DNA from: Allomyces arbusculus
Lineage: Eukaryota > Blastocladiomycota > Blastocladiomycetes > Blastocladiales > Blastocladiaceae
Length of the DNA stretch: 64,000 nt
Assembly: GCA_027604705.1 (NCBI GenBank)
Contig: JADHYV010000031.1
Span: 62,001-126,000 of the forward strand
Reading direction: 5' to 3'
Shown: piece by piece, positions 1 through 64,000 of the stretch
Numbering within the stretch: the first letter of the stretch is position 1
Layout: every line of letters starts with the position of its first letter
Notes under the pieces: generated by a model
The model's database searches: none
What the model was told of the DNA's origin: nothing
The model's input: the letters and a program-made list of their open reading frames with translations, nothing else
Made by a program: the position numbers and the translations under genes

Positions 1-1217
1 ATGAGCTGCCTGCCCACATTAGCCTTGGGCGCGCAGCATTGCGCAATGTTGAGCTTATGCAGCGTCAGCAGGAGCCCATCGACCCATTCGTGCAGGCGCA
101 ACTGGTTCGTGAGAGTTGGGGTGCACGAAACGTCAATAATGTGCAGCATTGGCGGAAGGGGCATCGGGAGAGTATGGAAGGTGTTGGACAATAGGTCGAG
201 GTGGGAAGGTTCAATGGCAGCTGTGGCCAGAGAAAAGCAAGATCTGACGCTGTTAGGGGAGTATTGGCGAGTGAGAGACGTGTGACCGACGACGGAAAAC
301 TTCAGTCGACGTCTTCAGGCAAGACAGCAACAAAGTGACTGGGAAAGCACTTCTTCAAGGGCAAAGACATGAGCGAGCGCAGCAGCTTAAATGGATTGAG
401 GGCGAAAATCGGAATGGCCACATGGGCGTGCCTTTTGCACCACTGAGCTCCAGCATGGTAAGATTTGGCGCGACAATGTGGTCAAGCACTTGCTCGATAA
501 ACTGTTTGGTCCAGTACGGCAAGTGGAGGCGGAGCGACCTAGTTGCAATGGGGAGGCGCACCAGGAGGTGAGAGAAATAATTGAGCCCCTGGCATGGTCC
601 ACCAATACTCAGCCGAACGTGATCGATCTGCAACTGCGTTCCAATGTCGTCGACCATTTTCAGGCAATCTATTACACGCATCTGATCGAGCGAGGTCATG
701 ACGCTGAGGTTGAACAACTGCATTATGCCATGCACTGCATTTGAGGATTGAGTGGCAACGAGTGCATTGAGCACAGGGCAACGTTTTCGTAACAAAGAAC
801 GCCGTTCAACTCCAACGACACCAAACAGGCATGCGCGCCAGAATTTTCGGCAGGACATGAATACCATCAACTTACCTTGCTGATCCCACTCATTCGTTAA
901 ACTCTGTGCACAGCTGTACTGTCAACCGTGAGAGTGAGAATGCGATCATACAGGCCTGGTAATCCCTCGTCATTTTTGATATCGTTGATGTTGAGCTGGA
1001 GAGTGCGAATCCCTGGTAGCAAGTGCTCATGCACACCAAACATCAAGGGCGGCTCAACACAAAGGCCTTCTAGATGTAGCGACATGAGCGTGTCCAGGTG
1101 AAGTGGCCACGTCTCGAGCGCATAGTAGCCGCATGCATACATCGTGAGATGGCAACATGCATGGCATGAGGAATCGCGAGTGTCACGGTCAATCACCATG
1201 TGCCGAAGCTGGTGCAA
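1..1217 (-). pseudogene. F-box/LRR-like family member, copy A (3' part, broken)
   Basis: Read on the minus strand, three pieces in different frames line up in order with the copies at 32.9-33.9 and 34.6-36.5 kb. Piece 897-1217 matches the segment of copy C with the pattern CxHLT...LESWPL. Piece 355-870 matches the segment with LRLHLxYWT...APxLTxL. Piece 1-285 carries the LRR-like stretch SDLAFLWPQLP followed by LSNTFHTLP. Inside the last piece the frame changes between the two LRR motifs. A good donor (AGGTAAGT, minus, near 876) lies between the first two pieces, so some frame changes could be introns. The N-terminal F-box-like part was not found upstream and the gene runs off the window at position 1. 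Either it is a decaying gene or a fast-evolving spliced one; I favour decay. Confidence 0.5.
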
Positions 1218-1881
1218 TGGAATCGTCGACTGTCAGCCACTGAACATGCATTTGGCCGTCTTGAGGACTGCCTTGTCAGCTGCGACCTTTAGAGCTACAC
1301 AAAACCCACTGTGCTCTCCCACCACTTGCCGCAGAGAGGCCGCAACATGGCATCCATGCCAGCGCAGAGCTTTTGGTCGAAAGAAGCTCTTCGGGACCAG
1401 CAAACTGGCGTCTTTCGGTCAATTTCTCCTCCACGGCGCTTCCCACAACTCATGTGATAGCAGGACTCCATTATTGTGGTCGCTTGGTCCCTTGAAATTA
1501 CTTGCGCTGACAGTTAGGTGCGACTCTTGCGCTTCCATCATTTTCGGTCCGACATGGCCTCTTGAGTTTGCGCTGGTCATCATTCTCTGTGTTGATGCGC
1601 GAGATCAGCACTTACAGCGGGGATTCGGGAAGAGATCGCAATGGCCGCAGGTTTGCGATCTGACATGGCCACAAATTCAGCTTTCTTCTCAGGCACGTGG
1701 GTCGCGATCTGTGATCCGTGGTTCGGCCGGCCCTGCCGGCCCGCCGCAACCCCTCCACCAGCGGCCACTGTCGACAACGTCCCCTTCGACAACGTTGAAG
1801 GGCAGCGACAATAAGCATAATTCGCAGCAATCGCGCTGCAACTGCACGCAAAACGATCCAGCAGCAACACCAGTATCAACC
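1218..1881. other. Intergenic, no gene recognised
   Basis: This stretch separates copy A from the Mpv17-like gene and probably holds the latter's promoter and 5' leader. A long plus-strand open frame crosses it (from about 1144), but its translation shows no domain and it runs into the start exon of the next gene in another frame. I see nothing else in it. Confidence 0.4.
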
Positions 1882-2804
1882 ATGGCCGTCCAATCCAAGC
1901 AAGTCAACCGCGGGTGGTGGGCCGCCTACGTCGCGATGCTCGCTGCACGGCCTGTCTTGACAAAGGTAATTAAATTCCTATTCAGCTCCACGAGCCATGC
2001 GGTAGACGTTCAAGGACTCTGACGCGCGCAATTCGGCGTCGAATTGTCTCTGTAGGCGGCGACGTCGGCGTTTCTGAACACGCTTCAAGAGACGATCTCG
2101 CAGGTCATGACGAACCCGCGTCAGGACCGCGGCATTGTCCTGGAAAAGGCGCTCAAGATGGGCACTTACGGTGCGTTGACCGAGCGCGTTTTGATGCCAT
2201 GCGTCCAGCAGGCTCCAAACTAAACCACCGACGCTCCCCCAGGCTTCACGATTGGCGGTCCGCTCGGTCACTTCCTCTACGCAATCTTGAACGGCGTGTT
2301 CTCCGGCACGTCACTCGGGCACCAGATTGGCCAGCTCGTTGGCGCCAACGTTTTCGTTGTGCCGATTCAGAATGCCGGTTCGTCATCTGCCGCTTCGTCG
2401 CGTCGAATTCGGTTGCGGTGGACAAATGGATTCACCATTTCCCCATCGTACTCCAGTGTACCTCGCCGCCATGGCCCTGATTTCGGGCGGCGACGTGGTC
2501 GCCGAAGTCAAGCGCGGTTTCTGGCCCTTGAGTACGCCCTCGACTTGATTTCAACCCGCGACAGCAATCGTTTCCGGCATCTGACGATTCTTACCCCATC
2601 TTTGCAGTGAAACTCACGTGGAGCATTTTCCCGGTTGTGCAACTGATTGCGATCAAGTTCCTGCGACCGGACCTGTGGCTGCCATTCTTCCAGGCCGTCG
2701 GGTTTGTCTTTGGCGTCTATGTCTCGTACCAGGTCAAGAATGCTCAGCGCCGGCGCCGGTTGTCGGACGGCGGCAAGCGCAGGTCGCAGCCGCGGTCGTC
2801 GTGA
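1882..2804 (+). CDS. Mpv17/PMP22 family membrane protein
   Basis: Five exons: 1882-1965, 2056-2170, 2243-2377, 2457-2531, 2608-2804, giving 201 residues, normal for the family. Joining them restores the family's hallmarks: an N-terminal WWAAYVAMLAARPVLTK helix, the GGPLGHFLYAILNG block (GPxxHxxY signature), and a C-terminal WSIFPVVQLIAIKF...FGVYVSY block. Mpv17, PXMP2 and Sym1 relatives are small four-helix proteins of the peroxisomal or inner mitochondrial membrane, thought to form channels or support membrane homeostasis. The tail is unusually basic (RRRR...KRRSQPRSS). The ATG at 1882 has a good context (CAACCATGG) and all exon phases agree. Which subfamily it belongs to cannot be decided from the sequence alone. 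It converges on the NOL10-like gene downstream. Confidence 0.88.
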
Positions 2805-3159
2805 ATGACGAGGAAGTAGGAGCGCGTTGGTCGCTCTGTTTTGTTGAATCGGATTATCCCAGCCAACCTGTGCATCCATACGCATCATAAACATGTCTTG
2901 TTGTCGCATGTTGTCAGGCCCGCGATTGTGTCTCATTCTATCTGCCTTGTCGGATTGGACCGTGCCGTCAAAACGCAACGTCAAAGCGCCGATGCTGGCG
3001 ATAAACAAAAGTTGGTTTTGACAGAGAGCGATCGTTTCGGCAAGCACGTTGCTGTCTGAGTACTTGCTCATACCCTTTTCTCTTGGTCCACAAACCCGTC
3101 ACTAAAAATGATCTGCCCAAGATACATTGTATTCTACACGCCCAAACCACCCCGCACGC
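2805..3159. other. Convergent 3' intergenic region
   Basis: It lies between the stop codons of the Mpv17-like gene (+) and the Enp2-like gene (-). It should hold both 3' untranslated regions. No coding signal or repeat was seen. Confidence 0.4.
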
Positions 3160-5282
3160 TCACGCGCGCCGCCTGCCGCCACGCGCGCCTCCTCGTGCCC
3201 CACCGCGCCCACTACCGCCGCTGCTGCCGCCGCGACCACCACCGCGACCCTTCTTCCCGCCAAGTTCAAAGCTCATCTCCATCCCGCCCGACGTGGACCG
3301 CGTGTTGGCCTCATGCTCGCCTGTCTCGGCCTGCACACGCGCGGCAAACGTCTGCTTGCGCCGCAAAGACTCGAGCGACTTGACCTCGACCATACTCGGC
3401 CCCTTGGGTGGTGCCGCAGTATCGGCTGACTTGCGCGGTTTCGTGGCCCGGGATGCGCGCGGGGCCAGGATCGGATCGGCGGTGCCGTCGCCGCGCTTCC
3501 CCTTGCCCTTGGCGGGTGCCGACGATGAGGGAGAGGGTTCATCGACGTCCATAGCATCGTCGTCCGAGTCGGAGTCGTCGCTCGCGTCCGAGGCCTCATC
3601 GGCCGACCCGGCGCCCGTGGCCTTGCGCAGATCCTCCTCGTCTGATGACTCGTAAACAGCGTTTTTCCTCGCGACCGTCGGCTTAGTCGACGGGTTGAGC
3701 AGCTTGAACGCGTCAGACGACTCGTCAATCGCAAACTCGGGGTTTTCAAACACCGCCTTGAACCGATCGTCGACCGCATCCGTCCCACCGAGCTTCGTGG
3801 CCAAATTGGAATTGACCTTGGCCTTCGGTTTCGCGGCAATGCGCGACCCGCGCTTGGCCTCGAGTTTCTCCTTGATAAGCTGCTGCTTGTACTCCTCGAA
3901 CGCAAACGGATTCGCAATAAGCTTGGCGCGCTCGTAAAGCCGCTGGTCGATAAAGTACCCGTGCATGTAGGCCTTGGCGGCCGCCGTGCCCACGACCTGC
4001 TCGAGCCCAAGTTTCTTGAGCTCCTTGCGCGTCACAAACTTGTAGTTGTCGTAGAGCACCGCCGCCTGCGTCTCGGCCATTTCCTCGGTCAGGTTCTCGA
4101 GGAACGCGGCGAAATGCGGGGCCGGACCCAAATCCGGAACCAGGTAGGTGTGCATTTGCACGGCCTCGCCCGCGACAAACAAGAGCCCGGAATCGGGCAC
4201 GACGCAGACGTCGTTGATATCGTTGGGCGGCTCGATCGACGTGAAGAGCGCGCCCGATTCGCGGTTCCACATGCGGATGATTTTCCGGTCCGTCGAAATG
4301 ACGTTCTCGGACCGGTCGTGCCACGCGACGTTGCGGATCTCGAGTCCGTACTGGTGGTCCTTGACGAGCCTCGGCGCCGGGTGACGCAGGTCGTAGAGAA
4401 GGACGTGGCCGGACGATGTGCCCACACCGAGGTGCAGGCCGTCGTTGCGGAAGGACAGTGCCGAGATTTCGGGCCGCGACGTGGGCGAGTCGAGGTACTC
4501 GCGCAACGCGGGCTGCACGTCAATACGCGCAATGCGGGACCGGATCCTCGGGTCCCAGAACTCGACGCACCCGTCGTCGCCACCAAAGCACCACAGCTGG
4601 TTGGCCGGGTTAATCTCGATCTTGTTGATCCCCGGCGAATCGGTCACGAGCGGATTCAAGAACCGGCCTTCTTCGAGATTGAGCCGGTAGATGTCAGACG
4701 AGGCGCCACCCACGAGCAGGTCACACGACGGGTAGTGGTATTGCAAGTCGCGCCCGAATTTCGGGATACGCGTCGAGTAGTGGATGCCGAACTGCGTGTG
4801 GAACTGGAGGGTGCGGTCGGCTTGCAAGTGCACCGACTTGGTCCAGTCGTCGGAGAGAATGACAAAGTTGACGTTTTCCACATCCGAGTGGCGGTCGAAT
4901 TTCATGGCCATTTCGGCAAACTCGTAGACGCGGATCTGCGGCTTGTAGACGCCCGTGGCCATGGCATACTTGCCGTCGCGCGTGAGCTTGATACGGTACG
5001 AGGCCTCGGGGAACTCAAAGTCCTGGATCAGCTCGATGCGGTTGCGCCATTCTGGTGGAGAAGGACAACGGTCAGGTTCGCATTTGAGTACAGGTGCGGA
5101 GGCGGTACTGAAAGGGCCGTGAAGCGGCGGGAAGGTCAGGATGATGGTCTATCCATACCCGGATCCTTCTTCAAGGCTGACTTGGAGCGCTCGGTGAGCC
5201 ACTCGGGCAGCGTGACGTTGCGCGCTGAGCCGCCGACGCGGTAGACCTTGACATTGTTGGGGTTGCTGACAGCCAGCGCCAT
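3160..5282 (-). CDS. ENP2: NOL10/Enp2 nucleolar WD-repeat protein
   Basis: Two exons (5282-5159 and 5051-3160) give 671 residues, close to human NOL10 and yeast Enp2. Exon 1 encodes the conserved opening MALAVSNPNNVKVYRVGG. Exon 2 continues with EWRNRIELIQDFEFPEASYRIK and the typical IHYSTRIPKFGRDLQYHYPSCD segment. The N-terminal ~380 residues form the WD-repeat propeller. Around residues 475-505 a NUC153-type motif follows (DDRFKAVFENPEFAID). Then come acidic/serine-rich stretches and an RGG-rich tail suited to RNA binding. Enp2 acts in early 18S rRNA processing and small-subunit assembly in the nucleolus. The ATG at 5282 was chosen because it begins the conserved N-terminus. The 107-nt intron has GTATGG...CAG ends. 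Its start faces the membrane-protein gene at 6277 across about 1 kb. Confidence 0.92.
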
Positions 5283-6276
5283 GGTGGAGGCGGGAGGGCG
5301 GGATCACGACGCGAGTGGGACGAGACGAGATTGCAGCGGTTGGGTCGATGGGTTCGGTGAAGGTGCCGCAGCTCGCGTAGAGGGTCTAGCGGCTTGGGGC
5401 GGGCGCTTGTTTGCCGTTTCGATAATTCCCGGCTGGCCGATGGTGGTGGTGGTCATGGAGATGGTGGAGGTGCGCGAAGCGGTGGTTGGTGCGCGATCCG
5501 TCATGTGCAAGCATGTGGCATGTTGCGACCCCACGGCAAAGCGGTTGCCATGGGCCATGACTCCTCATTCTACCGGTGCGGCGCCAGCGATCGACCGGCA
5601 CACTCCCACGCAACGACCTTCTCTTGAGCTCTTTCCACTGCCGGCAAAACGCACCAATCACCACTATCCAACCACCGCCTACTACCAACAGCAACAGCAC
5701 TAACATTCTGCACCGAAGCATCCAACAGCACTAGCAGCCGCACCAACGCAGCACCCGCTCGACGACCTCAGCACGGCATTGTCGCCGTGCACTCATCTCT
5801 TTGCGCACCCCACAACCTTTGTGACCCGCTTCGCGACCCGACATCGCGAAGGACACAGGCACCAGCCCGGGCTGCTCCCGTCCATTGCACCAGATCGCAT
5901 CCGCGCGCATTCGCCAACATTCGACCGCGTGCGCGTGTGCACCGGCCACTGTGCACGACCAACCGTGGCTGCCGACAAGCTACTCCCGTACCTGGCCCTT
6001 GCGATCTGCTCGGTACCGCACAGCACGATCAATCGGAGTCAAACAGAGAAGCGTTTCTCGAACGACAGCCGACCCTGCTGCACATCACTAGGCTGCGAGC
6101 GAGGCCTGACGGTCGAGGCTGCAATTGATTGCGATTACCTGAGCGGCGCTCGACGCGCTGGTGCCTTGGCCAACGCAGCGGCCGGTGCGCGCTCACGCAT
6201 TGCTCGCATCGCTGACCATTGCGCTGATCGCGACGCCAAACGATCTCGTTCGCGTACCCGTTGACCGCGATTGTAT
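5283..6276. promoter_or_regulatory. Divergent promoter region, ENP2 / membrane protein
   Basis: About 1 kb lies between two divergently transcribed starts. It is pyrimidine- and CA-rich towards the plus-strand gene. Open frames cross it (for example 5779-6264 +) but show no domain and have poor composition. An upstream exon carrying a signal peptide for the 6277 gene could hide here, but none with an ATG could be supported. Confidence 0.35.
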
Positions 6277-8442
6277 ATGCCCAGCGGCACCTTTGCCATT
6301 CCACCCGACCTCCGAACTGGCATGTCGTCCTCATCGTTCTCCACCACTGCGTCGCCCACCAGCTCGTCGACGCGGTCCCCGACTGCGTCGCCGACACCCG
6401 CGAGTTTCCGGGACACAGTCAAGCCCGCGCGCTTGACGGGCACGTCCATTGCCGACGTTCTCGGCGACCTGCACGCAGCCAACCCCGTCATCTACGCACT
6501 ATGCCGTCCCTCGGCCGCGGCCGTCGCCGCAACCGCAACCTCCCGCAGGATGTTAAACGACGGCACGGCCAATCTCGAACCGGGGAATCCCGTCAAGTCG
6601 AACAGTACCACTTCGGCACCGTCCGCAACGGCCTCGCCTGCATGCCTTCCGCGATTCGACGCCGACCTAATAGCATGTCAGGCGTCTGAGTGCCCTGGGG
6701 CTGTCGCCGACTTACAGGCCGCGATTATGGTGTTCCGCACGACCTCCACGGCTGCCCAGGCCACGTCCGTCCTCGTCGCCGCCGAACAACTGCACGTTTG
6801 TGCACGTACGCAGTGCACCGACCAGTACCTCGCCGCGCACTCGCTGTCGTGCGTCGACCTTGACTCGCCCGCGTTACGCACCGCCAATATCTCGCTCACG
6901 ACTCTCCCGCCCATCGTCGGCAACGGCGCCCTCCTTGGCGGCGCTCTACCCGACGCCGACGCGTCCCTCGCCGCGGATTTCACCAAGTACCAGGCCCGGC
7001 TCGCGTCGGGCGAAACGCCACCAAACGACGCCGCGCGGCGTGTTGGCGTTTGTCTCCTCACCTCTCCCGCGGGCACGGCTTGCGAGCCTGCGCGCATGGC
7101 ACCGGGGGATTCAGGGGAACTGAGCACCGCCGCGGTTCCCGCGGGCATTCCAGCGGACTTCGCATCGCTCGAGCTGGGCGGGACGGCAGTCGCCAAAGTC
7201 GCGCGGTTCCCGATGTCGTTTGAACTCGCCGCGCCCCAGAATTACTATTTCCCGGGCGGCACGTGCCGCAACGGCCGCGTGGTCACGGCGGGGGTCGCGC
7301 GAGTCCCCGGCGCGTCGTGTGTGAGCACGGGCGATTGTTTATTCGGAACCTGTGTCGACGGGTCGTGCGCATTACAGCCGCCGAAATCGATCGTCAGCGC
7401 GGACGCGCTCGCGCAGTCGTTTGGGACTTTGCGTGGGCGTGCGAGCGATGGCAACTTGGATTCGACGCTGTCGCAGGTGATTCTGATTCCAACGATCGTC
7501 ATGGCGGCCGCGCTCGTTGCGTTGATTGCGAAACGGCGGTGGGAAATGCACAAGGCCCGTAAGGCCACGGACGACCCGGCACACGCGACCGACCCGGTGC
7601 GGCGCGCGTGGTGGCGGCCGCACGATCGGCGCAAGTACGGCAAGGGCGTGAAACGTTTCGGGACACTGGGTGGGTTCGCGATCGCGCCGCCCCGGGACGC
7701 GTGTGCGGTGCCGGTGGAGGGCGGGAATGGCGATGAGGATGACGAGGATGATGAAGATTGGGTCTGGGAGGACGAGATTGTTGTGCCGACGGGGAACTCG
7801 ACCGCGGATGTGGCTGCGGCCGCGGCGGGGATGCTCGAGCCGCTGGATGCCGATGAGGAGGGGTTGCCAGAGTACGAGAGGGTGCTGTTTACAAGGCGGT
7901 TGTCGGTCGCAACCATGGGACATGTCGACTTGCGCGCCGTACGTGATGCGCCAGACGCGGCGGGCGTGGCCGAGAACGTGCCAGAGTCGGACGCGACGCT
8001 GGTGCCGCCAGTGGCGGCACCGGCGGTCCCATCACTCGCGCCGGACCCGCCGACCTTGACCCCGCCTGCACCTGCGGCAACGGTTGCACCGACCGCCGCG
8101 ACCATGGCCGCGGCCGCGGCGACTCCACCGCCCGAGTATGACGTGCACGAAGATCATGCGCAGGTGGCTGTGGGTTTGCCGCCTGGATCAACAGGCGGCG
8201 CGCAACATCTCACAGCGTTCCCTGCGATCCCGGGGTCAGGCCTGTACCTTGGCCCACACGGGTCGGTTCTGTCGCTTGCGCTCGCACGGTCCGGAGCGAA
8301 TAGCGGGGTCTCGTCTGCCGCCGCGTCACTGCGCGGGTTCACGCCGCGGTCCGGGTCACTGGAAATGGCGCCACTGGTGAGCGCATCGCGCCGGTCATCG
8401 GCGAGTAGTGTCGGGCGTGGAGGAGGCGAAGGGCGGGGATGA
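6277..8442 (+). CDS. Putative single-pass membrane protein with Cys-containing ectodomain
   Basis: An uninterrupted frame of 721 codons from the first ATG (6277). About 395 residues precede one clear hydrophobic helix (VILIPTIVMAAALVALIA, near residues 398-418). A basic stop-transfer KRRWEMHKARK follows. The N-terminal part has paired Cys (CQASECPG, CARTQC, CVSTGDCLFGTCVDGSC) and looks extracellular. The C-terminal ~300 residues are acidic, then Pro/Ala/Ser-rich with PPPEY, and look cytosolic. An in-frame stop sits just upstream of 6277 and no signal peptide is encoded at this start, so a 5' exon may be missing. I recognise no family. A cell-surface sensor or adhesin-like role is only a guess from architecture. 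The gene converges on the BTB gene. Confidence 0.7.
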   Translation: MPSGTFAIPPDLRTGMSSSSFSTTASPTSSSTRSPTASPTPASFRDTVKPARLTGTSIADVLGDLHAANPVIYALCRPSAAAVAATATSRRMLNDGTANLEPGNPVKSNSTTSAPSATASPACLPRFDADLIACQASECPGAVADLQAAIMVFRTTSTAAQATSVLVAAEQLHVCARTQCTDQYLAAHSLSCVDLDSPALRTANISLTTLPPIVGNGALLGGALPDADASLAADFTKYQARLASGETPPNDAARRVGVCLLTSPAGTACEPARMAPGDSGELSTAAVPAGIPADFASLELGGTAVAKVARFPMSFELAAPQNYYFPGGTCRNGRVVTAGVARVPGASCVSTGDCLFGTCVDGSCALQPPKSIVSADALAQSFGTLRGRASDGNLDSTLSQVILIPTIVMAAALVALIAKRRWEMHKARKATDDPAHATDPVRRAWWRPHDRRKYGKGVKRFGTLGGFAIAPPRDACAVPVEGGNGDEDDEDDEDWVWEDEIVVPTGNSTADVAAAAAGMLEPLDADEEGLPEYERVLFTRRLSVATMGHVDLRAVRDAPDAAGVAENVPESDATLVPPVAAPAVPSLAPDPPTLTPPAPAATVAPTAATMAAAAATPPPEYDVHEDHAQVAVGLPPGSTGGAQHLTAFPAIPGSGLYLGPHGSVLSLALARSGANSGVSSAAASLRGFTPRSGSLEMAPLVSASRRSSASSVGRGGGEGRG

Positions 8443-8613
8443 AGAAGGGGAGGTGAGAGGGGAAGGGCGTGAATCAAGATGCAGAAGCATGGGAAAACAT
8501 GAATGAAACTGGCATTTCAAATATTTATGATCTTGTCTTGCGTGCAACAAAAACCATGACCCAGTTCGTCTTTTTGCAAGTTCGCTCTCTGATCCAGTTC
8601 CTGCTCGACATCC

Positions 8614-9957
8614 TCACCACGCGTGCAGTCCGCCCCCGGCTCCCCTCGTCGCCCCTGCAATCGCCGCCATCGCCATCGCGACCGCCGTCGCCCCACTCGC
8701 GCTCTCCACCGGAACCACAGGCGCCGTGCGAGTCAGCACAAACACGACAGGCGTCTCTCTGACCGCCGGCGTCTGCACCTTACACTTCAACTCCGCGACC
8801 TCGTTCGGATTCGCCAACGCGTACCCACACTCCATGACTTGATTGAGCAGCGCGACCACATGCGCGCGCATCAGTGCATTCGTCTGCCCAACATCGCCGA
8901 TCACGTTCCCGCCCCTTGCACCCCCACCACCACCTTCCAGAAACACGAGCCGTCCTGGGTACGGCCACGGCGGGTCCGTGTTCACCCTCGCGCGAAACTC
9001 GGCCGGGTAGATTTCGACCATCATGGCGAGTTCCGAGACTTCGATGGTCGCGGACCGCACGCCGATTCCATATGCGCGGCGTGCCATTTCAGGCACGAGT
9101 CGTTCTTCCTTGGCGGTCCAGGCGACGCGCACGGTGACGAGCGCCGGGGTCGGATGGGAGAGGGTCGTGGCCAGGCGGTGGTGTTGTGCAAGGACGATCT
9201 TAGCGTCACGGAGAAAACCGTAGAAGTCGAGTTCGTGCGCGAGAGAGAGGTACGTGCAGAGCGGGCGCGGGTCCGGCCAGTCGTGTGGGGTGCCCGACGA
9301 AGAGTTGGCTGAGGATGAGGTTGGTGGTGACCGCGTGCGGCCGCGGTAGGGGGAGGTGGTGGAAGCGGAGTGCGAGGTCAATGGGGCGCTGGCGGTGGGG
9401 GACCCGGGACTCCCGAGCGGAACGGCATGCCGCCGGCGCAGGTGCGCGAGAATGAATGCGAAGATGGCCGGTTCGCGGTCAATGAACAGCGGCGGGTCGG
9501 GCGGTGCGCTATCGATCGGGTCGCGGATCGACAATTGGTGTAGTGTGCGGAAGAGACCCGTCTCTGGGTCGTTGCCAGTCGCGAGCGTCGACCAGTGCGT
9601 CGTGAACAGGCGACCGCCGACGTTCAGTGTGACCGCGCCAGGTGGAAGAGGCGCGGCGTGATTGGGTAAGTAGTTACAATGATAGCAGCACGGCGAACGG
9701 CCAGGTTCAGACGGGTTCGGAGTTGGCGGGGATGGTGTTGACGAGACGGCGTGGTTATAGGCGACGGCGTGATCTGCATGGTGGCTCGCTTGTGCACGAT
9801 GGAGATGGTCGCGCGCGCTGGTCGGAGTACAAGGCGACGGGAGCGCGCCGTACGACATGGACCATGGTTGGACGGATGCTGAAGACTGATCTCGGGCAGC
9901 GACGAGGTGCAGCGAGGGATGGGCGCAGCTGGCGTGCTGAGTGCCGGACGGATCCAT
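8614..9957 (-). CDS. BTB/POZ (T1, KCTD-like) domain protein
   Basis: A single-exon frame of 447 residues from the ATG at 9957. After a ~105-residue low-complexity N-terminus comes the T1-type BTB opening AVTLNVGGRLFTTHWSTL, then FRTLHQLS...PLFIDREPAIFAFILAHLR. The later half of the fold, LSLAHELDFYGFLRDAKIVL, follows a Ser/Pro-rich insertion of about 55 residues. In KCTD proteins and Kv channels this fold drives oligomerisation; KCTD relatives often serve as Cullin-3 adaptors. No channel helices are present, so an adaptor role is more likely. The C-terminal ~170 residues match nothing I know and include a Gly-rich loop (EGGGGGARGGN). It shares a 264-nt divergent promoter with USE1. Confidence 0.8.
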   Translation of the reverse strand: MDPSGTQHASCAHPSLHLVAARDQSSASVQPWSMSYGALPSPCTPTSARDHLHRAQASHHADHAVAYNHAVSSTPSPPTPNPSEPGRSPCCYHCNYLPNHAAPLPPGAVTLNVGGRLFTTHWSTLATGNDPETGLFRTLHQLSIRDPIDSAPPDPPLFIDREPAIFAFILAHLRRRHAVPLGSPGSPTASAPLTSHSASTTSPYRGRTRSPPTSSSANSSSGTPHDWPDPRPLCTYLSLAHELDFYGFLRDAKIVLAQHHRLATTLSHPTPALVTVRVAWTAKEERLVPEMARRAYGIGVRSATIEVSELAMMVEIYPAEFRARVNTDPPWPYPGRLVFLEGGGGGARGGNVIGDVGQTNALMRAHVVALLNQVMECGYALANPNEVAELKCKVQTPAVRETPVVFVLTRTAPVVPVESASGATAVAMAMAAIAGATRGAGGGLHAW

Positions 9958-10221
9958 GACGCGGATGCTCTATGAGCTATGCGGCAAGTTTGTGCACCGA
10001 AATGCTCGTGTCTTCGTCGTCAACGGGCGTGTGCACCGTGGACGACTCTGCGGCGCGCACCCGCTGGAGCACTCGAAGGCGATGGCCTGCCTCGCACCGC
10101 CGCCGCTTCGCGTCTCGCAGCACCACACGTGTTGGTCACACCTCGACAAGTCGACCCACTTCGCCACGTTCTCCTCCACCAATGGCCGTCCATCAAAGGC
10201 TTCACTCTGCAAGCACACGCC
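9958..10221. promoter_or_regulatory. Short divergent promoter, BTB gene / USE1
   Basis: 264 nt separate the two presumed start codons. The USE1 frame is open upstream (from 9979), so its start could lie further 5', making the shared region even shorter. No TATA box was evident. Confidence 0.35.
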
Positions 10222-11499
10222 ATGGCACTCGCTGCAACAATCCAGTCCGAGCGGGCAAGTATGGCCGACGCTGCCCCCGCCGGCGTCGACGACGTGACAC
10301 GCGCACGCATCAACACCGACCGCCGCCTGCACCGCCTCGAAACGCACCTCAACACGCTGCTCGATGACCCCGACAAGCGACAATGGCTGGCACTGGTATT
10401 GCGAAACTGGAACGTCATGTCACGCGTAATAGACAGTAATTGACACTGATCTGCTGCACCATGCGCAGAACGTGGCCGACCTGCACCAGGTCCTCGACAA
10501 GCTCAAGGCGTCGCTGTACGGCGCGAGACATTCGTCTTGCAACACGGTGCTCGCGCTCATCCGCCCGACGAACGCAACTGTAGGCCGCCCAACGATCCCG
10601 TCCTCGTCAACTATGCCGAGCGGTTGCGTCGCCTACAGGCGGCTGTGCAGCACGACAAGGTGCTTCACGAACTGGGATAGATTTCTGCGCGCATCCACCA
10701 GTTCCTCATTGTCCTTACTGTTGCTAGGCGTCCGTGGGCCTTCCAAAGTTTGAGCACCAAGCGTTCCGCCTACCCAACGTACCGCACGCAGACCTGCTCG
10801 CGCAGTTGCAGCAGCAGGTGCAACGCAACCGCGATGCGCACGAGGCCAAGCGAAGGGAGCTCTTGGTGCGTTCTGGCCACACGACTCGCTTGCTCGCTCA
10901 TGGGCTCGCTGATATATCGCTGCACGGCACTAGGATCTGCCGAGCAGCACGGGTGATGAGCCAACCGGTTCCGCTGCCCTGAAATCCATCCCGCCTCCCA
11001 CTTTGGAATCGCTGGCGTCGGCCTCGGCCACGTCCACCGCATCGCTGCGCCAGCGGAGGCCACCGGGCCAGTACGTGTACCCATTCCCTCGATTCTTTGC
11101 GCAACCGACCTTGACCTCTCACCACCCGCTCTGTTCACACCACGTAGTGACACGCGGTCCTCCCCATCCAACAGCACCGCCGCCGACACGAAAGACGTCA
11201 CTGAAGCACTGCAGATGCACGACAAGGTGCAAGACGAACTCGTGCAGAACCTGGCGTCGATGGCGTCGGTGCTCAAAGCCAATGCGCGCGCCTTCTCGCA
11301 CCATTTGCAGACCGACTTGCAGGTGGTCAACGACGCGTCGCAGATTCTGGCCAATAACACGGCGCGCATGGACAAGGAGGCAGACCGGCTGAAACAGTAT
11401 CGCGCGTCGAGTCGATGGACGACGTGCACGCTGGTGCTCGTGTTGCTTGTCATGATGGGGGTGACCGCAGGCATGTACATAGTGATCAAGATCTTTTGA
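10222..11499 (+). CDS. USE1: USE1-like Golgi-to-ER Qc-SNARE
   Basis: Six inferred exons: 10222-10425, 10469-10515, 10584-10659, 10728-10865, 10934-11070, 11148-11499, giving 317 residues. The C-terminus is diagnostic: LQMHDKVQDELVQNLASMAS, then LKANARAFSHHLQTDLQVVND as the SNARE helix, then KEADRLKQY and a tail anchor (CTLVLVLLVMMGVTAGMYIVIKIF). The N-terminal part (RINTDRRLHRLETHLNTLL) and the second and third exons (ADLHQVLDKLKASL, NYAERLRRLQAAV) fit the family's N-terminal helices. USE1 works with Sec20, Ufe1 and Sec22 in retrograde fusion at the ER. Introns are short (43-77 nt). The first has a non-ideal donor (GTAATA) and is the least certain. The upstream frame is open, so an earlier start is possible. 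The stop lies 44 nt from that of RIB5. Confidence 0.85.
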
Positions 11500-11543
11500 G
11501 ACAAATTCAAGTCGACTGTATTGATGCATGGGTGGGAATGGTC

Positions 11544-12423
11544 CTAGCTGCGCTTGGCCAGCTCCTTGGCCACAGCGCGCTCAATGTGCGCCTGCAGCAA
11601 ATTTCCGAGCGACGGCTTGTTGCCCTCCGTCGCCGCCTCCTCGGCCTCGGGCGCGCTCTGCAGCATGCCCACGACCACGCGCTCAACGTACTTGCCGAGC
11701 ATGTCGACCTCGACGTTGACTGTATCTCCGACCTTCTTGAGCGGCATGACCACATGCTCTTGTGTGTAGGCGACGAGCATGATCGTGAATGTGCGCGCGG
11801 TATCGTTCACGTCGCAGACGGTCAGGGAGGTGCCGTCGAGCGCAACGTAGCCCTTGGGGATCAGGTACGGCAGGAGCGACCGGTCGGGCAACGTGAATTC
11901 GAACCGCAGAGAGTTGACGTCGGGCGTGATCTTGGAAATGGTCGCGGTGCCGTCGACGTGGCCCTAAAGTGTGGCACGGCGTGATCAGCATAAGTTCCCT
12001 GCACGCGGGTCCCACGGAAGGCATGACTGTACCTGAACAAAGTGCCCACCAAACCGCGTGTGCGAGGCCATGGCGCGCTCGAGGTTCACCTTAGCGCCGA
12101 CTTGCAACTTGCCAAGGTTTGTGCGCTGCAGGGTTTCCGGCGCGAGACCGACCTTGAACGTCGACTCGGTGAATGCCGTCACGGTCAAGCATGTTCCTGG
12201 CGAACAGGGGCGCGCGCTCGACGACCGTCAGATTCGCCCAGGTCATTCATTCAAACTGCAGAGAGCGCGCAAGATGCCTACCGTTGACGGCAATACTGTC
12301 GCCCAAGTGGCAGTCGCTGAGAATGGCCTCGGCGCCGCCAATCGTCATGGTCCAGCCGCCGTCCGTGTCGTGCTCAATGATCTCGGCGACATGACCCATA
12401 ATCTCGACGATGCCCGTGAACAT
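11544..12423 (-). CDS. RIB5: Riboflavin synthase (alpha subunit)
   Basis: Three exons (12423-12282, 12196-12033, 11963-11544) give 241 residues, usual for fungal Rib5. It converts two 6,7-dimethyl-8-ribityllumazines into riboflavin plus a pyrimidinedione. The diagnostic start MFTGIVEIMGHV is present, then CHLGDSIAVNGTCLTVT (lumazine-binding repeat 1), FGGHFVQGHVDGTATI at the repeat boundary, and a second repeat with LIPKGYVALDGTSLTV. All three phases agree and each junction falls inside a conserved block. The C-terminal ~30 residues form the trimerisation helix region (LLQAHIERAVAKEL). It is convergent with USE1 and divergent from GNL3L. Confidence 0.95.
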
Positions 12424-12975
12424 GTTGATGATTGGTGGTGGTGATTGGTATTGTCGGAAGGGATGCAAGTGCGGGGGTGAGCTTGTCGCAACCGATTCGT
12501 CGTGACGCGTTTGAAAGGAGCGCGCGACGGCGGGGGGCGGCGCTGCAGATTTGTATTCTCGACCTGGTCGGGCCAGCGTGGTCACTCGAGCGTGCCCGTC
12601 GTGGTGGGCGGGCCCATGGCGGTTGGATGGCGGAAGATTCGGGGCGGCAGGAACGGCTGTTTGTCAGGGCAGGCAAAGTGATGGTGCGCCCTGGTAATCG
12701 CTGACATGCATTTCATTCTGCACGCGCCTGTTAGTCACTCGCATCAAACCCTGCTTAGCACAGGGGCTGCAACCGGTCAGGTGACTCTGACGCGCAATGA
12801 CCTCCGGCTTTGGCTCTCTTTTCGCGATGGCCAGGAGACGGCAACAAGCAGGACGGCGACAACGACAGGACGACGCGATCGCAGCGACGGGACTCGCAAC
12901 GACGCTCTGACCGCACTTGACCCGGAACCGCATCCATCGCAACCACCACTTTCGATACCACCAACACCAACCACT
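12424..12975. promoter_or_regulatory. Divergent promoter, RIB5 / GNL3L
   Basis: A 552-nt region between two start codons. The half next to GNL3L is rich in ACGACG/ACAACG and CA runs. I found no coding signal and no FMN-riboswitch-like structure. Confidence 0.35.
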
Positions 12976-14880
12976 ATGGGCAAGCGGCAACCGGCCCAGC
13001 AAAAGGCCAAGGCGCTCAACAAGACGCGCGAGGCCGATCGCAAGGCCAAGAAAAAGGACCCGAGCCTGCGGTCCAGTATGTTGCTCCCTGCACGACTCGA
13101 CTCCACCCAAATTTCGCCGACGCTGACCCCTCGCATGTGTGCTTCTGAACAGAGGCGCGCAAGGACCCGGGCATCCCCAATCTGGCGCCGTTCAAGGCCA
13201 AGCTGCTGGCACAGGCCGAGGAATCGCAGGCGCAGCTCGCCGACAACAAGGCGCAACTGCGGCAAAGGCGGCTCGCCATGCAAAAGGCCGCTCTCCGCAC
13301 GGCTGCGGGACACTTTGCCAACGCACCCACGACGGAGGAACCGCAGTGGCAGGAGCAGTCGACCAAGCAGTCGCAGGGCGCCTACTACCGCGAATTCCAG
13401 AAAATCATGGAAAAGGCCGACGTGATCCTGCAAGTGCTCGATGCGCGCGACCCGATTGGCACGCGCGCCGTGCACGTCGAAAAAATGATTCTCGAGTCGG
13501 GTACCGGCAAGCGCGTGATTTTGGTGCTTAACAAGGTGGATCTCGTGCCCAAGGAGAACGTGCAGCAGTGGCTGGCCTATTTGCGGCACGAGTTTCCTAC
13601 GATTGCGTTCAAGGCCAGCACGCAGGCGCAGCGCCGGAATTTGGGGCAGGGGAACGTGCGGATTGAGCACGCGACCGAGGCGATGTTGCAGTCGTCCGAG
13701 TCGATTGGTACGTGCCTTCAATGTGGCTCTGTGCTCGACGTCTGACGTGCCGCCATGCTCACTCGTTCACGAAATTGTAGGCGCGGATATCCTTGTCAAG
13801 CTTCTGAAAAACTACTCGCGCAACCAGGACATCAAGACGTCTGTCACGGTCGGCGTGATCGGGTACCCAAACGTGGGCAAGTCGTCCTTGATCAACTCGC
13901 TGAAACGCGCCAAGGTCTGCGGCATCGGCGCGACCCCTGGGCTCACCAAAGTCGTGCAAGAAATCCACCTTGACAAGAACATCAAGCTGCTCGACTGTCC
14001 CGGCATCGTCTTCTCGCCCGAACGCGCCGACGCGACCTGGCAAGAACGTGCCGCCGTGCAATTGCGCAACTGCATGCGCGTCGAGTCGCTTGCGGATCCG
14101 ATCACCCCCGTCGAACTGATCTTAACCCGTGCCGCGCCCGCGACACTGTGCGTGCTCTACGGGATCCCGCCGTTCAACTCGACCAACGAATTTCTGTTCC
14201 ATGTCGGGAAGGCGCGCGGCAAGTTAAAGCGCGGTGGGGTGCCGGACGTGGAGGACGCGGCGCGCGCCGTACTGAATGACTGGAACCACGGCAAGATCCC
14301 GTACTACTCGGTTCCGCCGAAACGCGACTTGGGTGGTGGCGCCGCGATCGTTGACCAGTTTGCTGACCAGCTTGACTTGGACGCTGGGCTGAACTCGCTC
14401 ATGTCCGAGCAGGAACTGGGCGCTGAGTTTGCGGCGCGACACGCGCAGGGCGGTATGGACGTGAGCGACAACGACGAGGATATGATGGACGATGACGACG
14501 ACGTCATGGACGAGGACGACGACGAGGAGGACAGCGACGACGAGGCACCAAACGACGCGATTGTGGTCCCGGACCTCGCGTCGACCGGGTCGCGCAAGCA
14601 CGCGGCATTGCTGCGTGCCGCGGAGGGCGAGGACGGCGGTGTCGCACCGGGCCGTGCACGAAAGCAGCTGATTATGACCGACGAGGAGGCCGCACTGAAC
14701 CCGCGTACGAACCAGCAGCGGCGCAAGCAGGCCAAGCAGGCGCGCAAGCTCGCGGCCAAGCTCGAGGGCAAGATGAGCGATAACGTGCGTGCGTGGGTGC
14801 AGGGCGATGTCGACATGGACATGGACGAGGCGCCGGCCGAGGCAAATGAGTTTGATTTTGGCGAATTTGCGCGGATATAG
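12976..14880 (+). CDS. GNL3L: GNL3L/Grn1-type nucleolar GTPase (nucleostemin family)
   Basis: Three exons (12976-13075, 13153-13707, 13781-14880) give 584 residues, near human GNL3L. The GTPase is circularly permuted, as in the YlqF/YawG group. DARDP (130-134) and G4 NKVD (160-163) come first, then G1 GYPNVGKS (246-253), G2 TPGLT, and G3 DCPG (290-293). The basic N-terminus (KAKALNKTREADRKAKKK) is the expected nucleolar/RNA-binding coil. The C-terminal third has a strongly acidic Asp/Glu run and a basic QQRRKQAKQARKLAAKLEGK patch. It functions in late nuclear 60S assembly and export. The ATG at 12976 opens the conserved MGKRQ-type start. Introns have GTATGT and GTACGT donors. It lies head-to-tail with cobS, 365 nt upstream. 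Confidence 0.93.
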
Positions 14881-15245
14881 ACGGCGGAAGGCGCGCGGGT
14901 GTAGATCAGTCGGTTTCGGTTCCGTTGTTCTCGGTGTGTCTTTGGCTCAATAAACAGTACCTCCTCCACGCCGGGCAACGAGTTTTGATCAGGAAACGAT
15001 GGCGCGGAAGGGACCGGAAAATACAACACGTCCCGACTTGCAACTGGCCGAGCCACACTTCCAACAGACCCGCTGTTCTTTCTCTCTCTCCCCACAACAC
15101 TTCACCAACTTGTACCGGGAAACGACGACGAGTTAAAGCACTTGGACGTGAGCAGCAGCAGCAGCAGCACGAGCAACGATACGAGCATCAGCGCGGCAGT
15201 CCCAGCCCCAGCATCGTTGATCATCACGAACCAGTACCAGCAGCC
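14881..15245. promoter_or_regulatory. GNL3L 3' end and cobS 5' leader
   Basis: The last ~150 nt before cobS are pyrimidine-rich with CA-rich patches (TCTCTCTCTCCCCACAACAC near 15080), then AGCAGCAGCAGCAGCACGAG. It likely contains the GNL3L polyadenylation site and the cobS promoter. No cobalamin-riboswitch-like structure was recognisable. Confidence 0.35.
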
Positions 15246-16493
15246 ATGGCTCGTAAAAAGACCGGCACCAAGACCAAGTCGACCAGTCCCACAACGGTCC
15301 AGGATGTCGCAGAGCGCCCGGACAGTGCCGTCAGTGCACCTGTCGTCGAGGAGGACCCGTTTGCACCTCCCGTCAAGACCGACCGCGGCGACCTGAACCG
15401 CTATCTCAACGAGCAGATCCCGGACAATGTGCTTGCCGGCATGTCGTTCTGGATGCACGAGTACCAAGCGTTTTTGACGGGCATCATGTTCTTTACGCGG
15501 CTGCCTTGTCCAATGTGGGCACGTACTACCTAAAGCATTGTGATCAAGTGACGAAGCACAAAGCGCTGCTGATCACGTTCCTCACGTACCAGGTCGACCA
15601 CAATCTGTACTGGATCTCGCAAAGCACCGTCTACTTCCCGCTCATTGGTACGAGTGCGCTCCTGCTCTCGCTCCGACTCACTCTCTCCGCTCACCATCCT
15701 GACCCCATCCCTCTCCAGGTGTCATTGTCGGCCTTTTCGGCACGATCGCGTACAAGTTTGCCGCCTTCCTGTGGCACCCAACGATCGGCGTGCTCTTCTC
15801 GACGCTCGCCACCGTCTGGCTGACAGGCGCATTCCACGAAGACGGTGTCGCCGACTGCTTTGACGCGTTTGGCGGCGGGTGGGGTAAAACCGAGATCTTG
15901 CGCATCATGCGCGACTCGCGTCTTGGTACGTACGGGTGCATTGGGCTCGTGCTCGTCCTGGGTGCGAAATTGTCGGGTTTGAACTTGCTCTTGGGCGGAC
16001 TCACGCCCGTGACGACGCCCGTGATGGTCTTGCCCCCAATGGTGCTTGTCGCGGGACACGTCATGTACGTTTTCTCCACCACCATCTTCACGCGCTTCGG
16101 TGCAGTGCTCACGCATCTTGTTGTAGGGGCCGGTGGGCCTGCGTCTACCTCCTTTACGCACACCCGTACATGGACGACGCCGCGCAATCCGCACCGGGCA
16201 AGCACTTTGTCCTGTACGTGACGCCCATCCGGCTCGTGGTCGGGACCGTGACGGCGTTTGCGTTCACGGCGTGGGCGCTGCAGGGGTCCGTGTACCATCT
16301 CGCGCTGGTCTGGGTGCTCGGCACGCTCACGACGATTGCCGCGGGCCGGTACATTGTTTCGATCTTGGACGGCGTGATTGGCGATTCGTTGGGCGCGGCG
16401 AACCAGATTGTGGAAGTGGTCACATACCTCGCGCTCGCGGTGCGGCCGCTGGATGTGGTTGCGGCCGAGTTGGCGGCGGTGGTTGGGCTGTGA
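15246..16493 (+). CDS. cobS: CobS-like adenosylcobinamide-GDP ribazoletransferase (cobalamin synthase)
   Basis: Four inferred exons (15246-15522, 15564-15647, 15719-16064, 16127-16493), 357 residues. CobS is a polytopic membrane enzyme joining alpha-ribazole to adenosylcobinamide-GDP, the last step of nucleotide-loop assembly in B12 synthesis and salvage. After an ~75-residue hydrophilic N-terminal extension come FLTGIMFFTRLPCP, VYFPLIGVIVGLFG, and the signature AFHEDGVADCFDAFGGGWGK followed by IMRDSRLGTYG. Then come hydrophobic helices, GRWACVYLLYAHPYM (restored exactly across the last intron), and the C-terminal ILDGVIGDSLGAANQIVEV. Acidic residues in HEDGxAD and DSxxGTYG fit the Mg-binding sites of the CDP-alcohol-phosphotransferase-like superfamily. 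The 41-nt first intron is uncertain: GT...AG options there differ by a few codons. Three introns and matching GC content argue against bacterial contamination. Confidence 0.88.
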
Positions 16494-16721
16494 GTGGGGT
16501 GGAGGAGGGTGGGGAGTGCCTGTGTTGCGCCAGTGTTTAGCGGATTGCAAAATGAATCTTGTATAGAAAGCTTGTTGTATTAAATCACGACAACAGCGAG
16601 GGGGAAACGAGCCACACGGGGAACAAACAAGGTCTAAACAACAAAACCGTCTCGTGCTGTGTCGCACAGCGACACGGCACAACGGGGCCGGAAAACACCA
16701 ATTCTCCTCGACGCGAATCTT

Positions 16722-18089
16722 CTACTCGGCACGCACCGGCACCGGAGGGACCGGCACCTCCGTCCACGCCGCCTCTGCGGCCCGCGGGGACACGGGCGCA
16801 TCAATCTCGGCAAACGCCGAACAATCCGTCAGCATTGTCGCGCGCGGATCCCACGTCGGCGGGCGCCCAGCAGTGGGCGTGGGCCCCGCGGCGGGCGGCC
16901 ATAGCGCAAGCGCGCGGTCCGTATCCACATCCGGATCGACCCACGCAGGCATCATCGAGTCCGGGCGCTGAATCGTCCCTTGGGTCGCATCCGTTAACCC
17001 AGCGACCGACCACAACGACGTGCGTGGGTTGGTTGCGGCGGCTGAGACGCGCTTGGCCGTTCCCGCCGCCGCCGCAATGGGGGACACGGGCGGCGCGTTA
17101 TTATTCTCGAGCTCGAATGCGAGCGGCGGGAGTTTCGGCGCGACCATGGGCACGGGCGGCACCGGCGGGGCGGCAACGGCAATCGACGATCCGCGCGGCG
17201 AGACGCTGTTCACCAGGCTCCCACCTTCGTACGCGGTGGTTGCAGTCGTCGCGGTCGTGACCGTCGACGACGACACGCACGACGCGCCATCACCCCACGT
17301 CGACCGCACGTTACGGACGGTCAGTGTGCGCCGCGGGACCGCAAGCGTCGCCTGTGGCGCCGTTGGTGCGTCGGGCACAACAACGCGTGGGGTCAGCCCG
17401 ACGTCCGACGCGGACGGCGCCCATGCGGGCGCCCACGTGACGGACTGTACAGATTCGAGAGTTGAACGCTTGAGCGCGCGGTCGACGGACGCGAGGAACG
17501 TAGGGGAGGGCCCAGCGCGCGCGCCCGGGCTGGTGGGGGTCGTGGAGCCAGTGCGCGGGACTGTGCCATTGTTCTCGTCGTCGGCGGACCGCTGGCCAAG
17601 GAGGGTGCGGATCGACCGCGCGACCGTGTGCCACCGGCCGGTCGACAGCTTGGACGACTTGGTGGAGGTCGACAGGTTCGACCGCACCGACCGCGGCAGG
17701 GATGGCGGGTTAGCTGACGCGGGGGTCCCAGGTGACGCGGGCGGGGCCGTCGTATCGGCCGCACGCCGATGCTTGTTGCGGCGCGCGACGGTCACGCCGA
17801 GCGCGACGAGGCCAATCACGACCGCGGGGACAACGACAGCGAGGGCCAGGACGGTGGGCGTCGAGAGCGCCGCGTCCGAGGCGGCCGTGGACGCGCTGAG
17901 CGTCGCGGTCGGGGTCAGGTCGACGGCGCCTCCGGCCGCGGCCTGCAAGTTGCGCGCGCCGTTCGAATTCGATGTCGGCCAGACGGTCGTGGTCGGGGCC
18001 GTCGTGGCGGTCACGGCCGCGGGCACGGGGACCACCGCCGCGGCGGGCACCCCGTCAGCGCGGCGCACGAGCGTGTATCGGGGCGACAT
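16722..18089 (-). CDS. Putative single-pass membrane protein, Thr/Ala/Ser-rich
   Basis: A single open frame of 455 residues from the ATG at 18089. A short Thr/Ala/Pro-rich N-terminal region (~78 residues) is followed by one strong helix (VLALAVVVPAVVIGLVALGV, about 80-99) and a basic ARRNKHRR stop-transfer. The remaining ~350 residues are Ser/Thr/Pro-rich and disordered, with no domain I recognise. No cleavable signal is obvious, so a type III topology with a short exposed N-terminus is possible. The layout resembles the 6277-8442 protein, but I see no sequence similarity. It converges on cobS with about 230 nt between stops. Confidence 0.65.
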   Translation of the reverse strand: MSPRYTLVRRADGVPAAAVVPVPAAVTATTAPTTTVWPTSNSNGARNLQAAAGGAVDLTPTATLSASTAASDAALSTPTVLALAVVVPAVVIGLVALGVTVARRNKHRRAADTTAPPASPGTPASANPPSLPRSVRSNLSTSTKSSKLSTGRWHTVARSIRTLLGQRSADDENNGTVPRTGSTTPTSPGARAGPSPTFLASVDRALKRSTLESVQSVTWAPAWAPSASDVGLTPRVVVPDAPTAPQATLAVPRRTLTVRNVRSTWGDGASCVSSSTVTTATTATTAYEGGSLVNSVSPRGSSIAVAAPPVPPVPMVAPKLPPLAFELENNNAPPVSPIAAAAGTAKRVSAAATNPRTSLWSVAGLTDATQGTIQRPDSMMPAWVDPDVDTDRALALWPPAAGPTPTAGRPPTWDPRATMLTDCSAFAEIDAPVSPRAAEAAWTEVPVPPVPVRAE

Positions 18090-19210
18090 GGCGGACGAGG
18101 ACCGAGGGAGTACGAGCGGGGATCACGACGCGCGGGTCGGGAATCGTCGGGTTTGGGTCGTTGGGTGTTGTTGCACGAGTGGCGACAGCCGGCGCAGGAC
18201 TCGCCTTGCCTTGCACGTGCGCTTTCGTCAAAAGGAGTGGCACCACCAAACCAACCGGCCTCACCACCGGTGCACGGCGGGCCGAATTCGGTCTTCACGA
18301 GAGGGTCGGAGCGTGGAGCGCGCAGCAGAGGCGCCGAGGCATTCGTCGGCCAGAGTGCAACGGCGGGCAGCGGGTCGCTTGCAGGAGCGTGGGGCTGCTC
18401 GAGAGTGTCGCCAGCGTGATTGGCCGCGGGGAAATTGGCCAGTTGCGCCGATCCAGTCTATGGCGCCGGGACGGGCGCGCGGATTGCAGGCAGAGGCGCG
18501 GCAGCGCGGGCAATGGTGGGCCGTCTATGGGGGTGCCGGGGAGTGGTCGGTCGTGGTCGTCGACAGTGGTTGCGACTGTTGAGCCTGAGTTGGTCATGAA
18601 GCATGATGAAGGCATGAATTAGCCATGAAACGTGAGTTGGGCCACCGTCAACGCATCTCGATAATTGTGCTATTTCAGGAATCGTCACAGACCGTCACAG
18701 ATCCTCGCCCAGAAAGAACACAATGCGCGCAAGCGACATGTACAAGTGAATAAGAATGCTACAAATGGCTGCCCTGCTCGGACCCACGCAAGTATGGCAG
18801 CATCGTCGCCAACATCCAGTAACATGCTTGCTTCTGGCTCGTAGTCCGAGGGTTGACGGGCCAAGATCCTTGCAACATACGGCGGAGAAGCCGCGGAGGT
18901 ATCAAACAGCGCGTTGGACGCGCGGGAGGGGTGCGTGGTCAGTGATTGACGGTTTGATTCAGACTGGTTCCGTGAGACGGCGGCCGTGGCCGCCGTCTCC
19001 TCAAATAATATGACGGGTCATCGTCATCAAGTAGCACGGGCCTAACGGAAGCCTTGCTGTCCCGGCGTCGGATGTCCCTCCTCGACGGTGCGGCCGCTCA
19101 GAAAACCACGCAGGCACACCATCTATTCACGCCGCTCTATCCCGGCCTCCCAACCCACACACACAACTAACACCCTACGGCCCTTGACCGGGCCCAACCC
19201 AACCGCTCCG
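18090..19210. other. Intergenic, promoter of the upstream membrane-protein gene
   Basis: It contains the 5' region of the minus-strand membrane-protein gene and the 3' end of the F-box gene. The part from about 18620 to 19130 is less GC-rich than its surroundings. Open frames here are short or of poor composition. Nothing recognisable was found. Confidence 0.35.
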
Positions 19211-20611
19211 CTACGCGTCCGTCGGATCCGCGACAGTACACCGCGCACACAAGCTCCCCTGCCGTACGGCGCCATCATTCCAGCACGCCCAGCAGTATCC
19301 GACACCACACCGCGGACAGGCCCAATCTTGATAACACGTGCTACAATTCGCAAGCGCCTTGCGATGCAGTGGGCAATAAAAGTACCCAAGCCCGCCATCA
19401 ACGCGGATAGGGATCATCGTACTTTCATCGAACATGGGTCCACCCGGCTGCGCGTCCGAATTCGCCGCGGCCCACGCGCGCATGGCCGCTAGGGGCACGA
19501 CCAAGGAGGTGGATGACGGCGGTGGCGGGAAATCGACGGGCACCCACGGAAACGCGTGCAGGCGGCACCGCGAGCAGACGCGCGCGAAGAACGCGTCGGT
19601 CGCGCAGGTACTGCAGTCGCAGTTGAGCGAGTCGTCTTCGCACTCGGGACAAATGTCGACGGGTGCGTTGCAGTGCCGGCATGCCAGCGGGCTCGGGATC
19701 ACTTGGTGGCACGGTGTGCACAGTTGCACATCTGGGACTTGGATGCCAGCAGAGCGGAGCGTTGCGGCCAGGTCGGCCGTGAGCACATCGGTCTCGTCGA
19801 GGTAGACGCGCTCGATGCGCGGGAGCGCTGGCTTGTAGGTCGATGCGGCGTAAGTGGTCGCTGCGGGGACGGGCAAAGGGGTCGCGGGTGCGGGCTGTTG
19901 TACGGCGCGTGCGAGCCACGCGAGAAGCCGGTGGCCGACCGACTCAGGCTCGCCACCGTCGACGGGTAGCTGCGCCAGCGACGCGGCCACGTGCACGCCA
20001 GAGCACCGCACAAGCGATACGGCACGGGCGTTTGGGAATGCGCGCACAATGTCGCCCGCCGCGTGGGCGATGGGCGTGTCCGAGAGATTGACGACGGTCA
20101 CGGCCGCTCGCCACGGCGCGTACGCAGTCGCGAGCAGGAACCGCAGTACGCGAAAATCGTAGACCATGTGCGACGGTGAACTGGCAGGCTCGGCAGCCAT
20201 GATCACCAGCGGTGACGGAGGCAGCACCACGTCACGCAGCACGAGTATACGCCATGGAATTCGCGTCCGGAACAGAAGTGCGGCGCGAATGGCGCGACAT
20301 GTCGGCGCGAGAGCGAGTAGTAGCGTGCGCCAGTCGATGTAGCTGCCGATATGTCCGAGCAGCTCACATGGCAGGTCGTCGAGCCTTGGGCGACGCGGCG
20401 GGTGGTGGTGGTGGTGGTGATGATGATGGCGATGATAAGGGTGGTGCTGGTGCTGGTGGTGTGCGGGCGGCGGCAGCGTTGCGGCAAGGGGCGCGCTGAT
20501 AGCGCCGGGCGCGAGCGGGTCCATGGTCAAATGATCGTCGGTGCGGTTCAGTTGGTCAACGTTGACGGGGCACGGTCGAGCGAGGAGGCGGGAGACGGAG
20601 AGAGAGGACAT
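19211..20611 (-). CDS. F-box protein with Cys-rich (zinc-binding-like) C-terminus
   Basis: One open frame of 466 residues from the ATG at 20611; a second ATG at about codon 30 is an alternative start. An N-terminal tract holds nine consecutive His inside a longer His/Gln/Tyr/Arg run. An F-box-like helix pair follows at ~77-112 (LDDLPCELLGHIGSYIDWRT, then LLALAPTCRAIRAALL). The middle part is LRR-like and weak. The C-terminal ~150 residues are packed with Cys/His pairs (CTPCHQV, CRHCNAPVDICPEC, CDCSTC, CSRCRLH, then CSTCYQDWACPRCGVGYCWAC and CARC), suggesting several zinc knuckles. By analogy it could be a substrate receptor of an SCF ubiquitin ligase. I know no named family with this exact combination. 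Confidence 0.72.
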   Translation of the reverse strand: MSSLSVSRLLARPCPVNVDQLNRTDDHLTMDPLAPGAISAPLAATLPPPAHHQHQHHPYHRHHHHHHHHHPPRRPRLDDLPCELLGHIGSYIDWRTLLLALAPTCRAIRAALLFRTRIPWRILVLRDVVLPPSPLVIMAAEPASSPSHMVYDFRVLRFLLATAYAPWRAAVTVVNLSDTPIAHAAGDIVRAFPNARAVSLVRCSGVHVAASLAQLPVDGGEPESVGHRLLAWLARAVQQPAPATPLPVPAATTYAASTYKPALPRIERVYLDETDVLTADLAATLRSAGIQVPDVQLCTPCHQVIPSPLACRHCNAPVDICPECEDDSLNCDCSTCATDAFFARVCSRCRLHAFPWVPVDFPPPPSSTSLVVPLAAMRAWAAANSDAQPGGPMFDESTMIPIRVDGGLGYFYCPLHRKALANCSTCYQDWACPRCGVGYCWACWNDGAVRQGSLCARCTVADPTDA

Positions 20612-21780
20612 GCGACAATCAGTTTACGCCGACGCGTTTGCCTACGTATTCGTCACGACACAATCGACTCGCCACACACTCGCGCGCGTCAGTTGGTGCA
20701 TGCTCCAAAAAACAATTCTTTACGCCATCCACACACTGCAGTCCGGAGCCCCAGGCGGAAGCCAGCGGCTTCTGTGCGCACTTGTTGTGCCGCACGACGT
20801 GGGAAATGTGACTACGTACGAACAACCTCCTCACCGGTTAACTGCTCGCGGCCGGTTGCTCAGTCAGTCGCCTTGGCTTCAAGAGACGACGACCGTGTCG
20901 GGCGAGAGCTGCAGCCCCGGCAGTCGGGGAAAAGATGCCACGGGCGATCAGAGGTGTTGGCGTCGGCGGCGTCGCACGCAGTACGAGTCCAGACGAGGGT
21001 CAAGTACGACCGAGAGCGGGCCGATGAAGGCAGGTGTGCGCGAGCCGAAAGCGTGGCGCAGACCCTGACCATCGTGCTCTGGCGTGCACACCACTTGCGT
21101 GTCGCAACAGCTCACACGAAGCGTGCGTGTGTCGCTAGGACAACTCGGCTGCTGCGGCTTCGAGAATACAGCCAGGTCGCCGCGGCCAGCTGGCGTGAGG
21201 CGGGAGCAGGACGTCCAGCGCGTCGCGGCCAATGACACGATCCAGCTCAGGCGCGTTCCACGTCCGTCGGATCCACTTGCAGCTCGTTGTAATTGAGGAA
21301 ATGTCGGGCAACACGGGTTGGCGAGGCAATAAATATGGATTGCCACAAGTTGTGTTCGGGTTGGATGGTCACTGGTCGCGCGGTGGCCGGTCGTGCAGCA
21401 GCGCGCCAGCCGCAGCAACTGGCGTGTCGGGAAAATGAAGTTGAAATCAGGTCGTGGTCAATCGGGCCGAACGACGACCAGGAGCATCCCCAGTCGGCTC
21501 AGTCCTGCAATCACCTGATCGATGGCCCTGGGGCAGTTTTGACCAAGTCATTCGATTCGCTGCTTCGCTTGACTTTCTCTGTCTTGTGCCGAGACGTCAG
21601 CCTTGTCGCCGCTGTGGTTACTGGCCGCTGCCGTAACTCATCCCCCGCTCCGACCCCGGCACCGAAACTGGCCGCACTCGCCCGTGCACCCTCCGGTGCA
21701 TCTGCTGCTGTTGCTGCCGTCCCGCCGCCCTCGTTCGGCGGGCCGCTCCCCCGCTCGCTCGCCCCGACCGACCCGCCGCC
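20612..21780. promoter_or_regulatory. Divergent promoter region, F-box gene / TFIIB-1
   Basis: A 1.17-kb region with no believable gene. An AATAAATATGG stretch lies near 21330. A CG-rich leader (GCCCCGACCGACCC) sits immediately before the TFIIB-1 ATG. Several open frames cross it, but none shows family motifs. Confidence 0.35.
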
Positions 21781-23153
21781 ATGGACGACAACTTCTTCCG
21801 CGCCGCGCAGCAGGGCACGGCACCCGACCTGCTCCCGGGCGCGCACGGCGACGCGCACGCCGCGCAAAAGTACCGGCAAGTCACAGCCAAGCAGCAAGTC
21901 GACCTGAACGTGAAACTCATCTGCCAGTTTTGCCGCGACCCGGTGCCGAACCTGATCGAGGACTTCAAGCAGGGCGACTTGATTTGCGGCAACTGCGGCA
22001 CCGTTTTCAAGGACCGGATCATCGACACGCGGTCGGAATGGCGCACGTTTTCGTCGGACGAGGGCGGTGATGACCCGTCGCGTGTGGGTGGGGCCGAGAA
22101 CCGGTTGCTCGGACCCAAACTGAATCTCGAAACGTCGATTGGTGGGGGGTTGCACGCGGATAAGCGCGAGCTCGCCAAGACGCACGCCAAGACGTCGGTC
22201 GTGCGGTCGGAAAAAATTCTGCTTGAAGGGTTCCGCACGATCACGGCCATGGGCGAGCGCATGGGATTGAACCGCAAGATTATCGAGGCCGCCAAACAGT
22301 ATTTTAAGATGGCCGAGACGGGCCAGCCCATCAAGAAGATTGAGGCGACAGTTGCGGTTGCGCTGCTGCTCGGGTGCCGCAAGTGCGGTGCTGACCGGTC
22401 GCTGCAGGAGTTCGCGTCCATGATCAACATTAGCAAGACAGGTATGCTGTGGCCTGCGGGTTGATGGCGGAGTCCCGCTTGATAATTACTTGGCTCGCAC
22501 TCACTCAATGTCACGCCCTCAACTCATTCTCCCTCATCCTGGCTTCGCGCTCTCGACTTAATCGTCACTTTGAAACTTGTTATGACTCGACTTGTGCAAT
22601 CGAATCACGTTACGACCGACGCGCCTATTGTCCCTCTTCCTGTCCGGCTCCCCGTCACTGCTTTGCCGCCATTGTACCGTTTCTTCATCGGCCGTGCTCA
22701 GAATTTGGCAAGGTGCTCAGCCAAGTCAAGAACACGCTGCGGCAAGCGAGCCAGCAACAGCAGCAGGCGTCATCGGCGACCGCCGTGGCCCCCGTGGCGG
22801 GCGACGACCACGACGCGAATCCGACCACCAACAATGCCGGTGCGCTCGCGCGGCGGTTTTGCAACGCCCTCAGTCTGCCAATGCCCATGGTCAATTCGGT
22901 TGTGGCCGTGTGCGACCGCGCCTACACAATCACGGAAATGGCGTCGCGCAACCCGAGGACAATTGCTGGGGCTGCGATTTACTTGGTCACGCACCTCTAC
23001 GGGCGACCGGTGGCCGCCAAGACTGTCGCAAGTATGGTCAAGGTCACGGAGAACACGGTGCGCCAGGCGTACCGCATTGTGCGTGGGAATCTCGAGGCGG
23101 CGTTGCCCGAGGATCTGATGAAGATGGATACGTCGCGGTTGCCCGCCAACTGA
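21781..23153 (+). CDS. SUA7: General transcription factor TFIIB, copy 1
   Basis: Two exons (21781-22441 and 22702-23153) give 370 residues. TFIIB bridges TBP at the promoter and RNA polymerase II. The B-ribbon has Cys48/51 and Cys69/72 (ICQFC...ICGNC). It is followed by the B-reader DTRSEWRTF, which is nearly universal. Two cyclin folds follow: the first with ITAMGERMGLNRKIIEAAKQYFK and ATVAVALLLGCRKCG, the second with RRFCNALSLPMPM, VCDRAYTITEMASRNPRTIAGAAIYLV and VTENTVRQAYRIV. The linker between them is Gln-rich. The intron (260 nt) is far longer than others here and falls after ISKT; splicing yields ISKTEFGKVL, as in other TFIIBs. A closely related gene lies 0.8 kb downstream. Confidence 0.95.
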
Positions 23154-23948
23154 TGACGATGGTACGGCGTTGCGTTGGGGTTTGTTGCTGGTGGGTGGGC
23201 AATCGGGCGGCTGTGCGGGTGCGCCTGCACGGTTTTGTTTTGGTTTTGTTTGGGGTTTGTGGTTTCAGCTGGACGTGATCTTCTTTCGGTTTATCTTTTT
23301 GTTGCCTGTTGCCAATCTAAACACGTATGAATGAGCATCAAATAGCGATTGGATCGCATGGCTGTCCATGAGCTATACAGCATAAGGGACATAGCAAGGC
23401 ACATCGTTCTGTCTCCAAGATCGGGTGCCAGCAGCACGCTTCATGGCACAACAGCGTGGTGCGCCGGAATTGGCAGCCCCCAGGCTGAATCTGGGTGCTG
23501 TCATATAAAGAAAGCATTGGAGCAATTGGCGTCGAGGTATGTGGGAGGAAATTCAAGTTTTGCTTGCAGGGCCGGACATGCTGTTGAATGCGCAACGTCA
23601 TTTGCCCATAGCCCGGGACGGCTCATGATGATTGCTATGTTGAATGTGTCGAATATCTGTCCATCAGATCGTCGTTGCGACTGCCCCAGTCTGCGTGGTG
23701 CAAATGACAAAGCGTGCTGCAGGCACGTTATGGAGCTCATGAGTCACATACAGAACAGTGCAAGACTGCCTGACCTGTTGTCTGCATTTAGTGTTCTTCA
23801 AGTCATCCAACGTGAAAGCAGCAACAAAATCAGAACTACGTCCTCTCAACACGCATGTCGCCCGTCCGGCCTCGTTCATTTCTCCAACCCGCTTCCCTTG
23901 TCGTCAAAGCACAATCCTGTCCCGCTCGTTGCTGCTCTCCCACCCACC
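23154..23948. other. Spacer between tandem TFIIB genes, with long open frame
   Basis: 795 nt, noticeably less GC-rich than the flanking coding sequence. It holds the 3' end of copy 1 and the promoter of copy 2. The frame of copy 2 stays open upstream from 23349, adding 200 codons. That extension (Cys- and His-rich, no TFIIB similarity) is probably untranslated, because the aligned TFIIB N-terminus begins at 23949. Confidence 0.4.
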
Positions 23949-25058
23949 ATGAACGCGAGTTTCTACCGCACCGCGCAGCAGGGCTCCGCGCCGGATCTCC
24001 TGCCGGCCGTTGCGGATGGTACCAACGCTCATGCCGCGGCTGCAAAGTACCGGCAGGTGACGGCCAAGCAGCAAATCGACTTGAATGTGAGACTCATCTG
24101 CAATTACTGCCTCGACCCAGTGCCCAACCTGGTCGAGGACTTCCAGCAGGGTGACCTGATCTGTGGCGACTGTGGAACCGTCTTCCAAGGCCGAATTATA
24201 GACACGCGACCCGAGTGGCGCACGTTTGCAGACGATGGTGGGGACGATCCGTCGCGCGTGGGCGCGGCGGAGAATCCACTCTTGGGCGCGAAGTTGGGAT
24301 TGGAGACGAGGATTGGAGGCGGGAAGTTTGCGCCGGATCATCGCAAGTTGGCCTGGACGCATGCAACAACGTCGCTTGCGCGGTCTGAAAAGGTGTTGCT
24401 TGATGGGTTTCGCGCGATCACGGCCATGGGCGAGCGGATGGGTCTGAACCGTAAGCTTATCGACGCCAGCAAGCAGTTCTTTGTGCTGATCGACAGGGCG
24501 CAACCCATCAAGAAAATGGACGAGACGGTGGCCGTGGCCGTCTTGCTCGGGTGCCGGGAATGTGGGGTCGACCGCCCGTTGCAAGAAGTCGCAGACTTGA
24601 TCAAGAAGAGCAAGCATGAGCTTGGCAAGGTGCTTTTCCAGGCCAAAAAGGCGTTGCAAGGCATGCCACACAACGACTCGCCGTCGTTGACGCCCACGGC
24701 GTCGCCAGCGCCGGCCGGCACGAACACGGCCGTCGTGAATGCGAGCACGTTGTCGCGCCGGTACTGCAGCGCTCTCGGCCTATCGATGCCCGTTAGCAGC
24801 GCGGTCGTGGCCGTGTGCGATCGCGCCTACACAATCACTGAACTTTCGTCGCGGAACCCGAAAACGATTGTGGGTGCCGCGATTTATCTCCTCGCGCATC
24901 TGCATGGGCAACCGGTAGAGATGACGGCGGTCGCAAGCATAGTCAAGATGACCGTGGGCACGCTGCGACAGGCTTACCGGATCATGCGCGCCAATCTCGA
25001 CACGATGCTGCCCGACGAGTTGAGGGCAATGTCCACGGCAATGCTGCCCACCAATTGA
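23949..25058 (+). CDS. TFIIB-like factor, copy 2 (intronless paralogue)
   Basis: A single exon of 369 residues, colinear with copy 1 over its whole length. The B-ribbon has Cys51/54 and Cys72/75 (ICNYC...ICGDC), then DTRPEWRTFADD, where copy 1 has Ser instead of Pro. Both cyclin folds are intact (ITAMGERMGLNRKLIDASKQ; VCDRAYTITELSSRNPKTIVGAAIYLLAHL). The linker has lost the Gln-rich tract, and the junction reads KKSKHELGKVL without an intron. The ATG at 23949 (CCCACCATGA) matches the start of copy 1. All key residues are kept, so it looks functional. It could be a stage-specific TFIIB, a Brf-unlike Pol II variant, or a recent duplicate drifting apart. Orientation and adjacency point to tandem duplication. 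Confidence 0.92.
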   Translation: MNASFYRTAQQGSAPDLLPAVADGTNAHAAAAKYRQVTAKQQIDLNVRLICNYCLDPVPNLVEDFQQGDLICGDCGTVFQGRIIDTRPEWRTFADDGGDDPSRVGAAENPLLGAKLGLETRIGGGKFAPDHRKLAWTHATTSLARSEKVLLDGFRAITAMGERMGLNRKLIDASKQFFVLIDRAQPIKKMDETVAVAVLLGCRECGVDRPLQEVADLIKKSKHELGKVLFQAKKALQGMPHNDSPSLTPTASPAPAGTNTAVVNASTLSRRYCSALGLSMPVSSAVVAVCDRAYTITELSSRNPKTIVGAAIYLLAHLHGQPVEMTAVASIVKMTVGTLRQAYRIMRANLDTMLPDELRAMSTAMLPTN

Positions 25059-26070
25059 TGGTCTAGTGCTGGGCGGCCGAGCGATGAGGCATGCGCGCAG
25101 AGCTATTTGTCCTTGATTCGTTGTTGGTGTGCTTTGGTTTTTTGCTGTACGTTCGTCCGCAATTCTTTCGATGCACGATGTTTGTCACCCCATCCATTTG
25201 TTGCCGATACGGTCCTGTACATAAACATGTCATAAATATACGTTCATCCATTGTGATATCATTCCTGGGTCATGGCAAGACGCCGGTGTGGCCAGAATTC
25301 CGCAGCTGATCGGACTGTGATCTGCACTGGGCGTGAGCAACGTCATGTGCGCTGGCTCCTTCCCGCGTAAAACCACCAGGTGGAGAAAGTTTTTCTTGGT
25401 CCTCGAGGCCGATTCCAGAAGCAGTTGGTCGCAATTCGCGTCCGGTGCGTTTGCAAGGGGGCCTCACTCTTGGTCGACCTCGAGCAACGCCCAGGTGCGG
25501 CCGCCTGGCCGTGTTTCAGTCAAGACGTGTTGCTGCTGACGGTTCTGGACATGGCCGCAACGCCGCTCGAACTTTTGCGCTGGATCCGAATTAATTGATG
25601 GGCGGCGACCCTGGATGTCAGAGGATAACCGTCGGTGGCCGCGTGGGTGCAAGAGACCTTGGTCGACGCGAGAGGCGACTCTCTCCACACGGGCCTTTCC
25701 AAGATGGAGCAGGACTGGCGTTTTCCTACCTCCTCGAGATTGCCATCCCACGAAGTCAAGCTGACGGTGACGACAGCACGACGAGGACGACGAGGATCAC
25801 GAACCGTTCACGAAACGTCGACTTACTACTAAATGAAAATGAAAAAAATGCCGCGATCCAGGCACCCACCCATCCCTCGCCCAAACCGGGACGGCACGCA
25901 CGAACGCATGCACGCACAACACACTCCAAACACCAAGCAACCGCAGAGCACGGACAAGCGCAACCGAAACCAAACCCCCCAACAACGTAAAAATCAAAAC
26001 ATTTCACTCACGGCCGACTCGCTGGCGAGCCCGAACTGCCATGTCTCCGCTGGGTATCCCATTCCCCTAA
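25059..26070. other. Convergent intergenic region
   Basis: It holds the 3' ends of TFIIB-2 (+) and the LAMMER kinase (-). A plus-strand frame at 25380-25598 (contains VRCVCKGASLLVDLEQ and VLLLTVLDMAATPLELLRW) reads somewhat like protein. It has no upstream continuation or partner exon I could support. Near 25870-25990 the sequence is CA/AC-rich. Confidence 0.3.
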
Positions 26071-26278
26071 TCACACACCACGCCACACCCTCACCGCATC
26101 ATACGCCCCTGCGCCATACGCTTGCGCCGGCGCCGGCGCCGGAGCGGCGACCGTGGCCTGCGGGTAATAGTACTCCGCGGCTGCCGTCGGCTGCGGAGCC
26201 GCGGCCACAGCGTCGTACGCCTGCACCGGCGGCTGAACCGGCGCTGGCGGTGGCGGCGCGTAGGTCGGGTAATACGCA

Positions 26279-26317
<39 letters not shown>

Positions 26318-29300
26318 TGCTGCACTTGCTGGACCGGCTGCTGCTGCACCGCCACCGGCGCATACTGCTGCACCTGCTGCGGCGCTGGACGCGCGTAGAC
26401 CGGCTGTACCGCCTGCGCCGGCGGTTGGGCGTACCCGTACGGGCTCCCAGCCCCACCGCCGCCGGACGTGCCGGCAAGCGACGCGCGGTGCGAGCTCTGG
26501 CGCGCGTTGATCGCGGCGGCCGCCGCGGCCGCAGCTTGAGCCTGCGCCTGTGCGGCTGAGTACCCGCGCGCTGCGTACGCGTACTCGGTTGAGTAACCGT
26601 GCGCGGCGGCGGCGGCGGCCGCCGCACGTGCGAGGTCGAGCAGCGGCGCCTGGGCGGCCGTGGGCGGCGGCGGTGGTGCGGGCGCCACTTGTAGCGGCGC
26701 CGCGGCGGGGACCGTGGATGCCGGGTAGTGGAATGGCGCGTGCGCAGTGTGCGTATGGGCGTGCGCCATGCCGACGGGCGGCGGGACCCCCGCGACGTAC
26801 GTCGCGCCGTCGTCCTCGTCGTCATCGTCGTCACCGACGACAAACCCGGTCTGCTGCGCGTGCTGCTGCTGCAGGACGCGCCGCGTCAATTCATACGCCG
26901 GCACGGGCACCTGCGGCGGGAGCGGCGGCAACGTCGGCGGCTGGGTGACCGGGTACGCGTACCTGGGCTGTGCTTGCGGCACTGGCGCCGCAGAGGCGTA
27001 CATGGGCGGCGGCGCGCGGTACTCGGTCACCGGTTGCGGCGGTGGGAGCACCGGCGGTGGCGCGTGCGTCGGCTGTGGCAACTGCACGGGCAGACCAGCG
27101 CTCGGCCGCATCGCCGGCGCGGCCGCGGGGTAGTACGCGTGCGCGGGCGACGCGTGCATGCCCACGGCCGCGGCACGTGCGGCCGCATCCAGCCACGGCG
27201 CAGCCGTCGCGGTCGTTCCCGACGCGACCGAGGCCGGGCGCATGCTCGCAGCTGCGGCAGCGGCGGCCGCCGCCGCGAGCGGGTAGTACTGCGCGGCGTT
27301 TGCGCGCGCGACCGCGTCCGCTGAGGTCGGGAGCATGTGCCTTGGCGACGGCGCCGCTTGCTGCGTCGGCGGCGGGAGCGTCGGCCGATTGGTCACAGCC
27401 ATGGTAGCCGGGGTCCCATGGTACGCAGCGGCTGTTACCGCCGCGGCGGCGTTTGGGTACGGCGACATTTGCGCGGCGCCCGCTGGCGCGGTAGCAAGAC
27501 TTGTCCCGCGGCGCATGCGGTTCGATGGCGGAACCATGCCGGCGAGGAACGGGTGCGCGAGCGCGTTTTTTGGGCACAGGCGCGCCTTGGGGTCGTACGT
27601 GAGCAGCTGCACGACGAGCGACAGGAACTGGTCGTGCAGCGGCGGCGGGGGCGGCGGGGCCGAGTTGGGCGGCGAGAGGAGGGTCCCGCGCTGTGCAGCG
27701 CCACCGTACGCTTGCGGTGCGTACGTAATGCCGGCGCCCGGGTAGAGACCTGCGCAGGTCGGGTCCATACTGCCGGCACCGCCGCGCGGGAGCATGCTCG
27801 GGAGCACATTGGCCGCGGCAGCCGCAGCGGCGTTGGTTGCGGCCATGGCCGCGGGCGTCGGCATGATAATGTCGCGCAACGTCTTGAGCGACTTGACAAA
27901 CGCCCTGGCGTCGCGCTTGGTCTCGGCATTCGGAAACGCGACTTTCGCAAATTGCACGTTCGCGGTATTCACCGTGACCGTGTTCGTGAACCACGCCGAC
28001 CGGCGCTTCGATCGGCGCACGGTGCTTTCCGGGAACGGCCCCAGGATCAGTTCCATCATGGCCAAGTGCTCGAGGTTCTCGTGCGTCTGGAAGAGCGCCT
28101 CGCCAATCAAGAGCTCGACGAGAATGCACCCGACCGACCACGAGTCGCACGGATACGACCACCCGAGCTCGAGAATGATTTCGGGCGCGCGGTAGTGTCG
28201 CGTCGAGACGACCGACGAGTGGTACTCCTTCTCAAACGTTGCTGATCCGAAATCAATCACGCGAATCTCGAGCGACCGCAACTGCTTTTGCGACGCGAAG
28301 TGCTTGGGCTGCGTGCGTTTCGAGACACAGACGTGGTGCGCGAGCGGCGGGGCCACTTGCCGCGCCTCGGCCGACATGAGCAGGATATTCTCGGGCTTCA
28401 AGTCGGTGTGCACGATATCGAGCGAGTGCAAAAACGCGACCGAGTCGAGCAGCTGCACGGCGAGTTCGCGCACTTCGGCGAGCGTAAACGGCTGGAACTG
28501 GTTGTCCTTGAGGAAATCAAACAGCGACGGCCCGAGCAGCGGGAAGACCATGCACTTGTGGTTGCGGTAATCAAACTCGGTGACCAGTTGGATGCACTGG
28601 TGCCGGTTATCCGGGTCGGCCTTGCGCAGCGTCTCGAGCACGCGAATCTCGCCCTTGGACGCCTCGAGGTACTTGTGGATCGCGCGCACAATTTTAACGG
28701 CCACGCGCTGGCCCGTGCGCTGGTCGACACATTCAGCGACTTTCCCAAACGTGCCTTGCCCGAGCTGCCGCATGATCAAGTCTAAGCAAGGAGGACAAGC
28801 ATCACGTGGTCAGTTCCGGTTTGTGATCAACCCGCGCCGCGTCCCGCCGTCCGACCCGACGACCCCAACACGTCACGTCATCCATCCATCCCAACGCGAC
28901 AAGCTCGAACGTACAAGTGCCCTGCAGCGTATCGTTGGCCTGCACGATATAATGCCCGTCCTTGTCATCGTACGGTGGCGGCGGGTGCGCCGGCGCGACC
29001 GGCGGCGCGGCAACGTGCGTGACCGCCGCCGCCGCCGCCGCAGCAGCAGCTGCCGCAGCGACTGTCGCCGCCTGATCGCGTCGCCTTCGTTTCGCGGGCG
29101 GCGGCGCCGGGAGCGCCGCGGCATTCACCGCGGGTGCCGGGAGCGGGAGCGCTGCCGGCGGTGGGATCGCCGCTGGCGCAGCGGCCGCAGCCGCGTACGC
29201 CGTGGCGGGCGGGGGCCATGCGGGTGCCGGCGCGTGCGCCGGATTCGCGCCGGGGTAGGTCAGCGCCGATGCGGCGGCAGCGGCCGCGGCGACGGCCGCC

Positions 29301-30055
29301 GCGTGCGCGTGGTACCCGAGCGCGGTCACGTCGGCGGGGGCCACGGGCGCAGGTGCTGGTGCCGCCGCCGCCGGGGGCGGAGCGAGATGGTACATGCCCG
29401 TGGCGGGATCCACGGCGTACGCGGGCGCGGGCGCTTGCGCGGGCGCCGGTACGGGAGCGTTCGCGGCCGCCGGAGCGAGGGGCTTGGCGCGCACGCGCGG
29501 GCGGTGCGGTCGCGGCGCCGCGACAGGCGCTTGCGCGGGAGGAGGGGGGCCAGGCGCGTTGGCGCTCGCAGCAGCGGCAGCAGCGGCAGCCGCCGCGTAG
29601 GCCGCGTGCAGGTGAGCGTTGTTGATGGTATTCGGCGGGACGGCGCCGGCGTTGACGCCCGGATAGGAGGTCGTGGTGGCGGCGGCCATCATGCCGCCGT
29701 GGTCGTCGTCGCCGTCGATGACGACAATTTCGCGCGTCGAGCCGTCGGGCGCGCGCACATGCTCGACGGCGTAGGCCGGCACGGGCGACGCGGCCGCGCG
29801 GCGGCGGCGGCGGCGCGTCGTGGGCGCGGGCGCGGGGGCCACGGGCGCGGCGACGGGCTGGACGGGCGGCGCTGGCGCGGCGACGGGCGCGGGCGCGTAC
29901 TGCGGATGCGGCGCGGCGAGCGCGTAGGGGTCGGCGTGGTGGAGCGCGGGCAGCGGCGGGTAGGGTGGGTGCTGCGGCCTCGGCGCGGCGTAGTGCGCGT
30001 GCGGCAGCGGCGGCAGTTGGTAGCTGTGCGGGAGGAAGCGGTGGCCCGACGCCAT
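26071..30055 (-). CDS. LAMMER (CLK/Kns1-type) dual-specificity protein kinase, greatly enlarged
   Basis: Two exons (30055-28915 and 28781-26071) give 1283 residues. The junction restores the family motif DKDGHYIVQANDTLQGTY, then LIMRQLGQGTFGKV. Kinase features: P-loop LGQGTFGKV (~387-395), Lys ~410 in VAVKI, HTDLKPEN with Asp ~507, DFG ~557-559, and the LAMMER signature EHLAMMELILGP (~618-629; canonical Arg replaced by Leu). LAMMER kinases phosphorylate SR splicing factors and others. The N-terminal ~340 residues are Ala/Pro-rich with a basic TRRRRRR patch. An Ala/Pro insertion of ~85 residues splits the C-lobe before LTYDPKARLCPKNALAHPFL. The C-terminal ~480 residues are Ala/Pro/Gln/Tyr-rich with poly-Gln. 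An earlier in-frame start (30367) exists but its sequence looks non-coding. Confidence 0.9.
26281..26322 (-). repeat. CAG repeat encoding poly-Gln in the LAMMER kinase tail
   Basis: Fourteen Gln codons in a row on the minus strand, all CAG except one CAA, inside the disordered C-terminus. Further short Gln runs flank it (QQPVQQV). Length polymorphism between strains would be expected. Confidence 0.95.
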
Positions 30056-32003
30056 GGGGAGAGAGAAAGAGAAGACGGGCACGCGGGCGCGATGCGGGCA
30101 GTCGCGGCCGAGAGCAAGGGGGAAGGCCGGCGGGTGGAGCGCGCGATGGCGGCGGTGATGGCGACCTTCAGGATGGCGGCGGCGGCGGCGGCAGAAGCGG
30201 CGGCGTGGTCGGCGAGCCGCTGGTGCGCGCGGACGGTGGCTCTTGTTTCTGGCGGGCCGGTCACACGCTGAGAGAACCGAACCGCGACTGCTGCGAGCGC
30301 GCGCGCTGGGCACCGGACACCAAATCCGCCTGGCCCGACCGCCACGACGAGCACGCTGCCACGTCAAGCAGAATCAAATCAAACGACTCACAGGGGGGTG
30401 TGGCCCGCGTCGACTGGTCGGATCGCACGTCGTCGTCGCCGTTGTCGTCTGCGTTGGTCGGGTGCGCGAGCGTGCAGAGCGTGGTGGCGGCGAGTCGAAT
30501 CGGTCGCGGACACAGGCGGCGGCAGCCCTGCTCGCAATGACGACGACTGTCGATGCCCGCCCCAATCAAAGCGTGCGACCGCGACCACGACCGCGCAGCA
30601 CGCTTGGCAGGCCGACGGAGTGGGCGAGCTTGCCCCTGCGCGATCGAGCGCGTGGGAGAGGCGCGGTGGAGACGCAGCAGCGCGCTGACTTCAGGCGGGA
30701 GATGCTGACCAAGTCCAGGTCGAGCAGAGCACCGAGCTGACCAGCGGCCTGCGCGCGGCGCGATCGTGCTTGGCGGGCGGGCGTGGCGAGCAGCGGGGCG
30801 CGGACTCTTGATCCGTCCGTGAAACAAAGAGAGAGTCGGCCAGGACAGAGTCGCAGAAAGGGGGCGCGCGGCCTGCGCGCGAGGCGGACGCAGTGGGGTG
30901 CGCGTGGCAGGCGCGGCTCGCTGAGCAGCGGTCACGGCGTTGGCGGCGGCGGCGGCGCGGTGGGGGCGCGCGGTGGTGGTCGACGGCCATCATCATCTTG
31001 AGTGGTTGTTGGACGCGCGGTGGAGGGACCGACCGGTGCGCCGTCGGCCAGCGCCGTCTCGAGCTGGCCGCGCGGTGGTGCGCACGCCCGACCCTTTCTG
31101 ATGCGCGTTGCCACCTCTCCTTATTCGCTCCGCCCAGGCCGCCGGAAGCAGCGCTTCCATCTCCGTCTCGCCAAGGTCCAACTCAAATGCGCACGCAGCT
31201 GGCCGGCCGCAAATCACACCAACCTGCCTGATCGCGCCAGCGCAGTGTTCTCCTGCCTCCTCCTCCTCACACGTGTGTCGTGGAGAGGGCTGCTCTTCTC
31301 CCTCGTCGTTTGTCGTCGTTTGCCCGTGCTCTCCCCTCTTTCACCGACGCTGTCAACGTCGACGACAAGGAGGCGCGGTCGAGGCGGCGCCGCTCGCCCA
31401 TGCGTTCGCACCCAACATGGTTCCACGGTTGGGCGCGAGAGGTGAACATGGTTTTCGTGGTTGGGTGCCGCTGCGCACGCCAGCTGGCAAAACGGCCCTT
31501 TGATGTGGAGAAAACGGGGGGCGCAGTGCACCGGCGCATCAACCCCGCTCAATCGATCCGGCCCTTTCAGGAGCACAACACAAAGGGGTGCACGATGTGC
31601 GAGGGAAGCGCGAGTGGAGCGAAGAGCGCCGCGTGAGGGCGATTGCGGAGCGAGGACTTGGTGTGCGTGCATTTCTTGGCTCGTGCGTGGATGGAATCGA
31701 ACACTGGGCTCTCGTGCTTCGATCCAGCTGGGCGACCTGTGAACGAGCACGGAACACGACTCTGCGTCCTCCATGGCGACACAACGCGCCCTGAATGAGG
31801 ATTCATGATCGACCAGTCGCGACGAGGAAGAGTGCGGTGGGAGAGGAAGAGTGTCAGCAGCTTGATGAGCGCGGGAGCGACCGACGCACCATCGTTCGTG
31901 AAATCGGTGCCATCTCTTGCAGCAGCAGCCGCAAATCCAACGCGTTGACCAGGTCTACTTGCTCGCGCGGACCGTGGTCACGACGCGTTCAACCACCAGC
32001 ACC
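30056..32003. promoter_or_regulatory. Long divergent intergenic region, LAMMER kinase / IAH1-like esterase
   Basis: Almost 2 kb, very GC- and CpG-rich, with open frames on all six frames, as expected from base composition. None shows domain-like sequence. It probably holds the long 5' regulatory region of the kinase and the promoter of the esterase. The esterase frame is open upstream to 31917. Confidence 0.35.
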
Positions 32004-32777
32004 ATGTCGTCCAATCATGTCCCTGCCGCGCCCGCTGCACCGCGCACGCTGCCCACGATCCTGCTTTGCGGCGACTCGCTGACCCAGTTTGCCTTCGACC
32101 CGTTGCTGCACGGCTGGGCCGCATCGCTTGCCGCCAAACTGATTGGCCGCGCCGACATCATCAACCGCGGCGCGTCCGGGTACACGTCGGCCTCGTACCG
32201 CGCTTTGCTCCCGCACCTGGCCCTGCCCGCGCACGCCGACGCGCTCGTCGTCTTTCTCGGCGCCAACGACGCGGCGGTCCCCGGCTCGACGCAGCACGTG
32301 CCAGTCGCGCAGTACCGCACCAACCTGGCTGCGATCTTGGCGCACCTCGATGCAATGTACCCGTCGGTCCGCGCGCGGATTGTCGTGACACCACCGGGCG
32401 TGCACGAGGCGGGCGTACAAAAGGTGTTCCCGCACTCGATCCGCACGGTGGCCGGGATTGCGCAGTACGCGGCTGCAGCGCGCGCGGTCGCGGCGGAGAG
32501 CGGGTGGGCGCTCGCCGACGTGTTTGATGCGACCAAGGACGGCGCCGCGGACTTGTTTATTGCCGACGGCCTGCATCTTGCGGGCAAGGGCAACGACGTC
32601 GTGTTTGATGTGATCTGGCGTGCTCTGGTCGCGCAGTGGCCCGACCTCGGCAACGACGAGAAGGGATTCGCGTGGCCGCACTGGGCGACGTTGCCGCCTG
32701 CCGACAAGGAGGGGGGGCGCGCGCTCGTCGCGTCGTTGGCTTCCTTTGCAGCGACGCGTGCGGCCGACCAGTCGTAG
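32004..32777 (+). CDS. IAH1: SGNH/GDSL hydrolase, IAH1-like esterase
   Basis: A single exon of 257 residues, matching the size of isoamyl-acetate-hydrolysing esterase. SGNH blocks are all visible: CGDSLTQF with nucleophile Ser25 (block I), NRGASGY (block II Gly), FLGANDAA (block III Asn), and DGLHLAGKGN with Asp188 and His191 (block V). No signal peptide, so cytosolic. In yeast Iah1 hydrolyses acetate esters; the substrate here is unknown. The ATG at 32004 has a strong context (CACCATGTC) and precedes the conserved LPTILLCGDSLTQ opening by about 15 residues. The C-terminal ~60 residues diverge from the core fold (ALVAQWPDL...WPHWATLPPADK), as in fungal members. It is followed directly by the F-box/LRR remnants. 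Confidence 0.9.
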   Translation: MSSNHVPAAPAAPRTLPTILLCGDSLTQFAFDPLLHGWAASLAAKLIGRADIINRGASGYTSASYRALLPHLALPAHADALVVFLGANDAAVPGSTQHVPVAQYRTNLAAILAHLDAMYPSVRARIVVTPPGVHEAGVQKVFPHSIRTVAGIAQYAAAARAVAAESGWALADVFDATKDGAADLFIADGLHLAGKGNDVVFDVIWRALVAQWPDLGNDEKGFAWPHWATLPPADKEGGRALVASLASFAATRAADQS

Positions 32778-32902
32778 AGTGCACGAAAGCTGGCCATGGA
32801 CGCTTGTTGGGTGCCGCTGATGGGCGGTCTTTTCTTGTTGCCGCGGCCACCGTAATCAAGGATGTAGATTTGCCAAATTGATCTTTTGCACAAGATGCTT
32901 GA

Positions 32903-33948
32903 ATGAACGATGCGATTCTGGCTCACCGTCCACTGAGATCCAGCTTGTGCTCACCAAACGTTCCTTCGAAGCGCCAGGATATGAAAGCGATGGCCCGGGA
33001 GACTGCTGGATGTGGACCTCGACGGCATCATTCGCTACCAGGACGTGGCGTCAGTTCTCCACGCGGGCGCAAAGGGCGTGATGCGGCCACTCAAACTTGG
33101 CGTGCATATCCCGTGCGACCAATTAGCAGTCGACGTTCCAAAAATGGCGACGATATCGGCAAGTATTTGCAGAGCGACCACGTTGTGTTGCGCGTGGGCC
33201 GTCTCGATACGTATGAACAGTGCGATCCCCACTTCTGCCACCTCCTGGCGCGTCTACCCGTTGCAACCATGTCGCCCTGTCTGCAACTATCAGTCGGGTC
33301 CAACACGCCTGGCACTGAGCTCATTGACGACCACGTTAATGCACCGACGCTCAAGACGCTGGAATTCAGCAACGCTAAAGCGTCGACCCGCGCGTCGTCA
33401 TTCCCGCTCTTGGCTTTCAAATCGATCAAGTTGCCATCCTCGCTCACGTCACTCACACTGGCCAAGTGCTTTACTATCGCACTCTTGCAAATTTGCCCGA
33501 GAACGTCGACTGGGAGTTCGCACCCTCCAATACCCGTCGCTCACTCGCCGACAATGCCCAGACCGGGTCGGGCCTCGCGTTTCTCTGGCCACGCCGCCGA
33601 AACTGCGCCACCTTGTCCAATGCGTTTCACACTCTTCCAGTGTCGCTGCCATCGGGACTGCGCACGCTCGACGTCTCGCACAATCTGGCACTCATCGACG
33701 ACTTTGGCCCGTACGCGTGGATCGACGCGCTCCCGCTGTCGCTGCGCGAACTCAACGTCTCGTACTCCGGGCCCAAACCTCATGCTGGCAAGCAAATCGT
33801 GGTCGCACGCCATCGTGCAGGATTGGAGCGTGCGGGCTGCGTCAGGCTGCACGTCAAAACAGCGGCGAGTCGGGACAAACGATTTTCGAGCGAGATATTG
33901 GCCGTGCTCACAGATCCGGCGCTTGATCACACCAGTCTTGCCGTTTGA
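32903..33948 (+). pseudogene. F-box/LRR-like family member, copy B (5'-truncated, frameshifted)
   Basis: Three frames in turn match copy C. Around 33012-33140: KGVMRPLKLGVHIPCDQL. Around 33130-33460: IGKYLQSDHVVL, LLARLPVATMS and APTLKTLEFSNAK. Then 33466-33948: SLPSGLRTLDVSHNLALIDDF and WIDALPLSLRELNVSYSG, ending at a stop. The first frame change falls where copy B has one base fewer than copy C in the aligned ATGGC(C)G...GATATCGGCA(A/T)GTATTT stretch. That is direct evidence of an indel rather than an intron. The F-box-like N-terminus present in copy C is absent. The LRR core LPxxLRxLDVSxN is still clear. It is probably non-functional. Confidence 0.6.
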
Positions 33949-34635
33949 TTTGGAGTCGGTCAGTACGCGTGGCGCGCACTCTTGTCTCGCTGTTGTGTGC
34001 TTCTGTTTGCTTTCGTCCCTCATTCCGCGCAAGCGGAATACCATCAAAAAATTGCTTTCGTCATGTCTTTGTCCACTCTCAAGTGGATAAAGGATTGTTG
34101 CTTCGCCACCGTATGAAAACTCGCTCCATTGCTCTTCAACAATGGTATGAGCATGCTGCACGCTGTGGGCATCCATCATGGCGTTGGCATGATGCTCAAA
34201 AAGTGGTTTCAGAGAATTTCATGCCTGGCCACATTTTTCCGTCGCTGTCCGTTGGCTGAACGATGCACTCGAAAGCGTAAAGCTTGGCGCGTAAATAATA
34301 TGAAACACCGCGTTTTTCCAAGGTCCGCCAGAAAGACGTGTTTGCCGATCGCCTGGCCTCGTTCACGACGCAAAAGCAGTCGGTGATCATATTCAGCTGC
34401 TCTGAGCTTTGCCGCTCTGATTGTGTCCGAGTGTTTTACACGCCTGTTGAAGATGCCCGCGCTGAGCGTTGCATATCTGCCGACCGCGCAAACCAATTTC
34501 GGTGTCGACATGGCAATGAAGTATGCAGCTGGTTATGGATGGAGTACATTCAAAGTCATACTCACGTGTGATGTGCGTCGTGCCGCAAAGACTCGCAACA
34601 ACTCGCAACAACTCACAACATTGCTGTTTGGCGTC
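33949..34635. other. Spacer between F-box/LRR copies B and C
   Basis: Less GC-rich than the housekeeping regions. The frame of copy C is open upstream to 34423 with no ATG-supported domain, so the true start is uncertain. Tandem copies of CAACTCG occur near 34594-34620. No independent gene was seen. Confidence 0.35.
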
Positions 34636-36540
34636 ATGGCGTGTGGCAGCCAAGAGCACACGTCTGACCACTTGCCTGACGGCAATGACGACAACCAAGA
34701 ATTGGCGCAACCATCAAGGCCACGGGACCCAGCTGCAAGTGCTTTATTGCAAGACCGACAAGTCATGTCGCCAAACAACGCGTCTGGTGCAGCCAGCATG
34801 TCCGCCAGTTCCATGCTCGTTGACCAAACGACAGGCAAATCGCGCAGCGCCCGTCTCGACACGCTGCCATACGATGTGATCGCTCTGCTCGCCAAGACTG
34901 TGCTCCACGCTGACAATGACGGCGCAGTTCAGCTTCTCCACTTGGCTCTGGCAGCACCCGTGCTCTTTGCGCCTTCTATCCGCGCCGTCATTGACAATGA
35001 TGGCGTCGTCGAGGCAGATTTTTTGATCATGGACTCCACTTAGCCGTCACGGGGCGAACCTGCTGCGACCGATGCAAATATCTTTAACTTGATTCATGGA
35101 CTGGACGCGACGCCAGGCGTCTTTGTTGCCTACGCTTCACGTGACCTGCAAATTGGTCGGACCAAATGGCGTTTGGTTCTCCCTGCCCGCACGCGCGACC
35201 GCCGCCACATTACCAATTTCTCCGCGGATCAGGACGTATTTAGTGGCCGGTGGTCGACAATTCCGGTGCCGCTCGACCAGTTGCGTTATTTTCAAGTTGA
35301 TCGCAATCACGACGAGTTGCTCCACACCATTCCATTTCCAAGTGCATGTCGCCATCTCACGATCAACGCGAGTAGCAATGACCCGCTCGAGTCGTGGCCA
35401 CTTTATCCAAGGTCGCTGGTGTCGCTTGCGGTGGTGGACTTGCGCGCGCAGACTCCCATGATACTCGGCGTCTTGGTGCACCTGCCGCCTTGGTGTGCCG
35501 AGCAGGGCGAATGTCCTGGCGTGCATGCCTAGGTTGCTCGAATTAAATTTGCAAAGAGCTTTACTACCAAGACGTGGTGCCGTGCTTCATGCGCTCGTTG
35601 TTGCCATGCAACTGCCTGGCACGGTCTGCAAGGGTGTTAAGCGCGTGATGCGGTCACTCACCCTTGGTGTTGTTCTCTTGCACGAACAAATCCTGGCGTC
35701 AAATTATCCGCTGATGGCCGGTGATATCGGCATGTATTTGCACTTCGACCACGTCGGATTGACCGTGTCATTTGCCTCGAGCCGGCGTCTGCCTGCTGAC
35801 CGGCCCGAACAATGGCACAATCACTTAAGCCATCTGTTGGCGTGCCTTCCTGTCCCGACCACGTCTCTCCGCTTACACTTGCTGTACTGGACCATCGAGC
35901 TCATTGAGGTCGTGCTGAACCACCTGATTGCCCCGACCCTCACCGCGTTGCTCTTCAACGGCACGTCCTTCATGTTGGAGCAATCGTTTTCTCTGATGAC
36001 CCTCGATCCGCACAGGCTGCCGCGCTTGCTCATGTCACCCACATTGATTTTGAGTTTTCAAGTCGTTCACTCGCGTCCTTGGCCGAGAACGCCGTCCGGA
36101 CCTTCCCGTCCTTTGCCAATCGTCTCTCGCTCGTTAAGATTGACCTGACAGCGTCGGACTTGGCGTTCCTCTGGCCGCGGCTCCCGCAGAACCTGCGCCA
36201 TCTCGACTTGTCAGACAACTTGTTCCATACGTTGCCCGTTGCACCGCTTCCCAAGACACTGTGCAGTCTCAACGTTGGGCACAATTCGAATCTCTCCGAC
36301 CATTTGGGTTCGCACGCGTGGATTGACATGCTGCCGCTGTCGCTGCGCGTGCTCAACGTCGCCTGCTGTGGGCCCATGACGCAGGTGGGGCTGCAGCTTG
36401 TGCTTGCGCGCCGTCGTGCAGGATTGATGCGCGGTGGCCATGCTAAGCGTCATGTCGAAGCGGCCTGCAGGTGCCAAGATGGACCGTCCAATCAATTTTT
36501 TGAGCAACTTCTTGGCCACGCTCACAGATCTGGTGCTTGA
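34636..36540 (+). pseudogene. F-box/LRR-like family member, copy C (most complete)
   Basis: The most complete of the three family members. From the in-frame ATG at 34636 (or 34765) it encodes an F-box-like segment (LDTLPYDVIALLAKTVLHAD, then LHLALAAPVLFAPSIRAVI). One TAG at 35041-35043 interrupts this frame, and the same frame continues with IHGLDATPGVF and CRHLTINASSNDPLESWPL. The frame then changes near 35.5 kb (LLELNLQRALLPRR) and again near 36.03 kb. It ends with clear LRRs (LPQNLRHLDLSDNLFHTLP, LPKTLCSLNVGHNSNLSDH, LPLSLRVLNVACCG) and a stop at 36540. The two frame changes could be short introns, but the in-frame TAG has no obvious flanking intron. So it is a pseudogene or, less likely, a spliced gene with an allele-specific stop. 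Confidence 0.55.
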
Positions 36541-37712
36541 TGTCGTGAAGTTGGAGTATGAGCAGCCATTCTGTCAATGGAGTTGAAGTGCGGTGTATTC
36601 TCGTATTTTGTCGGTGATGCTGCAGCGGAAGCCGCACAATACGCGAGCCGCACGCTCCGCCGTTTCTGTCTGCTGGGATCTCAGTCGGTCATCAAGAGGG
36701 AATAGCTTTGAGAATTTTCCCTGGCAGAAAGAGCCACATGTCAGAGAAAACGGACATCACACGCATCCCGAGGCGGCCGCACACACTGCTGGCGATTGCA
36801 CCAAACTAAAATGGGAGCCATCATGTTTTGAGCCACTTTTTTTCACGACAGACTTCCTTAATGGCAACATGTCTTGCAGAACGTTATTTGACTACTTGTC
36901 GTCTTGGCTCTGTACGCTGCTGGTTGATGATAAAATCAGGCTTGCTAGATTGATGTCATCAGGTCTTTGGTCTGTTGCAGTCATGGCGTCGCTGTACAAT
37001 TTTCTCCTGTCGACCGTCAGGGCAGTGACCTTCGCCGACTTTCGTACGTACTGTTCAATGCTCTAGCATGCAGGGGCGGGTTGGGTGATCATTTGCACTT
37101 AAAGAGATGTGAGTGTTCTTTGCCTCCATAGCACCGTTCATGCCCTCGCACAAGTGTCCGAGTCGTGCGAATGTGTCAGAGTAGTACCCTTAGGTCAGTG
37201 AGTAACCGTTCAGATGGCCAGCGTGATTCAGCCTGGCGAAATATCATGGGGTCACGCTTGATTGCGCTGGATCGCCACGTTGAGCATAACTGGATCAAAA
37301 GAATGGATGAGTTGAATCGTAAATATTGGAACTCTGGACGACCACGACAAATCGCATCGAGAAGCTGCAACTTGATCGAATGTGCAGCATTAATCGCCGT
37401 AGCTAAACCAGTCACACAATGAGGCCAGGTCTGCCAGCGTTTCGCAATGTCCAGATGTGATGGCTGGCATGGGTGCCCGCCTGTCGGATCGAGTGCTCAC
37501 AGCCATATCATAAACGGACATGCATCAACCGTCAGGCATGACCTCATGCATGAGTTGCAAGAAGTGAGCCGTCACATTCACCACTCAACAACACCGCACA
37601 ACCATCATCTATGCATCCAAACCAAAACTTACATTCACCCAACAAACCCTCCTCTTTCTCCACAACATACCACCAACACTCTCTCCCAACCCAACCCCAC
37701 TCTCATTTTCAC
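36541..37712. other. Intergenic, with a possible F-box-like remnant at 36869-37066
   Basis: AT-richer than the window average. The plus-strand frame at 36869-37066 (ATG start) reads MSCRTLFDYLSSWLCTLLVD, then LARLMSSGLWSVAVMASLYN and AVTFADF. Its hydrophobic pattern resembles the F-box-like N-terminus of copy C, so it may be the stub of a further copy. The match is by pattern only and weak. The last ~150 nt are CA/CT-rich and form the 3' side of the 1221-residue gene. Confidence 0.3.
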
Positions 37713-40700
37713 TCAATACGGCCTCCCCAGTGGCGGCGGCCCTCCACCACGCCCATGATACCCCGGCGGCATGGCCCCCGCCGGCAGCGGCGCCGCCCCG
37801 TACTGCGGCGAAATCACACCCATCGGCACGTACCCCGGCGATATCGCACCCCCCGGCGGCCGCGGAGGCGGCGCGCCGTACCCTGGCGACATTGCCCCCG
37901 CGGGCATCGCATACTGTGGCGCGTAACCTGGGGCCATGGCGCCCATCGGCGGCGGTCGCGTAGCTCCGTACCCAGAGGACATCGCGCCCGCGGCCTGCGA
38001 AAATTGCGGCTGCGCGTACCCAGGGGACATCGTACCTATCGGCATTTGCGGCGTGGAGCCTGGCGACATCGCGCCCCTCGCCGTTGGTGGCGGGGGCGCC
38101 ACGTAAGGTCCTGCGTACCCCACTATCCCACCTCCACCGGCGGTGTTCGACCGCGACCGATTCCCACCATGCTGTGCAGGTGGCATCTGCACCGCCGGCA
38201 ACACTTGTGCCGGCGGTGGGAACTTTTCCCTCAACACCGCTTCCACGGCGCCCCACCAGACATCGAACCGCGCGCGTGCTTCCACGACCGTCAGCACGCG
38301 CTGCGCAAGCACCCAGTACATGTCCGGCGCCAGCCGGGTCACGGGCACTGCGCTCTCGACCATCCCCAAAAACGCTTTCCGTAATGCCGGGGACACGTAG
38401 ACTGCCGATTCGAGCAATACGAGCCAGACGGGGAATTGCACGCCGTGCGCGGGCGCCGCGCGCGCGACGGCCGCGTAGACGGCGCCCATTCCGCGGTCCA
38501 GCGGGTCTTGGCCGATGGGTGGGGGTGCGACGTGCGCGGCGTCCGCCGCGGACGTGTCAGCCGGGAACAGCGTGCCCGGTTGTAGCGGGCGCAACTGCAA
38601 CAGCGGGGCGAGCATCGCGGTCCAATCCGCGACCGCTAAACCCAAATCCGCGATCACCGGCACGAGGTAAGCGTTTGGGAACACGCCATGATCGTGCCTC
38701 TGCGCCAAGTGCGCCTCGAGCAATACAGGGACCAGCGCGTGCGCGCCCCCACGCCGGCCCAAATCGAGCGCGGGCAGCTGCAGCGCCAGGTACCGCAACG
38801 CCTGCGTCAAGTGCAGCAATTGCCGGTGCGTGCGGTCGTACGCGTTACGCGCTTCCTGGACGACCTCCGCGTCGGCGCCACCGACCCCGCCCGGGATCGC
38901 GTTGAGCGCGGCGACCACTTTCTCAGCCTCGGCGTGCCGCGCCATCAATGGCGCGAAATCCGCGAGGAACTGATCAATAATCGCCGCGCGTAACTGCTCC
39001 ACCTGGTCCCGGTCGCCCACGTGCGTGGTGGTCGCTGCCGACGAATAGAAGGTGGTTGGCGCCATGGCCGCGACGATCCGCGCGAGCAGGACGCGCAGGG
39101 ACGCGGCGAATCGCGTGTCCGGGTGCGCGCACGCGGCAAACGTCGCGGCGATCGACGCCGGGACGAGGGTCGGGTACGCCGGGAGGAGCGAGGAAACGTC
39201 GATGTCCGGCACGCGCGCGGCCGCGTGCCGTACGGTCGCTGGGTTCGGCAGGAGCGGGGCCAAGTACGTCCACAACGCTGTGCCGGGCGTCGGGTCGCGC
39301 ATTTGCGTAACTTTGGTGAGCAGCGCGAGCCACGTCGCGTCCTGCGTGACGAGCGCGCTGAGGAGAGCCGCGGCGCGTGGGCACACAGGGATGCCGGCGG
39401 TCGCCGCGCGTGTGGGGAGTGGGACGATCGGGTCGGCCGGGTCGTCGTCGATACTGGCGGTGAGGGCGGTGGCCACGGTCGTGTCGCGGTCGCGGTCGAA
39501 CCGCGGGACCGTGGTCAGGATCGTCGGGCACACGTCCATCCCGATGACCGTCGCAACTAGGCCGCCCAACTCGTCCGTCTGCGTGCCTTCAACGGCCTTG
39601 CGCACGGCCTCGGCCGAGGTACTCTCGACAATCCGTGCGAGCAAATGCGGGACCGCGTGGTCCGTGAACAAGATGGCCGTGGCCATGCGCCGCAACTGTG
39701 TTTCCGTCACGTCGCGGTCATCCGAGAACACAGCACGTTGGTGGATCTGCTGCGCGAGTACCTGCACCTGAAACGCGCGGAACACGGCATTGCGAGCCGG
39801 GATCGCCAAAAAAATTTGTACCGACTCGGTGCGCACGGCGCCGCGCTCCGCCCACTGGTCGTACCAGAGCGATAGTAGCGGCACGCGTCGGATCACCGCC
39901 ATGTCGCGCGCGTCGGCCGCGGACAGGTCGTCGTGTGGGCACGGGTCCGACCGCGACGCGGTCTTGGCGGGTTCAGAGGGCCGGTCGTCGACGACACTGG
40001 ACGTGGCCGCCTGCAGCGCGTCAAGGAGTGGACCAGCGGTGCGCAATTGCTGGCAAAGGTGCTCGGTCAAGGTCGGTGCGACGAGGACGCGTTCCATGAC
40101 GGCGTGCGCGTGCGCTCGGTGCGGCGCGGACGGCTGGTCACTGCAATTGGCGGTCGTTGCGAGCAAGTCCAATATGGGCGGGAGGAACCCGGCCATCCAC
40201 GTCGACGCGTCCGCACCGGACCGCGCTTGGGCCAAAGCCAAGATCAGGGATACCGTCTCGTCGGGCGAGAGCCGCGGGACAAGCGTCGTCTCGTAGACGT
40301 GCCGCGCCTGCCCGCGCAGTTCCGGGTGCGCGTAAAAATGCGCGATGACATCGACAAACGGTGCCTGGACCAAGTCTGTCAAAGGCATCCGCCGTAACAG
40401 AATAGGCGCGGTTGCGTGCCCGAGCGGCGGGTCGCGCAGCTGAGGGTATCCTTCGAGGACCGAAACGAGGAGCGGGCGGCTCAACGAGGCCGTGGTGCTC
40501 GAGGTCATGACCGCGTCGGCAATGACCGTGTCGAGGATATGCGCGGCAATGTCGGCGTGCGGGATAAGGATCATGCCGTTCGCGATGCGGCCGAACATGG
40601 GCGCGCGGCAGAATTCGCGGAAGAGCCGCTGTACGGCACGCAGTGTGGAGGGCGCAAACGAGTAGACGACGCGCGTGTCGCGGGTCGTGGAGGTCGGGAA

Positions 40701-41378
40701 CGACGGGGCCGACCGCGCGTGTGCGATCAGGGAGCCAAGAATAGACGGTTCGGTCGCTGGACACAGCGCGGCAAAGATCCACCGGAACGGCGGCTTGGAC
40801 GTGTGGTTTTGCTGCTTATGCAGGTAGACGAATTGGCGCAACGCATCCACGAAAATGGCCTCCACCGACGGTGCATTCGCGAGCAGCAGGGCGCGCCACG
40901 GGGTCGGATCGCCCGCGTCGACGGCCAGGACCCACGCGATTGCGGCAACGTCGCCGACGCGTAATGCGCGCTCGATCTTGGCGTGGTGCTTCCATTGGTC
41001 GACGAGCACGTTGATCAGAGGCTGGACCGTGGCGAGCGATGGCGTCGTGCCCGGCGCAACAGATCGCATCAATTGGATCAGTTCGGACTGCAGGCTGTGC
41101 ACGGCATTGTGCAGGTCCGTAAAGAAGAGCGCGCGCGCCGCGGCAACGGCGAGTGGATTTGGCGGGGCCTGCGGCTGCGCGCGGTCGCGCTTGGAATGAT
41201 GATGCTTGCCAGACCGGCTGCTGCTCTTGGCCGACTCGTCCACGCTCAGGAGAATGGCTGGGACGGGTTTCGCAGCGAGCGTGCGCCATGCGTCGGTCGC
41301 GAGACAGGAGAGCTGGCGTGGCTCTGGCGCAGCGAGTGTGGTCGCTGCCGGCGCCGTGGATGTGGGCGTCGACGCCAT
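37713..41378 (-). CDS. Large protein of unknown function, helical body with SPGY-repeat tail
   Basis: An uninterrupted frame of 1221 residues from the ATG at 41378. Residues ~1-1100 are rich in Ala/Leu with many amphipathic helices (LHNAVHSLQSELIQLMRSV; LRALQRLFREF-like; QLLHLTQALRYLALQLPAL), consistent with a HEAT-like solenoid. No catalytic motif, membrane segment or coiled coil was recognised. The last ~120 residues are disordered and hold eight imperfect repeats of the type GAMSPGY (GTMSPGYAQ, GAMSSGYGA, GAMAPGYAP, GAISPGYVP, GAMPPGYHG). A scaffold role in transcription, trafficking or RNA handling is possible but unsupported; I do not recognise the family. It is divergent from the bHLH gene across 2.1 kb. 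Confidence 0.75.
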   Translation of the reverse strand: MASTPTSTAPAATTLAAPEPRQLSCLATDAWRTLAAKPVPAILLSVDESAKSSSRSGKHHHSKRDRAQPQAPPNPLAVAAARALFFTDLHNAVHSLQSELIQLMRSVAPGTTPSLATVQPLINVLVDQWKHHAKIERALRVGDVAAIAWVLAVDAGDPTPWRALLLANAPSVEAIFVDALRQFVYLHKQQNHTSKPPFRWIFAALCPATEPSILGSLIAHARSAPSFPTSTTRDTRVVYSFAPSTLRAVQRLFREFCRAPMFGRIANGMILIPHADIAAHILDTVIADAVMTSSTTASLSRPLLVSVLEGYPQLRDPPLGHATAPILLRRMPLTDLVQAPFVDVIAHFYAHPELRGQARHVYETTLVPRLSPDETVSLILALAQARSGADASTWMAGFLPPILDLLATTANCSDQPSAPHRAHAHAVMERVLVAPTLTEHLCQQLRTAGPLLDALQAATSSVVDDRPSEPAKTASRSDPCPHDDLSAADARDMAVIRRVPLLSLWYDQWAERGAVRTESVQIFLAIPARNAVFRAFQVQVLAQQIHQRAVFSDDRDVTETQLRRMATAILFTDHAVPHLLARIVESTSAEAVRKAVEGTQTDELGGLVATVIGMDVCPTILTTVPRFDRDRDTTVATALTASIDDDPADPIVPLPTRAATAGIPVCPRAAALLSALVTQDATWLALLTKVTQMRDPTPGTALWTYLAPLLPNPATVRHAAARVPDIDVSSLLPAYPTLVPASIAATFAACAHPDTRFAASLRVLLARIVAAMAPTTFYSSAATTTHVGDRDQVEQLRAAIIDQFLADFAPLMARHAEAEKVVAALNAIPGGVGGADAEVVQEARNAYDRTHRQLLHLTQALRYLALQLPALDLGRRGGAHALVPVLLEAHLAQRHDHGVFPNAYLVPVIADLGLAVADWTAMLAPLLQLRPLQPGTLFPADTSAADAAHVAPPPIGQDPLDRGMGAVYAAVARAAPAHGVQFPVWLVLLESAVYVSPALRKAFLGMVESAVPVTRLAPDMYWVLAQRVLTVVEARARFDVWWGAVEAVLREKFPPPAQVLPAVQMPPAQHGGNRSRSNTAGGGGIVGYAGPYVAPPPPTARGAMSPGSTPQMPIGTMSPGYAQPQFSQAAGAMSSGYGATRPPPMGAMAPGYAPQYAMPAGAMSPGYGAPPPRPPGGAISPGYVPMGVISPQYGAAPLPAGAMPPGYHGRGGGPPPLGRPY

Positions 41379-43509
41379 GGTCGGTCGCAGGTAGTGGTGC
41401 AGCTGCCGGTGCTCGCCGTCGTCGCTGTCGTCGAATTTGTCGCTACCGGACCGTTAGTCTGCGCCGTTGAGCAGGACTGACTGCAAACGAGCGTGATCAA
41501 CGCGACGGCAGTGGAGGCGTGACGCGTTTCATCACTTCAGACTGATGTGACATGCTGCGGTGGATGCGGTAGGTCAGAGAACCCGCCTGAAACGACAGCA
41601 ATCAAGACGAAACGTCGAACGACATATGACATCATGGCGCCTTGCCGCATGACCGCATGTGGCGCAGGCGTGGAACAAGAAACAAGCCACCGCGCCTGGG
41701 GCCACTCATGCGACGCGGGCACGAACCACATGGCCCGTTTTGTCGCTTCCCGGCGCGAGATGGCCCCAGCCCCAGGTCGTTCGCTGCAGGTGCCTGGCCC
41801 TCGATTTGACCCTGCCGCAGAGTCCAAAACCCGGTTTTTTGGCCCCACTCTCGGCCAGACTTGTGTGGCGAAGGTTCAGCGTTGGCGACGGTGTTGGTGA
41901 CCGCGACCGACTTGCAAAAGTTGGACCAAGCTGCCGTTGGTTGTCCAGCGCGCCGCCCTTGTCGGCCCGTCGCTTCCAAGAACGTCGGCTTCGAACCACG
42001 CGTGTCAAGACGCCGCAGCAACGGTGTTGCCGGCGCGCGATCCAACCACGGCGTCGCGCCGCCCCGCCGAGAAGCACACTTGCCACGTCGTTCCTGCACG
42101 TCTGCTCTCCATTCTCCTTGTTCGACCCTCCTGCCCACCTACCCGCTCGCTCGCTCGCGCATCGCCGCCGCCGCCACACCGCCCCCTCCACGCTTCCCGC
42201 CGCGCACGCCGTTGTCGTTGCTCTCTCGGTAGTCGCGCACGCGCACGCGCACGCCCAAGCACCGCGCACCACCAGCACGTCGTTCGGCAATAACCGACCG
42301 CACGGCCCCTATCCTCGCCCAATCGCAACCGCCGCTCTCCAACTTCAACCGCACCGGCACCACCGACCCGATCCCGGCACTCTCCACCCCCACAGCGCCG
42401 TTGCTCGCCTTCGCGAATCACGATACGACCGGCCGACTGTCGGCGCGCGCGAGTCCCGCCACATCGGGCGTACCGACCAATTGGCGCTTCAACGCCGGAT
42501 CAACTCCACCAATCACTGTTGCTCGGCAGGGACTGAACGTCCACCTCGCTGTCGACCTGCTCCCGCGGCACTACTGATCGTGCTCGCAAACTCCATCGCG
42601 CCGTACCTCGGCCGTGCACGTCTCCAAGGTACTTGATCATTTTTTCGTTCTCCTCTCGACGTCCTGCGCGTCGGCGATTGGTGGTCGGCACCGTGTGCGC
42701 TGCACTCGTCTGCTTGCAGGCGCATCGGCGAACGAAATGCTGCAGGCAACACCAGCAAACGTCTCGTGCTCGCACCCGCACACGTCTGTCTGTCCGTTCG
42801 TGTGGCCATTCCATCCATCCATCGCGTTGTGCGACGTCCCACCCTGCCTTGTCTGGTTGGCGTCGATGCGCGCGCCTGCAGCCCCGCGCGCTTGGCGATG
42901 CGCCTTGTCCTCGTGCCCAACTCTCTCTGCCGTCCGCGCCGCACCGCCCTGCAAAGTGCAGGCGACGACCGGCCATCACGGTTCGCACGCTGCGTTTTTG
43001 TCCAGGTGGCCAATTTGTGGGTGAACGTGCGGCCATGATGGGCGACACGGACGCGTCGAGTCCGGGCCGGGGGCCCCGCCTCGCGCGCGACCACGCGCAC
43101 CGTGACGAAGTGATGGGACCGCGATGGCCCCATCTCGGCCGACGAGGCGCTCAAGTAATGTATTGCTGCTTGCTGCAGGCGATGCGCGCGACGGGGGCAC
43201 CACCAACCGGGACCGGAGACGAGTTCGCGAGTCATTTCGGTCGCCGGATGCGCGTACGCCGATGCTCCGGGCCGATGCAAAATGCGCGCTTGCTGCCGGA
43301 CAGACTGCGTGGGTGCACACGATGAGGGCACGCGCGCGCGGTGCCGTCCTCGCCGCCGCCGCCGCCGCCGCCGCATCCTGACGTCGAGAAGTAACCGTTG
43401 GTGCAGCGACCGGCGCTCATTCGAACTGACGGTGCTCATTGCTCCCGTGCGTGTGCGTTTGTTGCTTCCCAGGAGCCCCGGACCGCCGCTGCCGCTCTCG
43501 GCCGCTCAA
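41379..43509. promoter_or_regulatory. Long divergent regulatory region, 1221-aa gene / bHLH gene
   Basis: 2.1 kb between two starts. It is GC-rich with many open frames, none with family features. The frame of the bHLH gene remains open upstream to 43282. Near 43040-43400 GCC/CGC-rich microsatellite-like tracts occur (CGCCGCCGCCGCCGCC at about 43360). A long 5' UTR or extra 5' exons of the bHLH gene could lie here, but I could not support any. Confidence 0.35.
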
Positions 43510-46500
43510 ATGGCCGCGACCACCGCGCTTGCCGCGGCCGCTCTCGGCAACGTCGCTGCTGCTCTCGCCCCGCCGGCAACCTCTTCCAGCGCGCCCCCAC
43601 CAACGACGACGGCACCGGCACCTGCACCACCACCACCACCAGCAGCAGTAACAAGCGCTCCCCCGACGCGCTCGTTGACGCTCCCTGCCGCTCCGCCCTC
43701 GGCGATGCCCTCGACCGCCGTTTACGCGCTGCCCGCCAGCCCGTTTGCCACCATCCCCGCGTCGGCAATGCAGCGCCCGCTCACAGCATCGCTGCCGGCG
43801 ACCCCCTACTCGGCAGCTTCCGCCCCCGGGTCGATGCCCATTACTGCAGGCACCATGACCACCGCGTCGCTCGCAATGACCGCGCCCGCGCCGCGTCCGC
43901 TCGCCATGCCCGCGTCCATGTCGATGGTCCCGACGATGCACGGCATGCCCGCAACCACGTTTGCGCTGTCCGCGGCCATGTACGCCGCTGCTCCACCGAC
44001 CGCGATGGCCGCACCGATCGCCGGCCGTCTACCCGTGCCCGTGCCCATGCCCGTCGTCTACCAGCACTACCCGCCCTACGCGTCCGTCATGCACGCGGCC
44101 ACCGCGTCGGCGCGGCTGCCAGCCCCGCGCGGGCCCGCGTTCCCCGTCGATATCACGTCGGCCATGGCCTCGTCCAATTTTTTGTCGGCGCTCGACCCGG
44201 TACCCGTGCCCGCGATGCCGGCAGGGACCAACGCAGTTGCTGCGACTGTGTACGCGCCGCGCGCACCTGCATCCATGACCGCGGCGGTACCGAGCCCCGT
44301 TGTGCGCCGGCCCACGTCGGCGATCCCGAGCCCGGTCGTCACGGCCAGTATGCCCTCGCTGCCGGCACCGGCATCGACGCTGTCGTCGCCGCCGCCATCG
44401 GCCATGGCCTCGTCCCCACCCGTTGCGCCGTCGCCGCTCGTCATCCGCCAGGCGTCCTCGACGCCGTCGTTGACGGTACCCACCGAGGCGTCTGGCCCGT
44501 TGCCGGTCGCCGCGAGTTTGCTGTTTACCGCGCAGCAGCAGCAGGCCGCGCGCGCCGCGTCCGCGTCATCGCCGGTCCCGCAGCCGCCGTCCACGCCGCC
44601 ATCGGTTTCGTCGTCGTCGACCCCACCCTCGATTTCGTCGACCCCACCGCCGCCGCCATTGCCCGTCAGCACGGCGTCGCCGTCCGCGGCCGCTGCCGCG
44701 GCAGCGGCAGAGAGCGAGGCGCCGTGGCCCCGGATGGCGCTGTCGCCGGCTCCTGCAACCTCGCCCGCTTGTTCGCCGGCATTACCGCATAACGCGCACG
44801 ACGCCGAGTGCAGCACACCACTCGACCGTGGGGCCTCACCGTCAAGCACGGCCGTCGCACTCCCCGCCGCCGCCAACAATTACGTCCAGGGCGACATGGA
44901 CACGACGTTTGTGATCCCGCCGGAACCGCCGACCGTAACGACTGCACCGGTCCCGCTTGTCGACGTCGCTGCAACCGGCGGCCACCTCGGGCACGCGATT
45001 GGCATGGGCCCAACGACCCCCGTGACGCTCACGACCACCACGACGTCCGGCCCGCCCGTGTCCCCGGGCCTTGCGCCACAGCCCAGCACGCTCCTGTTCG
45101 ACCCGGCCGAGCTTGCGCCCTGGCTCGAACTGAACCTGTTCGATGCGGATACTGCTGCGCTCCTCAACGACCCGGCACGCGCGCCGCCGCCCGTCACGAC
45201 GCCTGGCCCGCAGCAGCACCATCCGTGGGCATGGCCGGGCGCGACGCCGACTCCCGCGGGCGAATCCGCGCGGAAGACCCCCCTTGCCGGGACCCCCGGC
45301 TCGTCGGCGCTGCTCACTGCCAAGGAACAGCAGTACTTTGACCAGTTCCTCAACTGGATGGCGACGGGGCTCACGCCCGCGGCCACCGGCGCCGATACGA
45401 ACCCGCTCGATGCGGCGCTGTCCCTCGCATCGCCCGCCGCGGCCGCCGCGGATCATTCACCGGCGATTGCGGCGCCAGCGTACGAGCCTGCCCGGACTAC
45501 CGCAGGCGTCCCGCCATTGCCGCTGACCCCGCTCTCGCTCGACCTGCGCGCGCGCGACACCTCACTTTCTGGTGGCGACCGCGCGCCGTCGCCGTGGTCG
45601 GCGTCCCCCGCGGTCGCCGCCGTCCGCGCACGCACGCGCACCGCGTCGGTGTCGACCCCGACGCTCGCACAGCGCCGGAACCTCGCGGGGCTGCACATCG
45701 ATCTCGACCCGCTCTCCGCATCCGCCGCACCCCCGACGCTCGTCGCGTCACCGATGGCCGCGGACCAAGGAGTCACGCAGTTATTTGCGATGACCGCCAA
45801 CGGGATGGTCCCGCTGCAAATCCCGCACGAGGCCGTGGCCGCGGCCTTGGCGGCGGCCGCCGCGCAGGGCGGCAGTGCGCAGGGGCCGCCGCCCCCGGGG
45901 ACGGTCGCGGTGCAGCTCGTCGCGCCGCCGCCGCACCAGATGCCGCAGGTGCAGCAAGAGCCGATGGTCGGGTTCCTCCGCGGGATCGGGCCGGCGGTGA
46001 TGCCCACTGCGCCCATGGCAACGACAGCAATGTGGCCCGCGGCGCCGAACCGCGTTGCAGCGGCTGCCGGACCTGGTGCGAGCCTACCCAAGTTGCCGAC
46101 ACCCGTCACGGCAGTGGCTTCTGCCGTGGCGGTTGCAGCGCCGCACCAGGCAATGGCTACGATCCCGCCGCCGACTACCCCGTCTACCCCCGCGACCCCG
46201 TCGTCCGGGTCCAAGAAACGCAAAGCGCGCGACTCAGACCCGGGCAAGCGCGCACACCACATGGAGACGGAAAAGAAGCGCCGCACAACTATCCGGCAAG
46301 GGTTCCAGTCGCTCGTCGATCTCGTCCCCGCCCTGCGCGCGACCGCTGAGAAGTTAGGGCCCGTTCCGCCACGGCCCACGCATGAGGATGATGATGAGGA
46401 TAATCACGGCGGGCATACGGTGTCGAAAGCGACGATCTTGATGAAGTCGGTCGAGTACCTACGGCGCGTCGAGCGGCAGGTCGCGCGGTACGCGGCGAGA

Positions 46501-46611
46501 GTCGCGGATTTGGAAGTGCGTGCGGGACTGAGGCCGTTGGAGGCGGCGGGCGCCGTGGATATCGCGGCGCGCGGGTTGGATCCGGCGGGCGGGTTCCGCG
46601 CGCCGTTTTGA
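43510..46611 (+). CDS. bHLH transcription factor with very long Ala/Pro/Thr-rich N-terminus
   Basis: A single open frame of 1033 residues from the ATG at 43510. The DNA-binding domain is near the C-terminus. The basic region and helix 1 are KRAHHMETEKKRRTTIRQGFQ (about 912-932), with the His/Glu/Arg triad of E-box-binding class B factors, then SLVDLVPALR. Helix 2 is VSKATILMKSVEYLRRVERQ (about 970 on) and continues as a zipper-like helix. The loop is unusually long and acidic (PPRPTHEDDDEDNHGGHT). The basic region follows a likely nuclear signal (GSKKRKARDSDPGKR). The ~900-residue N-terminus is low-complexity Ala/Pro/Thr/Ser and plausibly a transactivation region. Closest by eye to Mlx/Rtg3/SREBP-like bHLH-zip proteins, but the subfamily is unclear. 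Confidence 0.85.
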   Translation: MAATTALAAAALGNVAAALAPPATSSSAPPPTTTAPAPAPPPPPAAVTSAPPTRSLTLPAAPPSAMPSTAVYALPASPFATIPASAMQRPLTASLPATPYSAASAPGSMPITAGTMTTASLAMTAPAPRPLAMPASMSMVPTMHGMPATTFALSAAMYAAAPPTAMAAPIAGRLPVPVPMPVVYQHYPPYASVMHAATASARLPAPRGPAFPVDITSAMASSNFLSALDPVPVPAMPAGTNAVAATVYAPRAPASMTAAVPSPVVRRPTSAIPSPVVTASMPSLPAPASTLSSPPPSAMASSPPVAPSPLVIRQASSTPSLTVPTEASGPLPVAASLLFTAQQQQAARAASASSPVPQPPSTPPSVSSSSTPPSISSTPPPPPLPVSTASPSAAAAAAAAESEAPWPRMALSPAPATSPACSPALPHNAHDAECSTPLDRGASPSSTAVALPAAANNYVQGDMDTTFVIPPEPPTVTTAPVPLVDVAATGGHLGHAIGMGPTTPVTLTTTTTSGPPVSPGLAPQPSTLLFDPAELAPWLELNLFDADTAALLNDPARAPPPVTTPGPQQHHPWAWPGATPTPAGESARKTPLAGTPGSSALLTAKEQQYFDQFLNWMATGLTPAATGADTNPLDAALSLASPAAAAADHSPAIAAPAYEPARTTAGVPPLPLTPLSLDLRARDTSLSGGDRAPSPWSASPAVAAVRARTRTASVSTPTLAQRRNLAGLHIDLDPLSASAAPPTLVASPMAADQGVTQLFAMTANGMVPLQIPHEAVAAALAAAAAQGGSAQGPPPPGTVAVQLVAPPPHQMPQVQQEPMVGFLRGIGPAVMPTAPMATTAMWPAAPNRVAAAAGPGASLPKLPTPVTAVASAVAVAAPHQAMATIPPPTTPSTPATPSSGSKKRKARDSDPGKRAHHMETEKKRRTTIRQGFQSLVDLVPALRATAEKLGPVPPRPTHEDDDEDNHGGHTVSKATILMKSVEYLRRVERQVARYAARVADLEVRAGLRPLEAAGAVDIAARGLDPAGGFRAPF

Positions 46612-46914
46612 GGTACGAAGAGGAGGATGAACGGAAGGCTGCGCCGGCCGCGGCCATGGTTGAGAGCGTGCGTGTTCTGTTTTGTTGTGTTGTTGTTTTG
46701 ATTTTGTCCACATGTCCTGCCGAGGGACTGAGGGGGCCGGCCGATGGCCTCTGTCTGCGCAGTGGAGCGTCGCGAGTCGACGCGTCCATTGTTGTCTTTG
46801 TGCCTTTTCTTCGTCTCGTATTTCTCCACTATGTGGTTTCTTGGCACGCCAGCGCGAGATTGGGCGCTGGCGTAGACGGTTCTTGTCATCCCCTCTGATT
46901 GTGTCCTTTGTCGC

Positions 46915-46953
46915 TTTTTTTTTTTTCCTTTATTTTCCTTTCCTTTCCTTTCC
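46915..46953 (+). repeat. Poly-T run plus (CCTTT)n polypyrimidine tract
   Basis: Twelve T residues in a row followed by four to five imperfect CCTTT units, all pyrimidine except one A. It lies about 300 nt downstream of the bHLH stop codon, probably in its 3' region. Confidence 0.9.
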
Positions 46954-48090
46954 GACCCTCATTCAGTTCCCTCTTCTGTTTGGTGCGCAGGCCTGTCTGC
47001 GTTTGGGCCGTGGCGATGGCGATGGCGAGTGGGTTGGTGCCATTCTCGTGTTGTCTTTTTCATACCAGTTTCCGCGCAGTGATAGATTTGATGTTTTTGT
47101 GCCTTGGTCGTGGCTGCGAGCTCGTCCATTCAGTCTGGCAGTGCCAATTCCCTGGACTGCGCAGTGCACTTTCCGCGTTGGCCAGCATCGCTTTTTCGGC
47201 GTCCTTGTCGTTAACGTATTCAGGCCAGATCTCGGGTCTTGTGACCTCTTGGTTGGTGGGAAAAAAGGGTAAAGGAAAAAGACACGAATGTGGGATTCGT
47301 CATGGCAAAGGACTGGATGAGGAAGAGTGACTTGATGAGCATGACCTGGTGCTAGAAATTCAACGACCATGCCAAACACCTTGGCCTAATCGCACATATA
47401 CACGATCACGAGCAACTGCTGCTGCTTGCCGTCCACGCCGTAACGACCCCACGCCCTAGGCCATGGACCCGGAAATGCTTGCGACTTGGCAACTGATACC
47501 ATGCCAATTGTCATCTTGTGCTTGGACTGGCCAAACGCCTCGTGCGCACGAGCGAACGGCCATCTTAGTAGTATCGGCCGCGGTGTTTGGTACACGCGCC
47601 AAGGAGCGCGAGCCGCGACTGCGTCGTCGCCACTTTGAGCCCTGCTGTGGACCCAAGATGGGAATGAGCAGGGAACATGTCGACGCACGAGGTGGACATG
47701 CAGATGTGAGGTTCAAACCCAGACGACGCAAGGAGACGACCAACCCACTTTTTGGTTCATCACGTCCAATCGCTTGGTTCATTTCAAACGAGTCATTGCC
47801 CAAACGTACCACAAAGAGAGGACGAGGATGGTGTGAGACTGATGCGGTTGCGATGCGAGACGCGCAGCGAGGCTGACTCACGGCGCGCCGCGGTCGCGTG
47901 CATGCGCGTGACCCGTTGACACGCACGCCCCAACCGCCTTCGACCACCACCGCGACTCGACAACGAAAAAACACAATCTTGGCGCCAGCGACGTTGCAGC
48001 TGCCGTTCACGACGTGGACCCGATCCGTCTCGACCCGCCAGTCCGCGCAAGCCGCTGCACCGACCTGCCGTGGCCCGCTTCCCCGGGGAC

Positions 48091-48147
48091 CTGACCGACT
48101 GACCGACCGCCTCGAACGCGACCGACCACCACTCCGACCAAGGGACC
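48091..48147 (+). promoter_or_regulatory. GACC-rich 5' leader of ILS1
   Basis: Repeated GACC/GACTGACC units (for example GACCGACTGACCGACC-type order and ACCGACCACC) occupy the last ~65 nt before the ATG at 48158. A similar tract precedes the SDR gene and a shorter one TFIIB-1. It might be a translational leader element or simply a microsatellite. Confidence 0.35.
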
Positions 48148-48157
48148 AGCAATCACC

Positions 48158-51100
48158 ATGGCGGCCGCCAACAAGGACGCCGGCTCGGGTCAGTAGCACT
48201 CGTTTACCTCGGGATCTGGGCTGCTCGAGGCGGTGACGCTGACCGTGACGCGGCGCACCTAATGTAGCCTCGATTCACTTCCCGACCGAGGAGGAGAAGA
48301 TTCTCGCGCTCTGGGACCAGCTCGACGCCTTCCAGACGTCGGTCAAGCTGTCCGAGGGCCGCCCAGTCTTTTCGTTTTTTGACGGGTACGCGACGCGCGT
48401 CTCGGCTCTCGACAACACGATGCTGCTGTTCTTGCGACTCAGCGACTGACCCGAAACGCTTTCGCACGATCACCATCTAGCCCGCCCTTTGCCACGGGCT
48501 TGCCACACTACGGCCACCTGCTCGCCGGCACCATCAAGGATGTGGTCACTCGTTACGCTCACAACACGGGCCACTACGTCGAGCGCCGTGCCGGGTGGGA
48601 CACGCACGGTCTGCCCGTCGAGCACGAGATCGACAAGGTGCTCAACATCAAGGGCCGCGACGACGTGATGAAGATGGGGATCAAGGCGTATAACGCCGAA
48701 TGCCGCAAGATCGTGATGCGCTACGCCGACGAGTGGCGCACGACTGTGAACCGCATGGGCCGGTGGATCGATTTCGACAACGACTACAAGACGCTCAACC
48801 CGTCGTTCATGGAATCGGTCTGGTGGGTCTTCAAGCAACTGTTTGAAAAGGACCAGGTCTACCGCGGGTTCCGCGTGATGCCCTTCTCGACGGGCTGTAA
48901 CACGCCGGTCGCGAACTTCGAGGCGTCGCAGAATTACAAGGACGTGAATGACCCGTCGGTCGTCGTCACGTTCCCGCTCGTCAACGACGCGAACACGGCG
49001 TTCTTGGCGTGGACGACCACCCCCTGGACGCTGCCGTCCAACTTGGCGCTCTGCGTGCACCCGGACTTCGAGTACGTCAAGATCAAGGACCAAGAGTCGG
49101 GCATGCACTACATCTTGCTCGAGAAGCGGCTCGATTCGATCTACAAGGACCTGAAAAAGGCCAAGTTTACCGTCGTCGAGAAGATCAAGGGTTCGTCGCT
49201 CAAGGGCACCGAGTACGTGCCGCTCTTCGACTACTTCAAGGCCGACTTCCACAAGACTGGTGCGTTCCGTGTGCTCACCGACACGTACGTGACCGACGAT
49301 TCCGGGACCGGTATCGTGCACCAGGCGCCGGCGTTTGGCGAAGACGATCACCGCGTGTGCCTCGCGGCCGGCATCATCACTGAAGAGAACGTGCCGTGCC
49401 CCGTTGACGATTCCGGGATTCTGCGCGCGCCTGTGACCGATTATGCGGGCCAGTACTTCAAGGACGCCGACAAGGCGATTCAAAAGGACTTGAAGGCCCG
49501 CAAGCGGCTGATTCGGCAGTCGACGCTCACGCACTCGTACCCGTTCTGCTGGCGGTCCGACACGCCCCTCATGTACAAGGCCGTGCCGTCGTGGTTTGTG
49601 CGTGTGGCCAACATTCGCGATAAGCTGTGCAAGAACAACTTGCAGTCGCGGTGGGTCCCGCAGTTTGTTCAGGAAAAGCGGTTCCATAACTGGCTTGCCA
49701 ATGCGCGCGACTGGAACGTGTCGCGCAACCGGTACTGGGGCACACCGATCCCGTTGTGGACGAACGCGGATTTCACCGAGGTCGTGTGCATTGGGTCGGT
49801 CGAGGAGTTGCGCAAGTTGTCGGGCGTCAAGGACATTACCGATTTGCACCGCGACTCGATTGACCAGATCACGATCCCGGCCAAGAACGGCAAAGGCGTG
49901 CTGAAGCGCATCGACGAGGTGTTCGACTGCTGGTTCGAGTCGGGTTCGATGCCCTACGCGCAGCAGCACTACCCGTTCGAGAACCAGGCCAAGTTCGAGG
50001 CGTCGTTCCCGGCTAACTTCATTGCCGAAGGCATTGACCAGACTCGCGGGTGGTTCTACACGCTCATGGTGCTCTCGACGCACTTGTTTGACCAGCCGCC
50101 GTTCCAGAACCTGATTGTCTCGGGCCTGATCTTGGCGTCGGACGGCAAGAAAATGTCGAAGCGGCTTAAGAACTACCCGGATCCGAAACATATTCTCGAC
50201 TCGTACGGCGCCGACGCATTGCGGCTCTACCTGATCAACTCGCCCGTGGTCCGGTCCGAGAACTTGGCGTTCAAGGAAGAGGGCGTGCGCGAAGTCGTCT
50301 CGAAAGTGCTCTTGCCGTGGCACAATGTCTTCAAGTTTTTCAGTAACCAGGTGCAGTTGCTGAAGAAGGAGTTCAACGTCGATTTTTCGTACGATGCGCG
50401 CAAGGTCGGGCACACGAACGTCATGGACAAGTGGGTGTTGGCGTCGCTGCAGTCGCTCATCAAGCACGTGCGCACGGAAATGTCCGAGTACCGGCTCTAC
50501 ACGGTCGTGCCGCGCCTGTTGGCGTTTATCGACGACTTGACCAACATGTACGTGCGGTACAACCGCAAGCGGCTCAAGTGCGACGGGGGGCTCGACGACG
50601 GTGTCTCGGCGCTCAACACGCTGTTTGAGGTCCTGCTCACGCTCGCCAAGGTCATGGCCCCGTTCACGCCGTTCATGGCCGAGAACCTCTACCAGACGTT
50701 GAAGACGTTCCTGGTCGAGCCCAAGAAGGGCACCAAGGAGCACACCGAGTTCCAGTCGGTGCACTTCCAGCTGTTCCCGGAAGTCAAGCAAGAGTACTTT
50801 GACGAAGTGATTGAGCGGCAAGTCGCGCGTATGCAGGGCGTGATTGAACTCGGCCGTATCATTCGCGATCGCCGCACGATCGGGCTCAAGACGCCGCTGC
50901 GCGAACTGGTTGTGCTGCATGCCGACCAGGAGTACCTTGCTGACGTGGCCTCGCTCGAACTCTACGTCAAGGAGGAACTGAACGTGCGCACGCTCACGCT
51001 CACGTCCGACGAGGACAAGCATCATGTCGCCTACAAGGCCGAGGCCGACTTCAAGGTGCTTGGCATCAAGCTGCGCAAGGATATGCCGAAGGTCAAGAAC

Positions 51101-51574
51101 GGGCTCGCCAAGGTGTCTTCGGCGGCCGTCAAGGAATTCGCGCGCACGGGCACACTCGTCGTCGAGGGCATTACGCTCGGCGCCGACGACCTCAAGGTGA
51201 TTCGGTACTACGCGGGCACCTCGCCCGACTGGGAGGCGGCCAACGATAAGAACGTGCTGGTGCTCATGGATGTCGGGAAAGACGAGCACTTGGAGCGTGA
51301 GGCCCTTGCGCGCGAAGTGATCAACCGCGTGCAGCGGCTGCGCAAGAAGGCCGGGCTCGTGCCGACGGATAACGTCGATTACTTTTACAAATTCTCCGAG
51401 GACCCGAACAACCAGCTGGTCGAGGCCATGGCTAAAGAGGCCGAGTTCATTGTCAAGACGCTGAAGCGCACGCTGTTGCCCAGCTTCCAGCGCGATCCGA
51501 AGAAGAAGGTGATTGCCGAGGAGGAGCAAGAGGTGAGCGGGAGCAAGTTTGTCTTGTCGCTCGTCTGGGAATAG
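48158..51574 (+). CDS. ILS1: Isoleucyl-tRNA synthetase, cytosolic
   Basis: Three exons (48158-48188, 48268-48385, 48481-51574) give 1080 residues, normal for eukaryotic cytosolic IleRS. The start exon encodes only MAAANKDAGS. Splicing restores [20 protein letters not shown] with the HIGH-type motif HYGH (59-62), split by the second intron at DG. Then come RRAGWDTHGLPVEHEIDK, the editing (CP1) domain with TTPWTLPSNLALCVHPDFEY and DDSGTGIVHQAPAFGEDDHR, and DCWFESGSMPYAQ. The KMSKR loop (DGKKMSKRLKNYPDP) lies near residue 607, followed by the anticodon-binding domain (NMYVRYNRKRLK). No mitochondrial presequence. The gene uses strongly GC-ending codons, as expected for high expression. A long antisense open frame is a by-product of this bias. 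Confidence 0.97.
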
Positions 51575-52020
51575 AGTGTGGGGTCGGCGACGTGGTCGGT
51601 TGTGTCGCTCGCCGGAGCGGCGTCGTCATCGTCGGTTCGCGCGGGTGTGCTGCTCGCCCCGGTAGCGTCGTCGTTGTCGCGCGTGCTGTTCGTTTGCCCT
51701 TGTCGTGTTGCAAATCGTAGCAAATTTATTCGTTTTTTTTGTCGTGCAATCCTTGCGTGTCTCTCTACCCAACCGGCTCGTCCACCTTGGCCCTGCTTGA
51801 AGAATTGTTTGGGAGCACTTTCCAATCTGCAAACCGACGCGACAAATTCCGCTCGTTTTCAAGAGTGGTGTCATCGATCCGACCCGGATCCGGTTCCGAA
51901 GGCAGCAGCGCCGAACCACAGGTGCTGCCAAGTCGTTCAAAAGTCGCGCTGTCGCCCTCGCCAGGCCTCCATTCTCTCGACCGACCGACCGGCCGACCGA
52001 CCTGTCGACCCGCTGCAACC
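51575..52020. promoter_or_regulatory. ILS1 3' end and SDR gene promoter/leader
   Basis: 446 nt between two head-to-tail genes. A short T-rich stretch (TTTATTCGTTTTTTTTGTCG) at about 51724-51743 is a plausible 3'-end signal region. The end (51977-52010) is a GACC-repeat leader (TCGACCGACCGACCGGCCGA and following) just before the ATG at 52021. No gene was seen. Confidence 0.4.
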
Positions 52021-53061
52021 ATGAGCGCCGAAATGAACGTCAACAACCTCTTCAGCGTGAAGGACAAGGTGGTCCTCGTCACGGGCGGTAAGCACGAGCC
52101 AAGCGCGACCCAAGCCCAGCACGTTGCGACGCGTTTATTCGCTCACACACAACGACCACCGGGCTAGGCTCGCGCGGGATCGGCCTGATGATTGCGGCGG
52201 GCTTCGTCGCCAACGGCGCCAAGGTCTACATCAACGCGCGGTCAGCCAAGGTCTGCGACGCGGCCGCTGCCGCCTTGACCAAGCAAGGGCCCGGCCAGTG
52301 CATTTCGATCCCGGCCGACTTGCAGTCAATGGATGATATTAAGGCGCTCGTGGCCAAGGTCGCCGAGCGCGAGACCAAGCTGCACGTGCTCGTCAACAAC
52401 GCGGGCGCCAACTGGGGTGCACCGGTGGAGGGTACGCGGGATTGATTTCGGCTTGAGCGCGTCGTGGAAGCGGATGGTTGACTGACGGAGCGCTACTGTG
52501 GACGTATAGAGTACCCTGACGAGGCGTTTGAGAAGGTGATGAACCTCAACGTGCGCCGCGTCTTTTCTCTGACCCAGGCGTATGTGCTGCTCTCCCGCTG
52601 TCTCTCTGCCATGCTCTTTCTCGCCTGACACCAGACTGACCGATCTACGCTCCTTCAGGTGCCTCCCCCTCCTCACCGCGGCCGCGACCGACGCCGACCC
52701 GGCCCGCATCATCAACATTGGTTCCGTCGACGGCATCCGCGTGCCCGCGCTCGAGACCTACGCCTACTCGGCGTCCAAAGCTGCCCTGCACCACATGACG
52801 CGCGTCATGGCCGCGCAACTGCCCTCGCGCGCGCCCATCACCTGCAACGCCGTGGCCCCCGGTCCGTTCGAGTCGAAGATGATGGCCGCGACGCTGTCCA
52901 AGTTCCAGGACGCGATTGTGGCCGGAATTCCGCTCGGCCGGATTGGCCACCCGAATGATATGGCCGGCGTGTGCATTTACTTGAGTTCACCCGCGGGCGC
53001 GTACGTGACGGGCACGGTGATTCCGGTGGATGGCGGCGCGGTGGTTCGTGCGAAGATGTAA
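52021..53061 (+). CDS. Short-chain dehydrogenase/reductase (SDR, classical)
   Basis: Four exons (52021-52087, 52168-52431, 52510-52579, 52659-53061) give 267 residues, typical of classical SDRs. The Rossmann start VVLVTGGSRGIG (cofactor loop 21-28) is restored across the first intron. NNAGANWGAP (~99-108), catalytic Ser156 in INIGSVDG, Tyr170/Lys174 in YSASK, and the C-terminal VAPGPFESKM and GTVIPVDGGA are all intact. An Asn-Ala-Arg after beta-2 (INARS) favours NADP(H). The sequence resembles 3-oxoacyl-ACP reductase/RhlG-like SDRs that reduce ketoacyl or sugar substrates; the substrate cannot be told. The short N-terminal extension (MSAEMNVNNLFSVKDK) has no obvious targeting signal. Introns are 70-80 nt. 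Confidence 0.93.
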
Positions 53062-53374
53062 GGGAAGGAGGAGGAAGGGGAGGAAGAAAGAGGTCTAGGG
53101 GCGTGCGCGCTTCCACTGTCCGGCGCCCCGCGAGAGGCCAGAATGAGGGCCACCAGATAATGTCCACGCTTTTCTACTCTTCTCCACCTCGTTTTGAACC
53201 GCTTGGGCACTGGATGTGGTTTATGCTGGCTTGCTCGACGTGCTGCTCGTGATCACTTGAGCAGCAACATGTGATCGCGTTGAGCTTGGCTCGTTATGGC
53301 GACCACCAACTATCGCGACCAACCATCAACCTTGGCCACAAACACGCACCAATGACCACCACACCTGTTGCAAC
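53062..53374. promoter_or_regulatory. SDR 3' end and CEP290 promoter
   Basis: 313 nt. I looked for an RFX-type X-box, common upstream of ciliary genes, and found no convincing palindrome. CAACCA/ACCAAC strings near 53305-53330 are the only repeated motif. Confidence 0.3.
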
Positions 53375-56300
53375 ATGATATCCGGATCCAACATGTTCGC
53401 CATCAAGGGCGAGGCCGTCGACTGGGACCGGGTCCTCACCTTGGATCCGGCCCAAATTCAGGCCGTTAGTGTCTACCTCTGCACCGACCTGTTCGCCACT
53501 CGCCATGTCGCGGTCACAGCCGGACAGAAGTTGGTGAAAAAGGACCATGATTGCTCAATTGCCCGACCTGCGATGCTGTAGGCTGCCGACGACGTCACGC
53601 TCGAAGACCTCTACCCGGACCTCGTCACCTGGCGCGTCTCGCTCGACGACCCGCGCGCCACGCCCGAGAACCTGGTGCGGCTGTTCCAGCTCACGCAACT
53701 CGCCATGGAGTATGAGCACCGCCTCAATTCAGTCGCTCGCTCGTTCGGCTCATGTGCTCATCCATGCGGCCACCCTGGTTAGACTCAAAAACCTGTTCCT
53801 CGAAGACGCCGAAAAGCAGTCTGCGCAACTACAAGCACAAGCGCTGCTGACGCGCGGGACCTCCAAGTCGGTGCTTCGGCTCTCGCCCATCCCCGGCGAC
53901 GATGAGCACGGCTTGCCCGCTGGATCCACCCTCGCGCTCCCCGGCGCCGCAGGCCACTCGGCGCTGACGTCGATCCAGGACCTGTCCGCCGCTCATCTCG
54001 ACGAGATCCAAGCTCTCCGCGCCGACCTGGACGAGGCCACCAAAGAGGTCACGCAGTTGCGCACGGACGTGGCCACTGCCGAGGAACAAGTGCACGTGGA
54101 ACGTGCGGCCGCGGCCAAATTGCGCGACGAAGTGCGGTTTGAGCGCATGCGCAGCAAGGACTTGGAGCTCGTAGTGGATTCGCTGAACTTGAACGTCAAG
54201 GAACTCAAGGCCGCACAGGCGCGCACGTTGGGCAGGCGGACCGAGGACGAGTACCGGACGGAGATCCGCGAAAAGGCGCAGTTGGTCGCCAAGTACTTGA
54301 CGGAGGTGCAAATGTTGTCGGCGCAGAATAGCGAGTTGGGGAATGAGGTGACCGCGATGACGGGCGAGTTGGAGGCAGTGGTCACGGAGCTCGATCGGTA
54401 CGTGGATTGTCATGGTATTTGCGCGGTGTTAAGGGTAGTCGACTGACGCTTGGTGGTGCACATTCGGTAGGTGCCAAAAGGAGAACCAGAGCCTGCAGCA
54501 GTACATTGCGCAAGTTGACGAACTACTCGCCAAGGCCGACGTGGAGCGCGAGACGCTTGAGCGCCAGATTCGTGAAATGGCCGGGGAGATTGCGCAACGC
54601 GGTACGGTTTGTTCGTGACCGGCTCGACATAGCGGCACAATGTTCCTGACCTGCGCCTTGTCGATTTGATAGACGCCGACGACCGGATTCCGAGTTTGGA
54701 GCAAGAGATTCGGGACCTGAAGGACCAGATCAAGCACGCGCAGTCGCTCAGCACCGACAAGCAGGAGGTTATCGACAAGCTCGAAAAGGAGCTGCACATG
54801 TACGCGACCGACACGTCGCACGCCGTCATTGATGACCTGCGCAAGGAACTCACGGAGCGCGGTACGGCCTGTCACCGATACGGGTGATACGTCGTTCAGT
54901 TGTCCGAACTAACCGTGCGTTCTTTACAGACATGGAAATCGAGGACCTCAAGCGCCGATTGGCCGACAGTTTCCGCGACTTTGAGCTGCTCTCGGCCGAC
55001 TGGCACCGCGAGCTGAACCAGGTGCGACACGATCAGTTGCTTCACGTACCGCTCATCAAGTCATTGTTCTCACCGCTGCCCCTATCCACCCCCTCTACGA
55101 TCAGAAAAAGGCCCCTGCGCCCGTCATCGACACCTCCGTCTCCAAGCAAGCCGCAGCACTCATGGAAACGCGCGCGCTGGCGCTCAGCGACGCGAACCAA
55201 GCGCTCGAATCCCGACTCGTGACGCTCGACAAGCAACTCGTCGCCAAGGACCGAGAGATCCAAGCGATGCACGTGGAAATGGACCGCCTATACAAGGTCG
55301 GTGCCGCCGAGTACGCGCGGCGCGAAATCCAGGAGTTGCGGCAACAACGCACCGTGCGCGACCAGGACATTGCTCAGCTCAAGTCCCGCGTCAATGAATT
55401 GCAGGCGCTCGCTGACGAACTCGCCGAGGAGAACGACGAGTTTCGGCTCAAGTTCAATTTGGGCCAGCGGTTGGGCGATGACCGGCAGTTATTGGCGCGC
55501 AAACGGCAGACCGAGATTGGACGGTTGCAGGCGGTCAACGGCAAGCTCATGGAGGAGATTGACGCGCTCGAGCGTGAACGGCTTGAATTGAAGAAACAGG
55601 TCCGGCTGCAGGCGCTCGAACGCGGCGAGCGCGCGCTCAAGCTCGGGCTCTCGGTCGACCAGCTGCACGTGCTCGAGAGTCTGGCTGAGCGAATGCGCGA
55701 GAATGACCGCGTGCTGTGCGTGTGCAACAAGGGCGATGTGGAAAAGGAGAACGTTGGGCTGAAACGCATGGTCGACGCGCAAGGAGACGAGCTTGAGCAG
55801 GCCGCGCTGCGTGTTGAGGAACTCGAGGTCAAGCTGCTCAAGACGGAGCAGAAGCTGCAGCAGGTTCAGCAGCAACTCAAGGCCCAACAGCAGGCGCCTC
55901 CACCTTTGCCACCAGCACCCGCACTGCCTACTGCGCCGTCCGAACCGGTCGAGCGGCCCGGACTGCTTCCGAGCAACCCGTCGGTCACCAACCTGGTGGT
56001 GCGCCCACCGCGCGTGGTCCTGTTCGACCGCGAAGTCATGACCGACCTCGCGACCGACGACGTCACGCCCTCCACCGTCGCTGAACCCGACCACGATGAC
56101 CCAGTCGAGTCGGCCATTTCGCACCGCTGCGCGACGTGTGGTCGCGGCGCGCGTCGTTCCACCGCTGTCCGCACGCCCGTCTACGAGGTCCCCGTCCGCG
56201 ACGCCGCGACCATGTGTGCAATCGACCTCGCCGACGTGCCGCGTGAACTTCTCGCACACCCGGACGCATCGACTGTTGCAGCGCTCTACCATCACCTGGT

Positions 56301-59300
56301 CGAGGTGATGGGTGAGCTCGACACGCTGCGGTGCCAGCCCGACGCGGTCGAGGCGCAAGTCGCTGAAATGCACGCGCGCGTCGTTGACGTGGTGGCGCAG
56401 TTGGACCAGTTGCGCAGCGATTACGCGGCGCTGCTGAAGCGACACGCAACGACTGTCGCGCGGTACGCTGACCTCGAGCACCAGCTCAGTGGGGTCCGGG
56501 CCGAGGCTGACGAGTTGCGCACAGCGATGACTGTGATTGATACTGGTGATCATGGGGAAATGGCGGCGCGGGTGACGGACCGCACGCGTGCGTTTATTAC
56601 GGCGACCAATTCGTTGCGGCAGCTCAAGCGCAAGAACTTGATCTTGAGCGGGTGGCACGAGAGTGCGCGCGCGGCGTTGCAGACCGCGACGGCCGCACAT
56701 GCGGCCAAGGAAGAGGCGTTGCGCAAGGAGGTGCATAAGCTCACGGGCCGAGTCGAGACGCTGGAAGCCGAGCGCGACCAGTTGCGTGGAACGGTGGAGA
56801 AGAGCGTCGACGCGGTGGCGCTGGCCGACGCGCAGAAGCAGCTCCTGGAGCAGACGGAGCGCACGCGGCAGCTCGAGGTCGCGGCCGCAGACCGGTTGGT
56901 GCTCGAGCTCGAGTGCATGGACCTCAAGAAACGGCACGCCGATTTGGAGGAGCAGCTCAAGCAAAGCCAGGCCGCACGCGATGTGCTCGCCGCACAAGTC
57001 GAGTCGCACCAGGTGCAGTTGCGCGACGCAAATCGGCTTGAACCTGTCGACGTCCAGGCGACGCTCGCGTCGCTGCGATCGCAGCTGGCCGAGTGCAACG
57101 CGGCCTTGTCCATGGCCGAGTCCCGCGCGGCGCTCGCGGGCATCGAGTGCGACTCGCACAAGCAAATGCAGGCCGGCCACTTGCGCATGATTGAGTCGCT
57201 CCAGAAACGCGTCGACGACATGGCCAAGCAGAATGCCGAACTGTGCGAGGCGCTCATGGCACAGCAGGCGCAGCGTCCAGTCCCTGGCCAGAACGCTGTG
57301 CCGGCCAAGTCGTCGGCCTCGACCAATGCAGACGCGACCGAGAACTGGATCGAGATTGACGTGTTGCGGCAGCAGCTTGAGCGGTATCAGCGCGAGAACC
57401 ACGCTCTGGACAACGCGAACCGGCGGCTGCGGGTCTTACTCGCCGACTTGCAGCTGCAGTCAGAGCAGACAATGCTCTTGGGCCAAGCGCACCAGCAGAT
57501 CACGGACCTGTCGCTGAGCCTGCAGGAGCAGAAGACCAAGTCTGACGAGCTCGAGCAGCGGTGTCGGCGCCTGGAGGTGCAGGACGCGGAGGTACGACAG
57601 CAATTTTTTCCCTTTTATGCACAAGGCATGCCTAACGGCCAATCACCGAGCAGAAAGACACTCAGATCCAACGGCTCGAAGACGCCCAGTCGCACCTTCG
57701 CTCATCGATTCTTATTGAGCGGCAAGAGCACCGTCTCCTCACCGCGTCGCTCACGTACCGCGCGACCAAAGCCGTCTCGCACGCCGAGTTCACGCGCGTC
57801 AAGGACGCGCTCGATTTGGCTATGCAGTATGTTCGCAAGCTCACGCACACGCTACCGGGCCGCAATAGTGACGACGACACCGTGAGCACGACTGAGTTAC
57901 GCGTCGAGAACCTGCGTCTTAAGCGGCACCTCGACGAGCTTGCGCATCTGCACGAGCTGAAGACGCGGGAGACGGAGCGGCTGCAGACGACGCTCACCGA
58001 GACGGAACGGTCGTACCTCGAACTGCTCGACGTGCAGGGCCAGGCGCGCGAAGAGCATGTCCGTGGGCAGGCGGCATTGCAGGACGAGATTGCGTCGCTC
58101 AAGACGCGGCTCGCGACGCTCACGGACCAGTCGGCACTCGCGGATAAGCTTGTGGGCGTCGAACTCGAGATGTTGCGTGTCGTGCACGAGAACGAGGGAC
58201 AGCGCGCGCGGATCGACCAGTTGCGCCAGGAAAAGGAGCAGTTGGAGTTGCAAGTGCGCCGGCTTGACGCGGCACTAATTCAGCACCAGTTGCATGCCAA
58301 CTCGGACGCGGCCGCCGTGCCGCATCCCCCACAGGACCCGCACCAGCAAATGATTCCGTTCGCGACGGCCGAGGCCCTACTGACCGGTCTGCGGCAGCAA
58401 GTGCGACAAAAGAACGCACTCGTCGAGAGTCTCGAGGCGCGCGTGCACGCATTGACGCTACAACTCAAGCAGACGCAAGCGCGTGCCGCCGCAGACGTGC
58501 AGCACGCACAACACCGACTCGCCGACTCGGAGCACCGATTGCGCGCGGCGCGTGATGCTCACGCGAGCCTGGTCGCCGATCTCGGACGAGCGCGTGCGGC
58601 CGCGGCCGCAGCTGCAACCAGTCGGCTGGCCGAGACCGACTCGCCGATGCCGTCGCGATCCGCGTCAGCGTCACTGTCACGTCAGTTTTCGCGCACGCAG
58701 CTGGTGCAGATCGAACACTTGTCGGTGCTCGTGCAGGAGCGCGACGCGCAGATTGAGCACCTTGAGACGCAGTTGCGCGCACAGGTTGAGACGATCGAGG
58801 TGAACCGGCAGGCGGCAGCCGCGCAGGTGGCCGCGCTCAAGGACCAGATCGACGTCAAGCAAGCTGAAGTGGACGAGTTGCGCAACGTGATCAATGCGTC
58901 GGTGCCGAGGTCCGAATACTTGGTGCTGCAAGATCAGTTGCAGACGACGCAGGTCGCACTCGATACGAGTCAAGTGCGCGAACAGAACTTGCAGTCGGTG
59001 ATTGACGAGGTCAAGCAGGAAATGGTTGCGCTGACCAAGCAGCAGTTACAGTTGCAGATTGTCAAGAAGCGGTACGTGTCTCTGCTTTGGGACTGGTTTG
59101 ATCATAACCTGACTGTCCTCCACCTCGTATCCGCTTTGGGCCGGAATAGACAAGAGCTCATGGATCAAGGCATCAAGTCGTGCGAGTCTTGTCTGATGCT
59201 TGGCCAGCAAATGACCCAGATCAGAGAGAAAGCTGGTTCGTCACAATCATTTATCCTATACATATCACAGATCGTGTTGATGCCGTCCTCATCCATCTCC

Positions 59301-60286
59301 CAGAAAAATCGCTAGCGCTCCGCGGCGCCCAAATCAAGCGTCTCGAAAAACGCGTCGCCGACCTGACCAAGGAGCTCGACCAGCACCTCGACAAGCAACC
59401 CGATCCGCAGGAAGTCGACACCAAGACGACGCGCGAGTTGGCGACGTGGATGCAGCGGCACGAGAAACTCGAGCAGCAAGTCGTCACGCTCGAGCAGGAC
59501 AAGAAGCGCGCCGAGAAACGCGCCGCTGAACTTCAGCGGCTCCTCGAGGCCGCGACCAAGAACATGCCTGAGCCGTCGGCACTCAAACCCGCGGCGGTAC
59601 GACCGCCACCGACGACCAAGCGGCCCGCTCCGCCGGCGCTCGCCAAGCCGGACCCGGACAACGCCGAGCTGGCGGCGGCGCGGCAGCGGATCAGGGACCT
59701 TGAGTCCAAGCTCGCGGCAGCGCAGGCCGACCGGTTGCGCGCGACGGCCAAGATGCGCAAGCAGCAGCAACTCGCGGAAACGGCGCGTGCCGAGGCCGCC
59801 GCGGCCGTCCAGGCAAAGCAAGCGGCAGCAGCCACGGTTGCGTCACTTCGCGCGGCGGTCGTGGCCGCGCAGCGCGACGAGCAGCGTGCGCGACGACAGG
59901 CGCTCGCGGCGTCCCAAAAAGTCGCAGACCTCGAAGCGGCCATAGCGCGGCCGCGGTCGCGGGTCGCTGACGTCGACGCGAGGTTGGTCGAGGAACTCGA
60001 GGACGTCAAGGCTAATTACGCACATTCGGTCGAGCTGAATGTAATTTTCGAGGAGGAGTTGCGCCGGCTCGGCGCGGATGTGGACGCGCTGCACCGCGAA
60101 TTGTATGGGCCAGTTGCGGTAAGGTCGGCGCAGTCCTCCCCGGTGGCGCCGACGGTGCACGCTGCGGATCGCGAGGTCGTCCATTCACCGGTGATTGCGT
60201 CGGTGCGGACGGCGTCGCGCCAGAGTGCGCGGTCGCAGCAGGCGGATCGGACTGCAGATGGGTGGAGAAGGCCGAGCGCGACTTGA
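53375..60286 (+). CDS. CEP290: CEP290-like centrosomal/ciliary transition-zone coiled-coil protein
   Basis: Ten inferred exons: 53375-53533, 53582-53709, 53783-54397, 54471-54601, 54673-54861, 54930-55021, 55105-57591, 57654-59071, 59150-59235, 59304-60286. All phases agree, giving 2095 residues (human 2479). CEP290 forms the Y-links that gate the flagellum base. Recognisable blocks: N-terminal VDWDRVLTLDP and NLVRLFQLTQLAME; YRTEIREKAQLVAKYLTEVQ; the central DEFRLKFNLGQ...LMEEIDALERERLELKKQVR followed by ERGERALKLGLS, closely matching the vertebrate protein; and the C-terminal LVEELEDVKANYAHSVELNV plus FEEELRRLGADVDAL. Heptad coiled coil covers nearly everything else. A Pro-rich, Cys-containing break lies near 55.9-56.2 kb. 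The start could also be the Met at 53392. Presence implies a flagellated life stage. Confidence 0.92.
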
Positions 60287-60447
60287 GGATTTGGTGATGG
60301 TGGGTGTTCTGAGCGACTGGCAAGGGCAAGTAACTGTGCATCATTCATTCAATCAACATTTATTTTTGGATTGTCCAAGCCTTTGGCGCGAACGACTGAA
60401 GGCAGCTAAATAATGGGTAACCGACAAGACAACACGAATCGCTATTT

Positions 60448-62591
60448 CTAACCCGTCGAATCGGTCGGATTCGCATCCGCTGTCCTCCCTCCAGCCATCA
60501 TCTGACCAACGGCGATAGCCACGACCGCCACCCCGACGGCCATGACGACCGCGCGCCACTCCTGCCTCCTCCTCGCAAAATTGACCCCTTCCACAACCGC
60601 ATCCCAGACGACCCCCATCAGCACGGCCACATCAAAATACGTCGGGACTCCCCCCGTCCGCTGCAACTTCGCGACCACCACCCTCGCCTGCAATTTCCGC
60701 AAAAACGCATGGAACGCGTCCGGCGGCGGGACGGCCACGCGCCAATCCGTGGCACTCAAAAACGCGCGTTCGAACCGATTGATATCGCGCGTCGCGAACC
60801 GCGTGAAGACGGCCCAGTCGGCGTTCCGGTAAATCCGGTCAAACAACATTTTCTCAGCGACGATCAGTGCGCCAAGGAAGAGGGTCGGTGGAGTCCAGTG
60901 AATCGTGGCGGCCGGGTCCGGAGCGGCCGGAGATAACATGGTGGGTGTGGTCGGTCGTGGCGGCACCGACAAGGCTGCGAGACTCGTATCCACGTGCAAT
61001 GTCGACGCCGACGCGGCGCGCGACCGGTCGCCGGCGCTTGCGCGCGCGGTGTATTCGTTCAGCGGCTCGTCGTCGCGGCGGTGGTGCCGTCGCGCGAGCG
61101 GTGCCACCGGCGGCGGTGGGGGTAGCGGCGGGACAGGTGGTGGTGGCGGGGACGCCGACCGTGCGCGCCATCGCGCGATCAACGGCGATTGGGTTCCCCA
61201 CCGCGCGACGAGCGGGGACTGTGCGCGCTTGCGTGCCATCGACCCAGGTACTTGACGCATGAGCAGCGGCCAGGGCGAGGCCATGGGCGACGGGATCGCA
61301 TCGGGCGTTGGCGGGAGCTCGTCGTCGTGATCATCCCATGGCGGTGGCAGGCCATCGTCATTGAGTGCTGCAGCGGATACCGCGCGGTCGCGCAAGCCGC
61401 GGCGCAGCTGGTCAATGTAGTAGAGCGCGAGCAGGAATGACGATGACGAGATACCCGCGGCGCGAAGCGTCCGGCGCATAAAGTGCACGGATCGGCGCGC
61501 AGCATCGAGGTCGGCCTGTCGCGCCTTGGTGCTTGCGGTCGAGTCGGTCGAGTTGGTGCGTGCAGGCTGGGAGAGGTCCGGGAAGAGCGTGTCGGCCGAC
61601 GACGGCCACGCAGACAGGTCGCGCAGCATATCACGCTTGCGCTGTCGCTTGCGGCGCGACGTGGGGGATGTGGGCGAGCTTGGAGCATCGCGCGAACGAG
61701 ACGCTTGGTCGTCTAAACAGATATCAACCGAGATCAGCCCGCGCAGCGCAAATTCCTGCACGAAAAAGCAACGAACGCACCCGCGATCCGCCGACAATAC
61801 CCATGAATCACCTCGGCGGCGACATCCAACACGTTATCTGGGATCTGGCGATGATCCGCGAGCGCACCTTGTGGTCCCGACGCGGACAGAGCCTGCAAAT
61901 ACGCCTGATAATCCGCGAGCGGCTGAGCTGCGACCTTGGCCTGCTCCGTTGCGTGTGCCGTTGCGTCGCGCAGACTCTGCTCGCTGCGCCATGCTTTGAG
62001 CCTCGGCCTTGACGGTGGTCGCGCCGGCTCAGTCACATCGGGGGGTGTACCGACAGCGGCCAAGAGAGGTGCCGACGCCGAGACGCTGCGGCGATGACTG
62101 GGACCGCGCGCGGGGCTCGATGCGCTCGACGCGCCGTCGTACGACTTGCTGCGCGGCGCGAGTGCCGAGAGCCAAGCGCGCGTGGCCGGGCGCAAGGACG
62201 GATGTGTGTCGGCTGCGGCTTGCGCGCGGTAGTACTCCTCATCGCTGTCATCTTCGATACCGTCGGCAACGCCGTCAACGTTAAGGGGACTCGTGGAGAC
62301 GGCGCGCAGCGTAACGAGCGACTCGACGTGCCGCAGGGCGGTCGGTGGCGGAGCACTGGCGGGGCGAGTGGGCGTTGGAGTCGGCCCGGTTACGCGACCC
62401 CGACCGCGAACCGCCGCAGGGCGTGGCCAAAGAGCGTGATCCGGGGCGAGATAGCGCGCTGGGACGCGATCTCGCGCGGGCGGTGGAGCGGGTGCCGCTT
62501 GTCCACGGTGGCCGCGTCTACCCGCGCCAGGTACATTGCTGCGTCGTAATCCCGCCGTTGTCGTCGTGGTATTCTTGGACGTAGAGTTCAT
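60448..62591 (-). CDS. Pcl/Pho80-like cyclin with C-terminal membrane segment
   Basis: Two inferred exons (62591-61812 and 61755-60448) give 695 residues. The cyclin box is split. The first helices (VHFMRRTLRAAGISSSSFLL, then ALYYIDQLRRGL) are followed by a ~150-residue disordered Pro/Arg/Ser insertion. The box resumes with TPPTLFLGALIVAEKMLFDR, WAVFTRFATRDINRFERAFL and SATDWRVAVP. This is the Pho80/Pcl pattern (alanine-rich helix with AEK, then NRFERxFL). A hydrophobic stretch near the C-terminus (AVVMAVGVAVVAIAVGQMMAG) suggests membrane anchoring. Pcl cyclins activate Pho85-type CDKs in nutrient and cell-cycle signalling. The N-terminal 260 residues are disordered with acidic DDSDEEYY. The 56-nt intron (GTGATT donor) is plausible but unproven; the start is the first ATG. 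It converges on CEP290, about 160 nt away. Confidence 0.78.
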
Positions 62592-63200
62592 GGCCGGCGA
62601 TCAGGCGCCGAATTGCGCGCGAACACGAGACGAGAGCTCGCGCGCGCCGTCATGGGCGCAAGTGCGGGCAGTCGCGAGTACGGCCGCGCTTGGTCGAGGT
62701 CGTAAGAGAGGAGCAATGCGCCGTCGTCTTGCACGGACGGGTCGGGTGATGGCAACGTGGCAGGTATATTTTGGAACAAGCAGCTGTAAGTACATTGAAA
62801 AATTGCGTGCAAGATGTCAAGCTGTCACAGTGACCAACTTCTCCAACGTCACAAAACAAACGCGAAAAAGAACACGAAATGCAACCAGCAACCTTGCTGG
62901 GGCACTCCATCCATCGCCAACAGGTGCTCAGTGAGCACCGCCTGGCCGCGGCGGCCAGTGGAACCCCACAAAACGCGACACACGGGGAGGAAGAGGCAGT
63001 GGGTCGTTTGTCAACAGCAGCTCCACCTTGTCCAAGCTGCCGAGGCAACGCCAGTAGCCATGAACGGTCAAACAGTGCGCAATCGCGCCCATGAGCGGCG
63101 CGAGATGCGTGGCAAACACGACGTGGTCGTCAATCTGGGCTGCAACTAACTCGAGGGCCAAGTCGTAGCTGGCAGACTGGGACAGGCCATTGCACAGGCG
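62588..63200 (-). other. Possible unrecognised minus-strand gene upstream of the cyclin
   Basis: Two stretches read like protein. One is about 63200-62928 (CNGLSQSASYDLALELVAAQ, then IDDHVVFATHLAPLMGAIAH and SLDKVELLLTNDPLPLPP). The other is about 62783-62588 (SPDPSVQDDGALLLSYDLDQ, then ARPYSRLPALAP), preceded by a good acceptor (TACTTACAG). I could not connect them with confident splice sites, and no family is recognised. The second frame's stop overlaps the cyclin ATG (ATGA). This may be a separate gene, 5' exons of the cyclin, or chance. The rest of 62592-63496 shows no other gene. Confidence 0.25.
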
Positions 63201-63496
63201 CTTTTGGAAGGTTATGAGGATTGTTCAACCGACCCAGCATGCACGCCGCCTGCGAGACGGAGAGGCGCGCCTCGCACCACCAAAAAAACAAAGATCAGGC
63301 AGCTGTGCTGGACTTCCCTCACCAGCGTATCTCCTCTCTCTCCTGCTCGCTATTCGCTACATGCTTCCTCCTTACCGCCTTGCTCTCCACCACCGGCCGC
63401 GACCCAAGCACCAGCACGTCCGCGCCGTGCGCCCGCGCACACTCGTCGACCGACCAGATCCTCACGCTCCTTAGCTTCGCTCTTCCTTGCCTCACC

Positions 63497-64000
63497 ATGC
63501 CGGCCAACCCACCAATCGCCACCATCTACTCCCGCCGCGGCCGCGACTACCCCGGCAGCGTCCCGCCCGGACACAACAAGCCCGCCGCAGAGTCCGCTTC
63601 CGGCTTGAATCTGACGAAACCCCGCTGCCTCGCGCCGCAACCCACGCAGGCGTCGCTCTTCAGCGACCTCGGCGGGCTGCAGGTCGCGCCGCCTGCGGAC
63701 CTCAATTCGAACCCGAACACCGCAGTGGCCCTTCCGGTTGTGGCTGCCGCGGTCCTTTCCACAGCGCTGGGCCAGAAACCGGCACCTGCTCCGCCGGCAT
63801 CGCCGGGCGCACCGCCGGTCCGTGCTCCACCACCGGGTGCGGCCATTGCGCGCCGCGACGTGCGTGCGATTCCCCGGCCGGTCGGTCGCCGAGTGCGCCT
63901 GCACCCCTGCTGACTCTCCCTACCAACACGTATGTAGCACGTCCTTCACCGGATCCGCACCCCGATGATCCTCAAGAAAGGCGCCGCGATCACCGACAAC
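63497..64000 (+). CDS. Hypothetical protein, 5' part (runs off the window)
   Basis: The ATG at 63497 (CTCACCATGC) opens a Pro/Ala-rich frame of 132 codons (MPANPPIATIYSRRGRDYPG and on) containing a short hydrophobic stretch (TAVALPVVAAAVLSTAL). It then meets a stop unless spliced. An intron 63893-63937 (GTGCGC...TATGTAG, 45 nt) would continue the frame to the window end as HVLHRIRTPMILKKGAAITD. The product is not recognised; a membrane or targeting segment is possible. The leader contains CGACCGACC about 45 nt upstream of the ATG. Confidence 0.5.

What the first reader, a model, noticed from the sequence alone, without database searches (positions are those of the whole stretch)
15246..16493. 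Spliced, eukaryote-encoded CobS: a fungal step of cobalamin nucleotide-loop assembly
Seen: an open gene with three in-phase introns encodes the CobS signature HEDGVADCFDAFGGG plus IMRDSRLGTYG, several hydrophobic helices, and the conserved GRWACVYLL helix that is only complete after splicing. Established: CobS is the final enzyme of the bacterial/archaeal lower-ligand pathway; eukaryotes do not make B12 de novo, but some algae use CobS/CobT/CobC homologues to swap the lower ligand of pseudocobalamin. Inference: this organism may salvage or remodel corrinoids acquired from bacteria, feeding B12-dependent enzymes. Introns, base composition and housekeeping neighbours argue that it is a resident gene and not contamination, possibly an old horizontal transfer.
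Basis: partly seen in the sequence, partly recalled or inferred. Interest (0 to 1): 0.85.

Follow-up and report, generated by a model that had tools for sequence, protein, structure and literature searches.

The report
Spliced CobS vitamin-B12 gene in fungus
A genome that looks like that of a zoospore-forming fungus carries its own intron-containing copies of two enzymes, CobS and CobT, that bacteria use to attach the lower part of vitamin B12, which suggests that the fungus can finish or rebuild B12-like molecules taken from bacteria.

Summary
Window 15246-16493 (+) is a four-exon gene for a 346-residue membrane protein of the CobS family: Pfam PF02654 E=5e-42, with both motifs that mutagenesis in Salmonella showed to matter. 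Introns are 74, 71 and 62 nt; the first is best read as GC-AG. The genome looks like a zoosporic fungus, probably a blastocladiomycete: it holds a rhodopsin-guanylyl-cyclase fusion. The gene is resident: predicted introns, eukaryotic neighbours, at most 39% identity to the 84 bacterial CobS in the tree.

The same genome encodes an intron-bearing CobT, B12-dependent methionine synthase and methylmalonyl-CoA mutase. CobU, CbiB, CbiZ and BluB were not found, though prokaryotic controls rang. Best reading: a CobT/CobS module that swaps the lower ligand of scavenged cobamides, as proposed for algae. How it gets GDP-cobinamide is open; CobS acting in both directions is the boldest option. NCBIfam equivalog cut-offs are missed, so activity is inferred. 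Eukaryotic CobS/CobT are known from algae; ten library searches listed no fungal report. New member of a known kind.

The parts
15246..15518 (+). CobS exon 1: N-terminal extension (about residues 1-69, no family over cut-off) and start of the CobS domain (FLTGIMFFTRLPCPMW)
   Evidence: extension searched as residues 1-85 in Pfam
15519..15592 (+). intron 1, 74 nt, GC-AG, phase 0 (predicted)
   Evidence: best of 11 open models against a bacterial CobS profile
15593..15647 (+). CobS exon 2 (VDHNLYWISQSTVYFPLIG)
15648..15718 (+). intron 2, 71 nt, GT-AG, phase 1 (predicted)
15719..16064 (+). CobS exon 3: HxDxxxDxxD motif (residues 149-158) and IMRDSRLGTYG
   Evidence: motif tested by mutation in Salmonella CobS, passages of PMC8092220
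16065..16126 (+). intron 3, 62 nt, GT-AG, phase 2 (predicted)
16127..16493 (+). CobS exon 4: GRWACVYLL, GxxGDxxG motif (residues 307-314), stop codon

Best explanation
The gene is a resident, spliced cobS of what is most likely a zoosporic fungus. Its product is a membrane-embedded cobamide (5'-phosphate) synthase. Together with the CobT encoded elsewhere in the same genome it rebuilds the nucleotide loop of corrinoids scavenged from bacteria: CobT activates a scavenged base such as 5,6-dimethylbenzimidazole (DMB) to alpha-ribazole phosphate, and CobS joins this to the activated corrinoid, yielding cobalamin for MetH and methylmalonyl-CoA mutase. Shown: the gene, its introns (by frame and homology), the conserved motifs, CobT, MetH, the mutase, and that CobU, CbiB, CbiZ and BluB are not detected. 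Inferred: that the enzymes are made and active, that the lower ligand is swapped, and where GDP-cobinamide comes from.
For: Pfam CobS E=5e-42. Motifs HxDxxxDxxD and GxxGDxxG present, as in 85 of 85 rows compared, this one included (motif function from passages of PMC8092220). CobT on contig C72 in three pieces at 1.3e-30, 4.7e-21 and 9.4e-11, modelled as three exons and 377 residues, 4.3e-80 to TIGR03160. MetH activation domain 4.2e-120, best solved match 2o2k, a methionine synthase. Mutase 1.3e-212; its 52-residue first piece is nearest to mitochondrial chains. Host: rhodopsin and guanylate-cyclase domains in one frame; 93 residues of the cyclase part match PDB 6sir 'nucleotide cyclase' and 6ao9 'rhodopsin/guanylyl cyclase 1 fusion'; such fusions are reported from blastoclads, sanchytrids and some chytrids (passages of PMC9616733). 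In algae CobT plus CobS goes with pseudocobalamin remodelling (passages of PMC4850488), and V. cholerae remodelling involves CobS (passage of PMC7733943).
Against: NCBIfam equivalog cut-offs are missed: CobS 192.5 of 273 bits (NF001277) and 82 of 110 (TIGR00317); CobT 269.4 of 319.3. CobU is not found, so the usual CobS substrate has no known maker here; BluB is not found, so the base must come from outside. The SKxKPI segment, exact in 3 and similar in 2 of 6 bacterial proteins aligned, is not kept. [quoted passage not shown] No transcript, protein or corrinoid data. The six-frame search can miss genes split into short exons.
Confidence: 0.68

Rival explanations
1. Cobinamide salvage only: the fungus takes up incomplete corrinoids and completes them, using an undetected or non-orthologous CobU/CobY-type enzyme, without swapping ligands on complete cobamides.
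For: CobT plus CobS is also the end of the bacterial cobinamide-salvage route; CbiZ, a known ligand-removing amidohydrolase, is not found.
Against: CobU, needed to make GDP-cobinamide from cobinamide, is not found, nor CbiB. CobY and CbiR were not searched.
Confidence: 0.15
2. The two genes survive, but the proteins have been recruited to another phosphoribosyl or phospho-alcohol transfer, not to B12.
For: Long branch of CobS (2.14); both scores below the equivalog cut-offs; SKxKPI segment not kept; upstream enzymes not found.
Against: Both partners are kept, with the CobS motifs intact and CobT segments GELGIGNT and LGEGSGA conserved (their catalytic role is recalled), in a genome with two B12-dependent enzymes. 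Methylibium CobS, next to cobT in its record, also lacks SKxKPI.
Confidence: 0.1
3. Bacterial contamination or a chimeric contig.
For: CobS is otherwise mainly bacterial and archaeal; bacterial contaminants are reported among fungal B12 sequences (PMC8085122, Results part 1).
Against: Three predicted introns in CobS and two in CobT; GC3 0.80, between 0.76 and 0.86 for two window genes; NOL10, a GTPase, a TFIIB-type factor, a kinase and cytoplasmic-type IleRS in the same window; at most 39% identity to the 84 bacterial rows.
Confidence: 0.01
4. Recent horizontal transfer from one identifiable bacterial group.
For: The tree puts the fungus beside a Thermochlorobacteriaceae and a Granulosicoccaceae row (96, starred).
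Against: The join with the Thermochlorobacteriaceae row is flagged as long branches meeting; identity is under 40%; introns are in place. Holding the fungus with the labelled Pseudomonadota rows is rejected (p 0.007), with the Bacteroidota rows borderline (p 0.0515); these groups were named after the first tree, and plasmid rows counted as outsiders, so the tests are weak. No eukaryotic CobS could be added.
Confidence: 0.06

Closest known systems
Algal COBT/COBS/COBC cobamide remodelling (Chlamydomonas reinhardtii, Pavlova lutheri; Helliwell 2016, PMC4850488, passages)
   Same: CobT and CobS in a B12-using eukaryote, without CbiZ or CbiB found.
   Different: Here a fungus-like genome; CobC was not searched; remodelling not tested.
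Bacterial CobS, adenosylcobinamide-GDP ribazoletransferase (PF02654)
   Same: Full-length domain, both mutagenised motifs, hydrophobic segments.
   Different: 26-36% identity to the six proteins and at most 39% in the tree; introns; N-terminal extension of about 69 residues; SKxKPI segment not kept; below equivalog cut-offs; CobT lies on another contig.
Vibrio cholerae CobS-dependent cobamide remodelling (Ma 2020, seen only as cited in PMC7733943 and PMC8092220)
   Same: Possible action of CobS on complete cobamides, which would explain why CobU, CbiB and CbiZ are not found.
   Different: In-vitro data were lacking even for Vibrio (PMC8092220); wholly inferred here.
B12 use in early-branching fungi (Orlowska 2021, PMC8085122; abstract, Results part 1 and passages)
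   Same: MetH and mutase in non-Dikarya fungi; blastoclads hold the whole set of eight enzymes surveyed.
   Different: CobS and CobT are not among the eight, and neither word occurs in its main text. Its supplements were not seen.

Membership tests
CobS (Pfam PF02654) | Score over Pfam gathering cut-off, full domain | tested here: met
   144.8 against 23.2 bits, profile 2-207 of 207
CobS (Pfam PF02654) | HxDxxxDxxD of cytoplasmic loop 2 | tested here: met
   residues 149-158; alanine changes of its three Asp abolish function in Salmonella, of its His weaken it (PMC8092220)
CobS (Pfam PF02654) | GxxGDxxG of cytoplasmic loop 6 | tested here: met
   residues 307-314 (PMC8092220)
NCBIfam equivalog adenosylcobinamide-GDP ribazoletransferase | Curated equivalog cut-off | tested here: not met
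   best 192.5 of 273 (NF001277); 82 of 110 (TIGR00317). Not filed as the equivalog; Pfam family membership only
CobS (Pfam PF02654) | Catalysis: AdoCbi-GDP + alpha-ribazole(-P) to cobalamin(-P) | not testable with these tools
   needs complementation or in-vitro assay
CobT partner (Pfam PF02277) | Presence in the same genome, over Pfam cut-off | tested here: met
   three pieces, 109.6, 79.1 and 44.3 bits against 22.6
CobT partner (NCBIfam TIGR03160) | Equivalog cut-off | tested here: not met
   269.4 of 319.3 bits
Bacterial nucleotide-loop pathway | CobU kinase/guanylyltransferase | tested here: not met
   no match in own genome; 6 of 14 controls ring; exon-wise search could miss it
CbiZ-type remodelling | CbiZ and CbiB | tested here: not met
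   no match; CbiZ rings in 5 of 14 controls (4 over cut-off), CbiB in 8 of 14
Algal-type COBT/COBS/COBC module | CobC phosphatase | not tested

The most novel reading that the evidence does not exclude
A two-enzyme, CobU-free lower-ligand exchange: fungal CobS runs in both directions on intact cobamides (cobamide phosphate + GMP to GDP-cobinamide + old base nucleotide, then forward with alpha-ribazole phosphate from CobT). The module would be an old eukaryotic trait shared by algae, ichthyosporeans, oomycetes and zoosporic fungi, and lost from most other fungi and animals.
Probability: 0.25. Interest if true: 0.8.

Novelty: new member of a known kind. Interest (0 to 1): 0.55.

Why it matters
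Non-Dikarya fungi are known as users of vitamin B12 made by bacteria. A fungus with CobS and CobT might also use pseudocobalamin and other cobamides, which would change who can feed whom in water and soil. It also sharpens a question raised for algae: how eukaryotes swap the lower ligand when CbiB and CbiZ are not found, and here CobU is not found either. A culturable zoosporic fungus would make that question testable outside algae.

Tried and rejected
Contamination was considered and rejected on introns, neighbours and low identity. A Dpy-30-like motif in the N-terminal extension (Sdc1, E=0.38) was dropped: Pfam gives nothing there but one match below cut-off (E=0.11). Scanning viral contigs with the protein gave 6 pattern matches and no relative. 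An rRNA search to name the organism failed twice with machine errors; I used the rhodopsin-cyclase fusion as marker instead. MMACHC gave no match, but 0 of 14 control genomes ring, so absence is not shown. An Rfam scan and a tRNA scan of the window found nothing. No structure prediction was tried, because the spliced protein is not read from contiguous DNA. Locus L008 (10 kb left of the window) was fetched and not examined.

Rows dropped: before the tree, 4 of the 80 bacterial loci (L020, L042, L049, L077), because the frame taken at the match start gave under 200 residues. The first tree held 85 rows: 1 fungal, 76 of 80 genome loci, 8 plasmid loci. In the second tree L015, L016, L017, L083 (long branches) and L018 (its stored row was cut short) were left out, 80 rows; other long rows stayed in. 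Pfam was run on 19 window frames chosen by me, 18 of the 41 frames of at least 300 residues and one shorter; 8 of 19 matched a family at E 0.001.

Full report
What is there. Window 15246-16493 on the + strand holds a gene of four exons (15246-15518, 15593-15647, 15719-16064, 16127-16493) and three short introns (74, 71, 62 nt) that encodes 346 residues. Introns 2 and 3 are GT-AG. For intron 1, with the other two fixed, eleven open models with GT or GC donors were found between 15481 and 15624. The GC-AG model 15519-15592, which gives FFTRLPCPMWVDHN where, for example, the Ideonella protein has FFTRVPVPAWVGWS, scores 250.3 bits against a profile built from 84 bacterial sequences. The ten others score 199.7 to 231.4. 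Leaving in intron 2, intron 3 or all three gives 7, 3 and 5 stops and 47.9, 190.2 and 62.9 bits. Splicing is therefore well predicted but not observed.

Identity. The protein matches Pfam CobS over the full model (144.8 bits, E=5e-42). The two motifs that mutagenesis of Salmonella CobS showed to matter, HxDxxxDxxD and GxxGDxxG (passages of PMC8092220), lie at residues 149-158 and 307-314; both occur in 85 of 85 sequences compared, this one included. Against: the NCBIfam equivalog cut-offs are missed (192.5 of 273; 82 of 110 bits), and the SKxKPI segment, exact in 3 and similar in 2 of the 6 bacterial proteins aligned, is not kept. So it belongs to the CobS family; the exact reaction is inferred. 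The N-terminal extension matches no family over cut-off (residues 1-85 searched).

Residence and host. Of 19 window frames run against Pfam, 8 matched: NOL10, a BTB domain, an MMR_HSR1 GTPase, a TFIIB-type factor, a protein kinase, HLH, isoleucyl-tRNA synthetase and, weakly, cyclin; the synthetase is nearest to eukaryotic cytoplasmic-type chains. The GTPase ends at 14877, just upstream of CobS; the frame just downstream has no family. Third-position GC of CobS is 0.80, between the GTPase frame (0.76) and the synthetase (0.86). The genome has 25.9 Mb in 197 contigs. It has two rhodopsin matches (0 of 14 prokaryotic controls ring). The frame on C7 carries rhodopsin and guanylate-cyclase domains, and 93 residues of its cyclase part match PDB 6sir and 6ao9, the latter named 'Bacterio-rhodopsin/guanylyl cyclase 1 fusion protein'. 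Such fusions are reported from Blastocladiomycota, Sanchytriomycota and four chytrid orders, and not from the Dikarya, zygomycetes, Olpidium or aphelid sampled (passages of PMC9616733). I infer a zoosporic fungus, most likely a blastocladiomycete; no rRNA could be obtained.

Companions. CobT lies on contig C72 (19879-21085, three pieces over cut-off). Several open models exist; the one with introns GTACGT...GTGTAG and GTACGA...TTCTTAG, chosen by eye for its splice sites and conserved segments, gives 377 residues. It is related to solved CobT structures (E=2.6e-37 to 1wx1), misses the equivalog cut-off (269.4 of 319.3), and is 37-39% identical to the 10 best of 129 plasmid records. MetH and methylmalonyl-CoA mutase are present; the MetH piece is nearest to chain 2o2k and the first mutase piece to mitochondrial chains. 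Not found in six-frame searches, while prokaryotic controls ring: CobU (6 of 14), CbiZ (5 of 14, 4 over cut-off), CbiB (8 of 14), BluB (14 of 14, 3 over cut-off). MMACHC is not found, but 0 of 14 controls ring. An exon-wise search can miss short exons, so these absences are probable, not proven.

Origin. Identity is 28-44% over the matched parts of the 30 of 42 plasmid records listed and 31-43% over the best segment of the 80 genome loci kept. In a tree of 85 rows (46 Bacteroidota, 28 Pseudomonadota, 1 Chloroflexota, 10 unlabelled, the fungus among them) the fungal protein has an end branch of 2.14 changes per site, its highest identity is 39%, and it joins a Thermochlorobacteriaceae row and a long Granulosicoccaceae row. 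With some long rows left out it joins the Thermochlorobacteriaceae row, a join the program flags as unsafe. Grouping with the labelled Pseudomonadota rows is rejected (p 0.007), with the Bacteroidota rows borderline (p 0.0515); the groups were named after the first tree was seen. No eukaryotic CobS could be fetched, so old transfer and inheritance from an early eukaryote remain open. Helliwell 2016 reports that the top non-algal hits to Chlamydomonas COBT and COBS came from Aphanomyces astaci and Sphaeroforma arctica respectively (passages); the first is an oomycete, the second an opisthokont (my own knowledge), so a shared old origin is conceivable.

How it probably works. From PMC4850488 (passages and a figure legend): CobT makes alpha-ribazole phosphate for DMB activation, CobS attaches the activated base to GDP-cobinamide, and CobC dephosphorylates. 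Chlamydomonas and Pavlova, which have CobT, CobS and CobC, remodel pseudocobalamin when DMB is given; cbiZ and cbiB were not found in the algal genomes. [quoted passage not shown] CobS is involved in remodelling in Vibrio cholerae (passage of PMC7733943), although in-vitro data were lacking (passage of PMC8092220). Inferred: this fungus takes cobamides and a base or alpha-ribazole from bacteria and makes cobalamin for MetH and the mutase. Since no source of GDP-cobinamide was found, either an unrelated or missed enzyme replaces CobU, or CobS itself releases the old loop with GMP and then adds the new one. The second is the boldest reading and directly testable.

Known or new. Orlowska 2021 reports B12 use in all non-Dikarya lineages and the full set of eight surveyed enzymes in blastoclads (abstract and Results part 1); CobS and CobT do not occur in its main text, and its supplements were not open to me. 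A 2023 survey of fungal genomes (PMC10406608, passages) counts cobalamin proteins among families lost in fungal evolution, with no mention of CobS or CobT in its main text. Ten library searches listed no paper whose title or shown abstract start reports CobS or CobT in a fungus. I opened only the papers cited here, and most subscription journals are missing from that library. I class it as a new member of a known kind: eukaryotic CobT/CobS, extended to fungi.

Noticed in passing
window 15519-15592: Probable GC-AG intron in CobS; whether GC donors are common in this genome was not checked.
   Followed up: partly
L099 (G000:C7:513850-517500) and L100 (G000:C15:368392-372036): Two rhodopsin genes; the frame of the first holds rhodopsin and guanylate-cyclase domains with an apparently non-coding or out-of-frame stretch between them, like the light sensor of zoosporic fungi.
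   Followed up: partly
window 12250-12663 (-): Short frame with MFTGIVEIMGHVAEI, which resembles the start of riboflavin synthase (recalled motif); Pfam gave nothing on this piece at E 0.001.
   Followed up: partly
window 19214-20623 (-): Cysteine-rich 470-residue frame (CTPCHQVIPSPLACRHC...) with no Pfam family at E 0.001.
   Followed up: partly
window 48470-51625 (-): A frame of 1051 residues lies antisense to the isoleucyl-tRNA synthetase gene; no Pfam family, probably a by-product of high GC content.
   Followed up: partly
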